64,000 nt of DNA, from positions 1,364,001 to 1,428,000 of the forward strand of contig NZ_JABEKS010000001.1 in NCBI RefSeq assembly GCF_012985205.1, read 5' to 3'. Origin of the DNA: Planctomonas sp. JC2975. Lineage in GTDB: Bacteria; Actinomycetota; Actinomycetes; Actinomycetales; Microbacteriaceae. The position numbers and the translations under genes were made by a program. This document shows, piece by piece, positions 1 through 64,000 of this stretch. Under the pieces are notes generated by a model, which saw only the letters and a list, made by a program, of their open reading frames with translations, ran no database searches and was not told the DNA's origin. Numbering within the stretch: position 1 is the stretch's first letter; the number at the start of each line of letters is the position of its first letter.

Positions 1-106
1 CGTGACCGGCCTTGCAGGCCGCCGTCGCAAGGGATCGGGTCTTGAAGAAGCGCACCGACCACACCCAGATGTCGGCGCGCGTCGTCTGCGGTGTCGCCTC
101 GGCCAT
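1..106 (-). CDS. S4-domain RNA-binding protein, N-terminal part (cut by window edge)
   Basis: Only the first 35 residues are inside the window; the gene runs off the left edge. The visible peptide has an N-terminal MAEATPQTTRADIW followed by WSVRFFKTRSLATAACKAG, which matches the start of the small S4-domain (Hsp15/RqcH-partner type) RNA-binding proteins, where this helix pair contacts RNA. The ATG at 106-104 follows a TACGAT -10 box by six bases, so the transcript is probably leaderless. It is divergent from the DUF2510 gene, with about 180 bp between the two starts. The family call rests on a short but characteristic stretch; the rest of the S4 fold cannot be checked here. Confidence 0.7.
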   Translation of the reverse strand, partial: MAEATPQTTRADIWVWSVRFFKTRSLATAACKAGH

Positions 107-285
107 CGCCCCATCGTATGCACTCGGTCTTCAGCGCAGAACTGTGGCGAATCCATGGTGTCGGTGCGCTACGCTCGCCGCGTCCGCGAACATCGCGTGC
201 TCTCATGCCATGCCCGCGACGACAGCGATCCCGTCGACCGCGTCCCTGCGACGCTGCGTCCCCGAATTGAGTGCGGAGCTACACC

Positions 286-1125
286 ATGAGCGACCCCGAC
301 CAGCCGACGACACCTCCCGCCTGGTATCCGGATCCGGATCCGCAGAACCCTGGCGGACAGCGCTGGTGGGACGGCGCGCGCTGGACGGAGCACTCGCGGC
401 CGGCTCCGCAGGGCGGTCAGCCGCTCTACGACGCGGGAACGCAGACCTCCGGACCCGCAGCGCAGCCCGCGTCGTCGCCTCAGCAGGTGCCACCGGTCCC
501 GCCGGCGCCCGCCGGCGGGCCGGGAACGTATCCGCCCGTGAACCAGCAGGGCGCCTACCAGCAGGCCGGATACCAGCCCGTGTATCCGGCGCAGCCGCCG
601 GGCTTCCCCCGCGTGCAGCCGGGAACGTCAGCGCTCACCTCGTACATCTGGCTCGTGGTTGCGCTCCCGCTCGTGACGGCTGTCGCGTTCCTCTTCGTCG
701 ACTACTCGTCGTACTTCCGCACCGTGATCTCGCTCAGCCAACAGGGGGAAGTCTCTCGGGGCGACACGACGCAGCTCATCGCGTCGATGTCCGGTTTCAT
801 CGTCTCCGCGCTGGCGGTCCAGGTGCTCGGCGTCGTCATCTACGGGCTCTCAGTGCTGTTCGCGTTCTTCGACTCGCGAGTGCTCGCGCGACGCGGATTC
901 GTCCGTCCGTTCCACTGGGCGTGGACGTTCCTCACCGGCCCGGTCTACGTGATCGGTCGCACCGTCGTCGCCCGGCGCCGCGGAGGGGCGAACACGATGT
1001 GGCCGATCTGGGGACTGATCGCCGTCTACGTCATCTACTTCGCCGTCGTCATCATCAAGCTGGCCACCGCGTTCTCCGCCATCTACGACTCGTCGTACGG
1101 CCTGGTCACGGGATCCGTCTCGTAG
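286..1125 (+). CDS. DUF2510 membrane protein
   Basis: A 279-residue membrane protein of unknown function. Residues about 9-40 form a DUF2510 domain (PPAWYPDP, then GGQRWWDGARWTEH), a small Trp-rich module common at the N-termini of actinobacterial membrane proteins. A Pro/Gln/Tyr-rich linker follows to about residue 105. About four membrane segments then follow, around 117-137, 165-192, 207-230 and 238-260. I chose the ATG at 286 because DUF2510 begins almost at once after it; an in-frame GTG at 271 would add five residues. No enzymatic motif is visible. A small membrane protein gene follows 70 bp downstream. Confidence 0.8.
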   Translation: MSDPDQPTTPPAWYPDPDPQNPGGQRWWDGARWTEHSRPAPQGGQPLYDAGTQTSGPAAQPASSPQQVPPVPPAPAGGPGTYPPVNQQGAYQQAGYQPVYPAQPPGFPRVQPGTSALTSYIWLVVALPLVTAVAFLFVDYSSYFRTVISLSQQGEVSRGDTTQLIASMSGFIVSALAVQVLGVVIYGLSVLFAFFDSRVLARRGFVRPFHWAWTFLTGPVYVIGRTVVARRRGGANTMWPIWGLIAVYVIYFAVVIIKLATAFSAIYDSSYGLVTGSVS

Positions 1126-1195
1126 GACGGTGCCGGACGGATGCCGTCGCTGGTCACGGTAAAGTGAGACGCGCAACGACGAAAGGGAGCATTCC

Positions 1196-1357
1196 GTGGA
1201 GTACTTGGTCTTCGCCGCCGGAGCGGTGATCTTCGGTTTGTTCTGCTTCTGGACGCTGTTCGATGCGGCCAAGGACGCCCAGACCCGCAAGGCGCATCCT
1301 GAGCGCGGCTCGATCGTCGACACCGAGCACTACGCCATCGAGAGCGCCGAGCACTGA
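1196..1357 (+). CDS. Small single-span membrane protein (53 aa)
   Basis: This short gene starts with GTG at 1196 after a good ribosome binding site (GAAAGGGAG, 1181-1189) and ends with TGA at 1355-1357. The product has one hydrophobic segment at residues 3-22 (LVFAAGAVIFGLFCFWTLFD) and a charged tail ending in YAIESAEH. It is not recognised as a named family. Support comes from the spaced ribosome binding site, the clear topology and codon use like its neighbours. It may be cotranscribed with the DUF2510 gene. Confidence 0.55.
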   Translation: MEYLVFAAGAVIFGLFCFWTLFDAAKDAQTRKAHPERGSIVDTEHYAIESAEH

Positions 1358-1395
1358 CCCTCCGACGACGTCGAGCCGCCGATAGAAGCTAGCGC

Positions 1396-1980
1396 TCAGT
1401 CGTCGCTGCGGCCCAGTCGAACGCCGGCCGAGCGCAGTTCGTCCAGAGCCCGCGCGCTTGTTTCCGGTGACACTCCGGCGATGAGGTCCAGCAGGACGCG
1501 CACATCGCGGCCATCGCTGAGTGCATCCAGAGCGGATGCGCGCACGCAGTAGTCCGTCGCGATGCCGACGACGTCGAGACTGTGCACATCCGCGGCGTCC
1601 AACAGCGCGGTGAGGCCGGTGCCTGCATCCGTCCGTCCCTCGTAGATCGAGTACGCGGGAACGCCCTGCCCCTTCAGGATGTGGGCGTCGATCGCCCGCT
1701 CGTCGAGCGCCGAGTGGTACTCGGCCCCGAAGGTGCCCGCGACGCAGTGCACCGGCCAGGTCGTGACGAAGTCGGGTGGGGCATCCGTTGCGAAGTGCCC
1801 GCCGTTGTCGTCGTCGCCGTTGTGCCAGTCGCGCGAGGCGACGACGAGGTCGTAGCGGTGCGGATCGGAGGCCAGCAGCCGCGTGACGCCGGCCGCCACC
1901 GCTGCACCGCCGTCCACGCCAAGGGCCCCGCCCTCGGTGAAGTCGTTCTGCACGTCGATGATGAGGAGTCCGCGCGCCAT
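1396..1980 (-). CDS. pncA: Nicotinamidase / isochorismatase-family hydrolase
   Basis: A 194-residue cysteine hydrolase that should deamidate nicotinamide to nicotinate in NAD salvage (the enzyme that activates pyrazinamide in mycobacteria). The triad residues are visible: Asp in LLIIDVQNDF near the N-terminus, Lys in HILKGQG, and the nucleophilic Cys in GIATDYCVRAS. The metal-binding segment is SRDWHNGDDDNGGHF. Length is normal for PncA. Two starts are possible. The ATG at 1980 matches the family start (MARGLLIIDVQNDF) but has GGAGG only one base away; a GTG at 1998 lacks a ribosome binding site. The gene is a single unit, convergent with the small membrane gene. Confidence 0.9.
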   Translation of the reverse strand: MARGLLIIDVQNDFTEGGALGVDGGAAVAAGVTRLLASDPHRYDLVVASRDWHNGDDDNGGHFATDAPPDFVTTWPVHCVAGTFGAEYHSALDERAIDAHILKGQGVPAYSIYEGRTDAGTGLTALLDAADVHSLDVVGIATDYCVRASALDALSDGRDVRVLLDLIAGVSPETSARALDELRSAGVRLGRSDD

Positions 1981-2171
1981 GCCTCCATTGTGATTCACGC
2001 AGCTTCGGGCTGTGATTCACCCAGCAGGGACGGAGCATTCCGTCCTAATCTGACGGCAACGACAGCGAACGCGTCGACCGTGATCCGGCAGGAATCGAGC
2101 GGTGAGCTCGGTGAATACGATCCTCACGAAGTCGGTCGCGCATGAACAACCCTCACCGAGGTGGTCACCCG

Positions 2172-3266
2172 ATGAACAGGCTTTCGAAGTGGATGCCGGC
2201 ACTCGTCGCACCCGTCGTCGTGGCGGGCGTGGCGTTCGGAGCGGGCGCGATGGCGCCCGCGCTGGCGAGCCCGGCATCCGCGACGCATGCGTCCGTCGCA
2301 CAGAGCGCCAAGACGCCGACCGCCGCCCAGGTGATCGCACTCATCGCGAAGGCGAAGGATGCCCACTACTCGGGGACCCTCGAGCAGTCCAGCGATCTCG
2401 GCCTGCCGTCCCTGCCGTCGAGCGCCACCGGCGGCGTCGACTCGCAGGCATCCGGGATCCTCGAACTGCTCACCACCCCTCACAAGGCCGAGGTGTACGT
2501 AGACGGCCCGAGCAAGCAGCGGCTGCAGGTGCTGGACAGCCTCGCCGAGCGCGACGTGGTGCGCAACGGCACGAGCGTGTGGACATGGGACTCCGCCAAG
2601 GACCAGGCCACGCACACGACGCTGCCGTCGAAGACCGCAGCGAAGAAGTCGACGGCATCCGCGACACCGCAGGACCTCGCCGAGCAGCTCGTCTCCAAGG
2701 CGAGCACGGACGCCACGCTGAGCGTCTCCTCGGGCTCGCAAGCCGGCCGATCGGTGTGGAAGCTCACCATCGAGCCGAAGACGCAGGACACGCTCGTCGG
2801 CGCAGCGGTGCTCTCGGTCGACACGAAGACCGGGGTGCCGCTCGCGGCAGAGATCGACGCGCGCGGCCAGACGGCGCCTGCTGCCTCCGTCGAGTTCACA
2901 TCGATCGATTTCGGGGTGCCTGCGGCATCCAACTTCACGTTCACGCCGCCGAAGGGCGCACAGGTCACGCAGAAGACGCTGCCGTCGCACACATCGCATC
3001 CTGACAACCGCACGCCCGGCTCGTTCGAGAAGCCGAGCGTGATCGGGTCCGGATGGTCCTCGATCGTTGCGGTGCCCGCCGGATCGACCGGCGCCGGCCT
3101 GTCCGGCCTCACGCCGTCGCAGTCGCACCTGCTGAACGAGCTGTCGCAGTCGGTCGACGGCGGCCGCGGACTGCAGACATCGCTGTTCTCGGTGCTGATC
3201 ACCTCCGATGGCCGGGTGTACGCGGGAGCCGTTCCGCTCACCGCGCTCGAGTCGGCGGCGAAGTGA
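2172..3266 (+). CDS. LolA-like exported protein
   Basis: A 364-residue secreted protein of the LolA-like / DUF2092 group found in Gram-positive bacteria. The N-terminus is a signal sequence (MNRLSKWMPALVAPVVVAGV, then ALASPASA), after which the chain is soluble. The middle contains the TPHKAEVYVDGPSKQRLQVL and VWTWDSAKDQATH segments that resemble the beta-sheet core of LolA-like outer-membrane sorting proteins; actinobacterial members probably bind lipids or act as cell-wall sensors. I chose ATG 2172 because GAGGTGG lies upstream; an in-frame ATG at 2142 would put ten residues before the signal peptide. It precedes an ABC transporter gene by 44 bp, so it probably acts with that transporter. 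The function is inferred. Confidence 0.7.
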   Translation: MNRLSKWMPALVAPVVVAGVAFGAGAMAPALASPASATHASVAQSAKTPTAAQVIALIAKAKDAHYSGTLEQSSDLGLPSLPSSATGGVDSQASGILELLTTPHKAEVYVDGPSKQRLQVLDSLAERDVVRNGTSVWTWDSAKDQATHTTLPSKTAAKKSTASATPQDLAEQLVSKASTDATLSVSSGSQAGRSVWKLTIEPKTQDTLVGAAVLSVDTKTGVPLAAEIDARGQTAPAASVEFTSIDFGVPAASNFTFTPPKGAQVTQKTLPSHTSHPDNRTPGSFEKPSVIGSGWSSIVAVPAGSTGAGLSGLTPSQSHLLNELSQSVDGGRGLQTSLFSVLITSDGRVYAGAVPLTALESAAK

Positions 3267-3310
3267 CGGCGCCTGCCACGACCGCCATCGTGGCGGGCTG
3301 AGGAGGCGCG

Positions 3311-4249
3311 GTGACGGGCACCGGTTCCGCGATCAGCGTTCGGGGGCTCACGAAGAAGTTCGGCAGGCAGGTCGCGGTCGGCGGCCTCGACCTCGAGGTG
3401 CCACAGGGATCCGTCTTCGGTTTCCTCGGGCCGAACGGGTCGGGCAAGACCACGACCATCCGCATGCTGCTCGGACTCGCCGCGCCGAACGCCGGCACTG
3501 TCGAGCTGCTCGGCGAGCGGATGCCCCGCGCATCCGCGACAGTGTTGCCGCGCGTCGGCGCTCTGGTGGAGGGTCCGGCGTTCTACCCGTTCCTCACCGG
3601 GCGTGCGAACCTCAGCAGGCTCGACGCCGCCGACCCGCGATCCGTGTCGCCGACGAGGCGGAGTCGCGTCGCGGACGCGCTGGATCGCGTCGGCCTCACG
3701 CACGCCGCCGACAAGAAGGCGCACGCGTACTCGTTGGGCATGAAGCAGCGTCTCGGCCTCGCCGGTGCGCTGCTGCGTCCGCGCGAGCTCCTCGTGCTCG
3801 ACGAGCCGAGCAACGGGTTGGATCCGCAGGGCACGCGCGAGGTGCGCAGCCTGATCCGTCGGCTCGCAGACGAGGGCGCGACCGTCTTCGTCTCCAGTCA
3901 CCTGCTGAGCGAGGTGGAGCAGTTGTGCAGCCATGTGGCGGTGATGCGCGCCGGCCGGCTGGTGGCATCCGGATCGCTCGACGAGCTGCGATCGAGCGGC
4001 GGACGTCGCTCCGTCGTCCTGTCGCCGGACGCCGGCGCAGCGGCCGCCGTTCTGCTGAGCCTGGGACTCGACCCGCGCACCGAGGGCGACCGGGTGACCG
4101 CCGAGCTGTCAGCGGATGCCGCACCGGAGGCGCTCGTGGAATCGCTCGTCACGATGGGCGTCCGGGTGCGCGGCTTCGAGGTCACGACGCCATCGCTGGA
4201 GGACCGGTTCGTCGAGCTCACCGGGGAGGGTTTCGATGTCGCCGGCTGA
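3311..4249 (+). CDS. ABC transporter ATP-binding protein
   Basis: A 312-residue ATPase of the CcmA/NatA type, powering an ABC-2 exporter together with the next gene. Visible motifs are Walker A (GPNGSGKTT, about residues 40-48), the signature YSLGMKQRLGLAG, Walker B LLVLDEPSNGLD and the switch histidine in VFVSSHLL. The C-terminal 90 residues are the usual variable extension. The GTG start at 3311 follows AGGAGG (3301-3306). The 3' end overlaps the permease start by 14 bp, indicating translational coupling. The substrate cannot be read from the sequence; the LolA-like neighbour suggests a lipid or peptide. Confidence 0.9.
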   Translation: MTGTGSAISVRGLTKKFGRQVAVGGLDLEVPQGSVFGFLGPNGSGKTTTIRMLLGLAAPNAGTVELLGERMPRASATVLPRVGALVEGPAFYPFLTGRANLSRLDAADPRSVSPTRRSRVADALDRVGLTHAADKKAHAYSLGMKQRLGLAGALLRPRELLVLDEPSNGLDPQGTREVRSLIRRLADEGATVFVSSHLLSEVEQLCSHVAVMRAGRLVASGSLDELRSSGGRRSVVLSPDAGAAAAVLLSLGLDPRTEGDRVTAELSADAAPEALVESLVTMGVRVRGFEVTTPSLEDRFVELTGEGFDVAG

Positions 4250-5153
4250 GTCGCCCGGCGAGGCGCGTGACGGCGTGCCGACGCAGATCCCCGTGCGGCC
4301 GACGGATGCGCCGTCCGCAGCGGATGCCGCGCCCCGGCTTCGTCCGTTCGCACTGCTAGGCTCGGAACTGGGCACCCTGTTCCGCCGGCGCCGCACGATC
4401 GCGATGCTGGTGGCGCTGGCCGCCATCCCCGTGCTGATCGCCATCGTCGTGCGCATCACAGGAGCAGGATCGCGTGGACGCGGGCCCGCCTTCCTCGGCT
4501 CCATCACCGACAACGGACTGTTCGTCGCGTTCACCGCGCTCGTGGTGTGCATCCCGCTGTTCCTGCCGCTCACGCTCGGCGTGGTCGCAGGCGACACGGT
4601 GGCGGGCGAGGCCGGGCTCGGCACGTTGCGTTATCTGCTCATCGCCCCGGCGGGGCGCATCCGGATCCTCGCCGTCAAATACGCCGGCGTCGTCGTGTTC
4701 TCCGCGGCTGCCACTGCAGCCATCGTGCTGGCGGGCATCGGGATCGGGGCGATCCTCTTCCCGATCGGACCGGTCACGCTGCTCTCCGGCGACACCACGG
4801 ATGCCGTCGGCTTCGTCACCCGCACCGCCCTCCTCGCCGGATACGTCGCCATCTCACTCACCGGCCTCGGCGCCATCGGGCTGTTCATCTCCACGCTGAC
4901 GACGGTGCCCGTCGGCGCCATGGCCGCGACGGTGGTGCTCGCAGGCGCCTCGCAGATCATGGATCAGCTTCCGCAACTGGACTGGCTGCATCCGTGGCTC
5001 TTCACCCACTACTGGCTCGGATTCGCGGACCTGCTGCGCGATCCGATCGTGTGGGATTCCTACGGACAGAACGCCGTGCTCCAGCTCGGGTACGTCGTGG
5101 TGTTCGGTGCGCTCGCGTACGGACGGTTCGCGACCAAGGACATCCTGAGCTGA
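4236..5153 (+). CDS. ABC-2 type transporter permease
   Basis: A 305-residue integral membrane protein. After a charged N-terminal tail of about 35 residues (rich in Pro/Asp) there are six hydrophobic segments, starting with TIAMLVALAAIPVLIAIVV and ending with LQLGYVVVFGALAYGRF, the layout of ABC-2 permeases. A glycine-rich GEAGLGTLRYLLIAPAGRIR loop follows the second span and is the typical ATPase-coupling region. The ATG at 4236 has GGGGAGGG upstream (4222-4229) and lies inside the end of the ATPase gene. It is the last gene of the three-gene LolA-like / ABC unit. Confidence 0.88.
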   Translation: MSPAESPGEARDGVPTQIPVRPTDAPSAADAAPRLRPFALLGSELGTLFRRRRTIAMLVALAAIPVLIAIVVRITGAGSRGRGPAFLGSITDNGLFVAFTALVVCIPLFLPLTLGVVAGDTVAGEAGLGTLRYLLIAPAGRIRILAVKYAGVVVFSAAATAAIVLAGIGIGAILFPIGPVTLLSGDTTDAVGFVTRTALLAGYVAISLTGLGAIGLFISTLTTVPVGAMAATVVLAGASQIMDQLPQLDWLHPWLFTHYWLGFADLLRDPIVWDSYGQNAVLQLGYVVVFGALAYGRFATKDILS

Positions 5154-5320
5154 GGCTCGATGCCGGCGGCACGGTCGGCGCCGTCGCCGATCGGTCCGTT
5201 TTCGACGACGGGTCCCGTTCTCCGGGTGAAGACGAGAACCCGACCTCGGCGAAGAGCCAGATCGGCCGTTCTCCGGTTGTCCGCGAGACAGCGGGCACGC
5301 GAGAAGTGCAGACTTGACGG
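5154..5320. other. Spacer with imperfect hairpin before the glycosylase gene
   Basis: This 167-bp spacer holds an imperfect stem at about 5213-5252 (GTTCTC, 11-base loop, GAGAAC, extended by mismatched GTC/GAC) and a second copy of CCGTTCTCCGG further on. A CAGACT box six bases before the GTG of the next gene is a possible -10 element for a leaderless transcript. Nothing here looks coding. Confidence 0.35.
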
Positions 5321-6229
5321 GTGCCCGAGTTGCCTGAAGTGCACGCGCTGGCCGCCGATCTCGACGGTCGGCTGCGCGGGCACGTCATCGACCGCCTCGA
5401 TGTGACGGCCTTCGCCGCGCTCAAGACATTCGATCCGCCGGTCTCCGCGCTTCATGGAAGGTCAGTGGCCGGCGTGGGCAGGCACGGCAAGTTCCTCGAC
5501 TTCACCCTCGTTCCGACGGAAGCGACGGCCGGCGCCGTGAGCGAGCACGAGACCCTCCACCTGATCGTGCATCTCGCCAGGGCCGGTTGGATCCGCTGGC
5601 GCGAAGCTGCGCCGATCCCGGCCGCCCGACCGCGCGGACGCAGCGCCGGTCCGCTGGCCGCCAGGCTCGTGCTGGACGACGGGTCGGGACTCGACATCAC
5701 CGAGGCCGGCACCAAGAAGAGCCTGGCCATCTCGCTCGTCCGCAACCCCGATGACGTCCCCGGTGTGGCGAGCCTGGGCCCAGACCCGCTGGCACCCGAG
5801 TTCACGGAAGAGGTCTTCGCCGGCATCCTCGCAGCGGCAGGACGCTCGCAGATCAAGGGCGTCTTGCGCAGCCAGTCTCGCATCGCCGGGATCGGCAACG
5901 CGTACTCGGATGAGATCCTCTGGGCGGCGAAGATGTCGCCGTTCAAGCCGGCGAACATGCCCCCGGAAGACGTGCACACCCTCTACGAGGCAATGCAGCG
6001 GATGCTCCGCGAGGCGCTCGAGCGGGCCGACGGGCTGAAGGCCTCGGAACTCAAAGCGGAGAAGAAGTCGAACCTGAACGTGCACGCCCGCTTCGGCGAG
6101 CCGTGTCCGCGCTGCGGCGACACGATCCGGCAGGTCATCTACGCGGACTCGACGTTCCAGTACTGCCCGACGTGTCAGACCGGCGGCAAACCGCTCGCGG
6201 ATCGGGTGCTGTCGCGGCTGCTGAAGTGA
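5321..6229 (+). CDS. Fpg/Nei-family DNA glycosylase / AP lyase
   Basis: A 302-residue base-excision repair enzyme. The mature N-terminus PELPEV carries the catalytic proline (Pro2) and glutamate (Glu3) that form the Schiff base with the abasic sugar. The helix-two-turn-helix region includes RIAGIGNAYSDEILWAA, where the Asn contacts DNA. The C-terminal zinc finger is complete (CPRCG, then YCPTC) and the final lysine-rich helix is GGKPLADRVLSRLLK. It is closer to the actinobacterial Fpg/Nei variants than to classical MutM, so the damaged base is uncertain. The GTG start at 5321 is fixed by the need for Pro2. Confidence 0.9.
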   Translation: MPELPEVHALAADLDGRLRGHVIDRLDVTAFAALKTFDPPVSALHGRSVAGVGRHGKFLDFTLVPTEATAGAVSEHETLHLIVHLARAGWIRWREAAPIPAARPRGRSAGPLAARLVLDDGSGLDITEAGTKKSLAISLVRNPDDVPGVASLGPDPLAPEFTEEVFAGILAAAGRSQIKGVLRSQSRIAGIGNAYSDEILWAAKMSPFKPANMPPEDVHTLYEAMQRMLREALERADGLKASELKAEKKSNLNVHARFGEPCPRCGDTIRQVIYADSTFQYCPTCQTGGKPLADRVLSRLLK

Positions 6230-6332
6230 CGCATTGCACCGCGGGCTGAGCGGGGGCGCTCGTTGAGCTCATCGAAACAGCCGAGTCCGACGTCGTGATC
6301 CGTTCTGCAAGCTGAGCCAGTGGGCGGCAAGC

Positions 6333-6839
6333 TCAACCAATGGGTGGGGCGGATGGCTCCGCCGGCGTCAGCCGGAAGATGCGGAGGACGCGTCCGCTCG
6401 CACGTTCGTATCCGCGGTATCCGGGCCACTGACGCTGGATGTGTGTCCACACCGCTTCGCGTTCGTCGTCGCCGATGAGCTGCGCCCGCACGGCGATCGG
6501 GCGCCCGTGCACCACGACAACCGCATCCGGATGCGCCAGCAGGTTGGCGGTCCAGGCCGGGTGCGTGTCACGGGCGAAGTTGCTGCCGGTGACGAGCATC
6601 CGTCCGGCGGGCTCAGGGCAGTACATCAACGCCGTCTCGCGCTCCAGCCCGCTCTTCGCGCCGGTCGTGCGCAGCACGAGTGACGGCACCAGAAGGCCAC
6701 TCATCTGTACTCGTCCGCCGGTCAGGAAGGCGATGCAGCGCTCGAGCGGCGGCATCACGGTCGGCCCGACGGCACGGAAGAACCGGGTGCGGGAGAACCA
6801 GGCGACGGACGCACGAGTGAGACGCAGAGCCGAGGGCAT
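6333..6839 (-). CDS. Ddn-like deazaflavin (F420) nitroreductase-family protein
   Basis: A 168-residue split-beta-barrel protein of the deazaflavin-dependent nitroreductase family (DUF385, the family of mycobacterial Ddn). The family core is visible: LVLRTTGAKSGLERETALMY (F420 phosphate contacts) and TGSNFARDTHPAWTANLLAHPDAV, ending with WPGYRGYERASGRVLRIFRL. Known members use F420H2 to reduce quinones or nitro compounds at the membrane. ATG 6839 gives a family-like N-terminus (MPSALRLTRASVAWFSRT); an upstream ATG at 6899 would add 20 unconserved residues. It sits next to cofD and other F420 genes, which supports the cofactor. Confidence 0.85.
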   Translation of the reverse strand: MPSALRLTRASVAWFSRTRFFRAVGPTVMPPLERCIAFLTGGRVQMSGLLVPSLVLRTTGAKSGLERETALMYCPEPAGRMLVTGSNFARDTHPAWTANLLAHPDAVVVVHGRPIAVRAQLIGDDEREAVWTHIQRQWPGYRGYERASGRVLRIFRLTPAEPSAPPIG

Positions 6840-6897
6840 GCGTCGATTCTGGCCCGATGTCACATCTCGCACAGCCGGCTCGTCTGAGAGGGAAGAC

Positions 6898-7056
6898 ATG
6901 TGAAGCGATCACGCGACGGCCGACGTGCTCGGCGCCCGGATCCAGGCCATTCGCACGGTGCTCAACCCCTACAAGCACGCGCATCTGGGACCCGTCGCGG
7001 ATGCCTGGGCGGTCGTGCAGGAGGCGATGCGAGCGCGACAGCGGACCGAGCAGTGA
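6898..7056 (+). pseudogene. Short ORF with start codon followed directly by stop
   Basis: A good ribosome binding site (GAGAGGGAAG, 6887-6896) precedes ATG at 6898, but the next codon is TGA. Reading on in the same frame gives about 50 residues of plausible protein (SDHATADVLGARIQAIRT ... VADAWAVVQEAM) ending with TGA at 7054-7056, with a possible GTG restart at 6925. Either this is a small gene with a nonsense codon at position 2, or translation restarts at 6925 to give 43 residues. The family is not recognised. It lies 35 bp before cofD. Confidence 0.35.
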
Positions 7057-7091
7057 TCATCGGTTCCCGTGCCGTGCTGTTGACTTGTGCG

Positions 7092-8111
7092 GTGAGCGAG
7101 CTTCAGCGTGTGACAGTGTTGGCCGGCGGCGTCGGAGGCGCGCGATTCACCAGGGGGCTGCTCGCCCATCTGGAAGATGCCTACCCCGACGGCACGGGCG
7201 GCTCGCGCGTGGCCGTCACCGTCGTCGTCAACACGGGCGACGACATGACGCTGAACGGCCTCCGGGTCTGCCCCGACCTCGACACGGTGATGTACACCTT
7301 GGGCGGCGGGATCAGCGAGGAGCAGGGCTGGGGCCGCGATGACGAATCCCGCCGTGTGTCCGGCGAGATCGCGGCGTACGGGCGCGGCTGGGACTGGTTC
7401 ACCCTCGGCGACCTGGACCTCGGCACGCACATCGTGCGCACGGAACTGCTGCGCGACGGCGCGACGCTGAGCGAGGCGACGGAGTACCTGTGCAGGCGCT
7501 GGAAGCCGGCGGCACGCCTCCTGCCGATGAGCGACCAGCCAGTCGAGACCCAGGTGCGGGTGGGCGAGGCCGTTGACGAGCATCCGGCCGGCGCCCTCAT
7601 CCACTTCGAGGAGTGGTGGGTGCGGTATCGAGCCCACGTTCCGGCGACGGAGTTCGTGCAGCGGGGACTGGAGCAGGCCACGGCGGCTCCCGGCGTGATC
7701 GAGGCGATCCTCGACGCGGATGTCGTGATCCTGCCGCCCTCCAACCCGGTGGTGTCGGTCGGGACGATCCTCAACGTGCCGGGCATCCGCGACGCTGTGC
7801 GACAGACCGCGGCGCACGTCGTCGGCGTCTCGCCCATCATCGGAGGCGCGGCAGTGCGCGGAATGGCGGATGCCTGCCTCACCGTGATCGGCGTCGAGAC
7901 GTCCGCGCAGGGGGTCGGCCTGCACTACGGCGCGCGCCGCACGAAGTCAGCCGGTCTGATCGATGGCTGGCTCGTCGACGAGACCGACGCGGACGCCGTC
8001 CCTCACCTCGCTGAGGCGGGCATCCGTGCCCGCGCGGTTCCGTTGTGGATGCGCGACGTTCCGGCCACAGCGAGGATGGCCGCCGACGCCTTGGAGCTCG
8101 CCTTCGAGTGA
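7092..8111 (+). CDS. cofD: Phosphoenolpyruvyl/2-phospholactate transferase CofD (FbiA)
   Basis: A 339-residue enzyme of coenzyme F420 biosynthesis that transfers the (enol)phospholactate unit from its GDP-activated form to FO, giving (dehydro-)F420-0. The N-terminal nucleotide-binding motif VTVLAGGVGGARFTRGLL is typical, followed by VVNTGDDMTLNGLRVCPDLDTV and the ILPPSNPVVSVGTIL loop that binds the guanylate moiety. Length is normal. The start is uncertain: GTG 7092 and GTG 7110 are both in frame and neither has a clear ribosome binding site. The other F420 genes (fbiC, the cofE-cofC fusion) lie within 8 kb on both strands. Confidence 0.93.
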   Translation: MSELQRVTVLAGGVGGARFTRGLLAHLEDAYPDGTGGSRVAVTVVVNTGDDMTLNGLRVCPDLDTVMYTLGGGISEEQGWGRDDESRRVSGEIAAYGRGWDWFTLGDLDLGTHIVRTELLRDGATLSEATEYLCRRWKPAARLLPMSDQPVETQVRVGEAVDEHPAGALIHFEEWWVRYRAHVPATEFVQRGLEQATAAPGVIEAILDADVVILPPSNPVVSVGTILNVPGIRDAVRQTAAHVVGVSPIIGGAAVRGMADACLTVIGVETSAQGVGLHYGARRTKSAGLIDGWLVDETDADAVPHLAEAGIRARAVPLWMRDVPATARMAADALELAFE

Positions 8112-8232
8112 GACCGCTGCCACCGCCACCGTGCCAGCGTGACCGGCGTTCGCTGTGCGCGGAGTGCTGGTCGATGGCCCCACGATCCCGGGATGCCTCC
8201 CTAGGCTCAGCGAAGACCAAAGGAGAGCATCC

Positions 8233-8646
8233 ATGGCTGACCACTCGGGCTACAACCAGCCGATCATCGACGAGTTCCGTGCGACCGGCGGCACGGTCAC
8301 GCACTTCGGACGCAGCCTCGTGCTGCTCCACCACGTCGGGGCGAAGAGCGGACAGGAGCGCGTGACGCCTGTCGCCGCGCTGAAGTCGGGCCCGGATTCC
8401 TGGTTGGTGTCGGCCTCGAAGGCAGGAGCGCCCGAGCACCCCGCGTGGTTCCACAACCTGGTCGCGAATCCGGAGGTCGCGATCGAGACCCCGGACGACG
8501 GCGTCGTACCCGTGCACGCGACGGTGCAGCGAGGGCCGGATCACGACGCTGCATGGGCGGAGTTCACGGCGATCTATCCGAGCTTCTTGGACTATCAGGT
8601 CAAGACGAGCAGGGTCATCCCGATGGTGCGCCTGACGCGGCACTGA
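8233..8646 (+). CDS. Ddn-like nitroreductase-family deazaflavin protein
   Basis: A 137-residue member of the DUF385/Ddn family. The signature stretch is VLLHHVGAKSGQERVTPVAA followed by SKAGAPEHPAWFHNLVANPEV, the F420-binding face of the split barrel, and it ends with a VKTSRVIPMVRL strand. The ATG at 8233 is preceded by AGGAGAG (8221-8227). It is separated from cofD by 121 bp and from fbiC by about 125 bp, so it probably has its own promoter. The physiological substrate is unknown; quinone or electrophile reduction is the usual activity in this family. Confidence 0.87.
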   Translation: MADHSGYNQPIIDEFRATGGTVTHFGRSLVLLHHVGAKSGQERVTPVAALKSGPDSWLVSASKAGAPEHPAWFHNLVANPEVAIETPDDGVVPVHATVQRGPDHDAAWAEFTAIYPSFLDYQVKTSRVIPMVRLTRH

Positions 8647-8770
8647 ACGGCACGCGGCAGGCGCGGTCACCGGCGCGGGGCCGCGCCGCTAGGCTGGCGG
8701 CTGATCCGCTGTAAGGCCCGGGCTGTGGGCCGCATCCTCATTGTCACCGTCGTCCGTTCCGTCGCCGAGG

Positions 8771-11329
8771 ATGTCCGTGCCCGCCGAATTGCTCCCCGCC
8801 CCCGAGATCCGCTCCGCCACCAGGCCGTCAGTACCTGAAGACCCACGACCGACGGCGGATGCCATCGCCTCCGCGCTGACCCGTGCCCTGGTCGCGGCCG
8901 ATTCCGGCATCCCTCCCGAGATGGACGACGCCGAGACCCTGCTGTACGCACGCGATGCCCAGCTCGACGAACTGCTCGACCTGGCCGGTCGGCTGCGCGA
9001 CGCCGGACTCGACACCGCGGGTCGGCCGGGCGTCGTCACGTACTCGCGCAAGGTCTTCATCCCTCTGACCCACCTCTGCCAGGACCGCTGCCACTACTGC
9101 ATCTTCGTGCAGACCCCCGGCAAGCTCGCCAAGGCGGGAATCGCGCCGTTACTCTCCGAGGAGGAGGTGCTGGAGATCGCGCGGCAGGGCGCAGCGATGG
9201 GCTGCAAGGAGGCCCTGTTCACGCTCGGCGACCGTCCGGAGAACCGCTGGGCCGTCGCCAGAGAGTGGCTGGCGGACCACGGATACGCCTCGACCATCGA
9301 GTACATGCGGGCCATGGCGATCCGGGTGCTCGAGGAGACAGGGCTGCTCCCCCACCTCAACCCGGGCGTCATGTCGTGGGCCGAGCTGCAGCGCCTCAAG
9401 CCGGTCGCGCCATCCATGGGCATGATGCTCGAGACCACCTCGGTGCGGCTCTGGGCGGAGAAGGGGCAGGCGCACTTCGGCTCGCCCGACAAGGATCCTG
9501 CCGTGCGGCTGCGCGTGATCGACGACGCAGGTCGGTCGCAGATCCCGTTCACCACGGGCGTGCTGCTGGGCATCGGTGAGACCGTGCGCGACCGGGTCGA
9601 TGCGATGTTCGCATTGCGTGCGGCATCCGAGCGCTGGGAGCACGTGCAAGAGGTGATCGTGCAGAACTTCCGCGCCAAGGATGCGACGGCCATGATGCAT
9701 CACCCGGACCTCGCCGCCGACGAGTATGCGGCAGCTGTGGCGGTGACGCGGCTCGTTCTCGGAGCGGATGCTCGCATCCAGGCTCCCCCGAACCTCACCG
9801 ATCACGACGAGCTGGCCCTGCTCCTGCGCGCTGGCATCGACGACTGGGGCGGTGTCAGCCCGCTCACTCCGGATCACGTCAACCCCGAGCGTCCCTGGCC
9901 GCAGATCGACGAACTCGCACGGCTCACGGCGCGCGCCGGATACCGGCTGCACGAGCGTCTGACCACGCATCCCCACTTCGTGAGACGGGGCGAGCCCTGG
10001 ATCGATCCGGCGGTGCTGCCGCACACGCGCGCACTCGCGGACGCCGCGGGCCTCGCCGACGAGGCCGCGCCCGTCGTCGGACGGCCGTGGACACTCCAGA
10101 CGCCGGCAGCGGCGCCGGCAGCGCACCATCACGCCACCGCGAATGACGCGTCGGTGCCCACGCGCGACAGCGCCGGCAGCTTCCGCACGCTGCTGGAGGC
10201 TGCTCGACGCGATCCGTCTGGACTCGACGACACGGACTACATCGCGCTGCTGGACGCCGACGGCGCCGAGCTGGAGAGCCTCGCCGCGCTCGCCGACGAT
10301 ATTCGCCGAGAACGAGTCGGCGACGAGATCACCTATGTCGTGAACCGGAACATCGACGCGTCGCTGTTCCGCACAGCGGATGGCCTTCGTGAGGAACAAC
10401 GGGCACGCTCGGGAGGGGAGACGGGCACCGTCGAGCGGGGGAACGGGCACCCTCGTGAGGAGGAACGGGCACCCTCGGCGGAGGGCTTGGTGCTGACGGC
10501 CGAGGTCGTCAGCGCGCTGGCCGACGAGGCCGCGCGGCTGGGGGCCACGGAGGTCTGCGTGCAGGGGCGGATCGATGCGCGGATGCCGGCATCCGCGTAC
10601 GCAGACCTGGTGCGGGCCATCCACCTGAACCAGCCGCAGGTGCACGTGCACGCTTACCGGCCGATCGAGTTGCTGGACGGAGCCGCCCGGTCGGATATGC
10701 CACTGGCGGCATATCTCGCGAGCTTGCGGAACGCCGGCGTCGGGACGGTCCCTGGGACGGGCGCTCGAATTCTGGACGATCGGATCAGGGACATCCTCTC
10801 CGGCGGCACGGAGCTGCCGGTCGCCGAGTGGATCGTCACGATCGAGGCGGCCCATCGGGCGGGCCTGCGCTCGACGGCGACCATGGTTTACGGGCACATC
10901 GAGACGGCTGCGGATCAGGTGGCGCACCTGCGCACCCTCTCCGCAGTGCAGGGGCGAACGGGCGGGTTCACGGAATTCATCGCGATGCCGTTCGTGCCAC
11001 AGGACTCGCCGGTTGCCGTTCCAGGGGCGCGGCCGGGTCCGGACCTGCGGGAGTCGCGTGCCGTGCACGCCGTCGCCCGCCTCATGCTGGCCGGCACGAT
11101 CGACCACGTCCAGGCGGCGTGGACGAAGCTCGGTTTCCGAGGAACGCGTCTCGTGCTCGCCGGCGGCGTCGACGATCTCGGCGGCGTGCTGATCGACGGT
11201 GAACTCGCACCGTGGGCGGGACCGGAGCAGGGCCGCGTGCTGAGCGTGACGGACATGCGACGCATCGCGGACGAGGTCGGTCGTCCGCTCGCCCAGCGCA
11301 CGACGACGTACGAGCCGGTCGGACGATGA
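8771..11329 (+). CDS. fbiC: FbiC (FO synthase) with a degenerate CofH half
   Basis: An 852-residue two-domain radical-SAM protein that in actinobacteria makes FO, the F420 chromophore, from tyrosine and a flavin precursor. The CofG half is intact: the cluster motif is C103-QDR-C107-HY-C110, followed by GCKEALFTLGDRPE and a well conserved barrel through DDWGGVSPLTPDHVNPERPW. In the CofH half the conserved lead-in VVNRNI (to residue 528) is present, but the expected CxxxCxxC motif is absent. In its place is a low-complexity stretch (residues about 543-572) made by a 22-bp tandem repeat at 10399-10486. The only cysteine left in that half is in TEVCVQG. The rest of CofH continues recognisably (GRTGGFTEFIAMPFVPQ, VLAGGVDDLGG). 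The CofH reaction should not work. ATG 8771 overlaps a GAGG. It is coupled by ATGA overlap to the next gene. Confidence 0.88.
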   Translation: MSVPAELLPAPEIRSATRPSVPEDPRPTADAIASALTRALVAADSGIPPEMDDAETLLYARDAQLDELLDLAGRLRDAGLDTAGRPGVVTYSRKVFIPLTHLCQDRCHYCIFVQTPGKLAKAGIAPLLSEEEVLEIARQGAAMGCKEALFTLGDRPENRWAVAREWLADHGYASTIEYMRAMAIRVLEETGLLPHLNPGVMSWAELQRLKPVAPSMGMMLETTSVRLWAEKGQAHFGSPDKDPAVRLRVIDDAGRSQIPFTTGVLLGIGETVRDRVDAMFALRAASERWEHVQEVIVQNFRAKDATAMMHHPDLAADEYAAAVAVTRLVLGADARIQAPPNLTDHDELALLLRAGIDDWGGVSPLTPDHVNPERPWPQIDELARLTARAGYRLHERLTTHPHFVRRGEPWIDPAVLPHTRALADAAGLADEAAPVVGRPWTLQTPAAAPAAHHHATANDASVPTRDSAGSFRTLLEAARRDPSGLDDTDYIALLDADGAELESLAALADDIRRERVGDEITYVVNRNIDASLFRTADGLREEQRARSGGETGTVERGNGHPREEERAPSAEGLVLTAEVVSALADEAARLGATEVCVQGRIDARMPASAYADLVRAIHLNQPQVHVHAYRPIELLDGAARSDMPLAAYLASLRNAGVGTVPGTGARILDDRIRDILSGGTELPVAEWIVTIEAAHRAGLRSTATMVYGHIETAADQVAHLRTLSAVQGRTGGFTEFIAMPFVPQDSPVAVPGARPGPDLRESRAVHAVARLMLAGTIDHVQAAWTKLGFRGTRLVLAGGVDDLGGVLIDGELAPWAGPEQGRVLSVTDMRRIADEVGRPLAQRTTTYEPVGR
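10399..10486. repeat. 22-bp tandem repeat, four copies, inside fbiC
   Basis: Four units of exactly 22 bp begin at 10399, 10421, 10443 and 10465. Each starts with ACGGGCAC, continues (C/G)(C/G)TCG, and ends purine-rich (GGAGG-like). The period is not a multiple of three, so each unit is read in a different frame, which explains the low-complexity Arg/Glu/Gly-rich peptide. The array lies precisely where the CofH iron-sulfur motif is expected. Confidence 0.9.
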
Positions 11330-12828
11330 GCTCGGCCGAGGCGCGCACGGGCGAGGTCGTCGAGGTCGACACACTCATCGTCGGCGCCGGATTCGCGGGG
11401 CTCGGGCTCGGCATCCGATTGCGTCGACGGAACGCGCAAGAGGGCAGGGACGAGTCGTTTCTGATCCTCGAGCGGGCGCACGACGTCGGCGGCACCTGGC
11501 GCGACAACGTGTACCCGGGCGTCGCGTGCGACATCCCCTCGCACCTGTACTCGTTCTCGTTCCGCACCAGCGCCGAGTGGACGCACGTGTACCCGAGCGG
11601 GTGGGAGCTGCAGGAGTACCTGCGCCAGTGCGCGCGCGAGGAGGGCCTGCTGCCGCACCTCAGGTTCGGCGAGTCGGTCGAGGATGCGCGCTGGGACGAG
11701 GCCGACGGCCACTGGATCGTGACGACGACGGCCCGTCGACGGTATCGAGCGAAGAGCCTGGTGAGCGCGGTCGGCCGGCTCAGCGAGCCACGGCTGCCTG
11801 CCGCCGGCCGCCTGGACGGGTTCCCCGGCGCCGTGCTCCACACCGCCGGATGGGATGCCGACCTCGACCTGCACGGCGCGCGCGTCGGACTCGTCGGTAC
11901 CGGCGCATCCGCCGTGCAGGTGCTGCCGCATCTGCAGCGCGCCGCCGACCACGTCACGGTGTTCCAGCGCAGCGCGCCGTACGTCGTGCCGCGCGGCGAC
12001 CGCGCTTACACCGAGGCTGAGCGCGCAGAGCTGGCCGATCCGGCAGCAAGGGAGCGGCTGCGCGACATCCTGTTCTGGGATGCAGAGGCCGGCTTCCCCG
12101 CGCGAATGCGCGAGCCGGCCGCGATCGCCGCGCTGCGCGAGCGCGCAGCGTCTCACCTGCGTCGGCAGGTGAAGGATCCGGCGCTGCTCGCTGACCTCAC
12201 GCCTGACTACGAGATCGGCTGCAAGCGCGTGTTGCTGAGCGATGACTACTACCCGGCCGTCGCCTCGTCGAACGTGACGCTGGAGACCTCGGCCCTCGAC
12301 CGGATCGAGCACGGCACCGCCGTCGCGGAATCCGGCGCGCGGTACGACCTCGACGTGCTCGTCTTCGCCACCGGGTTCAACGCCACGCGGCCGCCCTTCG
12401 CCGATCTCGTGACGGGACGCCACGGCATCCGCCTCTCCGAGCACTGGTCGGACGGTATGCGAGCGTATGCCTCGACGGTCGTGCACGGGTTCCCGAACCT
12501 CTTCGTGCTCGACGGCCCGAACGCGAGTCTCGGGCACAACTCTGCCATCTACATGATCGAGACCCAGCTCGACTACGTGCTCGGGGCACTCGATCACCTT
12601 GCGGCCACCCGCATGCCCCTCGACGTGCCGCAGGACGCAGAGGATGCCTATGTCGCGGACATCGACGCCGCTGCCGCCGACTCGGTGTGGCTGAGCGGAT
12701 GCAGCAACTGGTACGTCGACGAGCGAAGCGGCCGCCTCACGCTGCTCTGGCCCGGATACGCGCACACGTTCCGCGACCGCGTCGGCACGTTCGATGCCGC
12801 GGTGTTCGGGGTGCCGGTCGCGGGATGA
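11326..12828 (+). CDS. Flavin-containing (Baeyer-Villiger type) monooxygenase
   Basis: A 500-residue FAD/NADPH monooxygenase. The FAD Rossmann motif is VGAGFAGLGLG near residue 19; HDVGGTWRDNVYPGVACDIPS and HLYSFSF are the typical BVMO/FMO stretches. The Baeyer-Villiger fingerprint appears as FPGAVLHTAGWD, and the NADPH Rossmann motif as GLVGTGASAVQ. It would insert oxygen into ketones or oxidise soft nucleophiles; the substrate is unknown. Its ATG overlaps the fbiC stop (ATGA at 11326-11329), so the two are translationally coupled. This is a curious pairing because BVMOs use flavin rather than F420. Confidence 0.87.
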   Translation: MSSAEARTGEVVEVDTLIVGAGFAGLGLGIRLRRRNAQEGRDESFLILERAHDVGGTWRDNVYPGVACDIPSHLYSFSFRTSAEWTHVYPSGWELQEYLRQCAREEGLLPHLRFGESVEDARWDEADGHWIVTTTARRRYRAKSLVSAVGRLSEPRLPAAGRLDGFPGAVLHTAGWDADLDLHGARVGLVGTGASAVQVLPHLQRAADHVTVFQRSAPYVVPRGDRAYTEAERAELADPAARERLRDILFWDAEAGFPARMREPAAIAALRERAASHLRRQVKDPALLADLTPDYEIGCKRVLLSDDYYPAVASSNVTLETSALDRIEHGTAVAESGARYDLDVLVFATGFNATRPPFADLVTGRHGIRLSEHWSDGMRAYASTVVHGFPNLFVLDGPNASLGHNSAIYMIETQLDYVLGALDHLAATRMPLDVPQDAEDAYVADIDAAAADSVWLSGCSNWYVDERSGRLTLLWPGYAHTFRDRVGTFDAAVFGVPVAG

Positions 12829-12914
12829 GGATCGGCTCCGACGCGACCGATCGCCGACGACGCGTCGCGGGCGCTACGGTCGGAACATCCTGACCGCCCG
12901 ACACCGGGAGAACC

Positions 12915-13736
12915 ATGCCCTTCGACCTCGACCAGCCCGTGAGCATCGGCGTGCAACTCGCGCCCCAGCACGCCGACTACGCCACGATCCGCGACACCGT
13001 CTTCCGTCTTGAAGACGCGGGCGTCGACGTGGTCTTCAACTGGGACCACTTCTTCCCGCTCTCCGGCGACCGTGACGGACTGCACTTCGAAGGCTGGACC
13101 ATGCTCGCAGCCTGGGCGGAGCAGACGGAGCGCATCCAATTCGGCCCTCTCGTCACGTGCAACAGCTACCGCAACCCCGATCTGCTCGCCGACATGGCCC
13201 GCACCGTCGACCACATCAGCGCGCAGGACGGACCGGACGGATCGCCCGCGCAGGGCAGGCTGATCTTCGGCATCGGATCGGGCTGGGCGCACCGCGACTA
13301 CGACGCGTACGGGTACGACTTCGGCACGGTGGGATCCCGGCTGGACGACCTTGCAGAGGCGATGCCGCGCATCCGCCGCAGATGGGAGGTGCTCAACCCG
13401 GTGCCGACCCGCAGCATCCCCGTGCTCATCGGTGGTGGCGGCGAACGCAAGACGCTGCGCATCGTGGCCGAGCATGCGGATATCTGGCACAGCTTCTCCG
13501 ACGCGCACACCCTCGAGCGCAAGCTCGGCATCCTCGACGAGTGGTGCAGTCGGGTGGGGCGCGACGCGTCCGAGATCACGGTCTCGGTCGAGCCCGGCCG
13601 TGGAGAGGGCACGGCGGCCTACGACGAATTCCACGCCCTCGGCGCCCGCCTCTTCACCACGCAGATCACGGCTCCCGACTACGACTGGGACCGCGTGCAC
13701 CGCCTGCTCGCCTGGCGAGACGCCGTGAACGGCTAG
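12915..13736 (+). CDS. LLM-class F420-dependent oxidoreductase
   Basis: A 273-residue luciferase-like TIM-barrel oxidoreductase. The N-terminus [20 protein letters not shown] and the [14 protein letters not shown] loop match actinobacterial F420 LLM enzymes; the cofactor-phosphate segment is [20 protein letters not shown], and later [22 protein letters not shown]. The substrate is unknown. ATG 12915 follows GGGAGAA. Its stop codon overlaps that of the opposing cofE-cofC gene: the CTAG at 13733-13736 serves both strands, so no terminator separates them. Confidence 0.87.
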
Positions 13737-15337
13737 ATGCCGCGGCCGAGCAGCTGCTGCGTCGCACGCCCGAGGCGGTCGGCGGATCCGCGAAGGGTCG
13801 CGACGTCGTCGATGTCCAGGCGCAGCGAGGACCCGGGCGGCACGGTCAACTCCTGATACCCGGCGTCGGCGTGATGCGCGCGGGAATCACGTCCGAAGCG
13901 CGACGACACGGCCGCGCCCGGCGCAGCCGTGATCGCCGTCGTGCCCGTTCCGTCGTGGTCGGCGACGAACGCGTACGGATGCCCGCACCGCGCCGCCTCC
14001 ACCGCGAGGCCGAGAGCAGCGTCGAGGTCGTCGGGCAGAAGCGCCGGCAGGTCGCCGACGAGCACGGCCACGAACGTCCCTGGGTGCGCCGTTCGAGCCG
14101 CTGAAACCCCGGCCGCCACGGCAGCGTTCAGGCCCATCGCCGGATCCGGAACGACGGAGTCGACGAGCACGCCGAGAGCGTCGGAGAGCCCGGGTTCACT
14201 CGACACAACGACCACGGAGTCCACCGACCGCGACGCACGCACGGCCCGCAGCGTATCCGTCAAGAACGCCGCGGACAGCAGACGCCGGTCGACACCGGGT
14301 TCGGCGGCGAACCGCGACTTGGCGCCGACGCCGCCCTTGAACGGCACGACGACGGTCCAGCGCGGTTCGTCGCCGCGCGCAAGGGCGACGCCTGCGGCGA
14401 ATCCGTGCCGGTATCCGTCGGCGAGCGCCTCGTCCGTTCCGAGGCGGAACATGTCGCCCGGTCCCGTTCGGGTGAGGGAGCGACCGGTCAGGAACGGGTC
14501 GGCGTTCTGGTGAGGGATGGCGGCTCGGACCGCGCCGTCGCCGTTCGACGCGCTCCGACCATCCGACTCCCCGTCGCCACCGGACTCGCCACGCTCGCTG
14601 AGGGAGCTCGGGGTGGACGCGGAGGTCGTGACGAAGCGCACCGCGCCGCGGACGACGGCGACGGGGCATCCGCTCGCCTTGCCCTTGACGAGGTCGCCCA
14701 GCCCGGCGAGCTCGTCGCCCACTGCCGGCTGCGTGACGGTCAGAGGGCGGCCGGCGGCATCCGTCTGTCCTCGTAGGTCGTCGACCACGCGGACGCCTGA
14801 CGCACCGATCGCGATGTCCGTCTGGCCGATGCGCCAGGCGCGTCCAAGTGTGTCGCTGACGATCACGCCGACCTCGACGCGGAATCGCTCCGTGAAGGCG
14901 TCGCGGAGCGCTTGCGCCGAGGCATCCGGATCTTCCGGGAGCAGCAGCACGCTGCCCTCTACGACGTTGCTCGCGTCGACACCTGCAGCTGCCCCGACGA
15001 CGCCCTGACGGTTCTCGACGATGCGCGTCAGGCCACCGTCATAGGCGCGGGTTGCGACGACTCGGACCGTCTCATCGGTGATCGCCTGTTCGCGGTCGTC
15101 TGCGGCGACCAGGCGTCCCTCCGCCTTCGACACGATCTTGCTCGTGACGACGAGGATGTCGCCGCCCAGCAGCGCACGGTCCGGGTGGGCAACGGCGTCC
15201 GCACTCAGCGCGTCGCCGATCACGGCGGCGAGATCGGTGCCGGGCACGATCTCGGGGATGCCGGGCACCGCCCAGGCGGCGATCGGACCTGGCGCCTCGA
15301 CGTGATCGTGCTCCTGCCTCGTGCCGGCCTCCGTCAT
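13733..15337 (-). CDS. cofE: CofE-CofC fusion (F420 glutamate ligase + phospholactate guanylyltransferase)
   Basis: A 534-residue protein joining two F420 enzymes. Residues about 15-260 are CofE, the F420-0:gamma-glutamyl ligase: [14 protein letters not shown] (GTP/metal site), [16 protein letters not shown] and [20 protein letters not shown] are all present. Residues about 330-534 are CofC/FbiD, the nucleotidyltransferase that makes the GDP-linked phospho(enol)lactate donor: [29 protein letters not shown] and the DGTGTTAI metal-binding strand. A Ser/Gly/Asp-rich linker of about 60 residues joins them. In mycobacteria CofE is instead fused to a nitroreductase domain and CofC is separate, so this arrangement differs. 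ATG 15337 overlaps the upstream gene's TGA, indicating coupling. Confidence 0.9.
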
Positions 15338-16341
15338 CGGTGGAGCGCGGGCAGCACGTCGCGCCCGAAGACCTCGATCCACTCCCGCTGGTTGCGGCCG
15401 ACGTTGTGCAGGTACACCCGGTCGAAACCGAGGTCGACGTACTTCTGGATGGCGGCGCGATGCACGTCGGGGTCGCTGGAGATGACCATGCGGCCCTCGA
15501 AGTCCTCAGGTCGAACGAGCTTGGCAATCTGCTCGAACTCGAACGGCGAGCGGATGTCGGCCTTCGGGAACTTCATGCCGCCGTTCGGCCACTCGCGCAC
15601 AGCGTTCGCCAACGCCTCCTCGTCGGTGGGCGCCCAGCTGAGGTGCAACTGCAGAACGCGAGGCGCGTCATCCGGATTCCTGCCGGCATCACGCTGTCCC
15701 TCGTCGAACTTGGCGAAGAGGCCGCTGATCTTCTCCAGCGGCGCGCCGACCGTGATCAGGCCGTCGACGGTCTGTCCGGCGCGCTTCGCCGTGACCGGAC
15801 CAGCCGTCGCGATGAGGATCTCCGGAGCCTGCTCCGGCATGGTCCACAGCCTGGTGGACTCGAGCTTGAAGAATTGCCCGGAGTGCTTGGTGTCACGCCC
15901 GGCCAGCGAGGCCGAGAACAGCTTCTTGATGATGTCGATGGCCTCGAACATGCGGTTGATGCGCTCGGGCGCCTCCGGCCAGTAGGCGCCGACGATGTGC
16001 TCGTTGAGCGCCTCGCCGGATCCCAGCCCGAGCCACGTGCGGCCCGGATACATAGCAGCCAGCGTTGCCGCCGCCTGCGCCACGATCGCCGGATGGAAGC
16101 GGAAGCTCGGCGTCGTGACGCCCGGCCCCAGATCGCCCTTCGTGCGCTCGCCGAGCGCTGTGAGCACGTTCCAGACGAAGGATGCCTGCCCTTGGGTCGG
16201 CACCCACGGCTGGAAGTGGTCAGCGGCCATCACCCCCGAGAAGCCGTGCTGTTCCGCGTGCGCGCTCAGTTCGACGACCTCCATCGGGGCGAACTGCTCG
16301 AGCATCGCGGCGTATCCCACCTGGAGTTCACGCGTAGCCAT
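15334..16341 (-). CDS. F420-dependent dehydrogenase of the Fgd (G6PDH) family
   Basis: A 335-residue LLM protein very like mycobacterial Fgd1. The active-site loop ADHFQPW carries the catalytic His and the stacking Trp; [11 protein letters not shown] carries the Glu equivalent to Glu109 of Fgd1. It also has the [20 protein letters not shown] segment. Fgd oxidises glucose-6-phosphate to make F420H2, but several relatives use other alcohols or sugars, so the substrate is only probable. It is the first gene of a two-gene unit with cofE-cofC (ATGA overlap at 15334-15337), which places F420 reduction and F420 synthesis under one promoter. Confidence 0.85.
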
Positions 16342-16385
16342 GGACCCATTCTGCCGATCGCGCCGCGAGCCCGTCGAACTGGAAC

Positions 16386-17666
16386 GTGCCCGATCCCGAG
16401 ACGTCGGAGACGCCGCCCGTGCCGTCCCATTGCCAGCGACCTGCCGGTTTCGGGCGAGTGGACACCCGTAGCATCGCTAGTAGCGATCGGCGATCCGCCC
16501 TTGGCACACATCAGCCCCTCGGGCTGCCGATCGGAACGGGCACTCTCATCGCCACATCATCAGCACCCGTCGCCGTACCCGAAAGTCGTCTCGGCGGCAT
16601 CCGTTCCACCACCGCGACGGGTACCCGGTCCGACGTCGCCGCGTCGTACACCCGGATCTCGCGCCTGGTGAAGAGCGAGAATCTTCTCGCTCGCACCCGC
16701 GGCTTCTACGCCATCGTCGCCGCTGCACTCGTGGCCGCGACGGCAGCGGACGTCGTGGGCATGGTGCTGCTCGGCCACAGCTGGTTCCAGCTGATCCTTG
16801 CTGGGGTGCTCGGACTGATCCTGACGCAGTTCGCCTTCCTCGCGCACGAGGCATCCCACCGGCAAGTGCTCGGCTCCGGCCCCGCGAACGACCGGCTGGG
16901 CCGCTTCCTGGGCACGTTCGTCGTCGGCATGAGCTACGCATGGTGGATGAACAAGCACAGCCGGCACCACGCCAACCCGAACCAGGTAGGAAAAGATCCC
17001 GACATCGACGTCGACACGATCTCGTTCCTCGAAGAAGACGCGGCAAAGCGCACCGGGTTGATGGCATGGCTGACCAGGAGGCAGGGATATCTGTTCTTCC
17101 CGCTTCTGTCGCTCGAAGGGGTGAACCTGCACTGGACCTCGGTGCGCATGCTCTTCGGCCACGGCGAGGTCAAGCGCCGCAAGACCGAGATCGCGCTCAT
17201 CGCCGTGCGCTTCGGCCTCTACCTCGGCGCACTGTTCGTGTTGCTCCCGCCCGGCATGGCCGCTGCCTTCCTCGGCGTGCAGCTGGCGGTGTTCGGCATC
17301 TACATGGGTGCGTCGTTCGCCCCCAATCACAAGGGGATGCCGATCATTCCGGCCGAGCTGAAGCTCGACTTCTTCTCGAAGCAGGTGCTCACCTCCCGCA
17401 ATATTCGCGGCGGATGGTGGGCGACGCTGCTCTTCGGCGGCCTCAACTACCAGGTGGAACACCACCTCTTCCCCAGCATGGCCAGGCCTCATCTTGCTCG
17501 CGCGCGACTGATCGTGCGCGAGCAGTGCGCCGAGCAATCCGTCCCCTACACCGAGACTTCGCTCGTGCGGTCGTACGCGATAGTCATCGCCTATCTCAAC
17601 CGTGTCGGCCTCCAGGCCAGAGACCCGTTCGTGTGTCCTGTCGTCGCGCAGTTCCGGCGGGTCTGA
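16386..17666 (+). CDS. Membrane fatty acid desaturase (DesA3-like)
   Basis: A di-iron membrane desaturase of up to 426 residues. The three histidine boxes are present: HEASH, HSRHH (in MNKHSRHHANPN) and QVEHH (in LNYQVEHHLFPSM). Hydrophobic pairs flank them, as in acyl-CoA/phospholipid delta-9 and related desaturases that work with an oxidoreductase. The start is uncertain. The coordinates give the longest frame (GTG 16386; GTG 16458 is the other option), but the first 80 or so residues do not look conserved and contain a DNA palindrome at 16473-16487, so translation may begin later. It is divergent from the Fgd-family gene. Confidence 0.87.
   Translation: MPDPETSETPPVPSHCQRPAGFGRVDTRSIASSDRRSALGTHQPLGLPIGTGTLIATSSAPVAVPESRLGGIRSTTATGTRSDVAASYTRISRLVKSENLLARTRGFYAIVAAALVAATAADVVGMVLLGHSWFQLILAGVLGLILTQFAFLAHEASHRQVLGSGPANDRLGRFLGTFVVGMSYAWWMNKHSRHHANPNQVGKDPDIDVDTISFLEEDAAKRTGLMAWLTRRQGYLFFPLLSLEGVNLHWTSVRMLFGHGEVKRRKTEIALIAVRFGLYLGALFVLLPPGMAAAFLGVQLAVFGIYMGASFAPNHKGMPIIPAELKLDFFSKQVLTSRNIRGGWWATLLFGGLNYQVEHHLFPSMARPHLARARLIVREQCAEQSVPYTETSLVRSYAIVIAYLNRVGLQARDPFVCPVVAQFRRV
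16473..16487. promoter_or_regulatory. Perfect 7-1-7 palindrome before/inside the desaturase 5' end
   Basis: ATCGCTA-G-TAGCGAT is an exact inverted repeat of the size bound by TetR-type repressors, located between the divergent Fgd-family and desaturase genes. If the desaturase starts downstream of about 16500, this would be an operator in its promoter region. Confidence 0.4.
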
Positions 17667-17733
17667 GGTTTCCCAGGGTCCGGGAGTTCCACAGTTCTGA
17701 GGGTCGGGCCGGCCTGAGTTCCGGCGGGTCTGA
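17650..17733. repeat. Direct repeat of the desaturase 3' end
   Basis: The 17 bases that close the desaturase gene (AGTTCCGGCGGGTCTGA, 17650-17666) recur exactly at 17717-17733, 67 bp downstream. Related fragments (GTTCC, GGGTC) fill the space between. The second copy is noncoding. Confidence 0.75.
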
Positions 17734-17841
17734 TGTTCCGGTGGGTATGGAGGTTCCACTCGCTCGGCGACGCGGCCCTGCCGGGGCCTGCTGCGTCGCG
17801 CGCAGCCCCACGCCAGGGGATACGCCGCTAACGTGCAGTCC

Positions 17842-18696
17842 ATGGACATCGGCTTCCACATCGCGAACTTCACCTGGGACGTTCCGGAGAACCTTCTCGC
17901 TGCCACATTCGCCCGCGCGGCGCGCGAGGCAGAGGCATCCGGCATCAAGCGCATCACGGTCATGGACCATTTCTGGCAGATCGGCAACATCGGGACTCCC
18001 GAGAAGCCGATGCTCGAGGGCTACACGGCCCTCGGCTTCCTGGCGTCGCACACCACGAAGGTGCTGCTGCACACACTGGTTACGGGCGTCATCTACCGTG
18101 AGCCTGGGATCCTCGCCAAGCAGATCTCCACACTAGACGTGCTCTCCGGCGGTCGGGCAGGACTCGGCATCGGCGCCGGCTGGAACGAGGAGGAGTCCAA
18201 GGGCCTCGGCATCCCGTTCCCTCCGACGAAGGAACGCTTCGAGCGCTTGGAGGAGGCCCTCCAGATCTGCCTGCAGATGTGGAGCGATGACGAGGGTCCG
18301 TACGACGGATCGCACTATCACCTCGGCCGCACCCTCAACTCGCCCCAGCCGCTCTCCAAGCCTCGCCCGTATCTGATGATCGGCGGCGTCGGCGAGCAGA
18401 AGACCCTGCGCTACGTCGCGCGATATGCGGATGCCTGCAACATCTTCGGCTCCCCCGATGCCGCCCACAAACTCGACGTGCTGCGGCACTGGTGCGATGT
18501 CGAGGGTCGCGACTACGACACCGTCGAGAAGACCACTACGACGGCGATCACGCCGGACACCGACTTCGACGAGTTCGTCGGGCGCCTCGAGGCGCTGCGC
18601 GAATTGGGGTTCACCGCCGCCTATGTGTCGGCGCGCACGCCGGATCCTCTCCACGCAGTGGAGTTCTTGGGACGAGTCGCAGAGAAGGTTGCATAA
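17842..18696 (+). CDS. LLM-class F420-dependent oxidoreductase
   Basis: A 284-residue TIM-barrel LLM enzyme. It begins MDIGFHIANFTWDVPENLLAA, then ITVMDHFWQIGNIGTPEKPMLEG at the active site, LSGGRAGLGIGAGWNEEESKGLGIPFPP for the F420 phosphate and tail, and later PYLMIGGVGEQKTLRYVARYAD. Its substrate is unknown. ATG 17842 is chosen because a TAACGT -10 box (17828-17833) lies eight bases before it, suggesting a leaderless transcript; an in-frame GTG at 17833 overlaps that box. The next gene starts two bases after its stop, so they form an operon. Confidence 0.87.
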   Translation: MDIGFHIANFTWDVPENLLAATFARAAREAEASGIKRITVMDHFWQIGNIGTPEKPMLEGYTALGFLASHTTKVLLHTLVTGVIYREPGILAKQISTLDVLSGGRAGLGIGAGWNEEESKGLGIPFPPTKERFERLEEALQICLQMWSDDEGPYDGSHYHLGRTLNSPQPLSKPRPYLMIGGVGEQKTLRYVARYADACNIFGSPDAAHKLDVLRHWCDVEGRDYDTVEKTTTTAITPDTDFDEFVGRLEALRELGFTAAYVSARTPDPLHAVEFLGRVAEKVA

Positions 18697-18698
18697 CC

Positions 18699-19139
18699 AT
18701 GCCGTTGACGGGTGAATGGGAGCCGGGCACTTCCGGCTGGGCACGCGAACAGGTCGAAGAGTTCGAGGCATCCGATGGCCGCAAGGCCAACACGCTGCGC
18801 GGAGTGCCGATCGTGGTCGTGACCATGGTGGGCGCCAAGAGCGGCAAGCTGCGCAAGAATCCGGTGATGCGGGTGGAGCATGACGGGGAGTACGCGGTCG
18901 TGGCGTCCAAGGGCGGGGCCGAGCAGCATCCGACCTGGTTCCACAACATCGTGAAGAACCCGAACGTCGAGCTTCAGGACGGCGCAAAGCGCCGCGATTA
19001 CGTCGCGCACCTGGCAGAGGGCGCCGAACGGGATGCCTGGTGGGAGCGGGCGGTCGCCGTCTGGCCCGACTACGCGGGCTATCAGAAGAAGACCGAGCGG
19101 ATCATCCCCGTCTTCGTGCTCGTTCCCGTCGAGGTCTGA
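18699..19139 (+). CDS. Ddn-like nitroreductase-family deazaflavin protein
   Basis: A 146-residue DUF385/Ddn-family split-barrel protein. Family landmarks are VVTMVGAKSGKLRKNPVMRV, then SKGGAEQHPTWFHNIVKNPNV and WPDYAGYQKKTERIIPVFVL. The upstream LLM oxidoreductase ends two bases earlier, so the pair is probably cotranscribed and may act in one F420-linked pathway. It is the third Ddn-type gene of this region. Confidence 0.88.
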   Translation: MPLTGEWEPGTSGWAREQVEEFEASDGRKANTLRGVPIVVVTMVGAKSGKLRKNPVMRVEHDGEYAVVASKGGAEQHPTWFHNIVKNPNVELQDGAKRRDYVAHLAEGAERDAWWERAVAVWPDYAGYQKKTERIIPVFVLVPVEV

Positions 19140-19224
19140 GCCACCGAACGGGGAAGAGCCAGGGCTCCTCGCCGCAGACATCACCGCCTTCCTCCGCCTC
19201 GTGCACTGATCGTGCACACGATCG

Positions 19225-20112
19225 TCAGCGCAGGTCCGCCGCTCCCGTCATGATCGCCGTGCGCACGCGCTCGAGCACCGCGCTGCGCAGGTTCCACTGC
19301 TGCCAGTACAGGGCGACGTCGACGCCACGTCGGTCGAGCACAGTGACGCCGGCCCCGGCGTCATCCAGTTGCCATGTCGGCACCATGCCCCAGCCGAACC
19401 CGAGACGAAGGGCCGCGACGAAGTCCGCCGATGCCGGCACCTGCGAGCGCGGCGGTGTCGCGCCCGCGACACCTCTGTCTGTCAGGTAGCTGCGCTGCAG
19501 CTCGTCTTCACGGTCGAAGTCCACCAGCGGGGCGGATGCCAGTGCCGCGCGCGTCACCCCGTGCGGGAACCACCTCGAGACGAACTCCGGGGACGCGCAC
19601 GGAACGTAGCGCGCAACGCAGAGCGGCTCGACCGTGCAGCCCTGCACCGGTGTGGACTCCGACGTGATGGCCGCCATCACCGTTCCGTCTCGCAGGTAGG
19701 CGGCGGTGTGCTCCTGATCCGCCCGATGGAACTCGAAGCTCACGTCGCGCAACCCGGCGAGGGCGGGCAGCACCCAGGTGGCCAGCGAATCCGCGTTGAC
19801 CGCGAGGGGGACGAGCGGGTGAGGAGCACCGGCATCCGTGCCGTCGCCCGATGCGTCGCCGGCCACCTCGGCCGCGAGCTCCGCGGTGAGGGCGTCGATC
19901 TGGCGGGCGATCCGGAGCACGGCGGCGCCGCCATCCGTCACCGCCACCGGTTTGGAACGCACCAGCAGCACCCGCCCGACGGAGGCCTCCAGCGCGCGGA
20001 TCCGCTGACTCACGGCCGACGGCGTGATGTGCAGGGCGCGGGCGGCGGCGTCCAGCGTGCCGTTGGTCACGGCAGCGTCGAGTGCACGCAGTTGCGCGAG
20101 ATCCATCTCCAT
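19225..20112 (-). CDS. lysG: LysR-type regulator LysG/ArgP
   Basis: A 295-residue LysR regulator of the ArgP/LysG group, which senses basic amino acids and turns on the divergent lysE/argO exporter gene. The N-terminal winged helix-turn-helix is clear (LAQLRALDAAVTNGTLDAAA, then ITPSAVSQRIRALE), with the characteristic GRVLLVRSKPVAVTDGG wing; a periplasmic-binding-like effector domain follows. It is divergent from lysE with 71 bp between starts, where CTGAAG repeats lie. ATGs at 20112 and 20106 are both possible. Confidence 0.9.
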   Translation of the reverse strand: MEMDLAQLRALDAAVTNGTLDAAARALHITPSAVSQRIRALEASVGRVLLVRSKPVAVTDGGAAVLRIARQIDALTAELAAEVAGDASGDGTDAGAPHPLVPLAVNADSLATWVLPALAGLRDVSFEFHRADQEHTAAYLRDGTVMAAITSESTPVQGCTVEPLCVARYVPCASPEFVSRWFPHGVTRAALASAPLVDFDREDELQRSYLTDRGVAGATPPRSQVPASADFVAALRLGFGWGMVPTWQLDDAGAGVTVLDRRGVDVALYWQQWNLRSAVLERVRTAIMTGAADLR

Positions 20113-20141
20113 CGGAAGTGATGCTAATGCACCTGAAGAAA

Positions 20142-20158
20142 CTGAAGCTGGGCTTCAG
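20142..20158. promoter_or_regulatory. Probable LysG operator between lysG and lysE
   Basis: An exact inverted repeat CTGAAGC-TGG-GCTTCAG lies in the divergent promoter region, with one more direct CTGAAG a few bases upstream (from 20133). A TAGTCT box at 20173-20178 then places the lysE start (GTG 20184) as leaderless. Position and symmetry fit a LysR-type activator site. Confidence 0.55.
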
Positions 20159-20183
20159 CTTGCGATCCGCATAGTCTCGTGCG

Positions 20184-20924
20184 GTGCCCCCGCTGTCCTC
20201 CCCCACGCTCGCGATCGTCGCCGCAGACACTCTCGGCCGCCTCGGCGGCTCCATGTCCGAGCACGTCGTCACTCAGGTCGCGTCCGCCGTCGTCACGCAG
20301 GCCGCGCCGACCGCCACCGTGCTGGCGGGGTTCGCATTCAGCATGTCGCTCATCGTGGCGATCGGCGCGCAGAACGCGTTCGTGCTGCGGCAGGGACTGC
20401 GCAAGGAGTACGTGCTGCCGATCGTGATCGTCTGTGCGGGGACGGATGCCCTGCTCATCACCGCCGGAATCGCCGGCGTGGGGGCCATCATCCTCGCCGC
20501 TCCGTGGGTACTCGTCGTCGTGCGCTGGATCGGCGTTGCGTTCCTCGTGATCTACGGCGTGCTGGCGGCGAGGCGGGCGATCCGTCCCGGTGAGCTCGAT
20601 CCGGCATCCGGATCGGGTCCCGCCGGCCTGTGGCCGACGATCGCCGCCTGTCTCGCCTTCACCTGGCTCAACCCGCACGTGTACCTGGACACCGTCGTGC
20701 TGATGGGGACCGTCGGCAACGGATACGGGGACAACCGCTGGTGGTTCGCACTCGGCGCCGCGTTCGCCAGTGCCGTCTGGTTCACCGCCCTCGGCTTCGG
20801 CGCTCGGGCGCTGCGCCCGATCTTCCGCTCGCCTGTCGCGTGGCGCCTGCTCGACGTGCTCATCGCGCTCATGATGTTCGCGATCGCCATCACGCTGGCG
20901 GTGGAGGCGATCACAGCGCACTAG
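20184..20924 (+). CDS. lysE: LysE/ArgO basic amino acid exporter
   Basis: A 246-residue LysE-family exporter that removes excess lysine or arginine. The core begins with LAGFAFSMSLIVAIGAQNAFVLRQGLR, the most conserved stretch of LysE/ArgO, and FTWLNPHVYLDTVVLMGTVG is the second signature. About six membrane segments are visible. GTG 20184 lies six bases after a TAGTCT box, suggesting a leaderless mRNA; a GTG-to-ATG alternative at 20253 would remove a 23-residue N-terminal extension. The divergent LysG neighbour confirms the role. Confidence 0.9.
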   Translation: MPPLSSPTLAIVAADTLGRLGGSMSEHVVTQVASAVVTQAAPTATVLAGFAFSMSLIVAIGAQNAFVLRQGLRKEYVLPIVIVCAGTDALLITAGIAGVGAIILAAPWVLVVVRWIGVAFLVIYGVLAARRAIRPGELDPASGSGPAGLWPTIAACLAFTWLNPHVYLDTVVLMGTVGNGYGDNRWWFALGAAFASAVWFTALGFGARALRPIFRSPVAWRLLDVLIALMMFAIAITLAVEAITAH

Positions 20925-20939
20925 GCGCCGCCGCCGCGA

Positions 20940-21455
20940 TCATTCGGCGAGCGCGATGGCTTCCTGCACGCCTCGGTGGAGCGCCTCGTGGTCGTCGGTG
21001 GAGAGGTCCTCGTCGCCCCCGAAAAGGTAGGGGCGTCCCTCGCCCGTCTCGATGAAGTCCTTGAGGCTGCCGTTCACGAACATGCTCCAGGCGCTCGAGC
21101 ACGAGTCGTAGCACTCCACTTCCGGGGAGAGTCCTTCGTGGGTGAATGTCACGCGGGCCCCCTCCTGGGACTCCGCGATCTCGAAACGCACGGTGCTGCC
21201 GTTCCACTCCTGCTTGTCCTCGATGTAGTCGAGGTAGCTGCCAGTGACCAGCCAGGCGATCCTTCGGTCGGGCACGATGTCGGTGACTCGGAATCCGCTG
21301 TAGTGCAGCCCCGGGACCACGTAGACGAACTCGTCGCCCACCGCGGTGGTCGAGCCGGTGATGCGACCCCACCATCCCGAGACGTCGTTGATCCGCTCGA
21401 ACGCCTGATGCGCTGTGGCATCCACGGTGACCGTCGTCGTGTAGTCAGTGCTCAT
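20940..21455 (-). CDS. SRPBCC-family protein (AHSA1-like)
   Basis: A 171-residue START/SRPBCC-fold protein with the typical opening TTTVTVDATAHQAFERINDVSGWWG and closing VFVNGSLKDFIETGEG. Such proteins bind a hydrophobic ligand in a helix-grip cavity; the function here is unknown. ATG 21455 follows GAAGGAGA. It is divergent from an HxlR regulator gene and shares its control region, which carries two palindromes, so it is probably the regulator's target. Confidence 0.82.
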   Translation of the reverse strand: MSTDYTTTVTVDATAHQAFERINDVSGWWGRITGSTTAVGDEFVYVVPGLHYSGFRVTDIVPDRRIAWLVTGSYLDYIEDKQEWNGSTVRFEIAESQEGARVTFTHEGLSPEVECYDSCSSAWSMFVNGSLKDFIETGEGRPYLFGGDEDLSTDDHEALHRGVQEAIALAE

Positions 21456-21531
21456 GGCCGTCTCCTTCGTCGAGTCCTCGTCGCGAGCCCGGCGCATCCG
21501 GCGGTCTGGAATCGAGCCGCGGATGCGCCTG

Positions 21532-21546
21532 CTTGCGTGATGCAAG
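21532..21546. promoter_or_regulatory. Operator 1 of HxlR/SRPBCC pair
   Basis: CTTGC-GTGAT-GCAAG, a 15-bp palindrome in the divergent region. A near-identical copy lies 33 bp away centre to centre, about three helical turns, so two regulator dimers could bind on one face of the DNA. Confidence 0.7.
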
Positions 21547-21564
21547 TGAGACTAACTCCGTCCG

Positions 21565-21579
21565 CTTGCATGACGCAAG
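21565..21579. promoter_or_regulatory. Operator 2 of HxlR/SRPBCC pair
   Basis: CTTGC-ATGAC-GCAAG, the second palindrome, immediately before the TAGCGT -10 box (21583-21588) of the HxlR gene, where binding would block its promoter (autoregulation). Confidence 0.7.
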
Positions 21580-21594
21580 TGTTAGCGTCGGATC

Positions 21595-22068
21595 ATGTTG
21601 GGAAAGAACTACGACTCCCAGGTGTGCTCGATCGCACGATCGCTCGAGCTGGTCGGCGAACGGTGGAGCCTGCTCATCATCCGCGATGCCCTGTTCGCCG
21701 GAGTGACGCGATTCGGGGACTTCCAGCACAACCTCGGCATCGCGACCAATGTGCTCGCCTCCCGGCTCGACGCCTTCGTCGCTGCCGGCATCATGCAGCG
21801 GGATGCCGCGTCCGACTACGTGCTCACCGAGAAGGGTCGGGCCCTCGCGGTCGCGCTGATCGCGCTCACCGAGTGGGGCGACGGGTGGGCGTCTCCGATC
21901 GAGCCGCCCATCCTCTATGAGCACAGCAGATGCGGAGCCGCCGTCCATGCCATGGCCGTGTGCGAGACCCACGGTGCCGTCGATGCTGACGAGGTCTCGG
22001 TGCGGATCGGGCCAGGGATGCCTGCCGAGTACCTCGCGAACCGTCGCGGAGGATCTGCGGCACGGTAG
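21595..22068 (+). CDS. HxlR-family transcriptional regulator
   Basis: A 157-residue winged-helix regulator. The HxlR landmarks are CSIARSLELVGERWSLLIIRDAL, FGDFQHNLGIATNVLASRLD and the wing DYVLTEKGRAL. HxlR proteins respond to aldehydes, quinones or disulfide stress; a cysteine in the N-terminal QVCSIA segment is at the usual sensing position. The ATG at 21595 follows a TAGCGT box by six bases, so the mRNA is probably leaderless. It is divergent from the SRPBCC gene with twin palindromes between. Confidence 0.9.
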   Translation: MLGKNYDSQVCSIARSLELVGERWSLLIIRDALFAGVTRFGDFQHNLGIATNVLASRLDAFVAAGIMQRDAASDYVLTEKGRALAVALIALTEWGDGWASPIEPPILYEHSRCGAAVHAMAVCETHGAVDADEVSVRIGPGMPAEYLANRRGGSAAR

Positions 22069-22076
22069 CCGCTCCG

Positions 22077-22802
22077 CTACGGCTTCGCCCCGTTCGCGAA
22101 CGACCCGTGCAGCGTGATGTCGCGGAACTCCGTGGTCTTCACCACCGCTTTCACGGCGGCCAGGGTGGCGTCGTCGTTCGGACTCACGTCGATGGTGAGC
22201 TGTCCGTAGTCGATCCGGCCTGTGTAGGGAATGCTCACCGACAGCGATTGCACTCCGGGCGTGGTCGCGAGCACGAAGAGGCCCTGGGAGACACCGAGCG
22301 AGTTGTCCTGATCGACGTTGCCGTCGAAGGTGCCCGTCCAATTCTGCCGCGTGGCGATCCGGCCGTTCGTCGCGGGGGTCTCGATCGCGAGGTCGATGCC
22401 GGTCCATCCCACGTCGCGCGCGAGCGTCCTGGTGACGGCAGCGGTCTGCCTGGCCGTGGCATCCGCCGACATCGCGACGGCGAACGATGCGTGGAACGAG
22501 TGCTGTTCCACGGGCGTCGGGCGGGCCCCGTCCTTTCCCTTGATCAGGATGAACGACTGGGAGAACGTGACCGCCTTCGTCGCGGAGGCGACGGCCGGCA
22601 GGGCGCGAATGTCTGCAAGCGCCCGGGTGAGCTCTCCTGAGACGGTCGGATCGAGGGTCGGCGTGGCGGTCGGCGTCGGCGTGGCCGATGACGCGTATGC
22701 GCCACCCATCGGGAGGCCGGCCCGCGCCGTGCAGCCGGCGAGACATCCGCTCAGCACGAGGACGGTGACAGCTGCCCACCTTCTCGAACGCATGCGCGCC
22801 AT
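22077..22802 (-). CDS. Predicted lipoprotein of unknown function
   Basis: A 241-residue protein with a lipoprotein signal (RRWAAVTVLVLSG, lipobox LAGC), a Thr/Pro linker (SATPTPTATPTLDP) and a soluble domain without recognised motifs. It follows the MMPL gene by 34 bp on the same strand, so it may be an accessory of that exporter. ATGs at 22802 and 22793 are both possible. The stop lies nine bases from the convergent HxlR stop. Confidence 0.7.
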   Translation of the reverse strand: MARMRSRRWAAVTVLVLSGCLAGCTARAGLPMGGAYASSATPTPTATPTLDPTVSGELTRALADIRALPAVASATKAVTFSQSFILIKGKDGARPTPVEQHSFHASFAVAMSADATARQTAAVTRTLARDVGWTGIDLAIETPATNGRIATRQNWTGTFDGNVDQDNSLGVSQGLFVLATTPGVQSLSVSIPYTGRIDYGQLTIDVSPNDDATLAAVKAVVKTTEFRDITLHGSFANGAKP

Positions 22803-22836
22803 CCTACGGAGTCGGCTGCAGCCGGCTTCTCGCGCC

Positions 22837-25068
22837 TCAGTCCTCGGCGATGCCGATCTTCGCGTGCAGGCGCTTCGCCCAGCGCGGCGCCCACCACATG
22901 ATGCGTTCCTGCCACGTCATGAACGCGGGCACCAGCAGGCAACGCACGAGGGTGGCGTCGATGAGCACCGCGAAGGCGAGCGCCACGCCGAGCTGCTTGA
23001 TGATGAGAAGGTCGCCCGTGGCGAATCCGGTGAACACCACGATGATGATGAGCGCTGCCGACGTGATGATGCGTCCCGAGCGCTGCAGGCCGAGCGCGAT
23101 GGACTCCCGACCGGAGGTGCCGGCGTCCACCCGCTCCTTGATGCGGCTCAGGATGAACATCTCGTAGTCCATCGCCAGCCCGAAGCCGAACGCGAGGGTC
23201 AGCACCAGCACGATCACGTCGACGCCGTACACGTGATCCGCATCGAAGCCGAGGATGCCGGCGAATGCGCCGTCCTGGAAGCCCCAGACCAGCAGGCCGA
23301 GGGATGCGCCGAGAGAGAGCGCACTGGCCACCAACGCCTTCAGCGGCACGACGAGCGACCCGGTCATGAGGAACAGCAGCACGATCGTGCCCACGGCCAC
23401 GATGAGGATCGCCCAGGGTGCGCCCTCCGCCAGCGAATCCGCGAGGTCAACCGTGCCGGCGTCGATGCCCGTCACCCAATGCCGGAACGCCGGTGGACCC
23501 GCGCGGATCTCGCGCACCACGCCGACGCCGTTCCGCGCATCCAGCGACACCCGCGCGGTCCACGAGTCGCCGGAGCGCTGCGGATCCTGCACCGACGTGA
23601 CGTTGTCGAGCTTGCGCACGTCACCCGACCAGGCGACCAGGTCGGCGCGCGTTGTGGTGACCAGCTGCACCCGCGCTGGGGCGGCATCCGGGAACCGGTC
23701 GGTGAGGGTCGTCTCGAACGTGTACTCGCTGGATGCACGCGGCACGGCGTCGATGCTCGTGTTGGCCAGCAAGAGCGTGATGACCGGGCTGGCGAGCACG
23801 AGCAGGACCACGACGACGCCGAGCGTCACCAATGCCGGACGCCGCTGCACGCGACGCGTGAGCCGCGAGAAGAACCCTTCGTCCGGCGCCACGTCGCCGA
23901 ACCGGATGATGTACCTGCCGAGCAGCGGCAGCCGGGTGAGCGCGCCGGGCTTCAGGAGCTTGCGTCCGGTGAGCCCGATGATCGCAGGGATGAGCGTGGT
24001 GGCCGAGAGCATCGCGACCATCGTCACCGCGATCGCCGCGATGCCCACCGCCCGCACGAACGCGGGCTCGAAGACCAGCAACCCGAGACTGGCGATCGCG
24101 AACGTCGTGCCGGAGAACAGCACGGTCCGTCCGGCGCGATCGAGGGCTATGGCCACCGCGGCGAGCCGGGTCGCGCGGTCGGCCGCATCTGCTCCACCGG
24201 CGACGGATGCCCGGTATTCCTCCCTGAACCGGCTCACGACGAGCAGGCCGTAGTCGATCGAGAGGCCGAGGCCCACGGCGGTGATGACGTTGATCACGGT
24301 GTTCGCGATGTCGGTCCAGTACGTGAAGGCCATCAGGACGCCGAGCGAGGTCACGATGGATGCCCCGGCGCCGATCAGCGGCAGCCCTGCAGCGATGAAC
24401 CCGCCGAACACGACGAGCATCACGATCAGCGCGATGGGCAGCGCTACCGTCTCCCCTCGCCTCAGGTCGTTCTCGGAGATCGCCTGCAGGGAGTCGGTGA
24501 GCAGCTGCGTGCTGCCGACCTCGGCGGTCGCACCAGGGTGAGCGGCTCGCAGGTCGGAGGCGGCGTCATCCATCAGTCGTTGCACTCGATCGACGGTGGC
24601 CTGCGACGCCGAGCGGCCGTCGGCTCCCGTCACCGTCGCCGTGATGAGCACCCCTTTGCCGTCCGCCGCAATGAGCGACGCCACCTGCGGATTGCGGATG
24701 CCGCCTGGCACCGCGAGCGGATCGACCACCGCCGTGTGCGGCAGCGCGACGAGATCCTGCGCGAGCCGCGTCGTGCGGGCCGCCACCTGGACATTCTCCG
24801 GGTCCACGCCGTAGATGAGCAGCGTGGTGGTCTTGCCGGATGCCGCGGCCAGCCGATCCGATCCTTGCGAGCTCTCGCCGTGCACCTGCGGTACGGATCC
24901 GGCGAGCCGGTCGAAGAGGTTCTGCCCGCCGATGCCGCCGAGCGCCGTGGCGGCGGTGGTGCCGACGACGATCAGCCAGACCACGAGCGTGAGCCACGGA
25001 TGCCGCGCGGCGGCCGCGCCCATTCTCCCGATCGGTCCGATGCGTCGTTGGACAGTCGGCTGCGTCAT
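22837..25068 (-). CDS. MMPL-family RND exporter
   Basis: A 743-residue RND-type membrane transporter. It has two repeats of one span, an extracellular domain, and a five-span bundle; the signature GLGLSIDYGLLVVSRFREEY lies in the first bundle and FGFGLAMDYEMFILSRIKE in the second, with the proton-relay Asp-Tyr pairs. MMPL proteins export lipids or siderophores or efflux toxic compounds; the cargo is unknown. The ATG at 25068 follows GGTGGAGGCAGG. The following lipoprotein gene may belong to the same unit. Confidence 0.9.
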   Translation of the reverse strand: MTQPTVQRRIGPIGRMGAAAARHPWLTLVVWLIVVGTTAATALGGIGGQNLFDRLAGSVPQVHGESSQGSDRLAAASGKTTTLLIYGVDPENVQVAARTTRLAQDLVALPHTAVVDPLAVPGGIRNPQVASLIAADGKGVLITATVTGADGRSASQATVDRVQRLMDDAASDLRAAHPGATAEVGSTQLLTDSLQAISENDLRRGETVALPIALIVMLVVFGGFIAAGLPLIGAGASIVTSLGVLMAFTYWTDIANTVINVITAVGLGLSIDYGLLVVSRFREEYRASVAGGADAADRATRLAAVAIALDRAGRTVLFSGTTFAIASLGLLVFEPAFVRAVGIAAIAVTMVAMLSATTLIPAIIGLTGRKLLKPGALTRLPLLGRYIIRFGDVAPDEGFFSRLTRRVQRRPALVTLGVVVVLLVLASPVITLLLANTSIDAVPRASSEYTFETTLTDRFPDAAPARVQLVTTTRADLVAWSGDVRKLDNVTSVQDPQRSGDSWTARVSLDARNGVGVVREIRAGPPAFRHWVTGIDAGTVDLADSLAEGAPWAILIVAVGTIVLLFLMTGSLVVPLKALVASALSLGASLGLLVWGFQDGAFAGILGFDADHVYGVDVIVLVLTLAFGFGLAMDYEMFILSRIKERVDAGTSGRESIALGLQRSGRIITSAALIIIVVFTGFATGDLLIIKQLGVALAFAVLIDATLVRCLLVPAFMTWQERIMWWAPRWAKRLHAKIGIAED

Positions 25069-25154
25069 CCTGCCTCCACCAGAAGCGCCTCCCACGACTG
25101 CGTGACCCGACTGTGACTGCACGACCGACGCGCGAACGACGGCCCCAGACACCA

Positions 25155-25190
25155 CTGTGCCTCGCCGCGCGACACGGCGGCGAGGCACAG
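25155..25190 (-). terminator. Hairpin terminator after the xylanase gene
   Basis: A perfect 14-bp stem (CTGTGCCTCGCCGC with its complement) and an 8-base loop lie 30 bp after the xylanase stop. There is no T-run, so this would be an I-shaped terminator, as is common in actinobacteria. Confidence 0.7.
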
Positions 25191-25219
25191 TCTAGGTCGG
25201 TAGAGGTAAGAGGCGAGCG

Positions 25220-28200
25220 CTACTTCGTCAGGCTCAGGGTCACCTCCTGGGTGGTCGCGGATCCCTGCGAGTTGGTGAACACCGCGCGGAACTTCGCGCC
25301 GTTCCAGCCAGGCGTCGCCTTCACGTTCAGCGTTGTCGACGTCGCGCCGTCGATCGTGACCCACTTTCCGCCGTTCGTGAGGCGTTGCCAGGTCACGGTC
25401 GGGTCGGGGCTGCCGAGCGCCGCGGCGCTGAAGGCGACAGTGGCGTTCTTCGTGGCTGCGACGTCCGTCGGCTGCAGCGTGACGACCGGGGCGAGCTTCG
25501 CCGGGCCGCCGAGCTCTGCGACACCCCAGCGCGAGGTCGTCTGGTACGCCGACCCGGTCTGCTCCGCCCAGCCGAAGTTCGCCGTGCGGGCTCCGTTCGT
25601 GCCGTCGTTGACCTCGTAGTCCACGCCCTCGAACGTGCCCACGCCCGTCGAGTCCTTCATGTCGATCCGCGCCTCGACGATGTAGCCGGTCGAGGTGCGC
25701 GAGGTCGCGCTGGTCAGTCGAGCCTGCTGTGCGCTCTCGGCGTCGCCGGCACCGAACGACACGGCGTTGTCGACGCTGATGCGCATCTGTGCGTCATCGG
25801 CCCGGTAGGAGCCGTTCTTGGCGTTGCCCAGGTCGGTGAAGATCTCCACCGAGTCCTGCTCGTACGCGTTCGGGGATGACACGTCGATCGTCGGATCGGT
25901 GACGTCCGCCAGCACGTAGAGGTAGCCGTCCTTCCACAGCTGGTAGACCGTGGCCCGAGCGCCGTCCGCGGATCCGGAGAGCAGCTTGCTGGTGGTGACG
26001 CTGGACGCCTCGGCCCACACCGGGTCCTTCGTCCCGTCGATGACGGGCGCGACCGAGGCCTCGGGAATCGTCGTGAAGGACAGCGGCTCGACGAGCTGCA
26101 GCGTGCCGAGCGAGCCCGGCGTGTTCCAGTCCTCCACCGCGGAACCGTTCGTGACCGTCACGTCGAACTTCGGCGTGCTCGATGCGGTGAGGCCTGCATC
26201 CGGAAGGTTCACCACGGCGCTCCATCCGCTCGAGGTGGAGGCGACCTTCGCCACCACACCCGTGCCGGTGACGGTACCGTCACGGTTCACGGTGGCCGTC
26301 TGCGTTCCGTCGCCCCACGCGAAGCTCGCCTGGTCGGTCGCGTCGCTCGACGAGTCGGTCACCGACACGTAGGCCGTGAGGTGATCGGACGTCCAGCGGA
26401 GCTGGAATCCGGCGTCCCCGTTCTGGCCGATGGGTACCAGCGGCAGCCTCTGCCATTCGAGGGCGCCCGTCGGGTCGGTGCCGGTGGCATCCACGTCGTC
26501 GGCGCTCTGCTGGAACACGATGTCCGTCAGCTGCTTCGCGGGCAGCGCCTGGTCGGTCACGCCGTAGTACGCCGGCTTGGCCTGCAGGTCGTCGTCGAAC
26601 AGGAGCGGCGCGCCGGAGCTGGCGCGCCAGCTCTGACCGTCGGTGAGGCCCCAGACCGTTGCGGAGAAGATGCTCGCTCCCGAGGTCGCCTCGCTGCGCA
26701 GCATGTCGAAGATGCCCTTGTCGTAGTAGCCCTGGTCGATCTCGTTGGCCGTCGTCACAGGAGTGCCGGTCGGCACGTCGAGCTCGGTCACCGCCTGGTA
26801 GAGCGCGTGGCCGTCGGCCGTCTGGATGCCGTTGAACGCATCGATCGCGTCCTTCAGGCTCGACAGCGGAGTCGAAAGGGTGACGTGGAACTGGTGTCCG
26901 ATGCCGTCGACGGCCACGCCGGCCGCGATCAGGTTCTTCACGAGCTCCATCACGCGAGCGCGCTTGCCTGCCTGCTCCGTGTTGTAGTCGTTGTAGAACA
27001 GGGCGATCGGATGCGCCGCCGAGTCCGCAGCGAACCCGCCCTGCGCTGCCGGCTGGTTGAAGTACTTGTTCGCGTCGTTGAACGCGTCCGCGATGTACTC
27101 CGATCCGAGCACCTGGTACCAACGGCTCTGCCGCAGGTCGTCCTGATCGTCCGCGTTGTCGGACACGGCCTCGTTCACCACGTCGAACGACACGAGCGGA
27201 TTGGTCGAGCTGCCGAAAGCGCCGAACTTGGCGGAGAGGTACTGGGCGACATCCTTGATGTGGGTGTCGAGACGAGCGCGCAGGATCGCCTGATCGGCTG
27301 AACTGCTGGTCAGCGGCGTGCTGTCGGTCGGTGACACGTCGAAGAACCACGCAGGCGTCTGCTGGTACCAGACGAGGTTGTGGCCGTAGACCCGCAGCTT
27401 GTTCTGCTGTGCGAAGGTCATCAGCGCGTCGGCATCGGCATTCGTCGTCACGAAGTTCCCGTTCGCGTCGTACCACGACTCGGGCTTCATCGAGTTCTCG
27501 GGGGTCACCTGATCGAAGTGCTTGACCAGCAGCTGGCCAGGAACTCCGGTGATCTCCGGGTCGCTCACAGCGGCGCCGACGGGGAAGGGCAGCGTGTCCT
27601 TGATGGGCGTGATGTCCTGCACCGAAAGCGCGCTGGGCACGGTGACCGACAGGTCGTCGAAGTACAGGTCGGACGTGTTGCCGATGGGATCGCTGCTGGA
27701 GTACGTCGTCTCCAGGTACAACAGTGCGGAATCGCTCTGCGCCGGCATCGTGAACTTCTGGTCGACACTGACCCAGCCGGTGTCGGACATGTCCGTGAAC
27801 TGTCCGAGTGTCGAATACGTCGTCGACGTGCCGACCGTGTTGGCGAGGCTCAGCCAGACGTTGTCGGTCGGCTGTCCGGCGCCGAACTTCACCTCACCGG
27901 TGAACTCGTAGGTCTGCCCCGGCTTCAGCAGGCACGTGACGTCGTGGGCGACGCCCTGCCCCTGATCCTGCCGAGCGGATGCCTCCAGCGCGCCAGCGCT
28001 CCCGTTCGCACCGCCTGCAACTATGCCGACCGTTGCTGAGCCCTTGCCGTCAGCCCGCGCGATCCAGCCGCCCTGGTCTCTGCTGTCGAAGTTCGAGCCG
28101 ACGACCGTGTCGCCCGACGGATACGTGCACGTCGAACCCGATCCGCCGCTCGTCGTCTGGCCGGTGATCGTGATGTCGTCGATGAGCACGTCGGGATACG

Positions 28201-28723
28201 TCGATCCGCCCGTGTCGAGGTACACCTTGCCGGATGCCGTGCCCAGCGATGTCGGCAGCGTGTAGCTCCCGGTGATCGTGGTCCACGAGTCGGCGGTCAG
28301 GGCACCGTCGCCGGAGATCCACGAGTACGTGCCGTCGTCGACCGTGAAGTGCACTCCGCCCGCGGGCTGCGACGCGTCGGCGAGCCGTGCCTCGAACGTG
28401 TACGTGTAGGCGACACCCGGCGTGACCAGCGTCGGCAGAGTGGTGAGCTGGATGCCGTCGTACGCGTGCGTGCGGCCGGACACCTTCAGCGACTTGCCCG
28501 TGCCGTCCGGACTGTCGACGACGGCGAGGGTGGCGTTGCCGTTCTGCGTCCACGGCGCGTAGCTGCCGTCGTCGAAGTTCGTCGACAGCACGGTCGTCGT
28601 GTCCGCGGCATGGGCGGGGGCCGCCACACCGCTTCCGACGATCGAGGCGGCCAGGACTGCCAGCGCTGCCCCTCCGACCGCCACGGTGCCGGCGACTCCT
28701 CGCCGGCGTTTGATCATTCTCAT
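25220..28723 (-). CDS. Secreted multidomain GH10 endo-1,4-beta-xylanase
   Basis: An 1167-residue exported xylan-degrading enzyme. Domains in order are: signal peptide (cleavage near AHA-AD, about residue 40); two CBM4/9-type carbohydrate modules (about 42-190 and 198-360); GH10 catalytic barrel (about 370-700) with acid/base Glu518 in FDVVNEAVSDN and nucleophile Glu647 in VTELDVPTG; two CBM9-like modules (about 720-890 and 895-1075; the second has DPVWAEA and QDSVEIFTD); and an Ig-like C-terminal domain. The absence of an LPXTG or SLH anchor suggests a free enzyme. A 14-bp palindrome lies 120 bp upstream, a likely operator. Confidence 0.93.
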   Translation of the reverse strand: MRMIKRRRGVAGTVAVGGAALAVLAASIVGSGVAAPAHAADTTTVLSTNFDDGSYAPWTQNGNATLAVVDSPDGTGKSLKVSGRTHAYDGIQLTTLPTLVTPGVAYTYTFEARLADASQPAGGVHFTVDDGTYSWISGDGALTADSWTTITGSYTLPTSLGTASGKVYLDTGGSTYPDVLIDDITITGQTTSGGSGSTCTYPSGDTVVGSNFDSRDQGGWIARADGKGSATVGIVAGGANGSAGALEASARQDQGQGVAHDVTCLLKPGQTYEFTGEVKFGAGQPTDNVWLSLANTVGTSTTYSTLGQFTDMSDTGWVSVDQKFTMPAQSDSALLYLETTYSSSDPIGNTSDLYFDDLSVTVPSALSVQDITPIKDTLPFPVGAAVSDPEITGVPGQLLVKHFDQVTPENSMKPESWYDANGNFVTTNADADALMTFAQQNKLRVYGHNLVWYQQTPAWFFDVSPTDSTPLTSSSADQAILRARLDTHIKDVAQYLSAKFGAFGSSTNPLVSFDVVNEAVSDNADDQDDLRQSRWYQVLGSEYIADAFNDANKYFNQPAAQGGFAADSAAHPIALFYNDYNTEQAGKRARVMELVKNLIAAGVAVDGIGHQFHVTLSTPLSSLKDAIDAFNGIQTADGHALYQAVTELDVPTGTPVTTANEIDQGYYDKGIFDMLRSEATSGASIFSATVWGLTDGQSWRASSGAPLLFDDDLQAKPAYYGVTDQALPAKQLTDIVFQQSADDVDATGTDPTGALEWQRLPLVPIGQNGDAGFQLRWTSDHLTAYVSVTDSSSDATDQASFAWGDGTQTATVNRDGTVTGTGVVAKVASTSSGWSAVVNLPDAGLTASSTPKFDVTVTNGSAVEDWNTPGSLGTLQLVEPLSFTTIPEASVAPVIDGTKDPVWAEASSVTTSKLLSGSADGARATVYQLWKDGYLYVLADVTDPTIDVSSPNAYEQDSVEIFTDLGNAKNGSYRADDAQMRISVDNAVSFGAGDAESAQQARLTSATSRTSTGYIVEARIDMKDSTGVGTFEGVDYEVNDGTNGARTANFGWAEQTGSAYQTTSRWGVAELGGPAKLAPVVTLQPTDVAATKNATVAFSAAALGSPDPTVTWQRLTNGGKWVTIDGATSTTLNVKATPGWNGAKFRAVFTNSQGSATTQEVTLSLTK

Positions 28724-28843
28724 GTCGCTCCTTCGCGCACGATCGGATTGCGCCGCGCTGTTCCGGATGTCGGGCTGGAACAGCGGCGCGAGGGCGATCT
28801 TAGGGACGCGAAAGGGGCCCCGTACAGGGGGAACGACGAATTT

Positions 28844-28857
28844 GTCGATTAATCGAC
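28844..28857. promoter_or_regulatory. Probable operator of the xylanase gene
   Basis: GTCGATTAATCGAC is an exact 14-bp palindrome flanked by TTT and CAAA, in an AT-rich patch unusual for this DNA. LacI-type sugar regulators bind palindromes of this size and central symmetry upstream of glycoside hydrolase genes. No LacI gene is in the window. Confidence 0.5.
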
Positions 28858-28894
28858 CAAAATATTTCCGAGCGGCGACCCGGCGTCGCCCGGA

Positions 28895-29551
28895 TCAGTG
28901 TCCGACGGTGAATCGGCGGTTCTGATGTGCAGGCGTCGCGAGTTCGTCGACGAATGCCAGGGCGAAGTCGGGACCGGAGATCTCGGAGGATCCGTCGGAC
29001 TTCGTCACGAGCACGTGCCCGCCGACACGATAGGCGCCGGTCTCCTCCCCCGGTGCGTAGCTGCCGTAGAGGGCCGCAGGGCTCACATAGAACCAGCTCA
29101 GCGCGGCGTCATCCGCACCGTGCTCCTGCTCCAGCCACTCCAGGATGGTCGCATGCGTCGTCGCCTCGGGCTTCCAGGCCTCCTGGAACTCCGGGGTGTC
29201 GAACAGCCGCGGTCCGCCGTCGGAGACGTACGAGCTGCCGGCACCGCCGACCACGCCCAGACGTGCTCCAGCGGCGGCAGCGGCATAGGCGATTCCCTGG
29301 AGGGCGGGCACCAGCACGCTGGTGCCGTCGTCGGTGACCGCGTGCACCGCGAGAACGAGGGCGTCGGCTCCAGCCGCGAAGCGCTCGACCGTCGCGGCAT
29401 CGGCATACGAACCGGTCACGTACTCGACGCCGTCGATCGGATCCGTCGGCTCATTGCGAGACAGCGAGCTCACCTCCCAGCCGCGCTTCAGCGCCTGAAG
29501 CGCGATGTTTCCGCCGGTGTACCCCGTGCCTCCGATGATCGCGATCTTCAT
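28895..29551 (-). CDS. NAD(P)-binding (NmrA/SDR-like) oxidoreductase
   Basis: A 218-residue Rossmann protein of the atypical short-chain dehydrogenase group. The dinucleotide motif is IAIIGGTGYTGGNIALQA at the N-terminus, then VEYVTGSYADAATVERFA and LSWFYVSPAALYG. The active-site Tyr-Lys pair of classical SDRs is not obvious, so it may be a sensor or reductase like NmrA/YwnB. Start ATG 29551 gives the family N-terminus; the longer frame adds 32 unlikely residues. No operon partner is visible. Confidence 0.8.
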   Translation of the reverse strand: MKIAIIGGTGYTGGNIALQALKRGWEVSSLSRNEPTDPIDGVEYVTGSYADAATVERFAAGADALVLAVHAVTDDGTSVLVPALQGIAYAAAAAGARLGVVGGAGSSYVSDGGPRLFDTPEFQEAWKPEATTHATILEWLEQEHGADDAALSWFYVSPAALYGSYAPGEETGAYRVGGHVLVTKSDGSSEISGPDFALAFVDELATPAHQNRRFTVGH

Positions 29552-29686
29552 GTCGTTGGGCTCCCGCCTCGCTGGTTGGATGGTTCCGTCGTGTGACGCC
29601 GTGCGAGAGAACCGCCTGCGGCGCCCGAGAATTCCCGGCGCCGCCACCTGTTGATCGACCCGTGCTCCGCCCGGGCCCGGGAACCT

Positions 29687-30373
29687 CTACGAGTGAGCGG
29701 AGCCGCCGGCCACGGTCAGCAGCACCGCGTCGGACACGCCGTTCCACTCGCCGATCAGGGACGCGTGGCCACGCGCAGCACCCGCCGCATCCACGGCGTT
29801 CGACGTCTCGAGGCGCCGGAGCACGGTGACCTCCAGATCGCCCCAACGCGAAACGGTCGCCGTCGCGTCGGAGGCGAGCCGTGCATCCGCCCCGGGTTCC
29901 TGCGCTCCGCTCAGCACCGCCGGCAACACGGCCGCAGGATGCCCGCTGCCGTGCACGTGCGCGTCGCCCGGCTTGGTCACCGGCACGCCGTCCTCCTCGT
30001 AGTGCTGCTCCACCTCCGTGCCGCCCGTCGCCGCCGCGCGAACGACCTCGGAGAGATACACCGGATCGGCCGGACCGTCGTAGACCCATCGTGTGCCGAG
30101 CACGCTGTGCTCCATCGTGCCGACGAGCGAGTTCTCGGCGCCCTCGAGCGGCCCGTTCCGGTACGTCAGCGGCACCTGGAGCACGTGGTCGCCGGCACCG
30201 ACGAGCAAGGTCTCGACACCGACCTCGCCTGCTGGGTCGTCGAAGCGGAACGACGCGATCCTGGTGAGCCCGCTCGCATCGGCGTCGGCGGGCCAGAACG
30301 GCTGCGACGGGAGCCAGGCGGCGACCAGATCGAGTTTGGACGGGGTGAGCTGGGCGTGATGGAGGAGGGCCAT
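29687..30373 (-). CDS. Maltokinase N-terminal cap-like protein
   Basis: A 228-residue protein resembling the N-terminal cap domain of actinobacterial maltokinases (the CG0192-type stand-alone proteins): SKLDLVAAWLPSQPFWP, then RNGPLEGAENSLVGTMEHS and LGTRWVYDGPADPVY. The kinase domain itself is absent, so catalysis is not expected; the role is unknown. ATG 30373 is chosen because the conserved opening follows it directly. The upstream spacer has a 21-bp tandem repeat. Confidence 0.72.
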   Translation of the reverse strand: MALLHHAQLTPSKLDLVAAWLPSQPFWPADADASGLTRIASFRFDDPAGEVGVETLLVGAGDHVLQVPLTYRNGPLEGAENSLVGTMEHSVLGTRWVYDGPADPVYLSEVVRAAATGGTEVEQHYEEDGVPVTKPGDAHVHGSGHPAAVLPAVLSGAQEPGADARLASDATATVSRWGDLEVTVLRRLETSNAVDAAGAARGHASLIGEWNGVSDAVLLTVAGGSAHS

Positions 30374-30395
30374 GCGCCAACCCTGACACACCTCC

Positions 30396-30437
30396 ACTCG
30401 GGACACCCTTTCCTCTACTCGGGGCACCCTTTCCCAC
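30396..30437. repeat. Two-copy 21-bp tandem repeat
   Basis: Two units, ACTCGGGACACCCTTTCCTCT and ACTCGGGGCACCCTTTCCCAC, differ at few positions and lie in the spacer between the divergent maltokinase-cap and DUF2255 genes. Shorter CTTCC fragments continue to about 30460. No other function is visible. Confidence 0.75.
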
Positions 30438-30527
30438 CCCTCGCTTCCTCCGACCCTTCCCTCGCGCACCGCGCCCATCGACTCGCCGTCCCTGGTCCAT
30501 CTCCTGGCACGCTCGTACGCTGAAGGC

Positions 30528-30923
30528 ATGAGCGCGACGTGGAATCCGGACGAGCTGCAGACGATCGCCGACGAGGACGAGGTGGTTCTGGCGTCCCGCC
30601 GTCCTGACGAATCGCTCGGCATCGTCACGACCATCTGGATCGTGCGCGTCGGCGACGATGCGTACGTGCGGTCAGCGTTCGGATCCGGCAACCTCTGGTA
30701 CACGCGGGCGAAGAAGGCCGGAGCAGGACACGTCACGATCGGCGGCATCTCGCGTGACGTGACCATCGAAGACGCCTCGGCCGATTCGGATCATCCCGCG
30801 GACGACGAGGCGATCGACAACGCGTATCACGCCAAGTACGACGCCAACTACCCGCAGAAGTACATCGAGCCCGTCGTGGACGCCGCCTCGCACGCCACGA
30901 CGCTGCGGCTGATCCCGGCGTGA
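30528..30923 (+). CDS. DUF2255 family protein
   Basis: A 131-residue protein of the DUF2255 family, with the opening MSATWNPDELQTIADEDEV, then TIWIVRVGDDAYVRSAFG and the closing AKYDANYPQKYIEPVV. The fold is thought to resemble flavin-reductase-type split barrels. No activity is established. It is monocistronic, divergent from the maltokinase-cap gene. Confidence 0.82.
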   Translation: MSATWNPDELQTIADEDEVVLASRRPDESLGIVTTIWIVRVGDDAYVRSAFGSGNLWYTRAKKAGAGHVTIGGISRDVTIEDASADSDHPADDEAIDNAYHAKYDANYPQKYIEPVVDAASHATTLRLIPA

Positions 30924-30972
30924 TGCACGCGGGCTCGACGGCGGCCGCCATGACACAGAGGCGGAGGCCGGC

Positions 30973-31971
30973 ATGACGGATGCCGCGGTCGGCCCCGTCT
31001 CCATGCACGACGGGCAGCTGCACGTTGACGTCCCGATGGTCAGCGGCCTGATCGCCCGGCAGTTCCCGCAGTGGGCGCGTGAGCCAGTGTGCTTCGCTCC
31101 CGGATCCGGCACCGTCAACGCCATCTTCCGGCTCGGTGACGCTCTGGCCGTGCGCCTCCCGCTGGTCGTCGACGACCCAGATGCTGCGCTCGGCACCCTG
31201 CGACGCGAGGCGGATGCGGCGCGCGAGTTCGCGGCATCCACCCGGGTCCCGGCCCCGACCGTCGTCGCCGTCGGCGAACCGGATGCCGACTACCCAGGGC
31301 CATGGAGCGTCGCCACGTGGATCGACGGTGACGTCGCGACCGAGGCGAGCGTCTCGGACTCCGCTGCCTGTGCGCGCGACATCGCCGAGCTGATCCTCGA
31401 TCTCCGATCGGCGCCCACCGGCGGCCGCACGTTCGCGGGAGTCGGCCGGGGCGGCGATCTCACCGGTCAGGACGGATGGATGCAGACCTGCTTCGCCGAA
31501 AGCACCGGCCTGGTCGATGTTCCGGCCCTCCGCGCAGCCTGGGCCGCGCTTCGTGCTCTGCCGAGACGCTCGGCCGATGCCATGTCGCACACCGATCTCA
31601 TCCCGGGAAATCTGCTGATCCGCGACGGGCGCCTGGCCGGCGTGCTCGACGTCGGCGGCTTCCAGGCAGCGGACCCGGCCCTGGATCTCGTCGTGGCCTG
31701 GCACCTGTTCGACGAACCGGCGCGCGAGGCGCTGCGGCACGGTGTTCGAGGGCAGGGTGTCGAGCGACGCGGGGTGCGAGGTCGGGCGAGGGACGGCATC
31801 CGTCAGTCCGACGACGACGAACGGATCGAGTGGGCGCGCGGCGCGGCGTGGGCGTTCGCCCAGGCGATGGGCCTGGTGTGGTACTACCGGGAGAGCAACC
31901 CGGTGATGAGCGCGCTCGGCCGCAGCACGCTCGAGCGAATTCTGTCATCCGACGTGCTCGACACGCTCTGA
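30973..31971 (+). CDS. Aminoglycoside phosphotransferase (APH)-family kinase
   Basis: A 332-residue small-molecule kinase fold. The nucleotide-binding lobe opens with VCFAPGSGTVNAIFRLGDALAVRLP; the catalytic loop is SHTDLIPGNLL (Asp and Asn) and the metal-binding DVGGFQ follows in GVLDVGGFQAADPALDLV. A 30-residue insert rich in Arg and Gly (about 260-290) is unusual. Members phosphorylate antibiotics, homoserine or sugars; no specific substrate is indicated. Confidence 0.83.
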   Translation: MTDAAVGPVSMHDGQLHVDVPMVSGLIARQFPQWAREPVCFAPGSGTVNAIFRLGDALAVRLPLVVDDPDAALGTLRREADAAREFAASTRVPAPTVVAVGEPDADYPGPWSVATWIDGDVATEASVSDSAACARDIAELILDLRSAPTGGRTFAGVGRGGDLTGQDGWMQTCFAESTGLVDVPALRAAWAALRALPRRSADAMSHTDLIPGNLLIRDGRLAGVLDVGGFQAADPALDLVVAWHLFDEPAREALRHGVRGQGVERRGVRGRARDGIRQSDDDERIEWARGAAWAFAQAMGLVWYYRESNPVMSALGRSTLERILSSDVLDTL

Positions 31972-32031
31972 CACGCATTCGAGTGCACCTGGTAGACGGC
32001 ACGGTGTCGTGACGATCGAACGGAGTCGACG

Positions 32032-32460
32032 ATGGAGTTGAACGACAAGCAGCGCACCTTCCTGGAGAGCCACCACGCAGCGGCGATGATCACCATCGCC
32101 AGGGACGGCATCCCGAAGGCCGTGCGCGTGGGTGTCGCACTGGTCGACGGCCGGCTGTGGAGCAGCGGCACCCAGGAACGCGTGCGCACCCGGCGACTTC
32201 GACGCGACCCGCGGTGCACGCTCTTCGTTTTCGATCAGGCGTACTCGTTCCTCACCATCGAGGGCACGGTCACCCTGCTCGAGGGAGCGTATGCTCCGCG
32301 CGACAACCTGCGCCTGTTCCGCGCCATGCAGCACCGGCCGGCTGGCCCGCTGAATTGGTACGGGGAGGAGCTCGACGAGGATGCCTTCCTCACGCGCATG
32401 GCAGACGAGCACCGGCTCATCTACGAGTTCGCACCGACGAACGCGTACGGCCCGGCCTGA
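32032..32460 (+). CDS. PPOX-class (FDOR-B-like) F420-binding protein
   Basis: A 142-residue split-barrel protein of the pyridoxamine-phosphate-oxidase-like superfamily. The pattern AAMITIARDGIPKAVRVGVAL, the RVRTRRLRRDPRCTLFVF segment and FLTIEGTVTLLEG match the F420-dependent FDOR-B group (TIGR03618-type). Such enzymes reduce enones, biliverdin or quinones. It lies about 13 kb from the F420 island. The cofactor is inferred from the family. Confidence 0.82.
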   Translation: MELNDKQRTFLESHHAAAMITIARDGIPKAVRVGVALVDGRLWSSGTQERVRTRRLRRDPRCTLFVFDQAYSFLTIEGTVTLLEGAYAPRDNLRLFRAMQHRPAGPLNWYGEELDEDAFLTRMADEHRLIYEFAPTNAYGPA

Positions 32461-32563
32461 CCGTATCTCCGACTCGCCCTGAGGGCATCCGACCCGGCCT
32501 GAACGGGTCGGCTCGTGCGGCGCTCGGGCGCGTCCCGTCGACGGCAGGTCGGCAGTGCGGCGC

Positions 32564-33463
32564 TCAGTGGCTCGACCGCGTGCCGGCGATCTCGAGGAAC
32601 TCCGCGATCTCGTCCGCGGCGCTGAACTGGTGCGATGTGCGTCCCATCAGGATCGGCGCCCTGGCATGGCCCGGCACGGTGTGGCCGCCGCCGTGCACCG
32701 TCATCAGGCGCACCGGCTGGTGTCCGTCCAGCGCCCAGTCCGTGACCGTGACGGTGGTCTTGTCGCGATCCGCAGCCGGCAGGTCGCGCACGACCGGATC
32801 CGCGACGATGCCGTTCTGCACGGCCGAGTGCTCGGCGCTCTGCACGGCGGACAATCCCAGCCCGCGCGGCTTGAGCCCCCAGAGGCTCGCGACCCCGCCT
32901 TCGTACGGCACGAGCGGATCGGACGTGCCGTTGATGTAGAGCATCCGCAACGGACCAGGGCGCGCGTCGGCGAGCAGGAAGTTCTCCGGCGCTGGCACCG
33001 TGGCACCGATCGTCGCGGCACCGGCGAAGCGCCCCGGAACCTCGTGAGCAAGACGGATCACCAGTGCACCGCCGTTGGAGAATCCCACGGCGAAGGCCCG
33101 CTCGGCATCCGCGCCGAGGCGGTCCGCTGCCCAGCCGATGGCCGCCAGCACGAACGCGACGTCGTCGTACCCCTCCAGCCGAGCGGCGAAGTCGATCGAG
33201 GTGCGGGCGTCGTTCCAATGCTTCTGGTATCCGTCGAGGTACAGGAGCACGGCGCCGTCACGCGCCGCGAAGCGGTCGAACTCGCCGCCGGCGAAGCGGC
33301 GCAAGCCGTCTCCGGTCTGGTTCGATCCGTGCAGCGCGACCACGATGGGTGCGCCGGGACGGATGCCCGCGGAACGCACGACGAGCATCCGTCGCACGTG
33401 CTCGCCCACCGGCAGCTCTACGCGCTCTTCGACAAGCAGCGCGGCATCCGCTCCAGTCGTCAT
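32564..33463 (-). CDS. PHB-depolymerase-like / LpqC-type esterase
   Basis: A 299-residue alpha/beta hydrolase of the polyhydroxybutyrate depolymerase-feruloyl esterase group. The oxyanion segment is VVALHGSNQTGDG, the nucleophile elbow is GFSNGG, the acid lies in INGTSDPLVPYEGG, and the histidine in VHGGGHTVPG. There is no signal peptide, so it acts in the cytoplasm unless the start is wrong. ATG 33463 follows GAGGAGGG. It is convergent with the PPOX gene. Confidence 0.85.
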   Translation of the reverse strand: MTTGADAALLVEERVELPVGEHVRRMLVVRSAGIRPGAPIVVALHGSNQTGDGLRRFAGGEFDRFAARDGAVLLYLDGYQKHWNDARTSIDFAARLEGYDDVAFVLAAIGWAADRLGADAERAFAVGFSNGGALVIRLAHEVPGRFAGAATIGATVPAPENFLLADARPGPLRMLYINGTSDPLVPYEGGVASLWGLKPRGLGLSAVQSAEHSAVQNGIVADPVVRDLPAADRDKTTVTVTDWALDGHQPVRLMTVHGGGHTVPGHARAPILMGRTSHQFSAADEIAEFLEIAGTRSSH

Positions 33464-33627
33464 GACCCTCCTCATCCGACTCACCACGCTAGACGGGATG
33501 CCCTCAGCGGGAGGAGCGCCGAGCAGAACGAGATGGCGGCCGGTCTCGCCCGAATACTGTGCTCGCCGGGCGATGACGTGCTAGCGTCCCCGTTGATCGT
33601 GATTCTTCTGGCCAGGAGGTGAGACCC

Positions 33628-33681
33628 ATGAACGCTGCATCTGTCCTGGGTGCTCCCCTGCGGTTCACGGTCCGCGGCTGA
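33628..33681 (+). CDS. Small upstream ORF (17 aa) before a hydrolase gene
   Basis: A strong ribosome binding site (AGGAGGTGAG, 33614-33623) precedes ATG 33628; the frame encodes MNAASVLGAPLRFTVRG and stops at 33681, 50 bp before the hydrolase start. The 11-bp CTGCGGTTCAC inside it recurs exactly at 33756-33766 inside the hydrolase start, so both peptides begin MN and reach LRFT. It could be a leader peptide controlling the downstream gene, or a duplicated gene start. Confidence 0.5.
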   Translation: MNAASVLGAPLRFTVRG

Positions 33682-33731
33682 TCAGAAGTCGCCGGGAGCG
33701 CCGCATTCGGCACTCACGAAAGGCGACGCCG

Positions 33732-34550
33732 ATGAACACTTCACCACGAGCCGCTCTGCGGTTCACTTCCCTTCACGTCGACACCCCGAACGTCGACTCC
33801 CCGCACATCGCAACCGAGACGATCGCCGACGGCGTCGTCGAACGTTCCTTCTCCATCGGAGACGTCCCGGGCGCACTCTGGTCGCCCGTAGACGCACCGC
33901 CCGGCGGGCCCCTGCTGCTCATGGGTCACGGCGGCGGGCTGCACATGCGACATCCCGCACTCGTCGCCCGCGCAAGGGCCAGTGTTCTGCGCGACGGCTT
34001 CACCGTGGCGGCGATCGACGCTCCAGGCCACGGCGGCCGTCCGCGGTCGGCGGAGGACCAGCGCTGGGTCGACGACATGATTCGCGCACGCGATGCCGGC
34101 GAGCCGATCGCGGGCATCGTGTCCGAGTTCAACGGTTCACTGGCCGAGCGCGCGGTGCCGGAGTGGCAGGCGACGATCGATGCACTGCAAGCGCTGCCCG
34201 AGATCGGGAAGGATGCTCCCATCGGCTACCAGGGACTGACCCTGGCGACCGAGATCGGAATCCGGCTCATCGCGGCTGATCCGCGGATCACCGCCGCGAT
34301 CCTGGGCGGCGTCTTCCCCTCGGATGCGCTGCTCGCAGCAGCACGCCGGGTGACGATCCCCGTCGAGATCCTGCTGCCGTGGGACGATCCCGAACTCGGA
34401 CGCGAGACGGGGCTGGCGCTCTTCGACGCGATCGCCTCCGAGGACAAGACGCTGCACGCCTTCCCAGGCAGCCATTTCAGGGTTCCGGAGGAGCGCACCG
34501 ACACCCGCTTCTTCGCCCGTCATCTCCACAGCCCTGGCCGCACGGCCTGA
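33732..34550 (+). CDS. Alpha/beta hydrolase with altered nucleophile elbow
   Basis: A 272-residue alpha/beta hydrolase of the dienelactone-hydrolase-like group. The oxyanion region PLLLMGHGGGLHMRHP and the PVEILLPWDDPE acid-containing strand are present, with a closing FPGSHFRVP histidine. The nucleophile elbow reads IGYQGLTLATEIG; from the family I expect a GLSMG-type serine, so the serine appears replaced by threonine and activity is doubtful. ATG 33732 has GAAAGG upstream. A 17-residue upstream ORF precedes it and a perfect hairpin follows it. Confidence 0.8.
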   Translation: MNTSPRAALRFTSLHVDTPNVDSPHIATETIADGVVERSFSIGDVPGALWSPVDAPPGGPLLLMGHGGGLHMRHPALVARARASVLRDGFTVAAIDAPGHGGRPRSAEDQRWVDDMIRARDAGEPIAGIVSEFNGSLAERAVPEWQATIDALQALPEIGKDAPIGYQGLTLATEIGIRLIAADPRITAAILGGVFPSDALLAAARRVTIPVEILLPWDDPELGRETGLALFDAIASEDKTLHAFPGSHFRVPEERTDTRFFARHLHSPGRTA

Positions 34551-34553
34551 TCA

Positions 34554-34593
34554 GCGCAACGGCGGCCGGGCACCTGCTCGGCCGCCGTTGCGC
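34554..34593 (+). terminator. Hairpin terminator after the hydrolase gene
   Basis: GCGCAACGGCGGCCG pairs perfectly with its complement over 15 bp with a 10-base loop, four bases after the stop codon. No T-run follows. Confidence 0.75.
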
Positions 34594-34693
34594 GGTCTAC
34601 GCTCGTAAGCATCCGCGCCACCTCGCATCGAATCTCGGTGTGCCGGAACGGCGACGTTCCCGAGGCCACCAGCGGATCCTGCGAAAGGATGCC

Positions 34694-35737
34694 ATGGCCG
34701 AGACCTCCGACAGCCGCGTGGCCGTCTACATCGACTTCGACAACATCGTCATCTCTCGCTACGACCAGGTGAACGGACGCAACTCGTTCACGCGCGACCG
34801 AGTGCGCCAGTTCGACCCGGACGAGACGGGAGCGGATTCCACGCTGGCAGCCAAGCTCGACGCGTCGACCGTCGATGTGGGTGCTGTGATCGACTTCGCC
34901 GCATCATTCGGCACGCTCGTGCTCACCAGGGCGTACGCCGACTGGTCGGCGCCCGTGAACGCGGACTACCGCCATCAGCTCGTCGGCCGTGCCGTTGATC
35001 TGGTGCAGCTCTTCCCGGCGGCCGCCTACGCGAAGAACGGGGCGGACATCCGCCTCGCCGTCGACGCTGTCGAGGACATGTTCCGGCTGCCAGACCTCAC
35101 GCACGTCGTCATCGTCGCAGGCGACAGCGACTACGTCCCCCTGGCACAGCGCTGCAAGCGACTGGGACGCTACGTCGTGGGAATCGGCGTCGCCGGATCC
35201 ACCAGCCGTACGCTCGCCGCCGCGTGCGACGAGTTCTACACGTACGACGCGCTGCCCGGTGTGGAGCGGCCCGAAGTCCCGGAAGTGAAACCCGCGCGTT
35301 CGACGGACGGCAAGGCATCCTCCGCGGCGAAGGGCTCGACGAAGAAGCCGGCACGGACGACCGAGGCCGCGAGGCGCAGTGCCCCGGCCGAGTCGACGGA
35401 ACCGGACGAGTCTGCGGAGACCGAGGACGCGGAGGATGCCGCGCGTGACCCCCAGCAGGAGGCGACGAGCCTGCTCGGCCGCGCGCTGCGCATCGGCCAC
35501 GAGAAGGACGACTCCGAGTGGCTGCACAGCTCGGCGGTGAAGTCGCAGATCAAGCGGATGGACCCGTCGTTCAGCGAGAAGCAACTCGGCTTTCGGTCGT
35601 TCTCCGACTTCATCAAGTCGCGTGCCGACATCGCCGAACTCGACGACTCGAGCACGGCGCAGCTCGTCCGGCTGAAGCCCGGCAACGCCGCACCTCCGGC
35701 GGCGGCGAAGCGCGCACCGCGTCGTGCGAAGGGCTGA
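34694..35737 (+). CDS. NYN/LabA-like RNase-fold protein with LOTUS-type C-terminus
   Basis: A 347-residue protein. Residues about 8-180 form a NYN (PIN-like) nuclease fold: VAVYIDFDNIVISRYD supplies the first acidic residues, GADIRLAVDAVEDM and VVIVAGDSDYVPLAQRCKRLGR the others. A charged Lys/Ala/Glu-rich linker follows, and the C-terminal 70 residues (EWLHSSAVKSQIKRMDPSFS, then FRSFSDFIKS) look like an OST-HTH/LOTUS RNA-binding domain. NYN-LOTUS proteins cleave or bind RNA; the target is unknown. ATG 34694 follows GAAAGGA. Confidence 0.87.
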   Translation: MAETSDSRVAVYIDFDNIVISRYDQVNGRNSFTRDRVRQFDPDETGADSTLAAKLDASTVDVGAVIDFAASFGTLVLTRAYADWSAPVNADYRHQLVGRAVDLVQLFPAAAYAKNGADIRLAVDAVEDMFRLPDLTHVVIVAGDSDYVPLAQRCKRLGRYVVGIGVAGSTSRTLAAACDEFYTYDALPGVERPEVPEVKPARSTDGKASSAAKGSTKKPARTTEAARRSAPAESTEPDESAETEDAEDAARDPQQEATSLLGRALRIGHEKDDSEWLHSSAVKSQIKRMDPSFSEKQLGFRSFSDFIKSRADIAELDDSSTAQLVRLKPGNAAPPAAAKRAPRRAKG

Positions 35738-35892
35738 CTTCTGGCGACGGCTGCAGCACAGTCCGAGGCGAATATCGTGGACGTGTCGATCGGGCAGCTC
35801 CCCGTTCGACCTCGTGCTGAGGGCGTCGCACGGCAATGAGTCGCGTATCGCCCCCATCCCCGACTCAGTCTCCAGACGAAAGAAGCCAGCAC

Positions 35893-36456
35893 ATGCGCCC
35901 CATCATCATCACAGCGTTCGTCTCTGTCGATGGCGTCATGCAAGCCCCGGGAGGCCCCGAGGGCTACCGCAACGAGGGCTGGACCTTCAGGCTCGTCGAT
36001 TTCGATCCCGCCGCCTACGAGCTCAAGGGAACGGAGCAGGAGGAGGCGACTGCGCTCCTTCTCGGACGCCGCAGCTATGAGTCGTTCGCTCCCGTCTGGC
36101 CCACCATGGACGAATTCGCCGGTTACAACTCCATGCCGCACTACGTCGTCTCCTCGACGCTGGAGCACGACGACGAGAGGTGGCCGGCGACGATCCTCCG
36201 GTCGCTCGACGACGTCGCCGCGTTGAAGCAGACAGACGGCGGGCCGATCCTCGTGCACGGCAGCGCCGTGCTCGGAAAGGCGCTCGCGGATGCCGGCCTC
36301 GTCGACCGCTACAACCTGCTGGTCTTCCCGCTGCTGCTCGGCGCTGGCACGCGACTGTTCAGCGACGCCGATGCTGATGCCACGAAGCTCACCCTCGTCG
36401 ACCACGCGGTGTATCCCAACGGCATCGTCAAGCAGGTGTTCGACGTCGTTCGCTAG
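35893..36456 (+). CDS. RibD/DHFR-like reductase domain protein
   Basis: A 187-residue stand-alone dihydrofolate-reductase-fold protein of the RibD C-terminal group. The opening is IIITAFVSVDGVMQAPGG, then LLLGRRSYESFAPVWP, with GPILVHGSAVLGKALADAGLVD and LLVFPLLLGAGTRLF closing the NADPH site. True DHFRs and RibD share this fold, but these small proteins usually have an unknown substrate. ATG 35893 follows GAAAGAAG. It is convergent with the next gene. Confidence 0.85.
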   Translation: MRPIIITAFVSVDGVMQAPGGPEGYRNEGWTFRLVDFDPAAYELKGTEQEEATALLLGRRSYESFAPVWPTMDEFAGYNSMPHYVVSSTLEHDDERWPATILRSLDDVAALKQTDGGPILVHGSAVLGKALADAGLVDRYNLLVFPLLLGAGTRLFSDADADATKLTLVDHAVYPNGIVKQVFDVVR

Positions 36457-36474
36457 CTCACCAGAGCAGCTGGG

Positions 36475-37452
36475 CTACGCGAACACTCCCCTCAGCCAGT
36501 CGAGGATGATGTCGAGGCTCTCCGGGTCGAGGTGCGTGTCCTGGTCGTTGTAGCCGTTGCCGGGTGAGGCGGCGACCTCCGCCGGGGTGCGGTCGTCCTC
36601 CTTGAACACGTGGTTGGCGTGCGGCGGGAACGCGTACGTGACGTTCGTCATTCCGTCAGTTGCGCGGCGGAGCGGATCGCCGTCGAGGTGCACGTCCACC
36701 TGAACGTCCTTGCCTCCGATGAGCACGAGCGTGGGGATCCGCACCCGCGACAGCGAGTCGACGGCGGATTCCGACCAGAGCTCGCGCGCGAACGGCAGAT
36801 TGGCCGGCGTCTCGAAGCTCTGCAGGACCATGCGGACGCTCTCCGGCAGTGCCGGATCGGGATTCATCGGCTCGCCGGCCTCGAACCGCGCGGCCGCCTC
36901 CTCCACCTTGGGCATCAACTCGGCGCCGCCTGGCAGCTGGGACGCCTGCAGGGCGAGCTGCGTGAGCAGCACGTCGCGGATCGCACGTCCGGGAGGCGCT
37001 GCGAGCACCAGGCCGACGAGCGGAACCTCCTCGGTCGCCGTCGCGTAATGCAGCAGGTGGATGGTGCCCTCGCTGTTGCCGAGGCCGGCGATCCGGGAGG
37101 CGTCCACGAACTCCTGTCCGGCCAGTGCCTCCACTGCGGCGACGAGTTCGTCGAGGTGGGACTTCATGCTCATGGTGCCGATGAGCTTCGGCAGATTGTC
37201 CATGACGTGCGGGCCGGACGCCCGCTTGTCGTAGCGGAGGGATGCGATCCCCGCCGTCGCGAACGCCTCCGCCAGCAGGCGGGCGCTTCCGTTCGTGCCC
37301 GGCAGCAGAGGCGAGCACCAGTCGCGGTCGGTGGGTCCGGATCCCGCAACGAACACGACGGCCGGGAACGGACCGTCTCCGTCCGGGCGAACGAGCGTGC
37401 CCGCCATCGTGATGCCGTCGAGTTGCCAGGAGACCTCTGTCGAATCCGTCAC
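36475..37452 (-). CDS. Alpha/beta hydrolase (acyl-peptidase-like)
   Basis: A 325-residue hydrolase with PAVVFVAGSGPTDRDWCSPL (oxyanion loop), the nucleophile elbow GLGNSEGTIHLLH, the acid in VLIGGKDVQVD and a histidine in FPPHANHVFKEDD. It resembles the cytoplasmic peptidase/esterase group related to EstD and YqkD. GTG 37452 gives the shortest plausible N-terminus; GTG 37485 is also in frame and neither has a clear ribosome binding site. It is divergent from the GntR gene. Confidence 0.82.
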   Translation of the reverse strand: MTDSTEVSWQLDGITMAGTLVRPDGDGPFPAVVFVAGSGPTDRDWCSPLLPGTNGSARLLAEAFATAGIASLRYDKRASGPHVMDNLPKLIGTMSMKSHLDELVAAVEALAGQEFVDASRIAGLGNSEGTIHLLHYATATEEVPLVGLVLAAPPGRAIRDVLLTQLALQASQLPGGAELMPKVEEAAARFEAGEPMNPDPALPESVRMVLQSFETPANLPFARELWSESAVDSLSRVRIPTLVLIGGKDVQVDVHLDGDPLRRATDGMTNVTYAFPPHANHVFKEDDRTPAEVAASPGNGYNDQDTHLDPESLDIILDWLRGVFA

Positions 37453-37518
37453 CCGGCCATTCTGGACCCGACTGCGTCCGGTCACGAGCGGTCTTCGGCC
37501 TCATCAACCGTCGCAAAG

Positions 37519-37528
37519 TGGTATACCA
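37519..37528. promoter_or_regulatory. GntR operator TGGTATACCA, site 1
   Basis: A perfect 10-bp palindrome 38 bp before the gntR start codon. The same 10 bp lies at the amidohydrolase start, 2 kb away. TGGT-N2-ACCA symmetry is typical of FadR-subfamily GntR sites. Confidence 0.75.
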
Positions 37529-37565
37529 AATTGCTCAACCGAGCCACGGATGGGAGGATGAGCCC

Positions 37566-38243
37566 GTGGTCAGTCCCTCAGCGCGCGAACCGGAAGCCGT
37601 GCGCATCGCCGACCGCCTGCGCGACGAGATCCTCGACGGCGCGCGGGCACCGGGCGGCAAGCTCGTCGAACGCGACCTCGCCGGCGAGCTCGGAGTGAGC
37701 CGCGTCCCGGTGCGCGATGCACTCAAGATGCTCGAGGCCGAGGGACTCGTCACACTCCGTCCGAACACGTGGGCCGTCGTGCGGGAGTTCACGCCGAGCG
37801 ACATCGCCGACCTGCACGAGGTGCGAGAGGGATTCGAGGCACTGTCCTTCCGCCTCGCGGCCCAGCGGCACTCGCGCGAGGGCCTCGAGCGCCTGCACGA
37901 CGCGCTCGATCGGGAACAGGCCGCCGCTGCCGCCGGGGATGCCGTGGCCGCTCGCCGTGCAGCGGCCGACTTCCACGAGACGATCACCGAGCTCGCGGGC
38001 AATCGTCTGCTGTCGGAGGTGGAACTCGTCTTCCGCTCCCGGATGCGCTGGCTGCTCGGACAGCACGACGACACGCAGCAGATGGCACGCCGGCACGCCG
38101 CTCTGTTCGACGCCATCGCTCATCGCGACACCGACCGGGTGGCCCGACTCGCAGCCGAGCACCTCGGCGAGAGCCGCACGGCTCAGGCCGAGCGCGGCTC
38201 GTCGGGTGGGTCCGTCTGGGAGGACGACGGCGCGCCGGACTGA
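37566..38243 (+). CDS. GntR-family regulator (FadR subfamily)
   Basis: A 225-residue repressor or activator. The winged helix-turn-helix has IADRLRDEILDGARAPGGKL and LGVSRVPVRDALKMLEAEGLV; the C-terminal all-helical FCD domain contains the metal-binding pattern (FHETITELAGNRLL, then HAALFDAIAHRD). GTG 37566 is chosen because GGGAGGATGAG precedes it, while the upstream GTG at 37518 overlaps the operator. It is convergent with the amidohydrolase gene that carries the same operator, so that gene is its probable target. Confidence 0.88.
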   Translation: MVSPSAREPEAVRIADRLRDEILDGARAPGGKLVERDLAGELGVSRVPVRDALKMLEAEGLVTLRPNTWAVVREFTPSDIADLHEVREGFEALSFRLAAQRHSREGLERLHDALDREQAAAAAGDAVAARRAAADFHETITELAGNRLLSEVELVFRSRMRWLLGQHDDTQQMARRHAALFDAIAHRDTDRVARLAAEHLGESRTAQAERGSSGGSVWEDDGAPD

Positions 38244-38320
38244 CCGGCATCCGCTCTCCCAATCCTCGGCAGCCCCGACACGCTCACGACCAGCACGATC
38301 AGCGTCGCGAACGCGCCGGC
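38183..38320 (-). pseudogene. Possible remnant of a transporter C-terminus
   Basis: On the minus strand an open frame reads AGAFATLIVLVVSVSGLPRI followed by a short hydrophilic tail, stopping at 38183. This looks like the last membrane span and cytoplasmic tail of an MFS or permease-type transporter. It lies directly downstream of the amidohydrolase gene, where a transporter would be expected, but only about 45 residues remain. Its 3' part overlaps the end of gntR and its 5' edge is the 9-bp tandem repeat. Chance hydrophobicity cannot be excluded. Confidence 0.3.
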
Positions 38321-38396
38321 GGCTACTCGGGTTACTCGGGTTACTCGGGCTACTCGGGCTACTCGGGCTTCGGGCTACTCGGGCTACTCGGGCTAC
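38321..38396. repeat. 9-bp tandem repeat between convergent genes
   Basis: Seven full units of GG(C/T)TACTCG, one shortened 7-bp unit (GGCTTCG, 38366-38372) and a partial last unit fill the space between gntR and the amidohydrolase gene. The last unit contains the amidohydrolase stop codon (CTA on this strand, 38393-38395). Such arrays change copy number by slippage. Confidence 0.92.
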
Positions 38397-39595
38397 AGCG
38401 TCAGTTCACCGGCACGTGTCACGACGCGTCCGCCGGCGACGACGAGCTCGCGTCGCGGCGTGCGCACCACGGCGTCCTGCACATTCTGGGCGTCGAGCAG
38501 CACGACATCCGCGCGGTCGCCGACCCCGAGACCGTGACGGTCGCGATGCACGAACGACGCCGCATCGCTCGTGGCGAGGCTCACGGCGGCGGCGAGGTCC
38601 TCGTCGGTGCGCATGCCGTGCAGCCGCGCGAACTGCAGCGCGATCTTCAGCAGATCGCCGTCGCCGAACGGGTTCCACAGGTCGCGGATGCCATCCGTCC
38701 CGAGCCCGAGACCGATCCCCGCCTCGCGCATGGCACGCCACGGCAGAGGCGCTGTGCCGATCGGCGCCACGGTGGTCCAGGAGATGCCCGCCTCGGCGAT
38801 CCGCTCGAGCAGCGCCTGTTGAGCGGCGCCCTTCGTGTCGCCGAGCGCGAATCCGTGCGCGATGTTGACCCGGCCCTGCGCGCCGACCGCCAGGGTGCGC
38901 TCGATGATGAGGTCCAGCTGGAACGCGCCCAGCTCGTTCGGATCGTGCAGGTGGATGTCCAGTCCGGCACCGGTGCGGTCGACGATGTCGAACAGTCCGC
39001 CGAGCTGCGCCACCGGATCACGGTCGATGCCGGCCGGATCGAGACCGCCGATGCTGCGCGCACCGAGCGCCACGGCATCCTCGAGCAGCTTCAGCACGCC
39101 AGGACGGCGGATGACGCCGTCCTGCGGGAACGCCACGATCTCCACGTCGACCGCCCCGCCCAGGTTCTCCGCGGCGGCCAGCACATCCTCGACGCCCTCG
39201 AGGCCGATGCCGAGGTCGACGTCCACGTGCGAGCGCGTCGCGGTCGTGCCGTGCCGCAGGAACTCCCGCAGCACGAGCTCGACGCCGTCGATGGAGGGGA
39301 TGCCCAGCTTTGCGCGGTGGGCGCGCTCGTGCTCGATCCGTCCCTGCGTCGTCGCCACGCCACCATAGGAGACCCAGTCCCGGCCCCACCACGACTTGTC
39401 GACGTGCGCGTGGGCGTTGATGAGACCGGGGAGCGCGAGGAGCCCTCGCCCGTCTTCGACGACGGCATCCGGATTCGGCGTCCCGCCCGACCCGGCCAGC
39501 CGCACGTCGGAGATCACGCCGTCGGCGATCACGATGTCGGAGGCCGCGCCGCCCAGTGGGCGCACGTTGGCCAGGATCAGGTCTGCGGTGCTCAT
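38393..39595 (-). CDS. Amidohydrolase (cytosine-deaminase-like)
   Basis: A 400-residue metal-dependent hydrolase of the cytosine deaminase/CodA branch. Metal and catalytic residues are visible: LINAHAHVDKSWWG (HxH), SHVDVDLG, LDIHLHDPN, VNIAHGFAL and the Asp in LGTDGIRDLWNPFGDGD. Deamination or ring opening of a pyrimidine-like or creatinine-like substrate is likely, but the exact one is unclear. ATG 39595 is chosen over 39613 because the latter lies within the GntR operator. It is probably controlled by the neighbouring GntR protein. Confidence 0.87.
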   Translation of the reverse strand: MSTADLILANVRPLGGAASDIVIADGVISDVRLAGSGGTPNPDAVVEDGRGLLALPGLINAHAHVDKSWWGRDWVSYGGVATTQGRIEHERAHRAKLGIPSIDGVELVLREFLRHGTTATRSHVDVDLGIGLEGVEDVLAAAENLGGAVDVEIVAFPQDGVIRRPGVLKLLEDAVALGARSIGGLDPAGIDRDPVAQLGGLFDIVDRTGAGLDIHLHDPNELGAFQLDLIIERTLAVGAQGRVNIAHGFALGDTKGAAQQALLERIAEAGISWTTVAPIGTAPLPWRAMREAGIGLGLGTDGIRDLWNPFGDGDLLKIALQFARLHGMRTDEDLAAAVSLATSDAASFVHRDRHGLGVGDRADVVLLDAQNVQDAVVRTPRRELVVAGGRVVTRAGELTL

Positions 39596-39602
39596 CACAA
39601 AA

Positions 39603-39612
39603 TGGTATACCA
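39603..39612. promoter_or_regulatory. GntR operator TGGTATACCA, site 2
   Basis: An exact copy of the palindrome found before gntR, here eight bases before the amidohydrolase start codon; flanking AAs are also similar. This links the two genes as one regulon. Confidence 0.75.
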
Positions 39613-39660
39613 AAGCGGAAATCCGACCAAGCCGACCGGTTCACCGTGAGGGCGCCGAGG

Positions 39661-39753
39661 CCTCATCGCCCGTTTTCAGGACATGCGGCGGGATGTCCCG
39701 ACTGTGCGGGCATGTCGCCGCATGTCCTGAAAACGGGCGGAAGGGATGAGGAG
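39661..39753. repeat. Long near-perfect hairpin with GTTTTC/GAAAAC arms
   Basis: Perfect 22-bp arms (39669-39690 and 39716-39737) begin CCCGTTTTCAGGACATG. A looser inner stem (ATG-CCCG on both sides) continues inwards, and outside the arms CCTCATC pairs with GATGAGG after a bulge. The element lies between ridA (upstream) and the amidohydrolase on the minus strand. It could terminate ridA transcription or be a mobile REP-like palindrome; no T-run is present. Confidence 0.8.
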
Positions 39754-39840
39754 AGGGACGGCGGACGGGATGAGGGGCGGTACATCGGCCGGGGTGAGGA
39801 CCGGGACAGCGGACGGGGTGAGGATCAGTGCAGCGGCCGA
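39745..39840. repeat. 24-bp tandem repeat, four copies
   Basis: Four 24-bp units begin at 39745, 39769, 39793 and 39817, each starting G(A/G)TGAGG and mostly ending CGGCGGACGG or similar. The array directly follows the hairpin and ends 42 bp from the ridA stop. Its period is a multiple of three and one frame is open, but there is no ribosome binding site. Confidence 0.85.
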
Positions 39841-39881
39841 CGTCGGTGGATCGGTCCTGGTGCGGCCCCCTGGCTGCCTGA

Positions 39882-40271
39882 CTATTCGCCCGGCCGGGCG
39901 GGAACTGCGGCGACCACGTCGATCTCGACGAGGATGTTCGCCAGCTGCGAGCCAACCGTGGTGCGCACCGGATACGGCTCGGTGAAGAACTCCTTGTACG
40001 CCTCGTTGAACTCGGCGAAGTCGGCGAGGTCCGCCAGGTGAACGGTGGACTTGACGCAGTCGTCGAGCGTCAGACCGTGCTCGGCCAGCACGGCGGACAC
40101 GTTGCGCAACACCTGCCTGGTCTGCTCGCCGACGGTGTCGGCCACGGCACCGGACGTCGGGTCCTGGGGGCCGAATCCGGCCGTGTAGAGGAATCCGTTG
40201 GCCACGATTCCCTGGCTGTAGGGCCCGGCCGGCTGAGGGGCTTTCGTGGTGCGGATGGCCGTCTTCGGCAT
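39882..40271 (-). CDS. ridA: RidA-family imine/enamine deaminase
   Basis: A 129-residue RidA (YjgF) protein. RidA hydrolyses the reactive enamine/imine released by PLP dehydratases to the ketoacid and ammonia. Family features are APQPAGPYSQGIVANGFLYTAG, TRQVLRNVSAVLAEHGLTLDDCVKS and the catalytic Arg in EPYPVRTTVG. It is the last gene of the minus-strand run: PLP dehydratase - deacylase - iclR - ridA. That position fits a role in clearing the dehydratase's intermediate. Confidence 0.92.
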   Translation of the reverse strand: MPKTAIRTTKAPQPAGPYSQGIVANGFLYTAGFGPQDPTSGAVADTVGEQTRQVLRNVSAVLAEHGLTLDDCVKSTVHLADLADFAEFNEAYKEFFTEPYPVRTTVGSQLANILVEIDVVAAVPARPGE

Positions 40272-40304
40272 GGTGCTTCCTTTCGTCGATGGTTGATCGA
40301 GAGC

Positions 40305-41036
40305 TCAGCGGAGCTCGCGGGAGATCTGCTGAGCAGTCTGCTGCAGCACCGGGATGCGCGTCTCCAGTTCGCGGAGGTCGTGCACGACGCGCAGCGACGT
40401 GACGGACAACGCTCCCACGACGCCCGCTGAGCTGGTGATGGGCACGGCGACGCAGTTGACGACCTCTTCGAACTCACCGTCGTCCGTTGCCCATCCGCGG
40501 CGGGCGACGGCGTCGAGCTCCATGTCCAGTCGGTCGCGCGTGGTGATCGTGCGCTGCGTGTACGGCGTCCAGTCGACGCCTGCGAGCACGGCGTCTCGTC
40601 GCACGGTGCCGAGGGATGCCAGGATCGCCTTGCCCAGCGCGCTGCACTGCGGGCGCACGGGCGACCCGACGCGGGAGTACAGGCGCACCCGGCTGGCGTC
40701 TTCGACCTTGTCGACGTAGACGATCTCGTCATCGACCAGCGCAGCGACGTGCACGGTGTCGCTGACCGCCCTGTGCAGACGTCGCACGGCGGCGTGTGCC
40801 GCCTCTCGCAGGTCGAGGCTCTCCAGTGCGGCGGCCCCCAGCACGGCGAGCCGGAAGGCAGGCGCGTACGTTCCGTCGCGGCGACGACGGGCGAAGCCGA
40901 CTCCCTCGAGGGTCTGCAGCTCGCGGAACATCGTGGAGCGATGGATGTCGAACTCGGCGGCCAGCTGCGCCACCGTCTTCGGCTCGGCCGCGAGCGAGTC
41001 GAGGATGTCGGCCGCCCGCTTCACGCTCTGAGACAC
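40305..41036 (-). CDS. IclR-family transcriptional regulator
   Basis: A 243-residue IclR regulator. The N-terminal helix-turn-helix contains SVKRAADILDSLAAEPKTVA and FDIHRSTMFRELQTLEGVGF; the C-terminal effector domain includes RPQCSALGKAILASL and NCVAVPITSSAGVVGALSV. It starts three bases after the deacylase stop and so is cotranscribed. It probably senses an intermediate of the adjacent amino-sugar-acid or D-amino-acid pathway and controls the divergent 44.1 kb promoters. Confidence 0.9.
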   Translation of the reverse strand: MSQSVKRAADILDSLAAEPKTVAQLAAEFDIHRSTMFRELQTLEGVGFARRRRDGTYAPAFRLAVLGAAALESLDLREAAHAAVRRLHRAVSDTVHVAALVDDEIVYVDKVEDASRVRLYSRVGSPVRPQCSALGKAILASLGTVRRDAVLAGVDWTPYTQRTITTRDRLDMELDAVARRGWATDDGEFEEVVNCVAVPITSSAGVVGALSVTSLRVVHDLRELETRIPVLQQTAQQISRELR

Positions 41037-41039
41037 GTG

Positions 41040-42743
41040 CTAGCTCCTTCCGTCCGTCGAGGTCTTGTCGTTTCTGCGCAGCCCGCGTCCGGGCAGCGCG
41101 CCGTGAAGCGCACCACCGGAGAGCCGGCCGCCTGAAAGCACGGGCGCACCGGCAACCAGCACGTCGTCGATGCCGACGGCATCCGTCGACGGGGACTCGT
41201 ACGTCGCGGTGTCGGTCACGGCGTCCGGATCCACGACGATCAGGTCGGCGATCGCTCCCGGTGCGATCACGCCGCGGCGGCCCAGCCCGAAGCGGACCGC
41301 CGCCGTGCGCGAGAGGTGGCGTGCGGCATCCGTCCAGGTCCATGCGGCTATTTCGCGCACGTACTCCCGCAGGAACCGGGGGAACGTGCCGCGGGCGCGC
41401 GGATGCGGATGCGCGCCGATGAAGATGGCGTCCGAGCCGCCGATGTGCCCCGAGTGCGCGAAGATGCGGGCCAGCTCCGACAGCCCACGCGAACCGAGCA
41501 CGGCCATCACGACGTTCACCTGCAGCCGGGACGCCTGCAGCACGTCGAGCGCGAGGTCGATGGCGTCGACGCCGGTCTGCCGTGACGCCTGATCGATCGT
41601 GAGTCCGTGCGCCCAGGCGAACTCCGGCGCGCGGATGTGCGCGAACGTGATCATCGACGGCCAGCCCGCACCGAGGCTGGGATACGTTGCGACGCGGGGG
41701 AACCATTCGGACCGCAGGCGCTGCCGCTCCGCCGGATCGCGAAGGACTCGCACGACGGCATCGACCGGCTGCCGGGAGAGATCGGGCGGCAGCAGGGGCA
41801 TGGCGAGCAGCGAGCATCCGCGGATGTAAGGGTAGGCGTCGAACGTCGCGTCGACACCCGCAGCAGCGAGGGCGTCGAGCTGCCCGAGGACGATGTCGGC
41901 GTCGGCATGGAAGTGCGACACGTGTACGGACAGCGCGCTTCCGGTTCGCGCCCGGACGAGTTGCGCGATGCGCGTCATCTCGTGGATTCCGGCGGCAGCG
42001 TTCGCCTCGTATCCGCCGCGCATGTGGCTCACGTACACGCCGCCGAAGCCGGCGACCGGAGCCGCGAGTGCAGCGATCTCCTCGGTCGACTGGAAGAGGC
42101 CGGGAACGTAGTCGAGCCCCGTGGAGAGCCCGACCGCGCCCTCGCGCATGCCCTGCTCGACGAGGGTGACCATCGCTTTCAGTTGTCCGGGGTCTGCTGG
42201 CGAATCGGCACGGCCGCACACCTCGAACCGCACGGTTCCCGCTGGCACCAGGATCGCGGCATTGAGCCGGGACGAGCCGTCCGCGAGGTTCAGATACTCG
42301 GCGATGCCGCCGCCCGAGTACGACGGGTGCGCACCGTTGATCGCTGCGAAGTACTCCGTCGCGTACGACCCGTCGCCTGGAGCGTACGACAGGCCGTCCT
42401 GTCCGACGACGACAGTGGTCACGCCCTGCCGCAGCAGAGCGAGCTGCACCTCGTCGTCGGCCAGCAGACCGTCGGCGTGCGAGTGGGCGTCGACGAAGCC
42501 CGGCATCACGTACCTGTCCGAGCAGTCGATGACCCGGTCGTCGGGCTCGGCGCGGATGTCGCCCACCGCCTTGATCACACCGCCCTCGATGGCGACGTCG
42601 GCGCGGAACACCGTCTCCGCGTCCCGTCCCGGATCCGGCTCGCCGACCGAGCCCCGACTCGCATCCCGGCCGCCGAGCGCCGCCTGGGTCCCGACGACCG
42701 AACCGCCGCGCAGCACAGTGCGTCCCGTCATCCACGACTCCAT
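41040..42743 (-). CDS. N-acyl-D-amino-acid deacylase
   Basis: A 567-residue amidohydrolase of the D-aminoacylase family, removing an acyl group from an N-acyl-D-amino acid. The metal motif VMPGFVDAHSHADG and the downstream SVHVSHFHADAD and FAHSGHIGGSDAIFIGAHPHP segments are present. The usual TTVVVGNCG motif, whose Cys is a zinc ligand in classical D-aminoacylase, reads TTVVVGQDG here, a subgroup variant. Its start overlaps the stop of the PLP gene (TGATG at 42741-42745). With that neighbour, N-acetyl-D-glucosaminate is a plausible substrate. Confidence 0.87.
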   Translation of the reverse strand: MESWMTGRTVLRGGSVVGTQAALGGRDASRGSVGEPDPGRDAETVFRADVAIEGGVIKAVGDIRAEPDDRVIDCSDRYVMPGFVDAHSHADGLLADDEVQLALLRQGVTTVVVGQDGLSYAPGDGSYATEYFAAINGAHPSYSGGGIAEYLNLADGSSRLNAAILVPAGTVRFEVCGRADSPADPGQLKAMVTLVEQGMREGAVGLSTGLDYVPGLFQSTEEIAALAAPVAGFGGVYVSHMRGGYEANAAAGIHEMTRIAQLVRARTGSALSVHVSHFHADADIVLGQLDALAAAGVDATFDAYPYIRGCSLLAMPLLPPDLSRQPVDAVVRVLRDPAERQRLRSEWFPRVATYPSLGAGWPSMITFAHIRAPEFAWAHGLTIDQASRQTGVDAIDLALDVLQASRLQVNVVMAVLGSRGLSELARIFAHSGHIGGSDAIFIGAHPHPRARGTFPRFLREYVREIAAWTWTDAARHLSRTAAVRFGLGRRGVIAPGAIADLIVVDPDAVTDTATYESPSTDAVGIDDVLVAGAPVLSGGRLSGGALHGALPGRGLRRNDKTSTDGRS

Positions 42744-44068
42744 CAGAAGTAGGTGCGCACCAGGTCGACGACGCGGGTGGAGTCCGCCGACTCCACGACC
42801 GGGAGCACGCGCCACTTGTCGAACGCCGTGCACGGATGCGAAAGACCGAGCGCGACGAGGGATCCGATCGGTGCAACGCCGCGCGCAGCATCGGCGCCGT
42901 CAAGGCGCAGATAGCTGTGCTGGTCGTTCATGGCCGACACCGTGGCATCCGTCAGCGGCGCCCAGGGGCCGTCGAGGTCGGCTGCGACCCCGCGCGGGAT
43001 CGGCAGACCCTCGTCGTACGGGAAGTCGCGCTTGCCGCCGTCGAGCAGCGCCAGTCCCGGTTCCGGATGCGACACCACGCGCGCGATGCCGCGCATCGCG
43101 GAGACCAGGCGCGGGCTGTCCTCCGAGGCGCGCGAGCCGTCGAAGGGCGAGACGGTGCGGTAGTAGCCGTCGTCGTGAACGATGTAGGCGCCGGAGCGCA
43201 GCACGAAGTGTGTTCGTGCGCCGCCAGCACCCGCCGAGTCGCCGCTCGCGCTCTCGGCCCCTGCGTTTCTGTACACGTCGGCCACGACGTCGAAGTACGC
43301 GCTCCCGCCGGCCGTGACGTACACCTCACCGTCGTCGTAAAGCGAGCGGATGCTCTCGTGCAGCTCGACCTGCCGCTCCAGGTAGTCCCGAACGGCCCGC
43401 AGCGACGCCTCCGACCGGTCATGCGCGAGCGAGCCCTCGTATCCGGCGACTCCGGCGAGCCTCAGCACTGCGGATGCCGCCACCCGCTCCGCCACGCGCG
43501 TCGCCTCTGCGACCGTGCGCGCTCCGGTGCGTCCGCCTGGAGCTCCGAGCTCGACGCACACGTCGAGCCGTCGCGGCGGGGGCCCTACGACCAGCGCACG
43601 TTCCATCGCCTCGACGGTCTCCACCGAGTCGACCCAGCACACGAACCGTAGACCCGGATCGGCCAGCTCGCCGGCCAGGTACCGCAGCGCACGGGCGTCG
43701 ACCGCGGCGTTCGCAAGCATGATCGAGTCGAATCCCAGGCTGCGCGCCGTGCGCACCTGCCCCATGGTCGCGAGGGTGATGCCCAGGGATCCGGCGTCGA
43801 GCTGCCGCCGCCACAACGCGGGCGCCATGGTCGTCTTGCCGTGCGGCATGAGCTCGAGGCCGCGGACCCGGGTCCACTGGGCCATCACCGCCACGTTGTG
43901 GGCCATCGCCTCGTCGTCGAGCACGACGAGCGGCGTCCAGAACTCGGCAAGATCCGGCGAGGTGGCGAGGAAGTCCGCGATCGTCTCGCCTGCCGCACGA
44001 GCGGGAAGACCCTTGTCGTGGCTGGTCAGCACGTCGGATCCGTCGTCAGGCGGTGGCACTCGCGTCAT
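42743..44068 (-). CDS. D-serine dehydratase-like PLP enzyme (D-glucosaminate dehydratase candidate)
   Basis: A 441-residue fold-type III PLP enzyme of the alanine-racemase N-terminal / D-serine dehydratase-like family. The PLP lysine is Lys78 in LMPHGKTTMAP. The zinc-binding His and Cys of eukaryotic-type D-serine dehydratases are in SAMNDQHSYLRL and LGLSHPCTAFDKW. Such enzymes eliminate water or cleave beta-hydroxy D-amino acids, releasing ammonia. It is the first gene of the minus-strand operon and is coupled to the deacylase. ATG 44068 follows GAAGGAA. Context favours D-glucosaminate as substrate; D-serine or D-threonine are alternatives. Confidence 0.85.
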   Translation of the reverse strand: MTRVPPPDDGSDVLTSHDKGLPARAAGETIADFLATSPDLAEFWTPLVVLDDEAMAHNVAVMAQWTRVRGLELMPHGKTTMAPALWRRQLDAGSLGITLATMGQVRTARSLGFDSIMLANAAVDARALRYLAGELADPGLRFVCWVDSVETVEAMERALVVGPPPRRLDVCVELGAPGGRTGARTVAEATRVAERVAASAVLRLAGVAGYEGSLAHDRSEASLRAVRDYLERQVELHESIRSLYDDGEVYVTAGGSAYFDVVADVYRNAGAESASGDSAGAGGARTHFVLRSGAYIVHDDGYYRTVSPFDGSRASEDSPRLVSAMRGIARVVSHPEPGLALLDGGKRDFPYDEGLPIPRGVAADLDGPWAPLTDATVSAMNDQHSYLRLDGADAARGVAPIGSLVALGLSHPCTAFDKWRVLPVVESADSTRVVDLVRTYF

Positions 44069-44147
44069 CGTCGGTTCCTTCGTCGTCGTCTGGCGCTGGC
44101 GGGCGTCGGCTCGGTTCTTCCACTGCAGCGGCGTCTGCCTTCGACGT

Positions 44148-44174
44148 GTGCAAATAATACAACGCCCGTTGCAC
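44148..44174. promoter_or_regulatory. Inverted repeat in the divergent promoter region
   Basis: GTGCAA and TTGCAC are inverted repeats separated by 15 bases. TATTAT, a good -10 box for the minus-strand operon, lies inside the element. It is the best candidate for the IclR operator controlling both the deacylase/dehydratase operon and the kinase/aldolase genes. Confidence 0.5.
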
Positions 44175-44203
44175 TGAATGCAGCACCTCGTCACACTGGA
44201 CGC

Positions 44204-45214
44204 ATGGCGCTTGAGGCGAGTCCGACATTCCATCCTCGCCTCATCGCGCTCGGCGAGAGCATGGTGATGGTCACGCCAGCGCTGCCGGAATCCCTCGCCA
44301 CAGCCGACGACCTGCGGCTGCACGTCGGCGGCGCGGAATCCAACGTCGCGTGCCACGCCGCGGCGCTCGGCGTTCCGAGCGCCTGGGTGAGCGCCGTCGG
44401 ATCCGACGTCCTCGGCGAGCGGATCGTGCGCGTCATCCGGGACCGTGGAGTCGACGTCGGCTGGGTGACCAGCGATCCTGATGCCCCGACGGGCGTCTAC
44501 TTCAAGGATCCGGGCAACGGCGTGCTGTACTACCGCAGCAGTTCGGCTGCGTCCCGGATGAGCCCGGCGTCCGTGGTGGATGTTCCGCTCGAGCAGGCGG
44601 ACATCGTGCACATCTCCGGCATCACGCCCGCACTCTCGCGCAGCTGCGCCGACCTGATCGATGCCGTCATCGATCGTGTCGCCGCTGTCGACGGTGTACT
44701 GAGCTTCGACGTGAACCACCGTGCCGCGCTCTGGGAACCCGGCGCCGCGGCATCCGCACTGCTGGTCCTCGCCGACCGTGCCGACCTCGTCTTCGTGGGT
44801 CTGGACGAAGCCGAGATCATCTGGGAATGCCGAACGGCCGACGACGTGCGCGCCGTGCTGCCTTCGCCGCGGCGTCTGGTGGTGAAGGACGGCGCAGTCG
44901 GCGCCACCGAGTTCGACCGCATCGACGGTCGCGACGTGGTGACGTTCGTTCCGGCCATCGCCACCCGGGTCGTCGAGCCGGTCGGAGCAGGGGACGCCTT
45001 CGCCGCCGGTTATCTCGCCGCCATGCTGAACGGAGCGGATGCCGCCACCCGCCTCACCGCCGGCCACGAGCGCGCGCACCTGGTGCTGCTCTCGACCAGC
45101 GACTTCATCGTCGAAAACGGCACGACGGATGACGCTCGAGAGGGCGACATCCACGCCGGCGACATCCGAGCCGACGGCATCCCACCGATGACGCACGAGC
45201 CCAGCGCTCACTGA
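44204..45214 (+). CDS. kdgK: PfkB-family sugar kinase, KDG kinase-like
   Basis: A 336-residue ribokinase-type kinase. The opening LIALGESMVMVTPA and the LHVGGAESNVACHAAALG motif are typical of 2-keto-3-deoxygluconate (KDG) kinases, and PVGAGDAFAAGYLAAML holds the catalytic Asp. It would phosphorylate KDG to KDPG. The C-terminal 25 residues (after FIVENG) are a low-conservation tail. It is divergent from the deacylase/dehydratase operon, and the KDPG-type aldolase gene follows 34 bp later. Confidence 0.85.
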   Translation: MALEASPTFHPRLIALGESMVMVTPALPESLATADDLRLHVGGAESNVACHAAALGVPSAWVSAVGSDVLGERIVRVIRDRGVDVGWVTSDPDAPTGVYFKDPGNGVLYYRSSSAASRMSPASVVDVPLEQADIVHISGITPALSRSCADLIDAVIDRVAAVDGVLSFDVNHRAALWEPGAAASALLVLADRADLVFVGLDEAEIIWECRTADDVRAVLPSPRRLVVKDGAVGATEFDRIDGRDVVTFVPAIATRVVEPVGAGDAFAAGYLAAMLNGADAATRLTAGHERAHLVLLSTSDFIVENGTTDDAREGDIHAGDIRADGIPPMTHEPSAH

Positions 45215-45248
45215 CAGCCAGCACCCGCACTGAAAGGCGCACACCGCC

Positions 45249-45851
45249 ATGACCGACAACTCCTCCTTCGGCGAACTCTTCAACGACGTGCCGCTCATGG
45301 CGATCCTGCGCGGCATGGGCGTCGAGCGCAGCCTCGCCGTCGCCACCACCGCCTGGGATCTCGGCATCGAAGTCGTCGAGCTTCCGGTCCAGACGCCGAC
45401 GGACGTCGAGGCGTTGCGCGTCGTCGCGGATGCGGCCCACGCCCGCGGCCTGAGCGTCGGCGCCGGAACGGTCGTCTCGCCGGAGCACGTGCGCCTGGCC
45501 AAGGAGTCCGGTGCCGACTTCACCGTCTCTCCCGGCTTCGACGTCGACGTCGTGCGCGCGTCCCACGCGGCCGGCATGCCGTCGCTGCCCGGCGTGGCGA
45601 CGGGCACCGAGGTGCAGCTCGCGCTGAAGGAGGGCCTCACCTGGCTGAAGGCGTTCCCGGCGTCCCTGCTCGGCACCGGTTGGTTCGGCGCCATGCGCGG
45701 CCCGTTCCCTCAGGCGACGTTCGTGGCCACCGGCGGAATGGATGCCTCCACCGCTCCGGCCTTCCTCGCCGCCGGCGTGCGCGTGGTCGCGGTCGGCTCC
45801 GCGCTGGAGGATCCGGATCAGCTGCCGAAGCTCGCGGCACTACTCGGATAG
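45249..45851 (+). CDS. eda: KDPG/KDPGal-type aldolase
   Basis: A 200-residue class I aldolase of the Eda/DgoA family, splitting KDPG (or its galacto epimer) into pyruvate and glyceraldehyde-3-phosphate. The catalytic Glu is in VVELPVQTP, the Schiff-base Lys in LTWLKAFPAS, and the phosphate loop is FVATGGMD. The ELPVQTP sequence is closer to DgoA (EIPLNSP-type) than to E. coli Eda, so the preferred epimer is uncertain. It completes the route from the kinase; it is probably cotranscribed with it. Confidence 0.87.
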   Translation: MTDNSSFGELFNDVPLMAILRGMGVERSLAVATTAWDLGIEVVELPVQTPTDVEALRVVADAAHARGLSVGAGTVVSPEHVRLAKESGADFTVSPGFDVDVVRASHAAGMPSLPGVATGTEVQLALKEGLTWLKAFPASLLGTGWFGAMRGPFPQATFVATGGMDASTAPAFLAAGVRVVAVGSALEDPDQLPKLAALLG

Positions 45852-46032
45852 CCCTGACGGCATCGGATACTGCCGCCTCATCTCGTTGCCGACTAGCCGA
45901 CTAGCCTGACGGTCCGACACGACCGCGCGTTCCTCGAGCTGTTCGCAACTGTCGTATGCGTTCGTGCAAGGCTGGATGCGCACGGGAGACCGATACAAGG
46001 CCGCCTGGTGACCTCCGCCAGCGAAAGCAAAA

Positions 46033-46060
46033 CCCCCGCTCTTCCGTAGAAGAACGGGGG
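46033..46060 (-). terminator. Intrinsic terminator after tRNA-Ala
   Basis: On the minus strand, CCCCCGTTCTTC and GAAGAGCGGGGG form a 12-bp stem with one internal mismatch and a TACG tetraloop, followed by TTTTGCTTT. It lies five bases after the tRNA CCA end: a classic T-run terminator. Confidence 0.85.
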
Positions 46061-46064
46061 TACT

Positions 46065-46140
46065 TGGTGGAGCTACGGGGATTCGAACCCCGGACCTTCT
46101 CATTGCGAACGAGACGCGCTACCAACTGCGCCATAGCCCC
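46065..46140 (-). tRNA. tRNA-Ala(CGC), CCA encoded
   Basis: The cloverleaf begins GGGGCTATGG and ends TAGCTCC-A-CCA. The acceptor stem has the G3-U70 pair that defines alanine tRNA. The D arm is GCGCAGTTGGTAGCGC, the anticodon loop TTCGCAA gives anticodon CGC, and the T arm is CCGGGGTTCGAATCCCCG. The 3' CCA is in the DNA (46065-46067). A strong terminator follows. Confidence 0.97.
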
Positions 46141-46439
46141 AAGTGCGTATGAGACTCTAGCACGCCCGACCCGCTCTCCTTGAATCGAGGCCGGGCCACG
46201 CGTGCGTCTTCACGGGGTCGCCAGTGGCCCGCCATCGTCACGAAAACTGGACAGGATTGCGCACGCCAGTCGGGCACCGATCTGCTTCGGTCACCACCTC
46301 CTGCGGAATCCGTGACCCGCCGCGGCCGACGACGGCGCAGGCCACCGGGGAGGCCGCAGAGCGGGTCACGGCCCGGAGTCGTGGTCAGCAGAGGCGGCGC
46401 GAAGCCACGTGCGTCAGTTGCTGGCAGGGTGACGGCAGG
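46141..46439. other. Noncoding spacer with long hairpin (46310-46371)
   Basis: This 299-bp gap is upstream of the tRNA on the minus strand and downstream of the 46440 gene. It holds an 11-bp perfect inverted repeat (CCGTGACCCGC at 46310-46320, complement at 46361-46371) with a second inner stem GCGGCC/GGCCGC. The hairpin may end transcription of the 46440 gene before it reaches the tRNA. A TAGAGT box at about 46153-46158 (minus strand) could be the tRNA promoter's -10. No plausible ORF is seen. Confidence 0.55.
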
Positions 46440-47696
46440 TCAGCCCGCGGCGCGACGGCGCCGCAACGCCTCGTCGAGGTCGATGTGCTCGCTCTGCACG
46501 TCGTCGACCATGCCCATGCGCGCGTACCTGCTCGGAGGCTTGGGAGGCGTTGGCGGGTCGCTCGCCACCTGCGCACCCGAGGAGACGGCCGGCGCGGCAG
46601 GCTGCTCGACGGGACGTTCCTTCTGCGGCTGAATCGTCGGTACCTGGGCGGCAGCGATGCGTGCCGCCCGCTGCTCCAGCTCGGCGCGAGCCGCTGCACG
46701 ACGCAGCGCGACCGCCGCGTCGACGGACGCCATGGCCGCCGCCGCCCGCGACCCCGGCGACTGATACATCGGCTTCGGCAACGGCTGGGGCTGCCAGCTG
46801 ACATCCACCGGCTCGTCCTCGACGGTCTCCGGTTCGGCGTGCAGCGCGTGGTCGTACAGCTCCGGATTCTGCCGCACCACCTCGACCCTCGTGCGCCGAG
46901 CCGCATTGTGCGCCGCCACCTGCTGGGCGAGACGCCGGAGCACGGCGACAGCACAGACGAGCAGTGCCGCCGAGGCGGCCAGTACCCACCAGCTCCCCGC
47001 CGTCGCGAGCGAGTACACGCCGAATCCGATGCCGACGAGCGACGCCAGCACCACCCCGGTCGTCATCAGCCTCGTGCGACGCACCGCGTGCGCGAACGCG
47101 CGATCGTGTTCGGCTCGGGCCGCCGCCGATATGCCTGAGTGCGTGATGCGGGGGGCCGCGGGCTGGGCGTTCGTCCGTGTCGGGGTCGGCCGCTGCGCAT
47201 CATACGATCGCGAACCTTCGGTCCGGCGGTGGGTGCGCTCGGGCTCGGCAGGCTCGGCTCCGAGGTCGTCGATGGCCCGGGTCTCGTCCGGGGAGGCGTC
47301 CGGTTCACCGACGGCGTCGGCCGCACGCTGCCGCGACGGTGACACGCTCGGGAACGTCGGGCCGTCGTCCGGCTGCGCTTCTTCCATCGCCGCGAACCGG
47401 GCAGCGGCACGAGCCTCGGATGCCGCGTGCGCGCGAGCAGCGGCATCCGCCTTGCCTTGCACCTTCTTCAGCAGCCTCTGCTGACGTGCTACCTCTCGTG
47501 CCGTCGCCTCGACGTGCACCTCTTCCGGCGCCTCGGCGGTCTCGGCGAGGATCCGCAGTGTCTGCTGCAGCCGAACGGCGTTGCGCTCGGCGTTGAGATA
47601 GTCGCGCCGCCGCAGCCAGGTGGGAACGAGGTACGCGAGCCAGAGTGCTGCGGCGAGAGCAATGACGACGCCGCCACTCAACGTTCCCCCGTTCAT
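46440..47696 (-). CDS. Membrane protein with charged cytoplasmic regions (GlpR/Rv0996-type position)
   Basis: A 418-residue protein with one N-terminal membrane segment (GGVVIALAAALWLAYLVPTW), a long charged Ala/Arg/Glu-rich region likely to form coiled coil, two membrane segments around residues 215-260 (TTGVVLASLVGIGFGVYS and WWVLAASAALLVCAVAVL) and a Pro/Ala-rich tail ending SEHIDLDEALRRRRAAG. It follows the rimJ-like and galU genes, the place occupied by Rv0996 in mycobacteria and the divisome receptor GlpR in corynebacteria. The cell-division role is inferred from position only. Confidence 0.65.
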   Translation of the reverse strand: MNGGTLSGGVVIALAAALWLAYLVPTWLRRRDYLNAERNAVRLQQTLRILAETAEAPEEVHVEATAREVARQQRLLKKVQGKADAAARAHAASEARAAARFAAMEEAQPDDGPTFPSVSPSRQRAADAVGEPDASPDETRAIDDLGAEPAEPERTHRRTEGSRSYDAQRPTPTRTNAQPAAPRITHSGISAAARAEHDRAFAHAVRRTRLMTTGVVLASLVGIGFGVYSLATAGSWWVLAASAALLVCAVAVLRRLAQQVAAHNAARRTRVEVVRQNPELYDHALHAEPETVEDEPVDVSWQPQPLPKPMYQSPGSRAAAAMASVDAAVALRRAAARAELEQRAARIAAAQVPTIQPQKERPVEQPAAPAVSSGAQVASDPPTPPKPPSRYARMGMVDDVQSEHIDLDEALRRRRAAG

Positions 47697-47805
47697 GCCA
47701 CCACGCTAGGCGGGCGTCGGCCCAGGGACCGGGCGTGGACTCCGTGTGTCACCGATCGCGTCGTCGAACCCGCCCGCGGGACGGTCCGCACGGGGTGCGG
47801 CGGGT

Positions 47806-48459
47806 TCACCGGGCGCGCGGAACGATCGGATGCGTCGCCGCCTCGATGTCGGACAGCGGAACGGTCGCTGCATCCAGCGGCGCGTTGCCCGACTTCCAGC
47901 GGCGCAGCACGCCCTGCGGGATCTCCTCGACGACGAGCGCGAAGCAGAAGTGGTCGCGCCAGTCGCCGTTGATGTGGATGTAGCGGCGGCGCAGCCCCTC
48001 GTAGCGGAAGCCCAGCTTCTGCACCACGCGCAGCGACGGCCCGTTCTCCGGACGGATGCAGATCTCCATGCGGTGCAGCCCGAGCTGGAAGAAGCAGTAG
48101 TCCGTCGCGAGCGCCACGCCCGTCGGCGTCACGTTCTTGCCGGCGAACCGCTCGGCGACCCAGTACCCGATGGTCGCCGAGGCGAGGGAGCCGTACGTGA
48201 TGGAGGAGACGTTGAGCTGACCGGCCAGCTGACCGTCGTGCTCCATGATGAACGGCAGCCCGTGACCGGCCCTCGCCGATGCCTGCAACGAGCGGATGCT
48301 CGCCCTGGTGTCGAACGAGACGGGTGCGTGCGGGCTGGTCGCCTCCCACTGCCGCAGCCAGCTGCGGTTGTCGATCAGCTCCTTCTCGAGCGCGCGCGCA
48401 TCGCGCAACCGGATCGGTCGGATGCCTACAGCTCCGTCGCTGAGGCTGGGCACGTACAC
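47806..48459 (-). CDS. GNAT acetyltransferase, RimJ/RimL-like
   Basis: A 217-residue N-acetyltransferase. The acetyl-CoA fold is seen in IRPIRLRDARALEKELIDNR, TIGYWVAERFAGKNVTPTGVA (with the variant pyrophosphate loop) and ENGPSLRVVQKLGFRYEG, typical of RimJ/RimL proteins that acetylate ribosomal proteins or other N-termini. GTG 48459 starts 18 bp after the galU stop, with GAAGG upstream. The galU-rimJ order is conserved in actinobacteria (Rv0993-Rv0995). Confidence 0.82.
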   Translation of the reverse strand: MYVPSLSDGAVGIRPIRLRDARALEKELIDNRSWLRQWEATSPHAPVSFDTRASIRSLQASARAGHGLPFIMEHDGQLAGQLNVSSITYGSLASATIGYWVAERFAGKNVTPTGVALATDYCFFQLGLHRMEICIRPENGPSLRVVQKLGFRYEGLRRRYIHINGDWRDHFCFALVVEEIPQGVLRRWKSGNAPLDAATVPLSDIEAATHPIVPRAR

Positions 48460-48476
48460 GAGTCGCCGGCCTTCGG

Positions 48477-49418
48477 TCAGTTCGCGGTGTGGCCGACGCC
48501 GGGTTCGTCGAGCGTCTCGCCACGTGCCGGCTCGTCGGCCAGCCCGGACGCGAACTCGCGCAGCCACGGACGGAACTGCGGTCCCAGATCTTCGCGGTCG
48601 ATCGCCAGCTGCACGATCGACTTGAGGTAGTCGAGGCGGTCACCGGTGTCGTAACGACGACCTCGGAACACAACGCCGTACACCCCGGGGCCGCTCTCAT
48701 CGGCTGCGAGCTCCTGGAGAGCATCCGTCAGCTGGATCTCGCCGCCCTTGCCCGGCTCGGTGTGCTCGAGCACGTCGAACACCTCGGGCTGCAGCACGTA
48801 GCGTCCGATGATCGCCAGGTTCGACGGGGCGTCTTCGGCTGCCGGCTTCTCCACCAGGCCGCGCACGCGCACGACATCGCCCTCGTCTGTGGCATCGACC
48901 GCGGCCGCCCCATAGAGGTGGATCTGCGAAGGGTCGACTTCGAGCAGGGCGACGACGCTGGCGCCGCGCTGCTCGGCAACCTCGATCATGCGCGTGAGGA
49001 GTACGTCGCGGCTGTCGATGATGTCATCGCCCAGGAGCACGGCGAACGCCTGCTCGCCGACGTGCTTCTTCGCACGCAGCACCGCGTGGCCGAGACCCTT
49101 CGGATCCCCCTGCCTCACGTAGTGCATGTCGGCCAGATCGGTGGAGTACATCACCCGGCGCAGCTTCTCCGTGTCGCCCTTGGCCAGGAGGGTGGATTCG
49201 ATCTCGGTCGCACGGTCGAAGTGGTTCTCGAGGGCGTTCTTGTTGCGTCCTGTGATGAGGAGCACGTCGTCGAGTCCGGCATCCACGGCCTCTTCGACCA
49301 CGTACTGGATCGCTGGCTTGTCGACGACCGGGAGCATCTCCTTGGGCATGGCCTTGGTGGCGGGAAGGAACCGCGTGCCAAGGCCCGCGGCAGGGATGAC
49401 TGCTTTGGTGATGGCCAT
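48477..49418 (-). CDS. galU: UTP-glucose-1-phosphate uridylyltransferase
   Basis: A 313-residue GalU enzyme making UDP-glucose from UTP and glucose-1-phosphate. The nucleotide loop AVIPAAGLGTRFLPATKAMPKEMLP is complete, followed by the substrate residues in LLGDDIIDS, GLVEKPAAEDAPS and GRRYDTGDRLDYLKS. ATG 49418 follows a TACCCT box by seven bases (leaderless). It is divergent from the 5-FTHF cyclo-ligase gene with a long dyad between. It heads the galU - rimJ - membrane protein operon. Confidence 0.95.
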   Translation of the reverse strand: MAITKAVIPAAGLGTRFLPATKAMPKEMLPVVDKPAIQYVVEEAVDAGLDDVLLITGRNKNALENHFDRATEIESTLLAKGDTEKLRRVMYSTDLADMHYVRQGDPKGLGHAVLRAKKHVGEQAFAVLLGDDIIDSRDVLLTRMIEVAEQRGASVVALLEVDPSQIHLYGAAAVDATDEGDVVRVRGLVEKPAAEDAPSNLAIIGRYVLQPEVFDVLEHTEPGKGGEIQLTDALQELAADESGPGVYGVVFRGRRYDTGDRLDYLKSIVQLAIDREDLGPQFRPWLREFASGLADEPARGETLDEPGVGHTAN

Positions 49419-49486
49419 GCTGCTCAGGGTATCTGCTGGCCCGTCGACACCGACAATCCGATCCCGTCGCCGACCAGGGCGATCCT

Positions 49487-49540
49487 TGGGGTCGGCGGTG
49501 CGACCCCGCTCGACCGTCGGCGGAAGCGCCGCCGACCCCA
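49487..49540. repeat. 12-bp inverted repeat between galU and the cyclo-ligase gene
   Basis: TGGGGTCGGCGG (49487-49498) has its exact complement at 49529-49540 with a 30-base loop that contains GACCCC and GTCGGCGG fragments. It covers the region where the -35 of the 5-FTHF gene (-10 TAAACT, 49546-49551) would lie, so it may act as a regulatory dyad. Confidence 0.6.
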
Positions 49541-49558
49541 GACCCTAAACTTCGAGGT

Positions 49559-50140
49559 ATGCCCTCCGACCCGAGCAGCGCGAAGCGCGCGCTCCGCGCC
49601 GACCTCCGCGAACGCCGGCAGAATCTCACCGCCACAGAGCGGGAGAGGGCCGAGACCGGCATCACGAAGAACCTGCAGACCCTGGTCGCCGAGCTGGGTG
49701 CTCGCTCGCTCTCCTGCTACCTGTCAGGTCCGGCGGAGCCCAACACACGTCCGTTCCTGAATTGGGCCTTCGCCGAGGGACTGCGGGTGCTGCTGCCGAT
49801 CAGCCGCGAGGACGGCCTCCTCGACTGGACGGTGGACGACGGCGAATCCGAGGCCCTCGGCATCCACGGATGGCCGGAGGCCGTCGGCGAGCTGCTCGGT
49901 CCGATCGCGGTCAACGACGTCGATCTCATCGTCGTTCCGGCGGCCGCCGTCGACGAATCGGGCATGCGGATGGGCTGGGGCAAGGGCTACTTCGACAAAA
50001 CCCTGGGCAGCATGGAAAAATGTCCTCCGGTGTTTGCCGTGGTCTTCGACGGCGAGGTGCTCGACGAGGTGCCTCGGGAACGACACGACGAGCCGGTGAC
50101 CGGTGCTGTGACCCCGACTCGCATCATCCGCTTCCGCTGA
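49559..50140 (+). CDS. 5-formyltetrahydrofolate cyclo-ligase family protein
   Basis: A 193-residue enzyme that converts 5-formyl-THF to methenyl-THF with ATP. The key motif GWGKGYFDKTL (ATP phosphate binding) and the RMGWG lead-in are present, plus the N-terminal KRALRADLRERRQNLT helix. Actinobacterial members sit next to galU exactly as here (Rv0992c-Rv0993). ATG 49559 is seven bases from a TAAACT -10 box, suggesting a leaderless mRNA. Confidence 0.9.
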   Translation: MPSDPSSAKRALRADLRERRQNLTATERERAETGITKNLQTLVAELGARSLSCYLSGPAEPNTRPFLNWAFAEGLRVLLPISREDGLLDWTVDDGESEALGIHGWPEAVGELLGPIAVNDVDLIVVPAAAVDESGMRMGWGKGYFDKTLGSMEKCPPVFAVVFDGEVLDEVPRERHDEPVTGAVTPTRIIRFR

Positions 50141-50200
50141 AGAGCGGATGCCGCGCCATCCGCCACCACGACGCACCCCCGATCAAGTCAGCGAGAAACA

Positions 50201-50530
50201 ATGCCCACCTATTCGTACAAGTGCTCCGCATGCGGACACGCCTTCGACATCCACCAGTCCTTCAGTGACGACGCGCTGACCGCGTGCCCCGAGTGCGGCG
50301 GACCGCTGCGCAAGGTGTTCGGATCCGTCGGCGTCACGTTCAAGGGATCCGGCTTCTACCGCACGGACTCCCGCACCGGCACGTCGTCTTCGTCGCCCGC
50401 GGTGAAGAAGGATGCAGCCAAGACGGATGCGTCGAGCTCCTCCTCGTCAGAGTCGAAGCCGGCGTCGGCCGAGAAGAAGAGCGCGCCCGCGCCGTCGACC
50501 TCGTCCGGATCCGCCAGCTCCGCCGCCTGA
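50201..50530 (+). CDS. FmdB-family zinc ribbon protein
   Basis: A 109-residue protein. The N-terminal 45 residues are the FmdB/CxxC_CXXC_SSSS domain: PTYSYKCSACGHAFDIHQSF, then CPECGGPLRKVF, giving two CxxC pairs for zinc. The rest is a Ser/Lys/Ala-rich low-complexity tail. Proposed roles are regulatory, none proven. It lies between the cyclo-ligase and mscL genes, as in other actinobacteria. Confidence 0.87.
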   Translation: MPTYSYKCSACGHAFDIHQSFSDDALTACPECGGPLRKVFGSVGVTFKGSGFYRTDSRTGTSSSSPAVKKDAAKTDASSSSSSESKPASAEKKSAPAPSTSSGSASSAA

Positions 50531-50656
50531 TCCGAGACGCTCCATCGCCGGCTGAGTCGCACTCACTGTCGGTGTGCAAGCGATTCTCGACACTCGCCGC
50601 CACTTCCGTACCATCGGAGGAGACGACACCGACGGTGACGGATTGAGGGGAACACC

Positions 50657-51130
50657 GTGATCAAAGGCTTCAGAGACTTCATCACCCGCGGCAACGTGAT
50701 CGACCTGGCTGTCGCCGTTGTCATCGGCGCAGCGTTCACGGCTGTGGTCAACGCGATCGTCAACAGCCTGATCAACCCCCTGATCAGCGCGGTTTTCAAG
50801 GCCGGCTCTCTCGACAAGGCGCTGCTCGTGCCGATCCCCGCGATCGGAGGCGGATACACGCATCTCGCGTTCGGCGCGATCATCGGGGCGCTCATCCAGT
50901 TCCTCGCCGTGGCCGTCGTCGTGTATTTCGTCTTCGTGGCGCCCATGAACCACTTCCGCAAGCTCGCGGAGGCTCGCAAGGGCATCCCCACCGAAGAGGA
51001 AGACACTCTGCCGGCCGACGTCGAGCTGCTCACGCAGATCCGCGACCTGCTCGCCGCTCAGGCCGACGCGAACCTCACGGCCCCGCGCGCCGACGGCGCG
51101 GGCCGTCACGCAGACGGCGCGACCGACTGA
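50657..51130 (+). CDS. mscL: Large-conductance mechanosensitive channel
   Basis: A 157-residue MscL, the pentameric emergency valve opened by membrane tension. The N-terminal helix IKGFRDFITRGNVIDLAVAVVIG leads into TM1 (AVVIGAAFTAVVNAIV), and TM2 is FGAIIGALIQFLAVAVVVYFVF. The cytoplasmic bundle is DVELLTQIRDLL, followed by a 20-residue tail longer than usual. GTG 50657 has AGGGGAA upstream. A short hairpin follows the stop. Confidence 0.95.
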   Translation: MIKGFRDFITRGNVIDLAVAVVIGAAFTAVVNAIVNSLINPLISAVFKAGSLDKALLVPIPAIGGGYTHLAFGAIIGALIQFLAVAVVVYFVFVAPMNHFRKLAEARKGIPTEEEDTLPADVELLTQIRDLLAAQADANLTAPRADGAGRHADGATD

Positions 51131-51152
51131 CTCGGAGCCGACTGACTCCGAG
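51131..51152 (+). terminator. Hairpin after mscL
   Basis: CTCGGAG and CTCCGAG pair over seven bases with an 8-base loop, immediately after the mscL stop. There is no T-run; strength is modest. Confidence 0.5.
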
Positions 51153-51223
51153 CCGACGCCGCCGTCCGGCGCCGGAGCGCGACCGACGTCGTCGGTGACG
51201 GCCTCCGGCTCACCGCGCCGGGC

Positions 51224-51436
51224 TCAGTGCGTCTTGCCCCAGTGCGGCGGCACGTCCTGACGAAGGCGCTCGTCGTTGCGGCCGGCACCGTCACCCCACG
51301 CGCGATCCGTGTCCTCGGATGCTCGCACAGCGGCATCCGCTCCGTGCTGCCCCTGCGGGGTCGGGTCGGCTTCCGGCGCTCCTGGCCGTTGCACCCGTCG
51401 CCCGGTTCGCCGCCCTCCGGTACCGCTTTCGCCCAC
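51224..51436 (-). CDS. Small actinobacterial hypothetical protein (70 aa)
   Basis: A 70-residue hydrophilic protein ending NDERLRQDVPPHWGKTH. The PPHW-type C-terminus preceded by an acidic/Arg helix is a familiar end of short actinobacterial proteins of unknown function. GTG 51436 lies seven bases after a TACTCT box, indicating a leaderless transcript. It follows the helicase-like gene by 50 bp on the same strand. The first 45 residues are low-complexity (Gly/Arg/Ala). Confidence 0.6.
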   Translation of the reverse strand: MGESGTGGRRTGRRVQRPGAPEADPTPQGQHGADAAVRASEDTDRAWGDGAGRNDERLRQDVPPHWGKTH

Positions 51437-51486
51437 GCCATCCAGAGTACGTGGCCGTGCCCGGCCGGACGAACGGCTGCCGGCGG

Positions 51487-54400
51487 CTACTCGTCCTTCG
51501 GCTCCGGCTCGAGCGCACCGAGCAGGCGTCCGATCCGCTGGGCCACCGCCTCCGGATTCGCGAACAGCTCGAAGCTGTGCACCCGGACGTAGTGCCAGCC
51601 CAGCCGACGCAGCACCTCGGGTCGCAGCCGGAGCGACTCGCGCAGACTGGCCATGCCGAGCACGCGATCCGTCTCGATGACGACCGCTTTGGATCCGTAC
51701 GACGCCGCGAGCGGCAGCACACCGCGGTGACCGAGTCGCACCGTCATGTCGAGGTTCTCGAGACGACGGGCCAGGTCGACGAGCAACGGCTCGGAATCGT
51801 CCGGCTCGTCCTCGACAGCACCCTCGATCTCCGCAGCCTCCTCGAGCACCTGTGCGAGCGCGACGATGCCGTGCTTCATGCGCGAGGTGTCGATGTCTTC
51901 CGGGCGGAAGCACGACACGATGTCCATCGCGCGCCGCGCCCTGGTGAGCCCGACCGCCAGCAGCCGCTCACCGCCCGGCTCGCCGAGCGGGCCGAACGAC
52001 GACAGCAGGCGTCCGTGCGGGGTGCGGCCGTATCCGATCGAGAAGATCACCCGGTCACGGCTCTGCGCCACCGACTCTTCGAGTGTGACAACGGTGAACG
52101 GCTCAGGACGATCGCCCATGACGAAGTCCGCGAGCTCCTGCCGTTTCGTCGATGCCGCGAGCACCTCGTGCTGCACCCGCACCGCGTGCTTCTGGCTCGC
52201 CGTGACGACCATCAGGGACTCGCGCGACCTGTTCAGTGCGTGCTCCATGACGAGCTCGACGACCCGCGTCACCTCGGCATCCACACTCTCGACGGTGCCG
52301 GTGTCGCCGTCGGGCATGCCGTGACCGCCGTGCACGTAGCTCAGCGTGAGGCTGGAGTGTCCGAGGAAGCTGCCGGCCCATGGCAGGGAATCGATCTGTC
52401 CGCCGTAGAACCGCCGGTTGACGAGCTCGGCGAGGTCGTCGCCGACCGAGCGGTAGCTGCGCGTAAGCGTGTAGACGGGCAGCAGGCCGGAGAGATGAGC
52501 GAGAGCGGATGCGTCGTGCCAGGCATCCACGTCGTGCGGCTCTTCTTCCACCACGCCGGGTGCCGAGGAATCCGTCACGGCGATGCGGAACGGCGACGGC
52601 GTCTGCGTCACAGGATCGCCGAACGCGACCACCTGCCGAGCACGGCGGATCGCGCCGATGTTCTCGGCGAGCGTGCACCCGCCAGCATCCACGAGCACGA
52701 CGGCGTCGAACGCCATCGACAGCGGAAGGGATGCCACGTCGTACGGAGAGGCGAGCCATACCGGTGCCAGCACCCTGGAGAGCTGCGGCGCGCGGTCGGT
52801 CAGGATGTCGGGGCTCGCGGTTCCGGCGCGGAGCATGCGGCGCAGCGCATCCGCCTGCTCGGCGTTGTCGGCCAGCGCGATCTTCCACTGCACCGCGAGC
52901 TGCGCTGAGAGGAGCTGGCCGGTGGCTGAGGCATGCGCCTGGTCGACGAGACGGAAGTCGGCCTCGAGGCGGTCCAGCACTCTGGTGTTCGCGCCGAGCA
53001 GCGCGCGGTCGTCTGCGAGCAGTGTCTCGAGCACGGACTGCCACCACGCCAGTTCCAGCTCGGCGGCGACGTTCTCGCTCGTGACGTGACGGGCCGAGAG
53101 GTCGGAGAGCAGCGGATCGAGGCGCAGCTCGCGCAGCCGGGACAACTGAGAGGTGCGCTCCTGGAGGTTGACCAGCACCTCGGACTCCATCGCGAGTCCG
53201 CCGAGCATGTTCGTCAGCTCGCTCAGCGGCAGAACGAGGAGGGAATCCGGACGACGAGTGCGGCCGAGCGGCTCGTCCAGGCTCATCAGGTCTTCCGCGA
53301 CCTTCTGGTACGCCACCTGCACGTCGGCGACCCCGAGCGGCACGCTGGGCGGTGCGCCGGCATCCGCGAACCTGTTCCACAGCTTGCGCTGCTGCTGGAT
53401 GCGCCGCAGCGACTCGTTCAGGTCGGCGACGTGTCCGCCGGGTCGAACGTATTCGAGGGCGAGCTTGCGCAGCCTGCGGCGGGTGGCTCCCGACATCCCC
53501 GGTGCATCGCGACGCGTCGACGTGGCTGCGATCAGCTCGTCGAGCGGACGGTCGAACACGGAGGGCACGAAGCGGTCGAGCGTCTCGCGCAGGTCGGCGA
53601 GCAGCCGCAGGTAGATGCCCAGCTCGGCGATGTTCTCGAACGGACGGAGCCGGGTGCCCTCGATGAGCGTGGTGGAGCGGTCGATGAGCCGCGGCACCTC
53701 GATGGTGCTGAGCTTCTTCGCCAGGGTGTGCGCGTTCGTCGCCTCGGCCGTGGTGTGGAAGCCTGCCCCGTACCACGGCGAGTCGTCCGGGCCGTAGCGG
53801 AACTCGCCCAGCGTCGCTGCCCGACGCAGGATTCCGGCCGCTTCGCTCCGGTCGACCGCCAGAGCCTCGATCGTCTCGCGGTCGAGACGGGCGTGGGTGC
53901 GCGGCGGCGACTGCAGCAGCGCAAGCCGCGCCAGCTCGCCGAGCGCGTCGAGCACGCTGACCCCGAACTGCGGATGCGGCGCCGTGAGCGCACCGCGATA
54001 GTCCAGCAGCACGCGGCGCAGCCGAACGAGCGCATCGTCGACCTCGTCGACGCCCGGCTTCTCGGTCTTCTCGTTGCGGGTGATGGAACGGATCAGGTCG
54101 CGGCGGATGGTGCGGGTGGCGACCGCAGCGCCGCCAAGGCCGACCTGGTCGAGCCGGTGGGCGATGGCATCCAGGCTGGAACGACGCGGACCGACGACGA
54201 GCACGCGGCGATTGCGCGAGACGAGCGCACCGATCGCGTTCACGACGGTTTGCGTCGCGCCCGTTCCCGGCAGCGTCTTGACGACGATGGAATTGCCGTT
54301 CGCCACCTGGGCGACGACGCTCTCCTGCTCCGGATCCGAATCGAGAAGCAGCGTGTCGATCGACGGCGGGCGGTTGTCCTGCGGCACGATCTCGGCCGGC

Positions 54401-55203
54401 GAGAAGGCGCTCTCCACCCGCTCCCGCGCAGTGGGGTTGCCGGCGAGCGCCAGCAGCACGTCGTGGTCGAACTCGCCGAGATCGTCGGACATGGATCGTG
54501 CGACATCCGCGAACGACGAGACGACCAGTCGTGGCTGCACGGTGAAGTACTCGAGGTGGCTGGTCAGCCCGCGCAGGCGATCGATGACGGGCTGCGGCTT
54601 GAACACGCCATTCGTCTCGGCCAGGGCGACGAACGCCTCGGCATCCAGCCGGATGCGGAACTGCTCGTGCAGCGCTCTCGACAACTCGGGGTTGAGGAAC
54701 GTCTTGCCGCGCAGCTTCAGTTCGAAGTCGCGGCCGTAACGGCGGATGGCCACCGGGCGCAGCAGCACCGGTGCGCTGTACTCGTCGGCGCCGTTGCGCC
54801 AGTGCGCCAGCCCGATACCGAGGTGCACAGCGTCGATCCCGCGAACGGCCCGCAGCTCGATGCCCTTCGCCGTGATCGCACCAGCCGCGCCCTTCGCGGT
54901 GCGCAGCGCCAGGTCGTCGCGGATCAGGCTCGACAACAGGGTGCGATCGCCCGTGATGAACTGCGGCAGCCCGCCCGGATGCGTCGCGCTCAGCTCGATG
55001 CGCGTGCGTGGCGTGTCCACGAAATGCAGGAGCGGGGACCGGCCGCCGACCGCCGCGACCTCGTCGCGCCACTGCATCCACGTCGGCTCCGCGATGTTGC
55101 CCGCCGCCACGCGCGGGTCCCCTAGAGTCACGGTCTCAGGACCCGTCGCAGTGCGCGGGTCGAGGGAGACGTCTTCCAACGCCTCCAGCGACGTGAAGTC
55201 CAC
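51487..55203 (-). CDS. Giant SF1 helicase-like protein lacking ATPase residues
   Basis: A 1238-residue protein of the AAA_11/AAA_12 (SF1) helicase-like family with a DUF4011-like N-terminal region and a C-terminal nuclease-like module. In the helicase core the Walker A segment reads LPGTGATQT: the lysine is Ala316. Walker B reads VVLVDAGG, with no Glu after Asp839. Later motifs are kept better: VVAFGDPVTQTPSPF (motif III-like), LTRSYRS and VGLTRARRAMD (motif VI). The last 75 residues (AVVIETDRVLG, then RLGWHYVRVHSFELF) resemble VSR/DUF559-type endonuclease cores. ATP hydrolysis seems unlikely as written. GTG 55203 follows GAGG. Confidence 0.8.
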   Translation of the reverse strand: MDFTSLEALEDVSLDPRTATGPETVTLGDPRVAAGNIAEPTWMQWRDEVAAVGGRSPLLHFVDTPRTRIELSATHPGGLPQFITGDRTLLSSLIRDDLALRTAKGAAGAITAKGIELRAVRGIDAVHLGIGLAHWRNGADEYSAPVLLRPVAIRRYGRDFELKLRGKTFLNPELSRALHEQFRIRLDAEAFVALAETNGVFKPQPVIDRLRGLTSHLEYFTVQPRLVVSSFADVARSMSDDLGEFDHDVLLALAGNPTARERVESAFSPAEIVPQDNRPPSIDTLLLDSDPEQESVVAQVANGNSIVVKTLPGTGATQTVVNAIGALVSRNRRVLVVGPRRSSLDAIAHRLDQVGLGGAAVATRTIRRDLIRSITRNEKTEKPGVDEVDDALVRLRRVLLDYRGALTAPHPQFGVSVLDALGELARLALLQSPPRTHARLDRETIEALAVDRSEAAGILRRAATLGEFRYGPDDSPWYGAGFHTTAEATNAHTLAKKLSTIEVPRLIDRSTTLIEGTRLRPFENIAELGIYLRLLADLRETLDRFVPSVFDRPLDELIAATSTRRDAPGMSGATRRRLRKLALEYVRPGGHVADLNESLRRIQQQRKLWNRFADAGAPPSVPLGVADVQVAYQKVAEDLMSLDEPLGRTRRPDSLLVLPLSELTNMLGGLAMESEVLVNLQERTSQLSRLRELRLDPLLSDLSARHVTSENVAAELELAWWQSVLETLLADDRALLGANTRVLDRLEADFRLVDQAHASATGQLLSAQLAVQWKIALADNAEQADALRRMLRAGTASPDILTDRAPQLSRVLAPVWLASPYDVASLPLSMAFDAVVLVDAGGCTLAENIGAIRRARQVVAFGDPVTQTPSPFRIAVTDSSAPGVVEEEPHDVDAWHDASALAHLSGLLPVYTLTRSYRSVGDDLAELVNRRFYGGQIDSLPWAGSFLGHSSLTLSYVHGGHGMPDGDTGTVESVDAEVTRVVELVMEHALNRSRESLMVVTASQKHAVRVQHEVLAASTKRQELADFVMGDRPEPFTVVTLEESVAQSRDRVIFSIGYGRTPHGRLLSSFGPLGEPGGERLLAVGLTRARRAMDIVSCFRPEDIDTSRMKHGIVALAQVLEEAAEIEGAVEDEPDDSEPLLVDLARRLENLDMTVRLGHRGVLPLAASYGSKAVVIETDRVLGMASLRESLRLRPEVLRRLGWHYVRVHSFELFANPEAVAQRIGRLLGALEPEPKDE

Positions 55204-55452
55204 GTCGTGCCTCTTTTCGGGTCTCCGCACACCGGAAACCTTATGCGGAACAAGGCCGTATGCCGATGAGGCAAGGCCGTTTCGACGGCATCCGGGGGCA
55301 TCGCGCCACCCTATGCCTCGCAGCGGTCGCGGCGTAGGCTGACGGGCGACGATGGAACAGGGCGGGCTGTGGCATCCGCGAGACGCTTCGGTTCCGCGCC
55401 ATCACGGCGAGGCTGACCGCCGTCGCCAGGCACCGTGCAGTGGGGAGCATCG

Positions 55453-55707
55453 ATGAGCAAGCGCGACGAGATCGTGGAACTCGCAAGCAACGACCCGATC
55501 ACGACATTGAGCGGATGGGGTGTCCGCAGCGAGCACGCCTATCTTGCGGCGTTCGTCTCGCTCGGACTCGTCTTCCTCATCTGGCTCGTCTCGCGTGCCA
55601 AGAAGGACGACCGATCGAGGTCGGAGCACTGGGGGCTCTTCCTCGGCGAGTGGGTGGCGTCGCTGCTTGCGCTCGGCGTCGCTCTGAAGCTCGAAGAGAA
55701 GGACTGA
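55453..55707 (+). CDS. Small membrane protein (84 aa)
   Basis: An 84-residue protein with two membrane segments: AYLAAFVSLGLVFLIWLVS around 29-47 and WGLFLGEWVASLLALGVAL around 60-78, separated by a basic loop (RAKKDDRSRSEH). ATG 55453 follows TGGGGAG. It is convergent with hutI, the stops being 14 bp apart. The family is not recognised. Confidence 0.7.
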   Translation: MSKRDEIVELASNDPITTLSGWGVRSEHAYLAAFVSLGLVFLIWLVSRAKKDDRSRSEHWGLFLGEWVASLLALGVALKLEEKD

Positions 55708-55720
55708 GCGGCACAGCTGC

Positions 55721-56932
55721 TCAGTCGACGCGGAGTTCCACTCCGTGCTTCCACACACGGCGGACCAGCGGAACGCCGGGACGGTAGGCGAGATAGACGT
55801 GGCTCGGGGCGTCGAGCAGGACCAGATCCGCGCTCGCGCCGGGTGAGAGTCGTCCCACGTCGTCGCGTCGCAGTGCGCGCGCCCCGCCGGCGGTCGCCGC
55901 CCAGAGCGCCTCGTCTGGTGTCATCCCGAGTTCCCGCACGGCCAGAGCGATGACGAACGGCATCGACGAGGTGAAGCACGAGCCGGGGTTGCAGTCGCTG
56001 GCGAGCGCGATGGTGACGCCGGCGGAGAGAAGGGCACGGGCATCCGGATAGGGATGTCTCGTGCTGAACTCGACCCCCGGCAGCAACGTGCACACCGTGT
56101 TCGATGCGGCGAGCGCGGCGACGTCGTCCGCCGAGAGGTAGGTGGCGTGATCGACGCTGGCGGCGTCGAGTCCGACGGCGACCCTGACGCCCTCGCCCTC
56201 GCCGAGCTGTCCGGCGTGGATGCGCACCCCGAGCCCGCGGTCGCGTCCCGCGGTCAGGATGCGCTCCGCCTCCTCCGCGGTGAACGCACCCTCGTCGCAG
56301 AAGACGTCGATCCAGCGCGCATGCGGTGCGCAGGCGTGGAGCATGGGACCGGTCACGAGGTCGACGTATCCGCTGCGGTCGTCCGCGTACTCGGATGGCA
56401 CGACGTGCGCGCCGAGGAACGTCACCTCATCGGTCACCTCGCGTGCCAGACGGGCGAGACGTTCCTCGTTGTCGACGTCGAGCCCGTATCCCGTCTTCAC
56501 CTCGAAGCTCGTCGTTCCTTGCGAGGCGAGCTCGCGTTCGAAGTGCTGCAGCGTCGCCCGAAGCTGTTCGTCACTGGCGGCACGGGTGGCGGCGACCGTG
56601 CTGCGGATCCCGCCCGCCGCATACCGCTCCCCCGCCATGCGCGCCACGAACTCGGCGGAGCGGTCTCCCGCGAAGGCGAGGTGGGTGTGACTGTCGACGA
56701 AGCCCGGGATGACGGCGCGACCGCCGGCATCCACGCGTTCCACGTCACCCTGCAGGAGCCGGGCTACCTGCGGTGCTGCGTCGGCCTGCCGGCCGGCCCA
56801 GACCACCTGACCGTCGCGGGCGATGAGGGCGGCGTCCTCGACGGCGCCCAGGGGATCGTCCGCTCGCGCGCCGCTCGTGTGCTGATCGTTAGTCACGAGC
56901 AGCCCGATGCCGTGCAGGAAGAGCGTGCTCAC
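55721..56932 (-). CDS. hutI: Imidazolonepropionase
   Basis: A 403-residue amidohydrolase performing the third step of histidine degradation, opening imidazolone propionate to formiminoglutamate. Metal ligands are in [19 protein letters not shown], the substrate Arg and Tyr region in [12 protein letters not shown], with [28 protein letters not shown] and [18 protein letters not shown] later. Its start overlaps the hutU stop by four bases (ATGA). It is the last gene of the hutH-hutU-hutI operon. Confidence 0.95.
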
Positions 56933-58584
56933 CCTTCAAGCATGGGGATGCGCAGGCCGCGTTCGCGTGCAACCTCCGCGGCGCGTTCGTATCCCGCGTC
57001 GACGTGACGCATCACGCCGGTGCCCGGATCGTTCGTCAGAACGCGCTCGATCTTCTGCGCCGCGAGGTCCGTGCCGTCGGCGACGATCACCTGTCCGGCG
57101 TGGATGGAGCGTCCGATCCCCACCCCACCGCCGTGGTGGATCGACACCCACGTGGCACCCGACGCCGTGTTCAGAAGCGCGTTGAGCAGGGGCCAGTCTG
57201 CGATGGCATCCGAGCCGTCCTTCATGCCCTCCGTCTCACGGTACGGCGAGGCGACGGACCCGGAGTCGAGGTGGTCGCGGCCGATCACCACGGGCGCGGA
57301 GAGCTCACCCGATGCCACGAGCTCGTTGAACCGCAGGCCCGCGAGGTGCCGCTCCTTGTAGCCCAGCCAGCAGATGCGGGCCGGCAATCCCTCGAAGTGC
57401 ACCCGCTCGCCCGCCTTGGTGATCCAGCGGCGCAGCTTCGCGTCGTCGGGGAACAGCTCGAGGATGGCGCGGTCGGTGACTGCGATGTCGTTCGGATCGC
57501 CAGACAGCGCCGCCCAGCGGAACGGGCCCTTGCCCTCCTCGAAGAGCGGACGGATGTGCGCCGGCACGAATCCCGGGAAAGCGAACGCCCGCTCGTACCC
57601 GCCGAGCTGCGCCTCGGCCCTGATCGAGTTGCCGTAGTCGAAGACCTCGGCGCCGGCATCCAGGAAGCCCACCATCGCCTCGACCTGTTTGGCCATGGAG
57701 GCACGCGCCTTCGCCGTGAAGCCTTCCGGATCCGCCTGCGCGGCCGTGTGCCACTCCTCGACGGAGACGCCCTCCGGCAGGTAGCTGAGCGGATCGTGGG
57801 CGCTCGTCTGGTCGGTCACGATGTCGATCGGCACGCCGCGACGCAACAGCTCCGGGAAGACCGTGGCGGCGTTGCCGACGAGTCCGACCGAGAGCGCCCG
57901 CCGCTCGTCCTTGGCTGCCAGAACACGGGCGACGGCGTCGTCGAGGTCGTCGGTCAGCTCATCCAGATAACCGTGGTCGACGCGTCGCTGCAGACGCGCC
58001 CGATCGACGTCGACGATGAGCACCGCGCCCTCGTTCATGGTGACGGCGAGCGGCTGAGCGCCGCCCATGCCGCCGCATCCGCCCGTGAGCGTCAGCGTGC
58101 CGGCCAGAGTGCCGCCGAACCTCTTGTCTGCGGCCGCAGCGAACGTCTCGTACGTGCCCTGCAGGATGCCCTGGCTGCCGATGTAGATCCACGAACCGGC
58201 GGTCATCTGGCCGTACATGGTGAGACCGGCCGCCTCCAGGCGGCGGAACTCGGGCCACGTCGCCCAGTCGGGCACGAGGTTGGAGTTGGCGATCAGCACG
58301 CGCGGCGCCCACTCGTGCGTGCGGAAGACGCCGACCGGCTTGCCGGACTGCACGAGGAGTGTCTCGTCGGCATCCAGGGTCGTCAGCGTGCGCACGATGG
58401 CGTCGAACGCTTCCCAGCTCCTGGCTGCGCGGCCGGTGCCTCCGTAGACGACGAGATCCTCCGGCCGCTCCGCCACCTCGGGATCCAGGTTGTTCATGAG
58501 CATGCGCAGCGGCGCCTCGGTCTGCCACGACTTGGCACGCAGCGTGGTGCCGCGAGGAGCGTGGATCGGCAGGCGATCGTTCAT
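56929..58584 (-). CDS. hutU: Urocanate hydratase
   Basis: A 551-residue NAD-dependent urocanase, converting urocanate to imidazolone propionate. The NAD/substrate motifs are [39 protein letters not shown] and [20 protein letters not shown]. Length is normal. ATG 58584 has a GGAAGAGACC leader. It follows hutH after a 123-bp spacer that contains a large hairpin, and it is translationally coupled to hutI. Confidence 0.96.
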
Positions 58585-58609
58585 GGTCTCTTCCTTTCGG
58601 GGCGGGCGG

Positions 58610-58686
58610 CGAAAACAGCAGGTGTCGCCGAGAACAGCTGAAATCCGGCTGTTCTCACGCCGTATCGTCGGTTTCTGCTGTTTTCG
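58610..58686. repeat. Large hairpin between hutH and hutU
   Basis: The outer arms CGAAAACAGCAG/CTGCTGTTTTCG (12 bp) and inner arms GAGAACAGC/GCTGTTCTC (9 bp) are perfect, with an asymmetric internal loop between. It lies within the operon, 25-100 bp before the hutU start, so it may set the ratio of hutH to hutU mRNA or be a REP-like palindrome. Confidence 0.75.
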
Positions 58687-58707
58687 TGGCGGAGCATCAG
58701 CGGAGGG

Positions 58708-60294
58708 TCAGCGGAGGGTGCCGGTGACGGACTCGACGGCGGACAGGATGCGTCCGCCGGCCACCAGCGCGACCGACGCCTCGATCTCGGAGGACAGCGG
58801 ACGGTCCGGACCGGGACCTGCGACGTGCTCACGCAGCGCGGCGCGGGCCGCGCCCGTTGCCGGACCAGGCTGCAGCGGGGCGCGCAGGTCGAGCGACCTG
58901 GCGGCCGTCATCAGCTCGATGGCGAGCACGCGCGTGAGGCCGTCGACCGCGCGGCGGAGCTTGCGCGCGGCCGCCCAGCCCATCGAGACGTGATCCTCCT
59001 GCATGGCGCTGGAGGGAATGGAGTCGACGGATGCCGGTGCCGCCAGCCGCTTCAGCTCGCTCACGATCCCGGCTGCCGTGTACTGAGCGATCATGAGTCC
59101 GGAATCCACTCCGGCACGGTCGGCCAGGAAGGCCGGCAGCCCCTTGTTCCTCGCCACGTCGAGGTGCCTGTCGATGCGGCGCTCGGCGATGCTGGCGGCA
59201 TCCGCGACGGCGATGGCGAGGAAGTCGAGCACGTAGGCGACCGGAGCACCGTGGAAGTTGCCGTTCGAGACGACCCTGCCGTCTTTCGTCACCACCGGGT
59301 TGTCGACGGCGGACGCCAGCTCGCGTTCGGCGACCATCCGTGCGTGCGACAGGGTGTCGCGACCGGCACCGTTCACTTGCGGTGCGCAGCGCAGCGAGTA
59401 CGCGTCCTGCACCGTCGGGTCCTCGGGGCCGGCATGGCTGGCGACGATCGCCGATCCGGCGAGGATGCCGCGCAGGTTGGCAGCCGAGTCGGCCTGGCCG
59501 GTCTGCGGACGCAGGGCCTGCAGGTCGGCGGCGAAGACGGCATCCGTTCCGAGCAGCGCCTCAACGCTCATCGCGGCCGTGAGATCGGCGACCCGGTACA
59601 GCGCCTCGAGGTCGGTGAGGGCGAGGGCCAGCATGCCGAGCATGCCGTCGGTGCCGTTGATGAGTGCGAGGCCCTCTTTCTCGGCGAGCCGGATCGGCTG
59701 GATGCCGGCCTCGGCCAGCGCCAGCGCTGCCGGCACGATGCGGCCGGAGGCGTCGCGCACCTCTCCCTCGCCGATGAGCGCGAGCGCGCAGTGCGCCAGT
59801 GGTGCGAGATCACCGGAGCAGCCGAGGGATCCGTACTCCCGCACGATCGGAGTGATACCCGCGTTGAGTGCATCTGCGTAGGCCCGAGCGGTGGAGGCGC
59901 GAACGCCTGTTCGTCCGGTCATCAGCGTGCTCAGGCGCAGCAGCATGAGGGCGCGCACGACCTCGCGCTCGACCTCCGGGCCGGATCCGGCCGCGTGCGA
60001 GCGGATCAGGCTGAGCTGCAGCTGATCCCGATCCTCGCTGTGGATGTACGTGGTGGCGAGCGCGCCGAATCCCGTGGAGATGCCGTAGTGCGGCTGCGGG
60101 TCGTCGGCGAGCGCCTCGATGACGCGGCGGGTCTCGGTGACGGCGGCGACGGCATCCGGATCCAGCACCACTCGCGCGTCGTCGCGCGCGACGGCCACGA
60201 CGTCGGCGATGCTCAGGGCGCCGATCCCGACGACCACCTCTGCGCTCGGTTCAGGTGCCGACGGACGGGTGTGCGGTGCTGCTGCGGCGCTCAT
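58708..60294 (-). CDS. hutH: Histidine ammonia-lyase
   Basis: A 528-residue enzyme that removes ammonia from histidine to give urocanate. The self-made MIO cofactor arises from Cys159-Ser160-Gly161 in GSLGCSGDLAPLAH (most HALs have Ala-Ser-Gly; the Cys variant is also known in actinobacteria). YGISTGFGAL supplies the active-site Tyr, and later QEDHVSMGW is typical. It heads the hutHUI operon, divergent from an IclR gene. A palindrome lies 55 bp upstream of its start. Confidence 0.96.
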   Translation of the reverse strand: MSAAAAPHTRPSAPEPSAEVVVGIGALSIADVVAVARDDARVVLDPDAVAAVTETRRVIEALADDPQPHYGISTGFGALATTYIHSEDRDQLQLSLIRSHAAGSGPEVEREVVRALMLLRLSTLMTGRTGVRASTARAYADALNAGITPIVREYGSLGCSGDLAPLAHCALALIGEGEVRDASGRIVPAALALAEAGIQPIRLAEKEGLALINGTDGMLGMLALALTDLEALYRVADLTAAMSVEALLGTDAVFAADLQALRPQTGQADSAANLRGILAGSAIVASHAGPEDPTVQDAYSLRCAPQVNGAGRDTLSHARMVAERELASAVDNPVVTKDGRVVSNGNFHGAPVAYVLDFLAIAVADAASIAERRIDRHLDVARNKGLPAFLADRAGVDSGLMIAQYTAAGIVSELKRLAAPASVDSIPSSAMQEDHVSMGWAAARKLRRAVDGLTRVLAIELMTAARSLDLRAPLQPGPATGAARAALREHVAGPGPDRPLSSEIEASVALVAGGRILSAVESVTGTLR

Positions 60295-60348
60295 GCTTCC
60301 ATTGCACGCCGCCCGCGGGAGACGCGTCCCCGCTGACCATCGATCCGT

Positions 60349-60364
60349 GTCCGGGATACCGGAC
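60349..60364. promoter_or_regulatory. Operator-like palindrome, iclR/hutH promoters
   Basis: GTCCGG-GATA-CCGGAC is an exact inverted repeat. It lies 55 bp from the hutH start and over the expected -35 of the iclR promoter (-10 TAAACT at 60384-60389). A related element with the same ATCCGTGTCCGG lead lies before hutG. Confidence 0.65.
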
Positions 60365-60395
60365 CACGTGCATCCGTGCCGCCTAAACTGGAGGG

Positions 60396-61148
60396 ATGCC
60401 GGGCAAGGCTCCCGCCGCGGACGCGACGTTGCGCATCCTGCGGCTGATGTCGCAACAACGCGGTCCCGTTGCCGCCTCGACCATCGCGCGCACCCTGGAG
60501 TTGCCGCGCTCGACCGTCTACCAGCTGCTGAGTGCGCTGACGGAGCACGGGTTCGTCATCCCTCTTCCCGAGCTCGCCAAATACGGGCTCGGCGTCGCCG
60601 CGTTCGAACTCTCCAGCGGCTTCAACCGGCAGCAGCCGCTCACCCGCGTCGGCGCCCCCGTGCTCGCGCGACTCGTCGACGAAACGGGACTGAGCGGTCA
60701 CCTCACCGTGCTGTTGGGTCGCGACGTCGTGTACCTCGTCGAGGAACGCGCACCGCACGGCCCCTATCTCGTGACGGATGTCGGCGTGCGGCTTCCCGCG
60801 CACCTCACGGCGTCTGGACTGGCGATGCTCGCCGGCCTTCCGGCTGCCCAGGTGCGTGCGCTGTATCCGGACAAGGGCGCGTTCACGACTCGGACGGGCA
60901 GCGGCGTGACGTCGTACCGCGAGCTGAGCGCGGAGCTGGGCGCGATCCGCGAGCGCGGCTACGCCGTTGAGGACTCGTCAATCACGCAAGGGCTGCGGTC
61001 GCTGGCGGTCGCCGTGCCGGACCACGTCGGCTGGCCCGCGGCGTCCGTCGCCGTCACGTTCCCCGCCGATCGCGACGTCGACCTCGATGCGACAGCCGCG
61101 CGCATCGCGCGGGCGGCGGCGGAGCTGGGGCGCCGCATCGGAGGGTGA
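60396..61148 (+). CDS. IclR-family regulator of hut genes
   Basis: A 250-residue IclR protein. The winged helix includes ADATLRILRLMSQQRGPVAA and LELPRSTVYQLLSALTEHGF; the effector domain includes RLPAHLTASGLAMLAGLP and RSLAVAVPDHVGWPAASVAVTF. ATG 60396 starts six bases after a TAAACT box, so the mRNA is leaderless. It is divergent from hutH and convergent with hutG, and the repeated palindromes near both hut promoters make it their probable regulator and its own. Confidence 0.9.
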   Translation: MPGKAPAADATLRILRLMSQQRGPVAASTIARTLELPRSTVYQLLSALTEHGFVIPLPELAKYGLGVAAFELSSGFNRQQPLTRVGAPVLARLVDETGLSGHLTVLLGRDVVYLVEERAPHGPYLVTDVGVRLPAHLTASGLAMLAGLPAAQVRALYPDKGAFTTRTGSGVTSYRELSAELGAIRERGYAVEDSSITQGLRSLAVAVPDHVGWPAASVAVTFPADRDVDLDATAARIARAAAELGRRIGG

Positions 61149-61169
61149 TCGCGCTGGAGCTCTGAGCGC

Positions 61170-62111
61170 TCAGTGCGCGGCAGGAATCCGCTCGGCGTAG
61201 CCGGCGATCGCCTCCAGCACGACGAGGGCGGCGAGGCGCACGGTGCGGCCGTCGGCCGCGTCGCGCGTCGCGTCCACCTCGGCGATGTCGATGGATGCCA
61301 CACGCGGGTCGCGCGCCAGAAGGCGCACGGTGCGCCGCAGCTGATACGCGGACAAGCCGCCGGGCACCGACGCCGGGCAGGCGGGCGCGACGGAACGGTC
61401 GCAGGCGTCGACATCGACGTCCACGTGGATGGGACCGCCCGAGGTGCCCGCCACCTCGAGCGCGTCATCCGCGATCTCCGCCAACGAACGCTCCTCGAAA
61501 GCACCCCGCCGCACGATGGTGATGCCAGCCTCGCGCGCCCTCGTGTCGTAGAACTCGGAGTTGGCGAAGTCCGCGATGCCCAGCTGCACCACCCGCCGCC
61601 CGTCGAGGCCCGCCTCAAGCAGTCGGCGTACGGGGGATCCGTTGGAGATGCCGTCGCGCAGGTCATGGTGGGCGTCGATCGTGATGAGGCCGGCGTTCGC
61701 TATGCGATCGCCGCCTTCGCCGTCAGGACGGGCACCCCGCCAGGCACCGCGCGCCACGCTGTAGGTGAGCGCGTTGTCGCCGCCGAGCGCGATGACGAGG
61801 TCCGACCGAGACGCGGCTGCACGCACGGCGTCGAGGGCATCGGCCTCTCCGTCGCCGTCCGGCTCGACGACGTCGCCGAAGTCCGCGACGGACGGCCAGG
61901 CGGCGCCATCCGCGAAGGTGCCGTAGCGCTGCACGGCTGTCCGGATGGCCGCCGGCGTCGCGTGCGCCCCCGTCGGCGAGAGCGAGGTGCGCCAGGTCGG
62001 CACCCCGATGATTCCGACGCCGACACGTTCAGCGGATCCGAGCGCATCCGCTGAAAGCCATCGGCCGGCGCGCGGCCAGTGCGGATCGTCGAAGAGCGGC
62101 GCCTCTGTCAT
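61170..62111 (-). CDS. hutG: Formimidoylglutamase-like ureohydrolase
   Basis: A 313-residue arginase-family Mn enzyme; in the hut context it should hydrolyse formiminoglutamate to glutamate and formamide. Metal motifs are IDAHHDLRDG and HVDVDVDACDRSVAPACPA. The first motif, normally GGDHS with a metal-binding His, reads ALGGDNALTYS: the His is Asn, which may weaken one Mn site. ATG 62111 lies seven bases after a TAACGT box on its strand (leaderless). A hut-type palindrome lies 54-75 bp upstream. Confidence 0.85.
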   Translation of the reverse strand: MTEAPLFDDPHWPRAGRWLSADALGSAERVGVGIIGVPTWRTSLSPTGAHATPAAIRTAVQRYGTFADGAAWPSVADFGDVVEPDGDGEADALDAVRAAASRSDLVIALGGDNALTYSVARGAWRGARPDGEGGDRIANAGLITIDAHHDLRDGISNGSPVRRLLEAGLDGRRVVQLGIADFANSEFYDTRAREAGITIVRRGAFEERSLAEIADDALEVAGTSGGPIHVDVDVDACDRSVAPACPASVPGGLSAYQLRRTVRLLARDPRVASIDIAEVDATRDAADGRTVRLAALVVLEAIAGYAERIPAAH

Positions 62112-62164
62112 GAGCACCACGTTAGGCCGGTCGGCGGGCGCGGGACGCGGCGGGTTCGGGCATC

Positions 62165-62186
62165 CGTGTCCGGCGGGGCGGACACG
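62165..62186. promoter_or_regulatory. Operator-like palindrome before hutG
   Basis: CGTGTCCG and CGGACACG form exact 8-bp arms around GCGGGG. The lead CATCCGTGTCCGG is shared with the iclR/hutH element, and the distance to the start codon (about 55-75 bp) is about the same as at hutH, which suits an activator. Confidence 0.6.
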
Positions 62187-62303
62187 CCGACGGCACCGCG
62201 CACGTCGACCGAGGCGGACCGTTCACACGGACCGACCTGGACCGTTGACACCACGAGATAGGGGGCGTACCGTATTCAACATCTTCGTTGATAAAGGATT
62301 CTG

Positions 62304-62705
62304 TTGAACACTGACACCGACGCCAAGGATGCCATCGACCCCCGTGAGGAGCGGCTCGACAGGGCCTTCCATGCGCTCGGCGACCAGGTGCGTCGGGCGA
62401 TGATCGCCCGGCTCAGCCGCGGTCCGGCAACCGTGAACGAACTCGCGGAGCCGTTCGGCATCACGGTGCAGGCGGTCTCCCGACACATCCACGTGCTCGA
62501 GGAAGCCGGCCTCGTCACCAGGACCCGCGATGCGCAGCGACGCCCCGTGCACCTGAATGCGGGTGCGCTCGAGGAGCTCACGTCGTGGATCGACGGCTAC
62601 CGCCTCGCGCACGAGAGCTCGTTCCGGGCGCTCGACGGTGTGCTGGCGGGACTGAAGCCCGGGAACCACACAACCGACAACGAGAAACAAGGAGAGAGAT
62701 CATGA
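62304..62705 (+). CDS. ArsR-family regulator
   Basis: A 133-residue winged-helix regulator of the ArsR group that pairs with SRPBCC proteins. Features: RLDRAFHALGDQVRRAMIARLS, then VNELAEPFGITVQAVSRHIHVLEEAGLV and RRPVHLNAGALEEL. No metal-binding cysteines are present. The TTG start at 62304 follows AAAGGA. CAAC-atcttc-GTTG and TTGAAC fragments just upstream are a possible autoregulatory site. It is coupled to the next gene (ATGA overlap at 62702-62705). Confidence 0.88.
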   Translation: MNTDTDAKDAIDPREERLDRAFHALGDQVRRAMIARLSRGPATVNELAEPFGITVQAVSRHIHVLEEAGLVTRTRDAQRRPVHLNAGALEELTSWIDGYRLAHESSFRALDGVLAGLKPGNHTTDNEKQGERS

Positions 62706-63181
62706 GCAACGAACTGACGGTGAACGCCCCGGAGGGACTGCCGTTCGTCGACTTCGCGCGCGAGTTCGACGCCCCCGTTGAAGCCGTCTTCCGCGCCTAC
62801 AAGGACCCCGCACTGTATCGGCAGTGGAACGGTCCGCGCGGGTACGAGATGGACCTGCAGGAGTACGACTTCACGAGCGGTGGCCGCTACCGCTTCATCC
62901 ACCGCGACCCCGACGGCAACGAGTACGGGTTCCGCGGTGTGTTCCACAAGGTGCGCGACAACGAGTTCGCCGTGCAGACCTTCGAGTTCGACGGAGTGCC
63001 CGATGCCGTGAGCATCGAGTTCATCACGTTCGAGGCGCTGCCCGACGGTCGGAGCCGCGTCTCCGGCCACGCCGTGTATCCCAGCCTCGAAGGCCGCGAC
63101 GGCATCGTCGCGATGGGGATGGAAGACGGGATGCGCGACAGCTACGAGAAGCTCGAGGAGATCGCGACGGCTCGCGTGTGA
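62702..63181 (+). CDS. SRPBCC-family (AHSA1-like) protein
   Basis: A 159-residue helix-grip protein: VDFAREFDAPVEAVFRAYKDPALYRQWNGPR, DFTSGGRYRFIHRDPDGNEY and a closing GMEDGMRDSYEKLEEI. The pairing with an ArsR regulator through an ATGA overlap is a common actinobacterial module, in which the SRPBCC protein binds or modifies an unknown small ligand. It is the second SRPBCC protein of the window. Confidence 0.88.
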   Translation: MSNELTVNAPEGLPFVDFAREFDAPVEAVFRAYKDPALYRQWNGPRGYEMDLQEYDFTSGGRYRFIHRDPDGNEYGFRGVFHKVRDNEFAVQTFEFDGVPDAVSIEFITFEALPDGRSRVSGHAVYPSLEGRDGIVAMGMEDGMRDSYEKLEEIATARV

Positions 63182-63289
63182 GCGAGAGCCGGACGCGAAC
63201 CGCTGACGATCGCGACCGTCACTGAGCCGGGACCCGCAATGGGGCTCCCGGCTCGGCGCGTCATCGCCCGTCAGAGCCCCGTCAGCTCC

Positions 63290-64000
63290 TCAGAGGCGTG
63301 CCAGCGAGTGCGGCCTCACGTTGAGCGCCTCGACGCCGTCGTCCGTCACGACCACGATGTCTTCGATGCGGCCCCCCCCACTCGCCGTCGAAGTAGATGC
63401 CGGGCTCGATGCTGAACGCCATCCCCGGCACCAGTTCGATCGCGTTGCCGGCGACGATGTACGGCTCCTCGTGCACGGAGAGCCCGATGCCGTGCCCTGT
63501 GCGGTGGATGAAGCGATCGGCGAGACCGGCATCCGCCAGCACGGCGCGCGCTGCGGCATCAACGCTTTCGGCGGTGACACCGGGCCGGACGGCGTCCACG
63601 GCCGCCTGCTGTGCACGCTCGAGTGCGGCATACGCATACCGGATGCCCGCGCCCACCTCGCCCGTGGCATACGTTCGCGTGCTGTCCGAGTTGTATCCGA
63701 GCGCCGTCGGGCCGCCTATGTCGACGACCACCGTCTCCTCCTCGCCGATCACGCGGTCGGACACCTCGTGGTGCGGGTCGGCGCCGTTCGGACCGGATCC
63801 GACGATCACGAAGTCCGCCAGCGCGTGGCCCTCCTCCACGATCGCCGCGGCGATGTCGGCAGCCACCTCGCGCTCGGTGCGTCCAGGCCGGAGCCACTCG
63901 CGTGCACGCGATCGATCGCGGCGCCCGCCTCACGGAGGGCCGCGATCTCCGCGGCGTCCTTCACCATGCGCAGGCTGCGCAGCACGGGAGTGGCCAACTC
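63290..64000 (-). pseudogene. M24 (Xaa-Pro) aminopeptidase, two frameshifts, cut by window edge
   Basis: This is the C-terminal part of a metallopeptidase of the Xaa-Pro family; the N-terminus is outside the window. Metal ligands are VVVDIGGPTALGYNSDSTRTY (Asp), RTGHGIGLSVHEEPYIV (His) and FSIEPGIYFDGEWG (Glu). The reading frame breaks twice. Near 63885-63905 the frame of LRSLRMVKDAAEIAALREAG must change to continue into REWLRPGRTEREVAADIA. At the eight-base C run near 63369-63377 it must change again to reach RIEDIVVVTDDGVEALNV and the stop at 63290-63292. It may be a true pseudogene or an assembly error at homopolymers. Confidence 0.75.

Follow-up and report, generated by a model that had tools for sequence, protein, structure and literature searches.

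The fbiC gene in the 64,000-nucleotide stretch of DNA analyzed here (the window) encodes a conserved form of FbiC whose CofH half, a predicted barrel, has permanently lost its [4Fe-4S]/SAM chemistry but is apparently kept as a working part of the protein. Many actinobacteria have this variant, nearly always beside a flavin enzyme that uses oxygen. The arrangement suggests an unrecognized O2-dependent route to F420. Judging from this linkage and from gene content, we think it rather likely that the CofH step of FO synthesis has been replaced by the degenerate CofH half (pseudo-CofH) together with an O2-dependent flavin monooxygenase (FMO).

An FbiC protein with a degenerate CofH half

The window gene is a single open frame with an uncertain start (ATG at 8771 or TTG at 8741) (Table 1), and its product is a putative FO synthase acting on tyrosine and 5-amino-6-ribitylaminouracil. 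It resembles ordinary FbiC/CofGH proteins (NF006687) in domain order, in its intact CofG half and CofH-like barrel, in its F420 gene neighborhood, and in passing the NCBI equivalog cut-off. Unlike them, the variant lacks the CxxxCxxC, GG, and AE motifs in its CofH half and has an FMO gene adjoining nearly every locus. The lost CofH motif is invisible to the equivalog cut-off; since the window protein passes this model, others like it may carry a plain CofGH annotation. With the CofH profile TIGR03551 (cut-off, 374.1), the CofH stretch scores 300.1 bits, below the cut-off, and the whole protein scores 376.8 bits over four stretches, just above it.

Table 1. Window features referred to in the text, in window coordinates
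Feature	Position	Strand	Remarks
cofD/fbiA, 2-phospho-L-lactate transferase	6924..8111	+	
F420H2-dependent quinone reductase/deazaflavin-dependent nitroreductase family	8155..8646	+	
fbiC, CofG half and degenerate CofH half	8771..11329	+	NF006687, 1059.6 bits (cut-off, 1018); TIGR03550, 488.2 bits
CofG cluster motif CQDRCHYC, intact	9077..9100	+	CxxxCxxC of the CofG half present
VVNRNI	10337..10354	+	Last conserved residues ahead of the missing CofH CxxxCxxC
Four imperfect 22-bp repeats	10398..10481	+	Occupy the gap at the expected site of the CofH cluster motif
Codon 600, Arg replacing the second Gly of QGGI	10568..10570	+	Alignment; GG aligned with MqnE
Codon 630, Arg	10658..10660	+	Alignment; 78/78 degenerate rows have Arg, ≥95% of 58 intact rows have Ser
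Codon 666, Arg replacing Glu of PGTAAEIL	10766..10768	+	Degenerate rows: R, 59/78; K, 14/78
Type I Baeyer-Villiger-type FAD monooxygenase (FMO)	11326..12828	+	ATG overlaps the fbiC stop (ATGA)
LLM-class F420-dependent oxidoreductase	12915..13736	+	TIGR03856, above cut-off
CofE-CofC fusion	13733..15382	-	CofE, 202.8 bits (over cut-off of 180.65); CofC, 104.8 bits (cut-off, 105)
LLM-class F420-dependent oxidoreductase	17833..18696	+	TIGR03560, above cut-off

A preliminary description of this DNA had reported an intact CxxxCxxC in the CofG half and a CofH half without the motif, its frame passing through a 22-bp array. Both observations are borne out: reading the frame after VVNRNI, which had been placed at 10340 to 10357 and in fact starts at 10337, we found no CxxxCxxC in the CofH half. 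The four repeat copies do begin at 10399, 10421, 10443, and 10465 as described; they are not exact, agreeing pairwise at 16 to 18 of 22 positions (77% matches in TRF). The 22-bp unit has 126 matches in the window genome, against 5 for a reversed-pattern control, and the array in fbiC is therefore a member of a dispersed repeat family. Its sequence occurs at roughly 30 places of the window genome (sites counted by eye), and the family is expanded there; four other Humibacter genomes have 6 to 10 matches each (control, 0 to 3).

As the preliminary description correctly saw, the CofH half cannot, from its sequence, be a radical-SAM enzyme. The suggestion that alignment might reveal a displaced cysteine motif failed: none occurs in the 78 aligned degenerate CofH halves, looser spacings included. 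A single Cys is present in this half in 69 of the 78 rows, and C596 is common to intact rows. Two further residues that the profile alignment shows to be shared with MqnE, namely, G600 (second Gly of QGGI) and E666 (Glu of PGTAAEIL), are kept in fewer than 10% of the degenerate rows. Glu666 has become Arg or Lys in 73 of the 78 rows, and Ser630 has become Arg in every one; an anionic donor could be held by this new pair of basic residues.

The median dN/dS over 20 chosen pairs, by a simple Nei-Gojobori count, was 0.05 for CofG, 0.14 for pseudo-CofH (gap excluded; the CofH slice of L098/L148 was mis-cut, at 701 codons), and 0.16 for FMO. The CofH half, although dead as a radical-SAM enzyme, is under purifying selection and not decaying. 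An AlphaFold2 model (mean pLDDT, 92.1; pTM, 0.90), with stretches below 50 only in the repeat loop, predicts that this half retains a radical-SAM barrel fold; the best solved match is MqnE (6xig/6xi9; TM score, 0.72 to 0.75; root mean square deviation, 5.4 to 6.5 Å). The variant half therefore resembles the CofH/MqnE/MqnC radical-SAM family in its predicted barrel and in the many family residues that it keeps, and it differs in lacking the cluster motif and in mostly having one Cys.

Age and distribution of the motif loss

None of the five Humibacter genomes, i.e., the window genome and four relatives (G001 to G004), has the CofH motif. Three of these relatives (G001, G003, and G004) have only a short replacement at the motif site and no repeat. 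Because these genomes, together with 62 loci of other genera, lack the motif, the repeat is not the cause of the loss, contrary to the earlier proposal that the motif was lost to the 22-bp repeat. The fourth, G002, shares the motif loss and has, by eye, a diverged array like the 22-bp one at the same place (TRF at score 30 reported no repeat in this insert). The array in the window is therefore not an assembly error, as had been considered. Sequence comparison across the family indicates that the motif loss is older than the repeat, which sits in the gap left behind.

A survey of 398 genomes of the family gave 93 with a CofH match at an E value of ≤1e-40, one each. The CofH scores were split, with 25 at 508 to 527 bits and 68 at 147 to 338 bits, and reading of the 93 loci gave 67 without the motif (degenerate) and 26 with it (intact). 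One low scorer, L142, runs into a contig end and was counted as intact because CYTGCRFC is present; four of the degenerate loci (L096, L100, L145, and L147) have split or broken frames. CofG matches were found in 93 genomes and were above the cut-off in all of them. A named set, made up of the best 80 of 412 relatives with species that partly repeat those of the family set, contained 39 degenerate and 41 intact loci and added Promicromonospora, Nocardioides, Tsukamurella, Kineococcus, Nesterenkonia, Nocardia, and Arthrobacter to the range of the degenerate type. Phylum-wide, at least 240 of 396 genomes had a CofH match, with scores that mix in other CofH-like families.

When a tree was built from the CofG half alone (78 degenerate and 58 intact rows), a single branch parted the two types (SH-aLRT, 99, from a quick method with no bootstrap). 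The tree excludes seven loci whose genes are broken, split, or cut, rows shorter than 650 residues, and rows that duplicate another over their first 500 residues. This topology fits a single origin of the degenerate FbiC followed by spread. As one branch separates the types, the co-occurrence with FMO described below does not represent many independent events and may be one event.

A flavin monooxygenase gene is linked to the degenerate type

Clustering of neighboring genes in a first batch of loci returned one gene class that was present at 34/34 degenerate and 0/7 intact loci, namely, FMO. Across the family, 65 of the 67 degenerate loci and none of the 26 intact ones have FMO on the fbiC strand no more than 0.9 kb downstream (L142 among the latter ends at a contig edge). 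The named set, the best 80 of 412 relatives, has it at 39/39 degenerate and 0/41 intact loci. With duplicates removed, FMO starts ≤1 kb downstream at 83/85 degenerate versus 0/61 intact loci; visible downstream sequence at the 61 distinct intact loci is at least 1 kb at 57 (L142, L211, L196, and L206 have less), at least 5 kb at 35, and under 5 kb at 26. The two exceptions among the degenerate loci are L139, which ends 61 bases past fbiC, and L145 (genome G199), where fbiC is broken and no FMO was found in the 5 kb downstream.

Three genomes have CofG and CofH as separate genes, and in each of them FMO stays beside pseudo-CofH: in G157, CofG is on another contig; in Nocardia aurantiaca, no CofG lies within 6 kb; and in Kineococcus rubinsiae, CofG lies just past FMO on the opposite strand.

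The linked FMOs share with type I Baeyer-Villiger monooxygenases (BVMOs; phenylacetone, steroid, and cyclohexanone monooxygenases) a sequence match to solved structures, the best being steroid and phenylacetone monooxygenases. Both Rossmann motifs (FAD and NADP) and the two BVMO fingerprints are also present; key positions of these motifs, as well as GCKR, are conserved in ≥90% of the 83 linked FMOs, and the window protein has the motifs. Their putative activity is an NADPH/O2-dependent Baeyer-Villiger oxidation. They differ from other type I BVMOs in being tied to pseudo-CofH and in forming their own branch against six sampled paralogs (SH-aLRT, 99, in a quick tree with no bootstrap and some long branches). 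These paralogs came from a genome-wide check of 46 genomes (9 degenerate, 26 intact, and 11 without fbiC) and from the intact loci: four unlinked relatives with 39 to 47% identity, found in 4 of the 26 intact genomes; a 33% relative about 4 kb from the intact locus L219, below our 250-bit counting line; and a second FMO copy in the degenerate genome G079.

In a partial Mantel test for coevolution of FMO and pseudo-CofH, FMO distances were more closely related to those of CofG (partial r = 0.55) than to those of pseudo-CofH (partial r = 0.27), so no special coevolution of the two is shown.

The F420 pathway in degenerate genomes

Genes for F420 are grouped in the window: CofD, the CofE-CofC fusion, and three F420-type oxidoreductases (Table 1). 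CofD and CofE were present in 24/24 degenerate and 5/5 intact genomes examined. Eleven family genomes without CofG/CofH gave CofD in three and a PF01996 match in five (one of them weak), and three had both CofD and CofE.

The preliminary description had offered three ways to account for a CofH half without its motif. The first, a second CofH elsewhere, finds no support in the window genome, where the CofH profile at an E value of ≤1 matches only fbiC and one weak frame (C1:1979539), which we rejected as a second CofH since by inspection it reads as MoaA-like. Nine of 10 named degenerate genomes likewise have no second CofH (E value of ≤1e-20); Nocardia aurantiaca is the sole one that also has an intact CofH. 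The second, a loss of F420 synthesis, is unlikely, as CofG, pseudo-CofH, CofD, and CofE/CofC have all been retained, with purifying selection acting on the first two. The third, a protein confined to CofG chemistry, could be partly correct, but the CofH half is conserved and linked to an oxygenase gene, on which the preliminary description was silent. The product of CofH is the substrate that CofG takes up in the mechanism as reviewed (PMC8498797). Given this and the strong conservation of CofG, the CofH product is probably still made in bacteria with a degenerate FbiC.

Proposed replacement of the CofH step

FMO is the gene that fits the vacancy, because of its position and its distribution. 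We propose that FMO, in some lineages with an alpha/beta-hydrolase, now carries out the chemistry that CofH once performed. In its full form, the proposal is of a second, O2-dependent FO route, in which a Baeyer-Villiger flavoenzyme would make a quinone-methide donor from a tyrosine-derived carbonyl, and a cluster-less former radical-SAM enzyme with new basic residues would template the coupling to 5-amino-6-ribitylaminouracil. We regard this fuller version as plausible, with the balance tilting slightly against it.

With NADPH and O2, FMO would introduce an oxygen atom beside the benzylic carbon of the carbonyl compound, for which 4-hydroxyphenylpyruvate and 4-hydroxyphenylacetaldehyde are candidates, giving a 4-hydroxybenzyl ester. 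Such an ester would readily eliminate to a p-quinone methide. C5 of 5-amino-6-ribitylaminouracil, held by the old CofH barrel, would then attack the p-quinone methide, and the resulting adduct would be the same as the radical CofH product. The intact CofG half would complete FO, which CofD and CofE/CofC would convert to F420. The ester and quinone-methide details are tentative, and we consider them less likely than not. Phenylacetone monooxygenase converts phenylacetone to benzyl acetate (PMC3404926), and a BVMO-esterase cascade has been described (PMC10840651).

Three other readings of a conserved pseudo-CofH beside FMO deserve weighing. CofG, pseudo-CofH, and FMO might make a deazaflavin other than FO, for instance, from another aromatic precursor, that the F420-type enzymes use. 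The residues newly fixed in pseudo-CofH (Arg630 and Arg/Lys666) and those lost from it mean that its substrate may have changed. Such a product is nevertheless unlikely, with CofG above its cut-off in every one of the 93 genomes and with CofD and CofE of standard families.

FMO could instead be a mere neighbor, the CofH product coming from an unlinked enzyme such as an unrelated radical-SAM or tyrosine-lyase-type protein. Our genome-wide search covered only relatives of the CofH profile, so that such an enzyme could supply the product, and one loss event could have carried a passenger gene along. We rate this reading as unlikely, a shade below a different product. FMO has been kept at 83 of the 85 distinct degenerate loci in many genera and several families and follows pseudo-CofH once CofG and CofH have separated.

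Decay is less probable again: FO synthesis would have been lost, with FO or F420 scavenged or no longer used. The broken fbiC of G199 and the three genomes that have CofD and CofE without CofG/CofH, which suggest that FO uptake may exist, are in keeping with it, whereas the low dN/dS of both FbiC halves and the high confidence of the predicted fold speak against it. So does the spread of the variant, through 67 of the 398 family genomes and into Promicromonospora, Nocardioides, Tsukamurella, Kineococcus, Arthrobacter, and others.

An assembly or strain accident, the repeat having displaced the motif here and nowhere else, is refuted by the relatives (five Humibacter genomes and 62 further family loci without the motif), even though the array is real and comes from a family expanded in the window genome.

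The points that we weighed against the replacement of the CofH step by pseudo-CofH and FMO are the single origin, the Mantel result, the patchy hydrolase, the unlinked BVMO relatives in intact genomes, and the absence of FMO at L145.

Relation to known systems

HemF/HemN and AcsF/BchE are pairs of oxygen-dependent and radical-SAM enzymes. The proposed replacement would be analogous, with an O2-using enzyme swapped in for an oxygen-sensitive radical-SAM step; unlike these pairs, the variant retains the old radical-SAM barrel without its cluster.

According to a 2021 review (PMC8498797), FO synthesis in all studied F420 producers follows one universal mechanism that relies on two SAM-radical domain enzymes. 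Among the matches listed in the open-licence PMC literature, there was no report of FbiC or FO synthesis linked to a monooxygenase or of a motif-less FbiC. To our knowledge, the first exception to the universal mechanism would be this widespread FbiC, its CofH half dead yet conserved and linked to a flavoenzyme that uses O2. If true, the proposal would break the published view that FO is always the work of two radical-SAM domains, provide a case of a radical-SAM enzyme retained after cluster loss, and show a way for aerobic actinobacteria to bypass an oxygen-sensitive step. Oxygen limitation favored the production of FO by FbiC in Escherichia coli (PMC11917521), and the replacement, if true, would offer a candidate aerobic F420 route for biotechnology.

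An alpha/beta-hydrolase-like gene at some loci

The gap between fbiC and FMO is at least 350 bp at 29 family loci, and 27 of these have an alpha/beta-hydrolase-like gene within it. Our search used eight queries, drawn from eight of the 29 wide-gap loci, and detected no such gene at the other 36 FMO-linked family loci or at intact loci. The gene is thus present at 27 of 65 family loci, and it looks eroded in Agreia (L115 has no Pfam match). Because the hydrolase is patchy and appears eroded in Agreia, it is not essential to the proposed scheme.

Expansion of the 22-bp repeat family

The repeat unit that forms the tandem array in the window's fbiC belongs to a family found at roughly 30 sites of the host genome in a tally by eye. 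A genome search returned 126 matches to the unit in this genome, compared with 6 to 10 in each of four other Humibacter genomes, relative to which the family is expanded here.

Tandem repeats and the CofE-CofC fusion in the window and host genome
Feature	Position	Strand	Detail
22-bp tandem array in fbiC	window 10398-10481		consensus near GAACGGGCACCCTCGGGAGGG
22-bp repeat family, example sites	C1:2347185, C1:2421517, C3:213515, C4:87529		
Further tandem arrays	window 38321-38396 and 39737-39839		9-bp (GGCTACTCG) and 24-bp units; TRF
CofE-CofC fusion, one protein	window 13733-15382	-	

Variation in FO synthase and associated genes

In Nocardia aurantiaca (locus L201), the pseudo-CofH is a stand-alone gene accompanied by the flavin monooxygenase (FMO) gene, with no CofG found within 6 kb of it, and an intact CofH lies elsewhere in the genome. 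At locus L145, the broken fbiC combines a truncated CofH half with a TAG inside the CofG match, and no FMO was found within 5 kb; this locus may represent joint loss of fbiC and FMO. Locus L115 and other Agreia loci carry a shortened hydrolase-like gene between fbiC and FMO, for which no Pfam match was found at L115. It looks as if this gene, too, were turning into a noncatalytic remnant.

Three family genomes (G010, G020, and G025) encode CofD and CofE, with neither CofG nor CofH found at the profile thresholds used. These strains may scavenge FO or use yet another FO route.

Within the tree of the CofG half, the FbiC proteins of an "Acidobacteriaceae" MAG (L157) and a "Bacillus sp." record (L213) were placed inside actinobacterial branches, so both records are probably misbinned or mislabelled.

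In the window, CofE is fused to CofC, whereas mycobacterial FbiB, according to PMC8498797, is a fusion of CofE with a nitroreductase.
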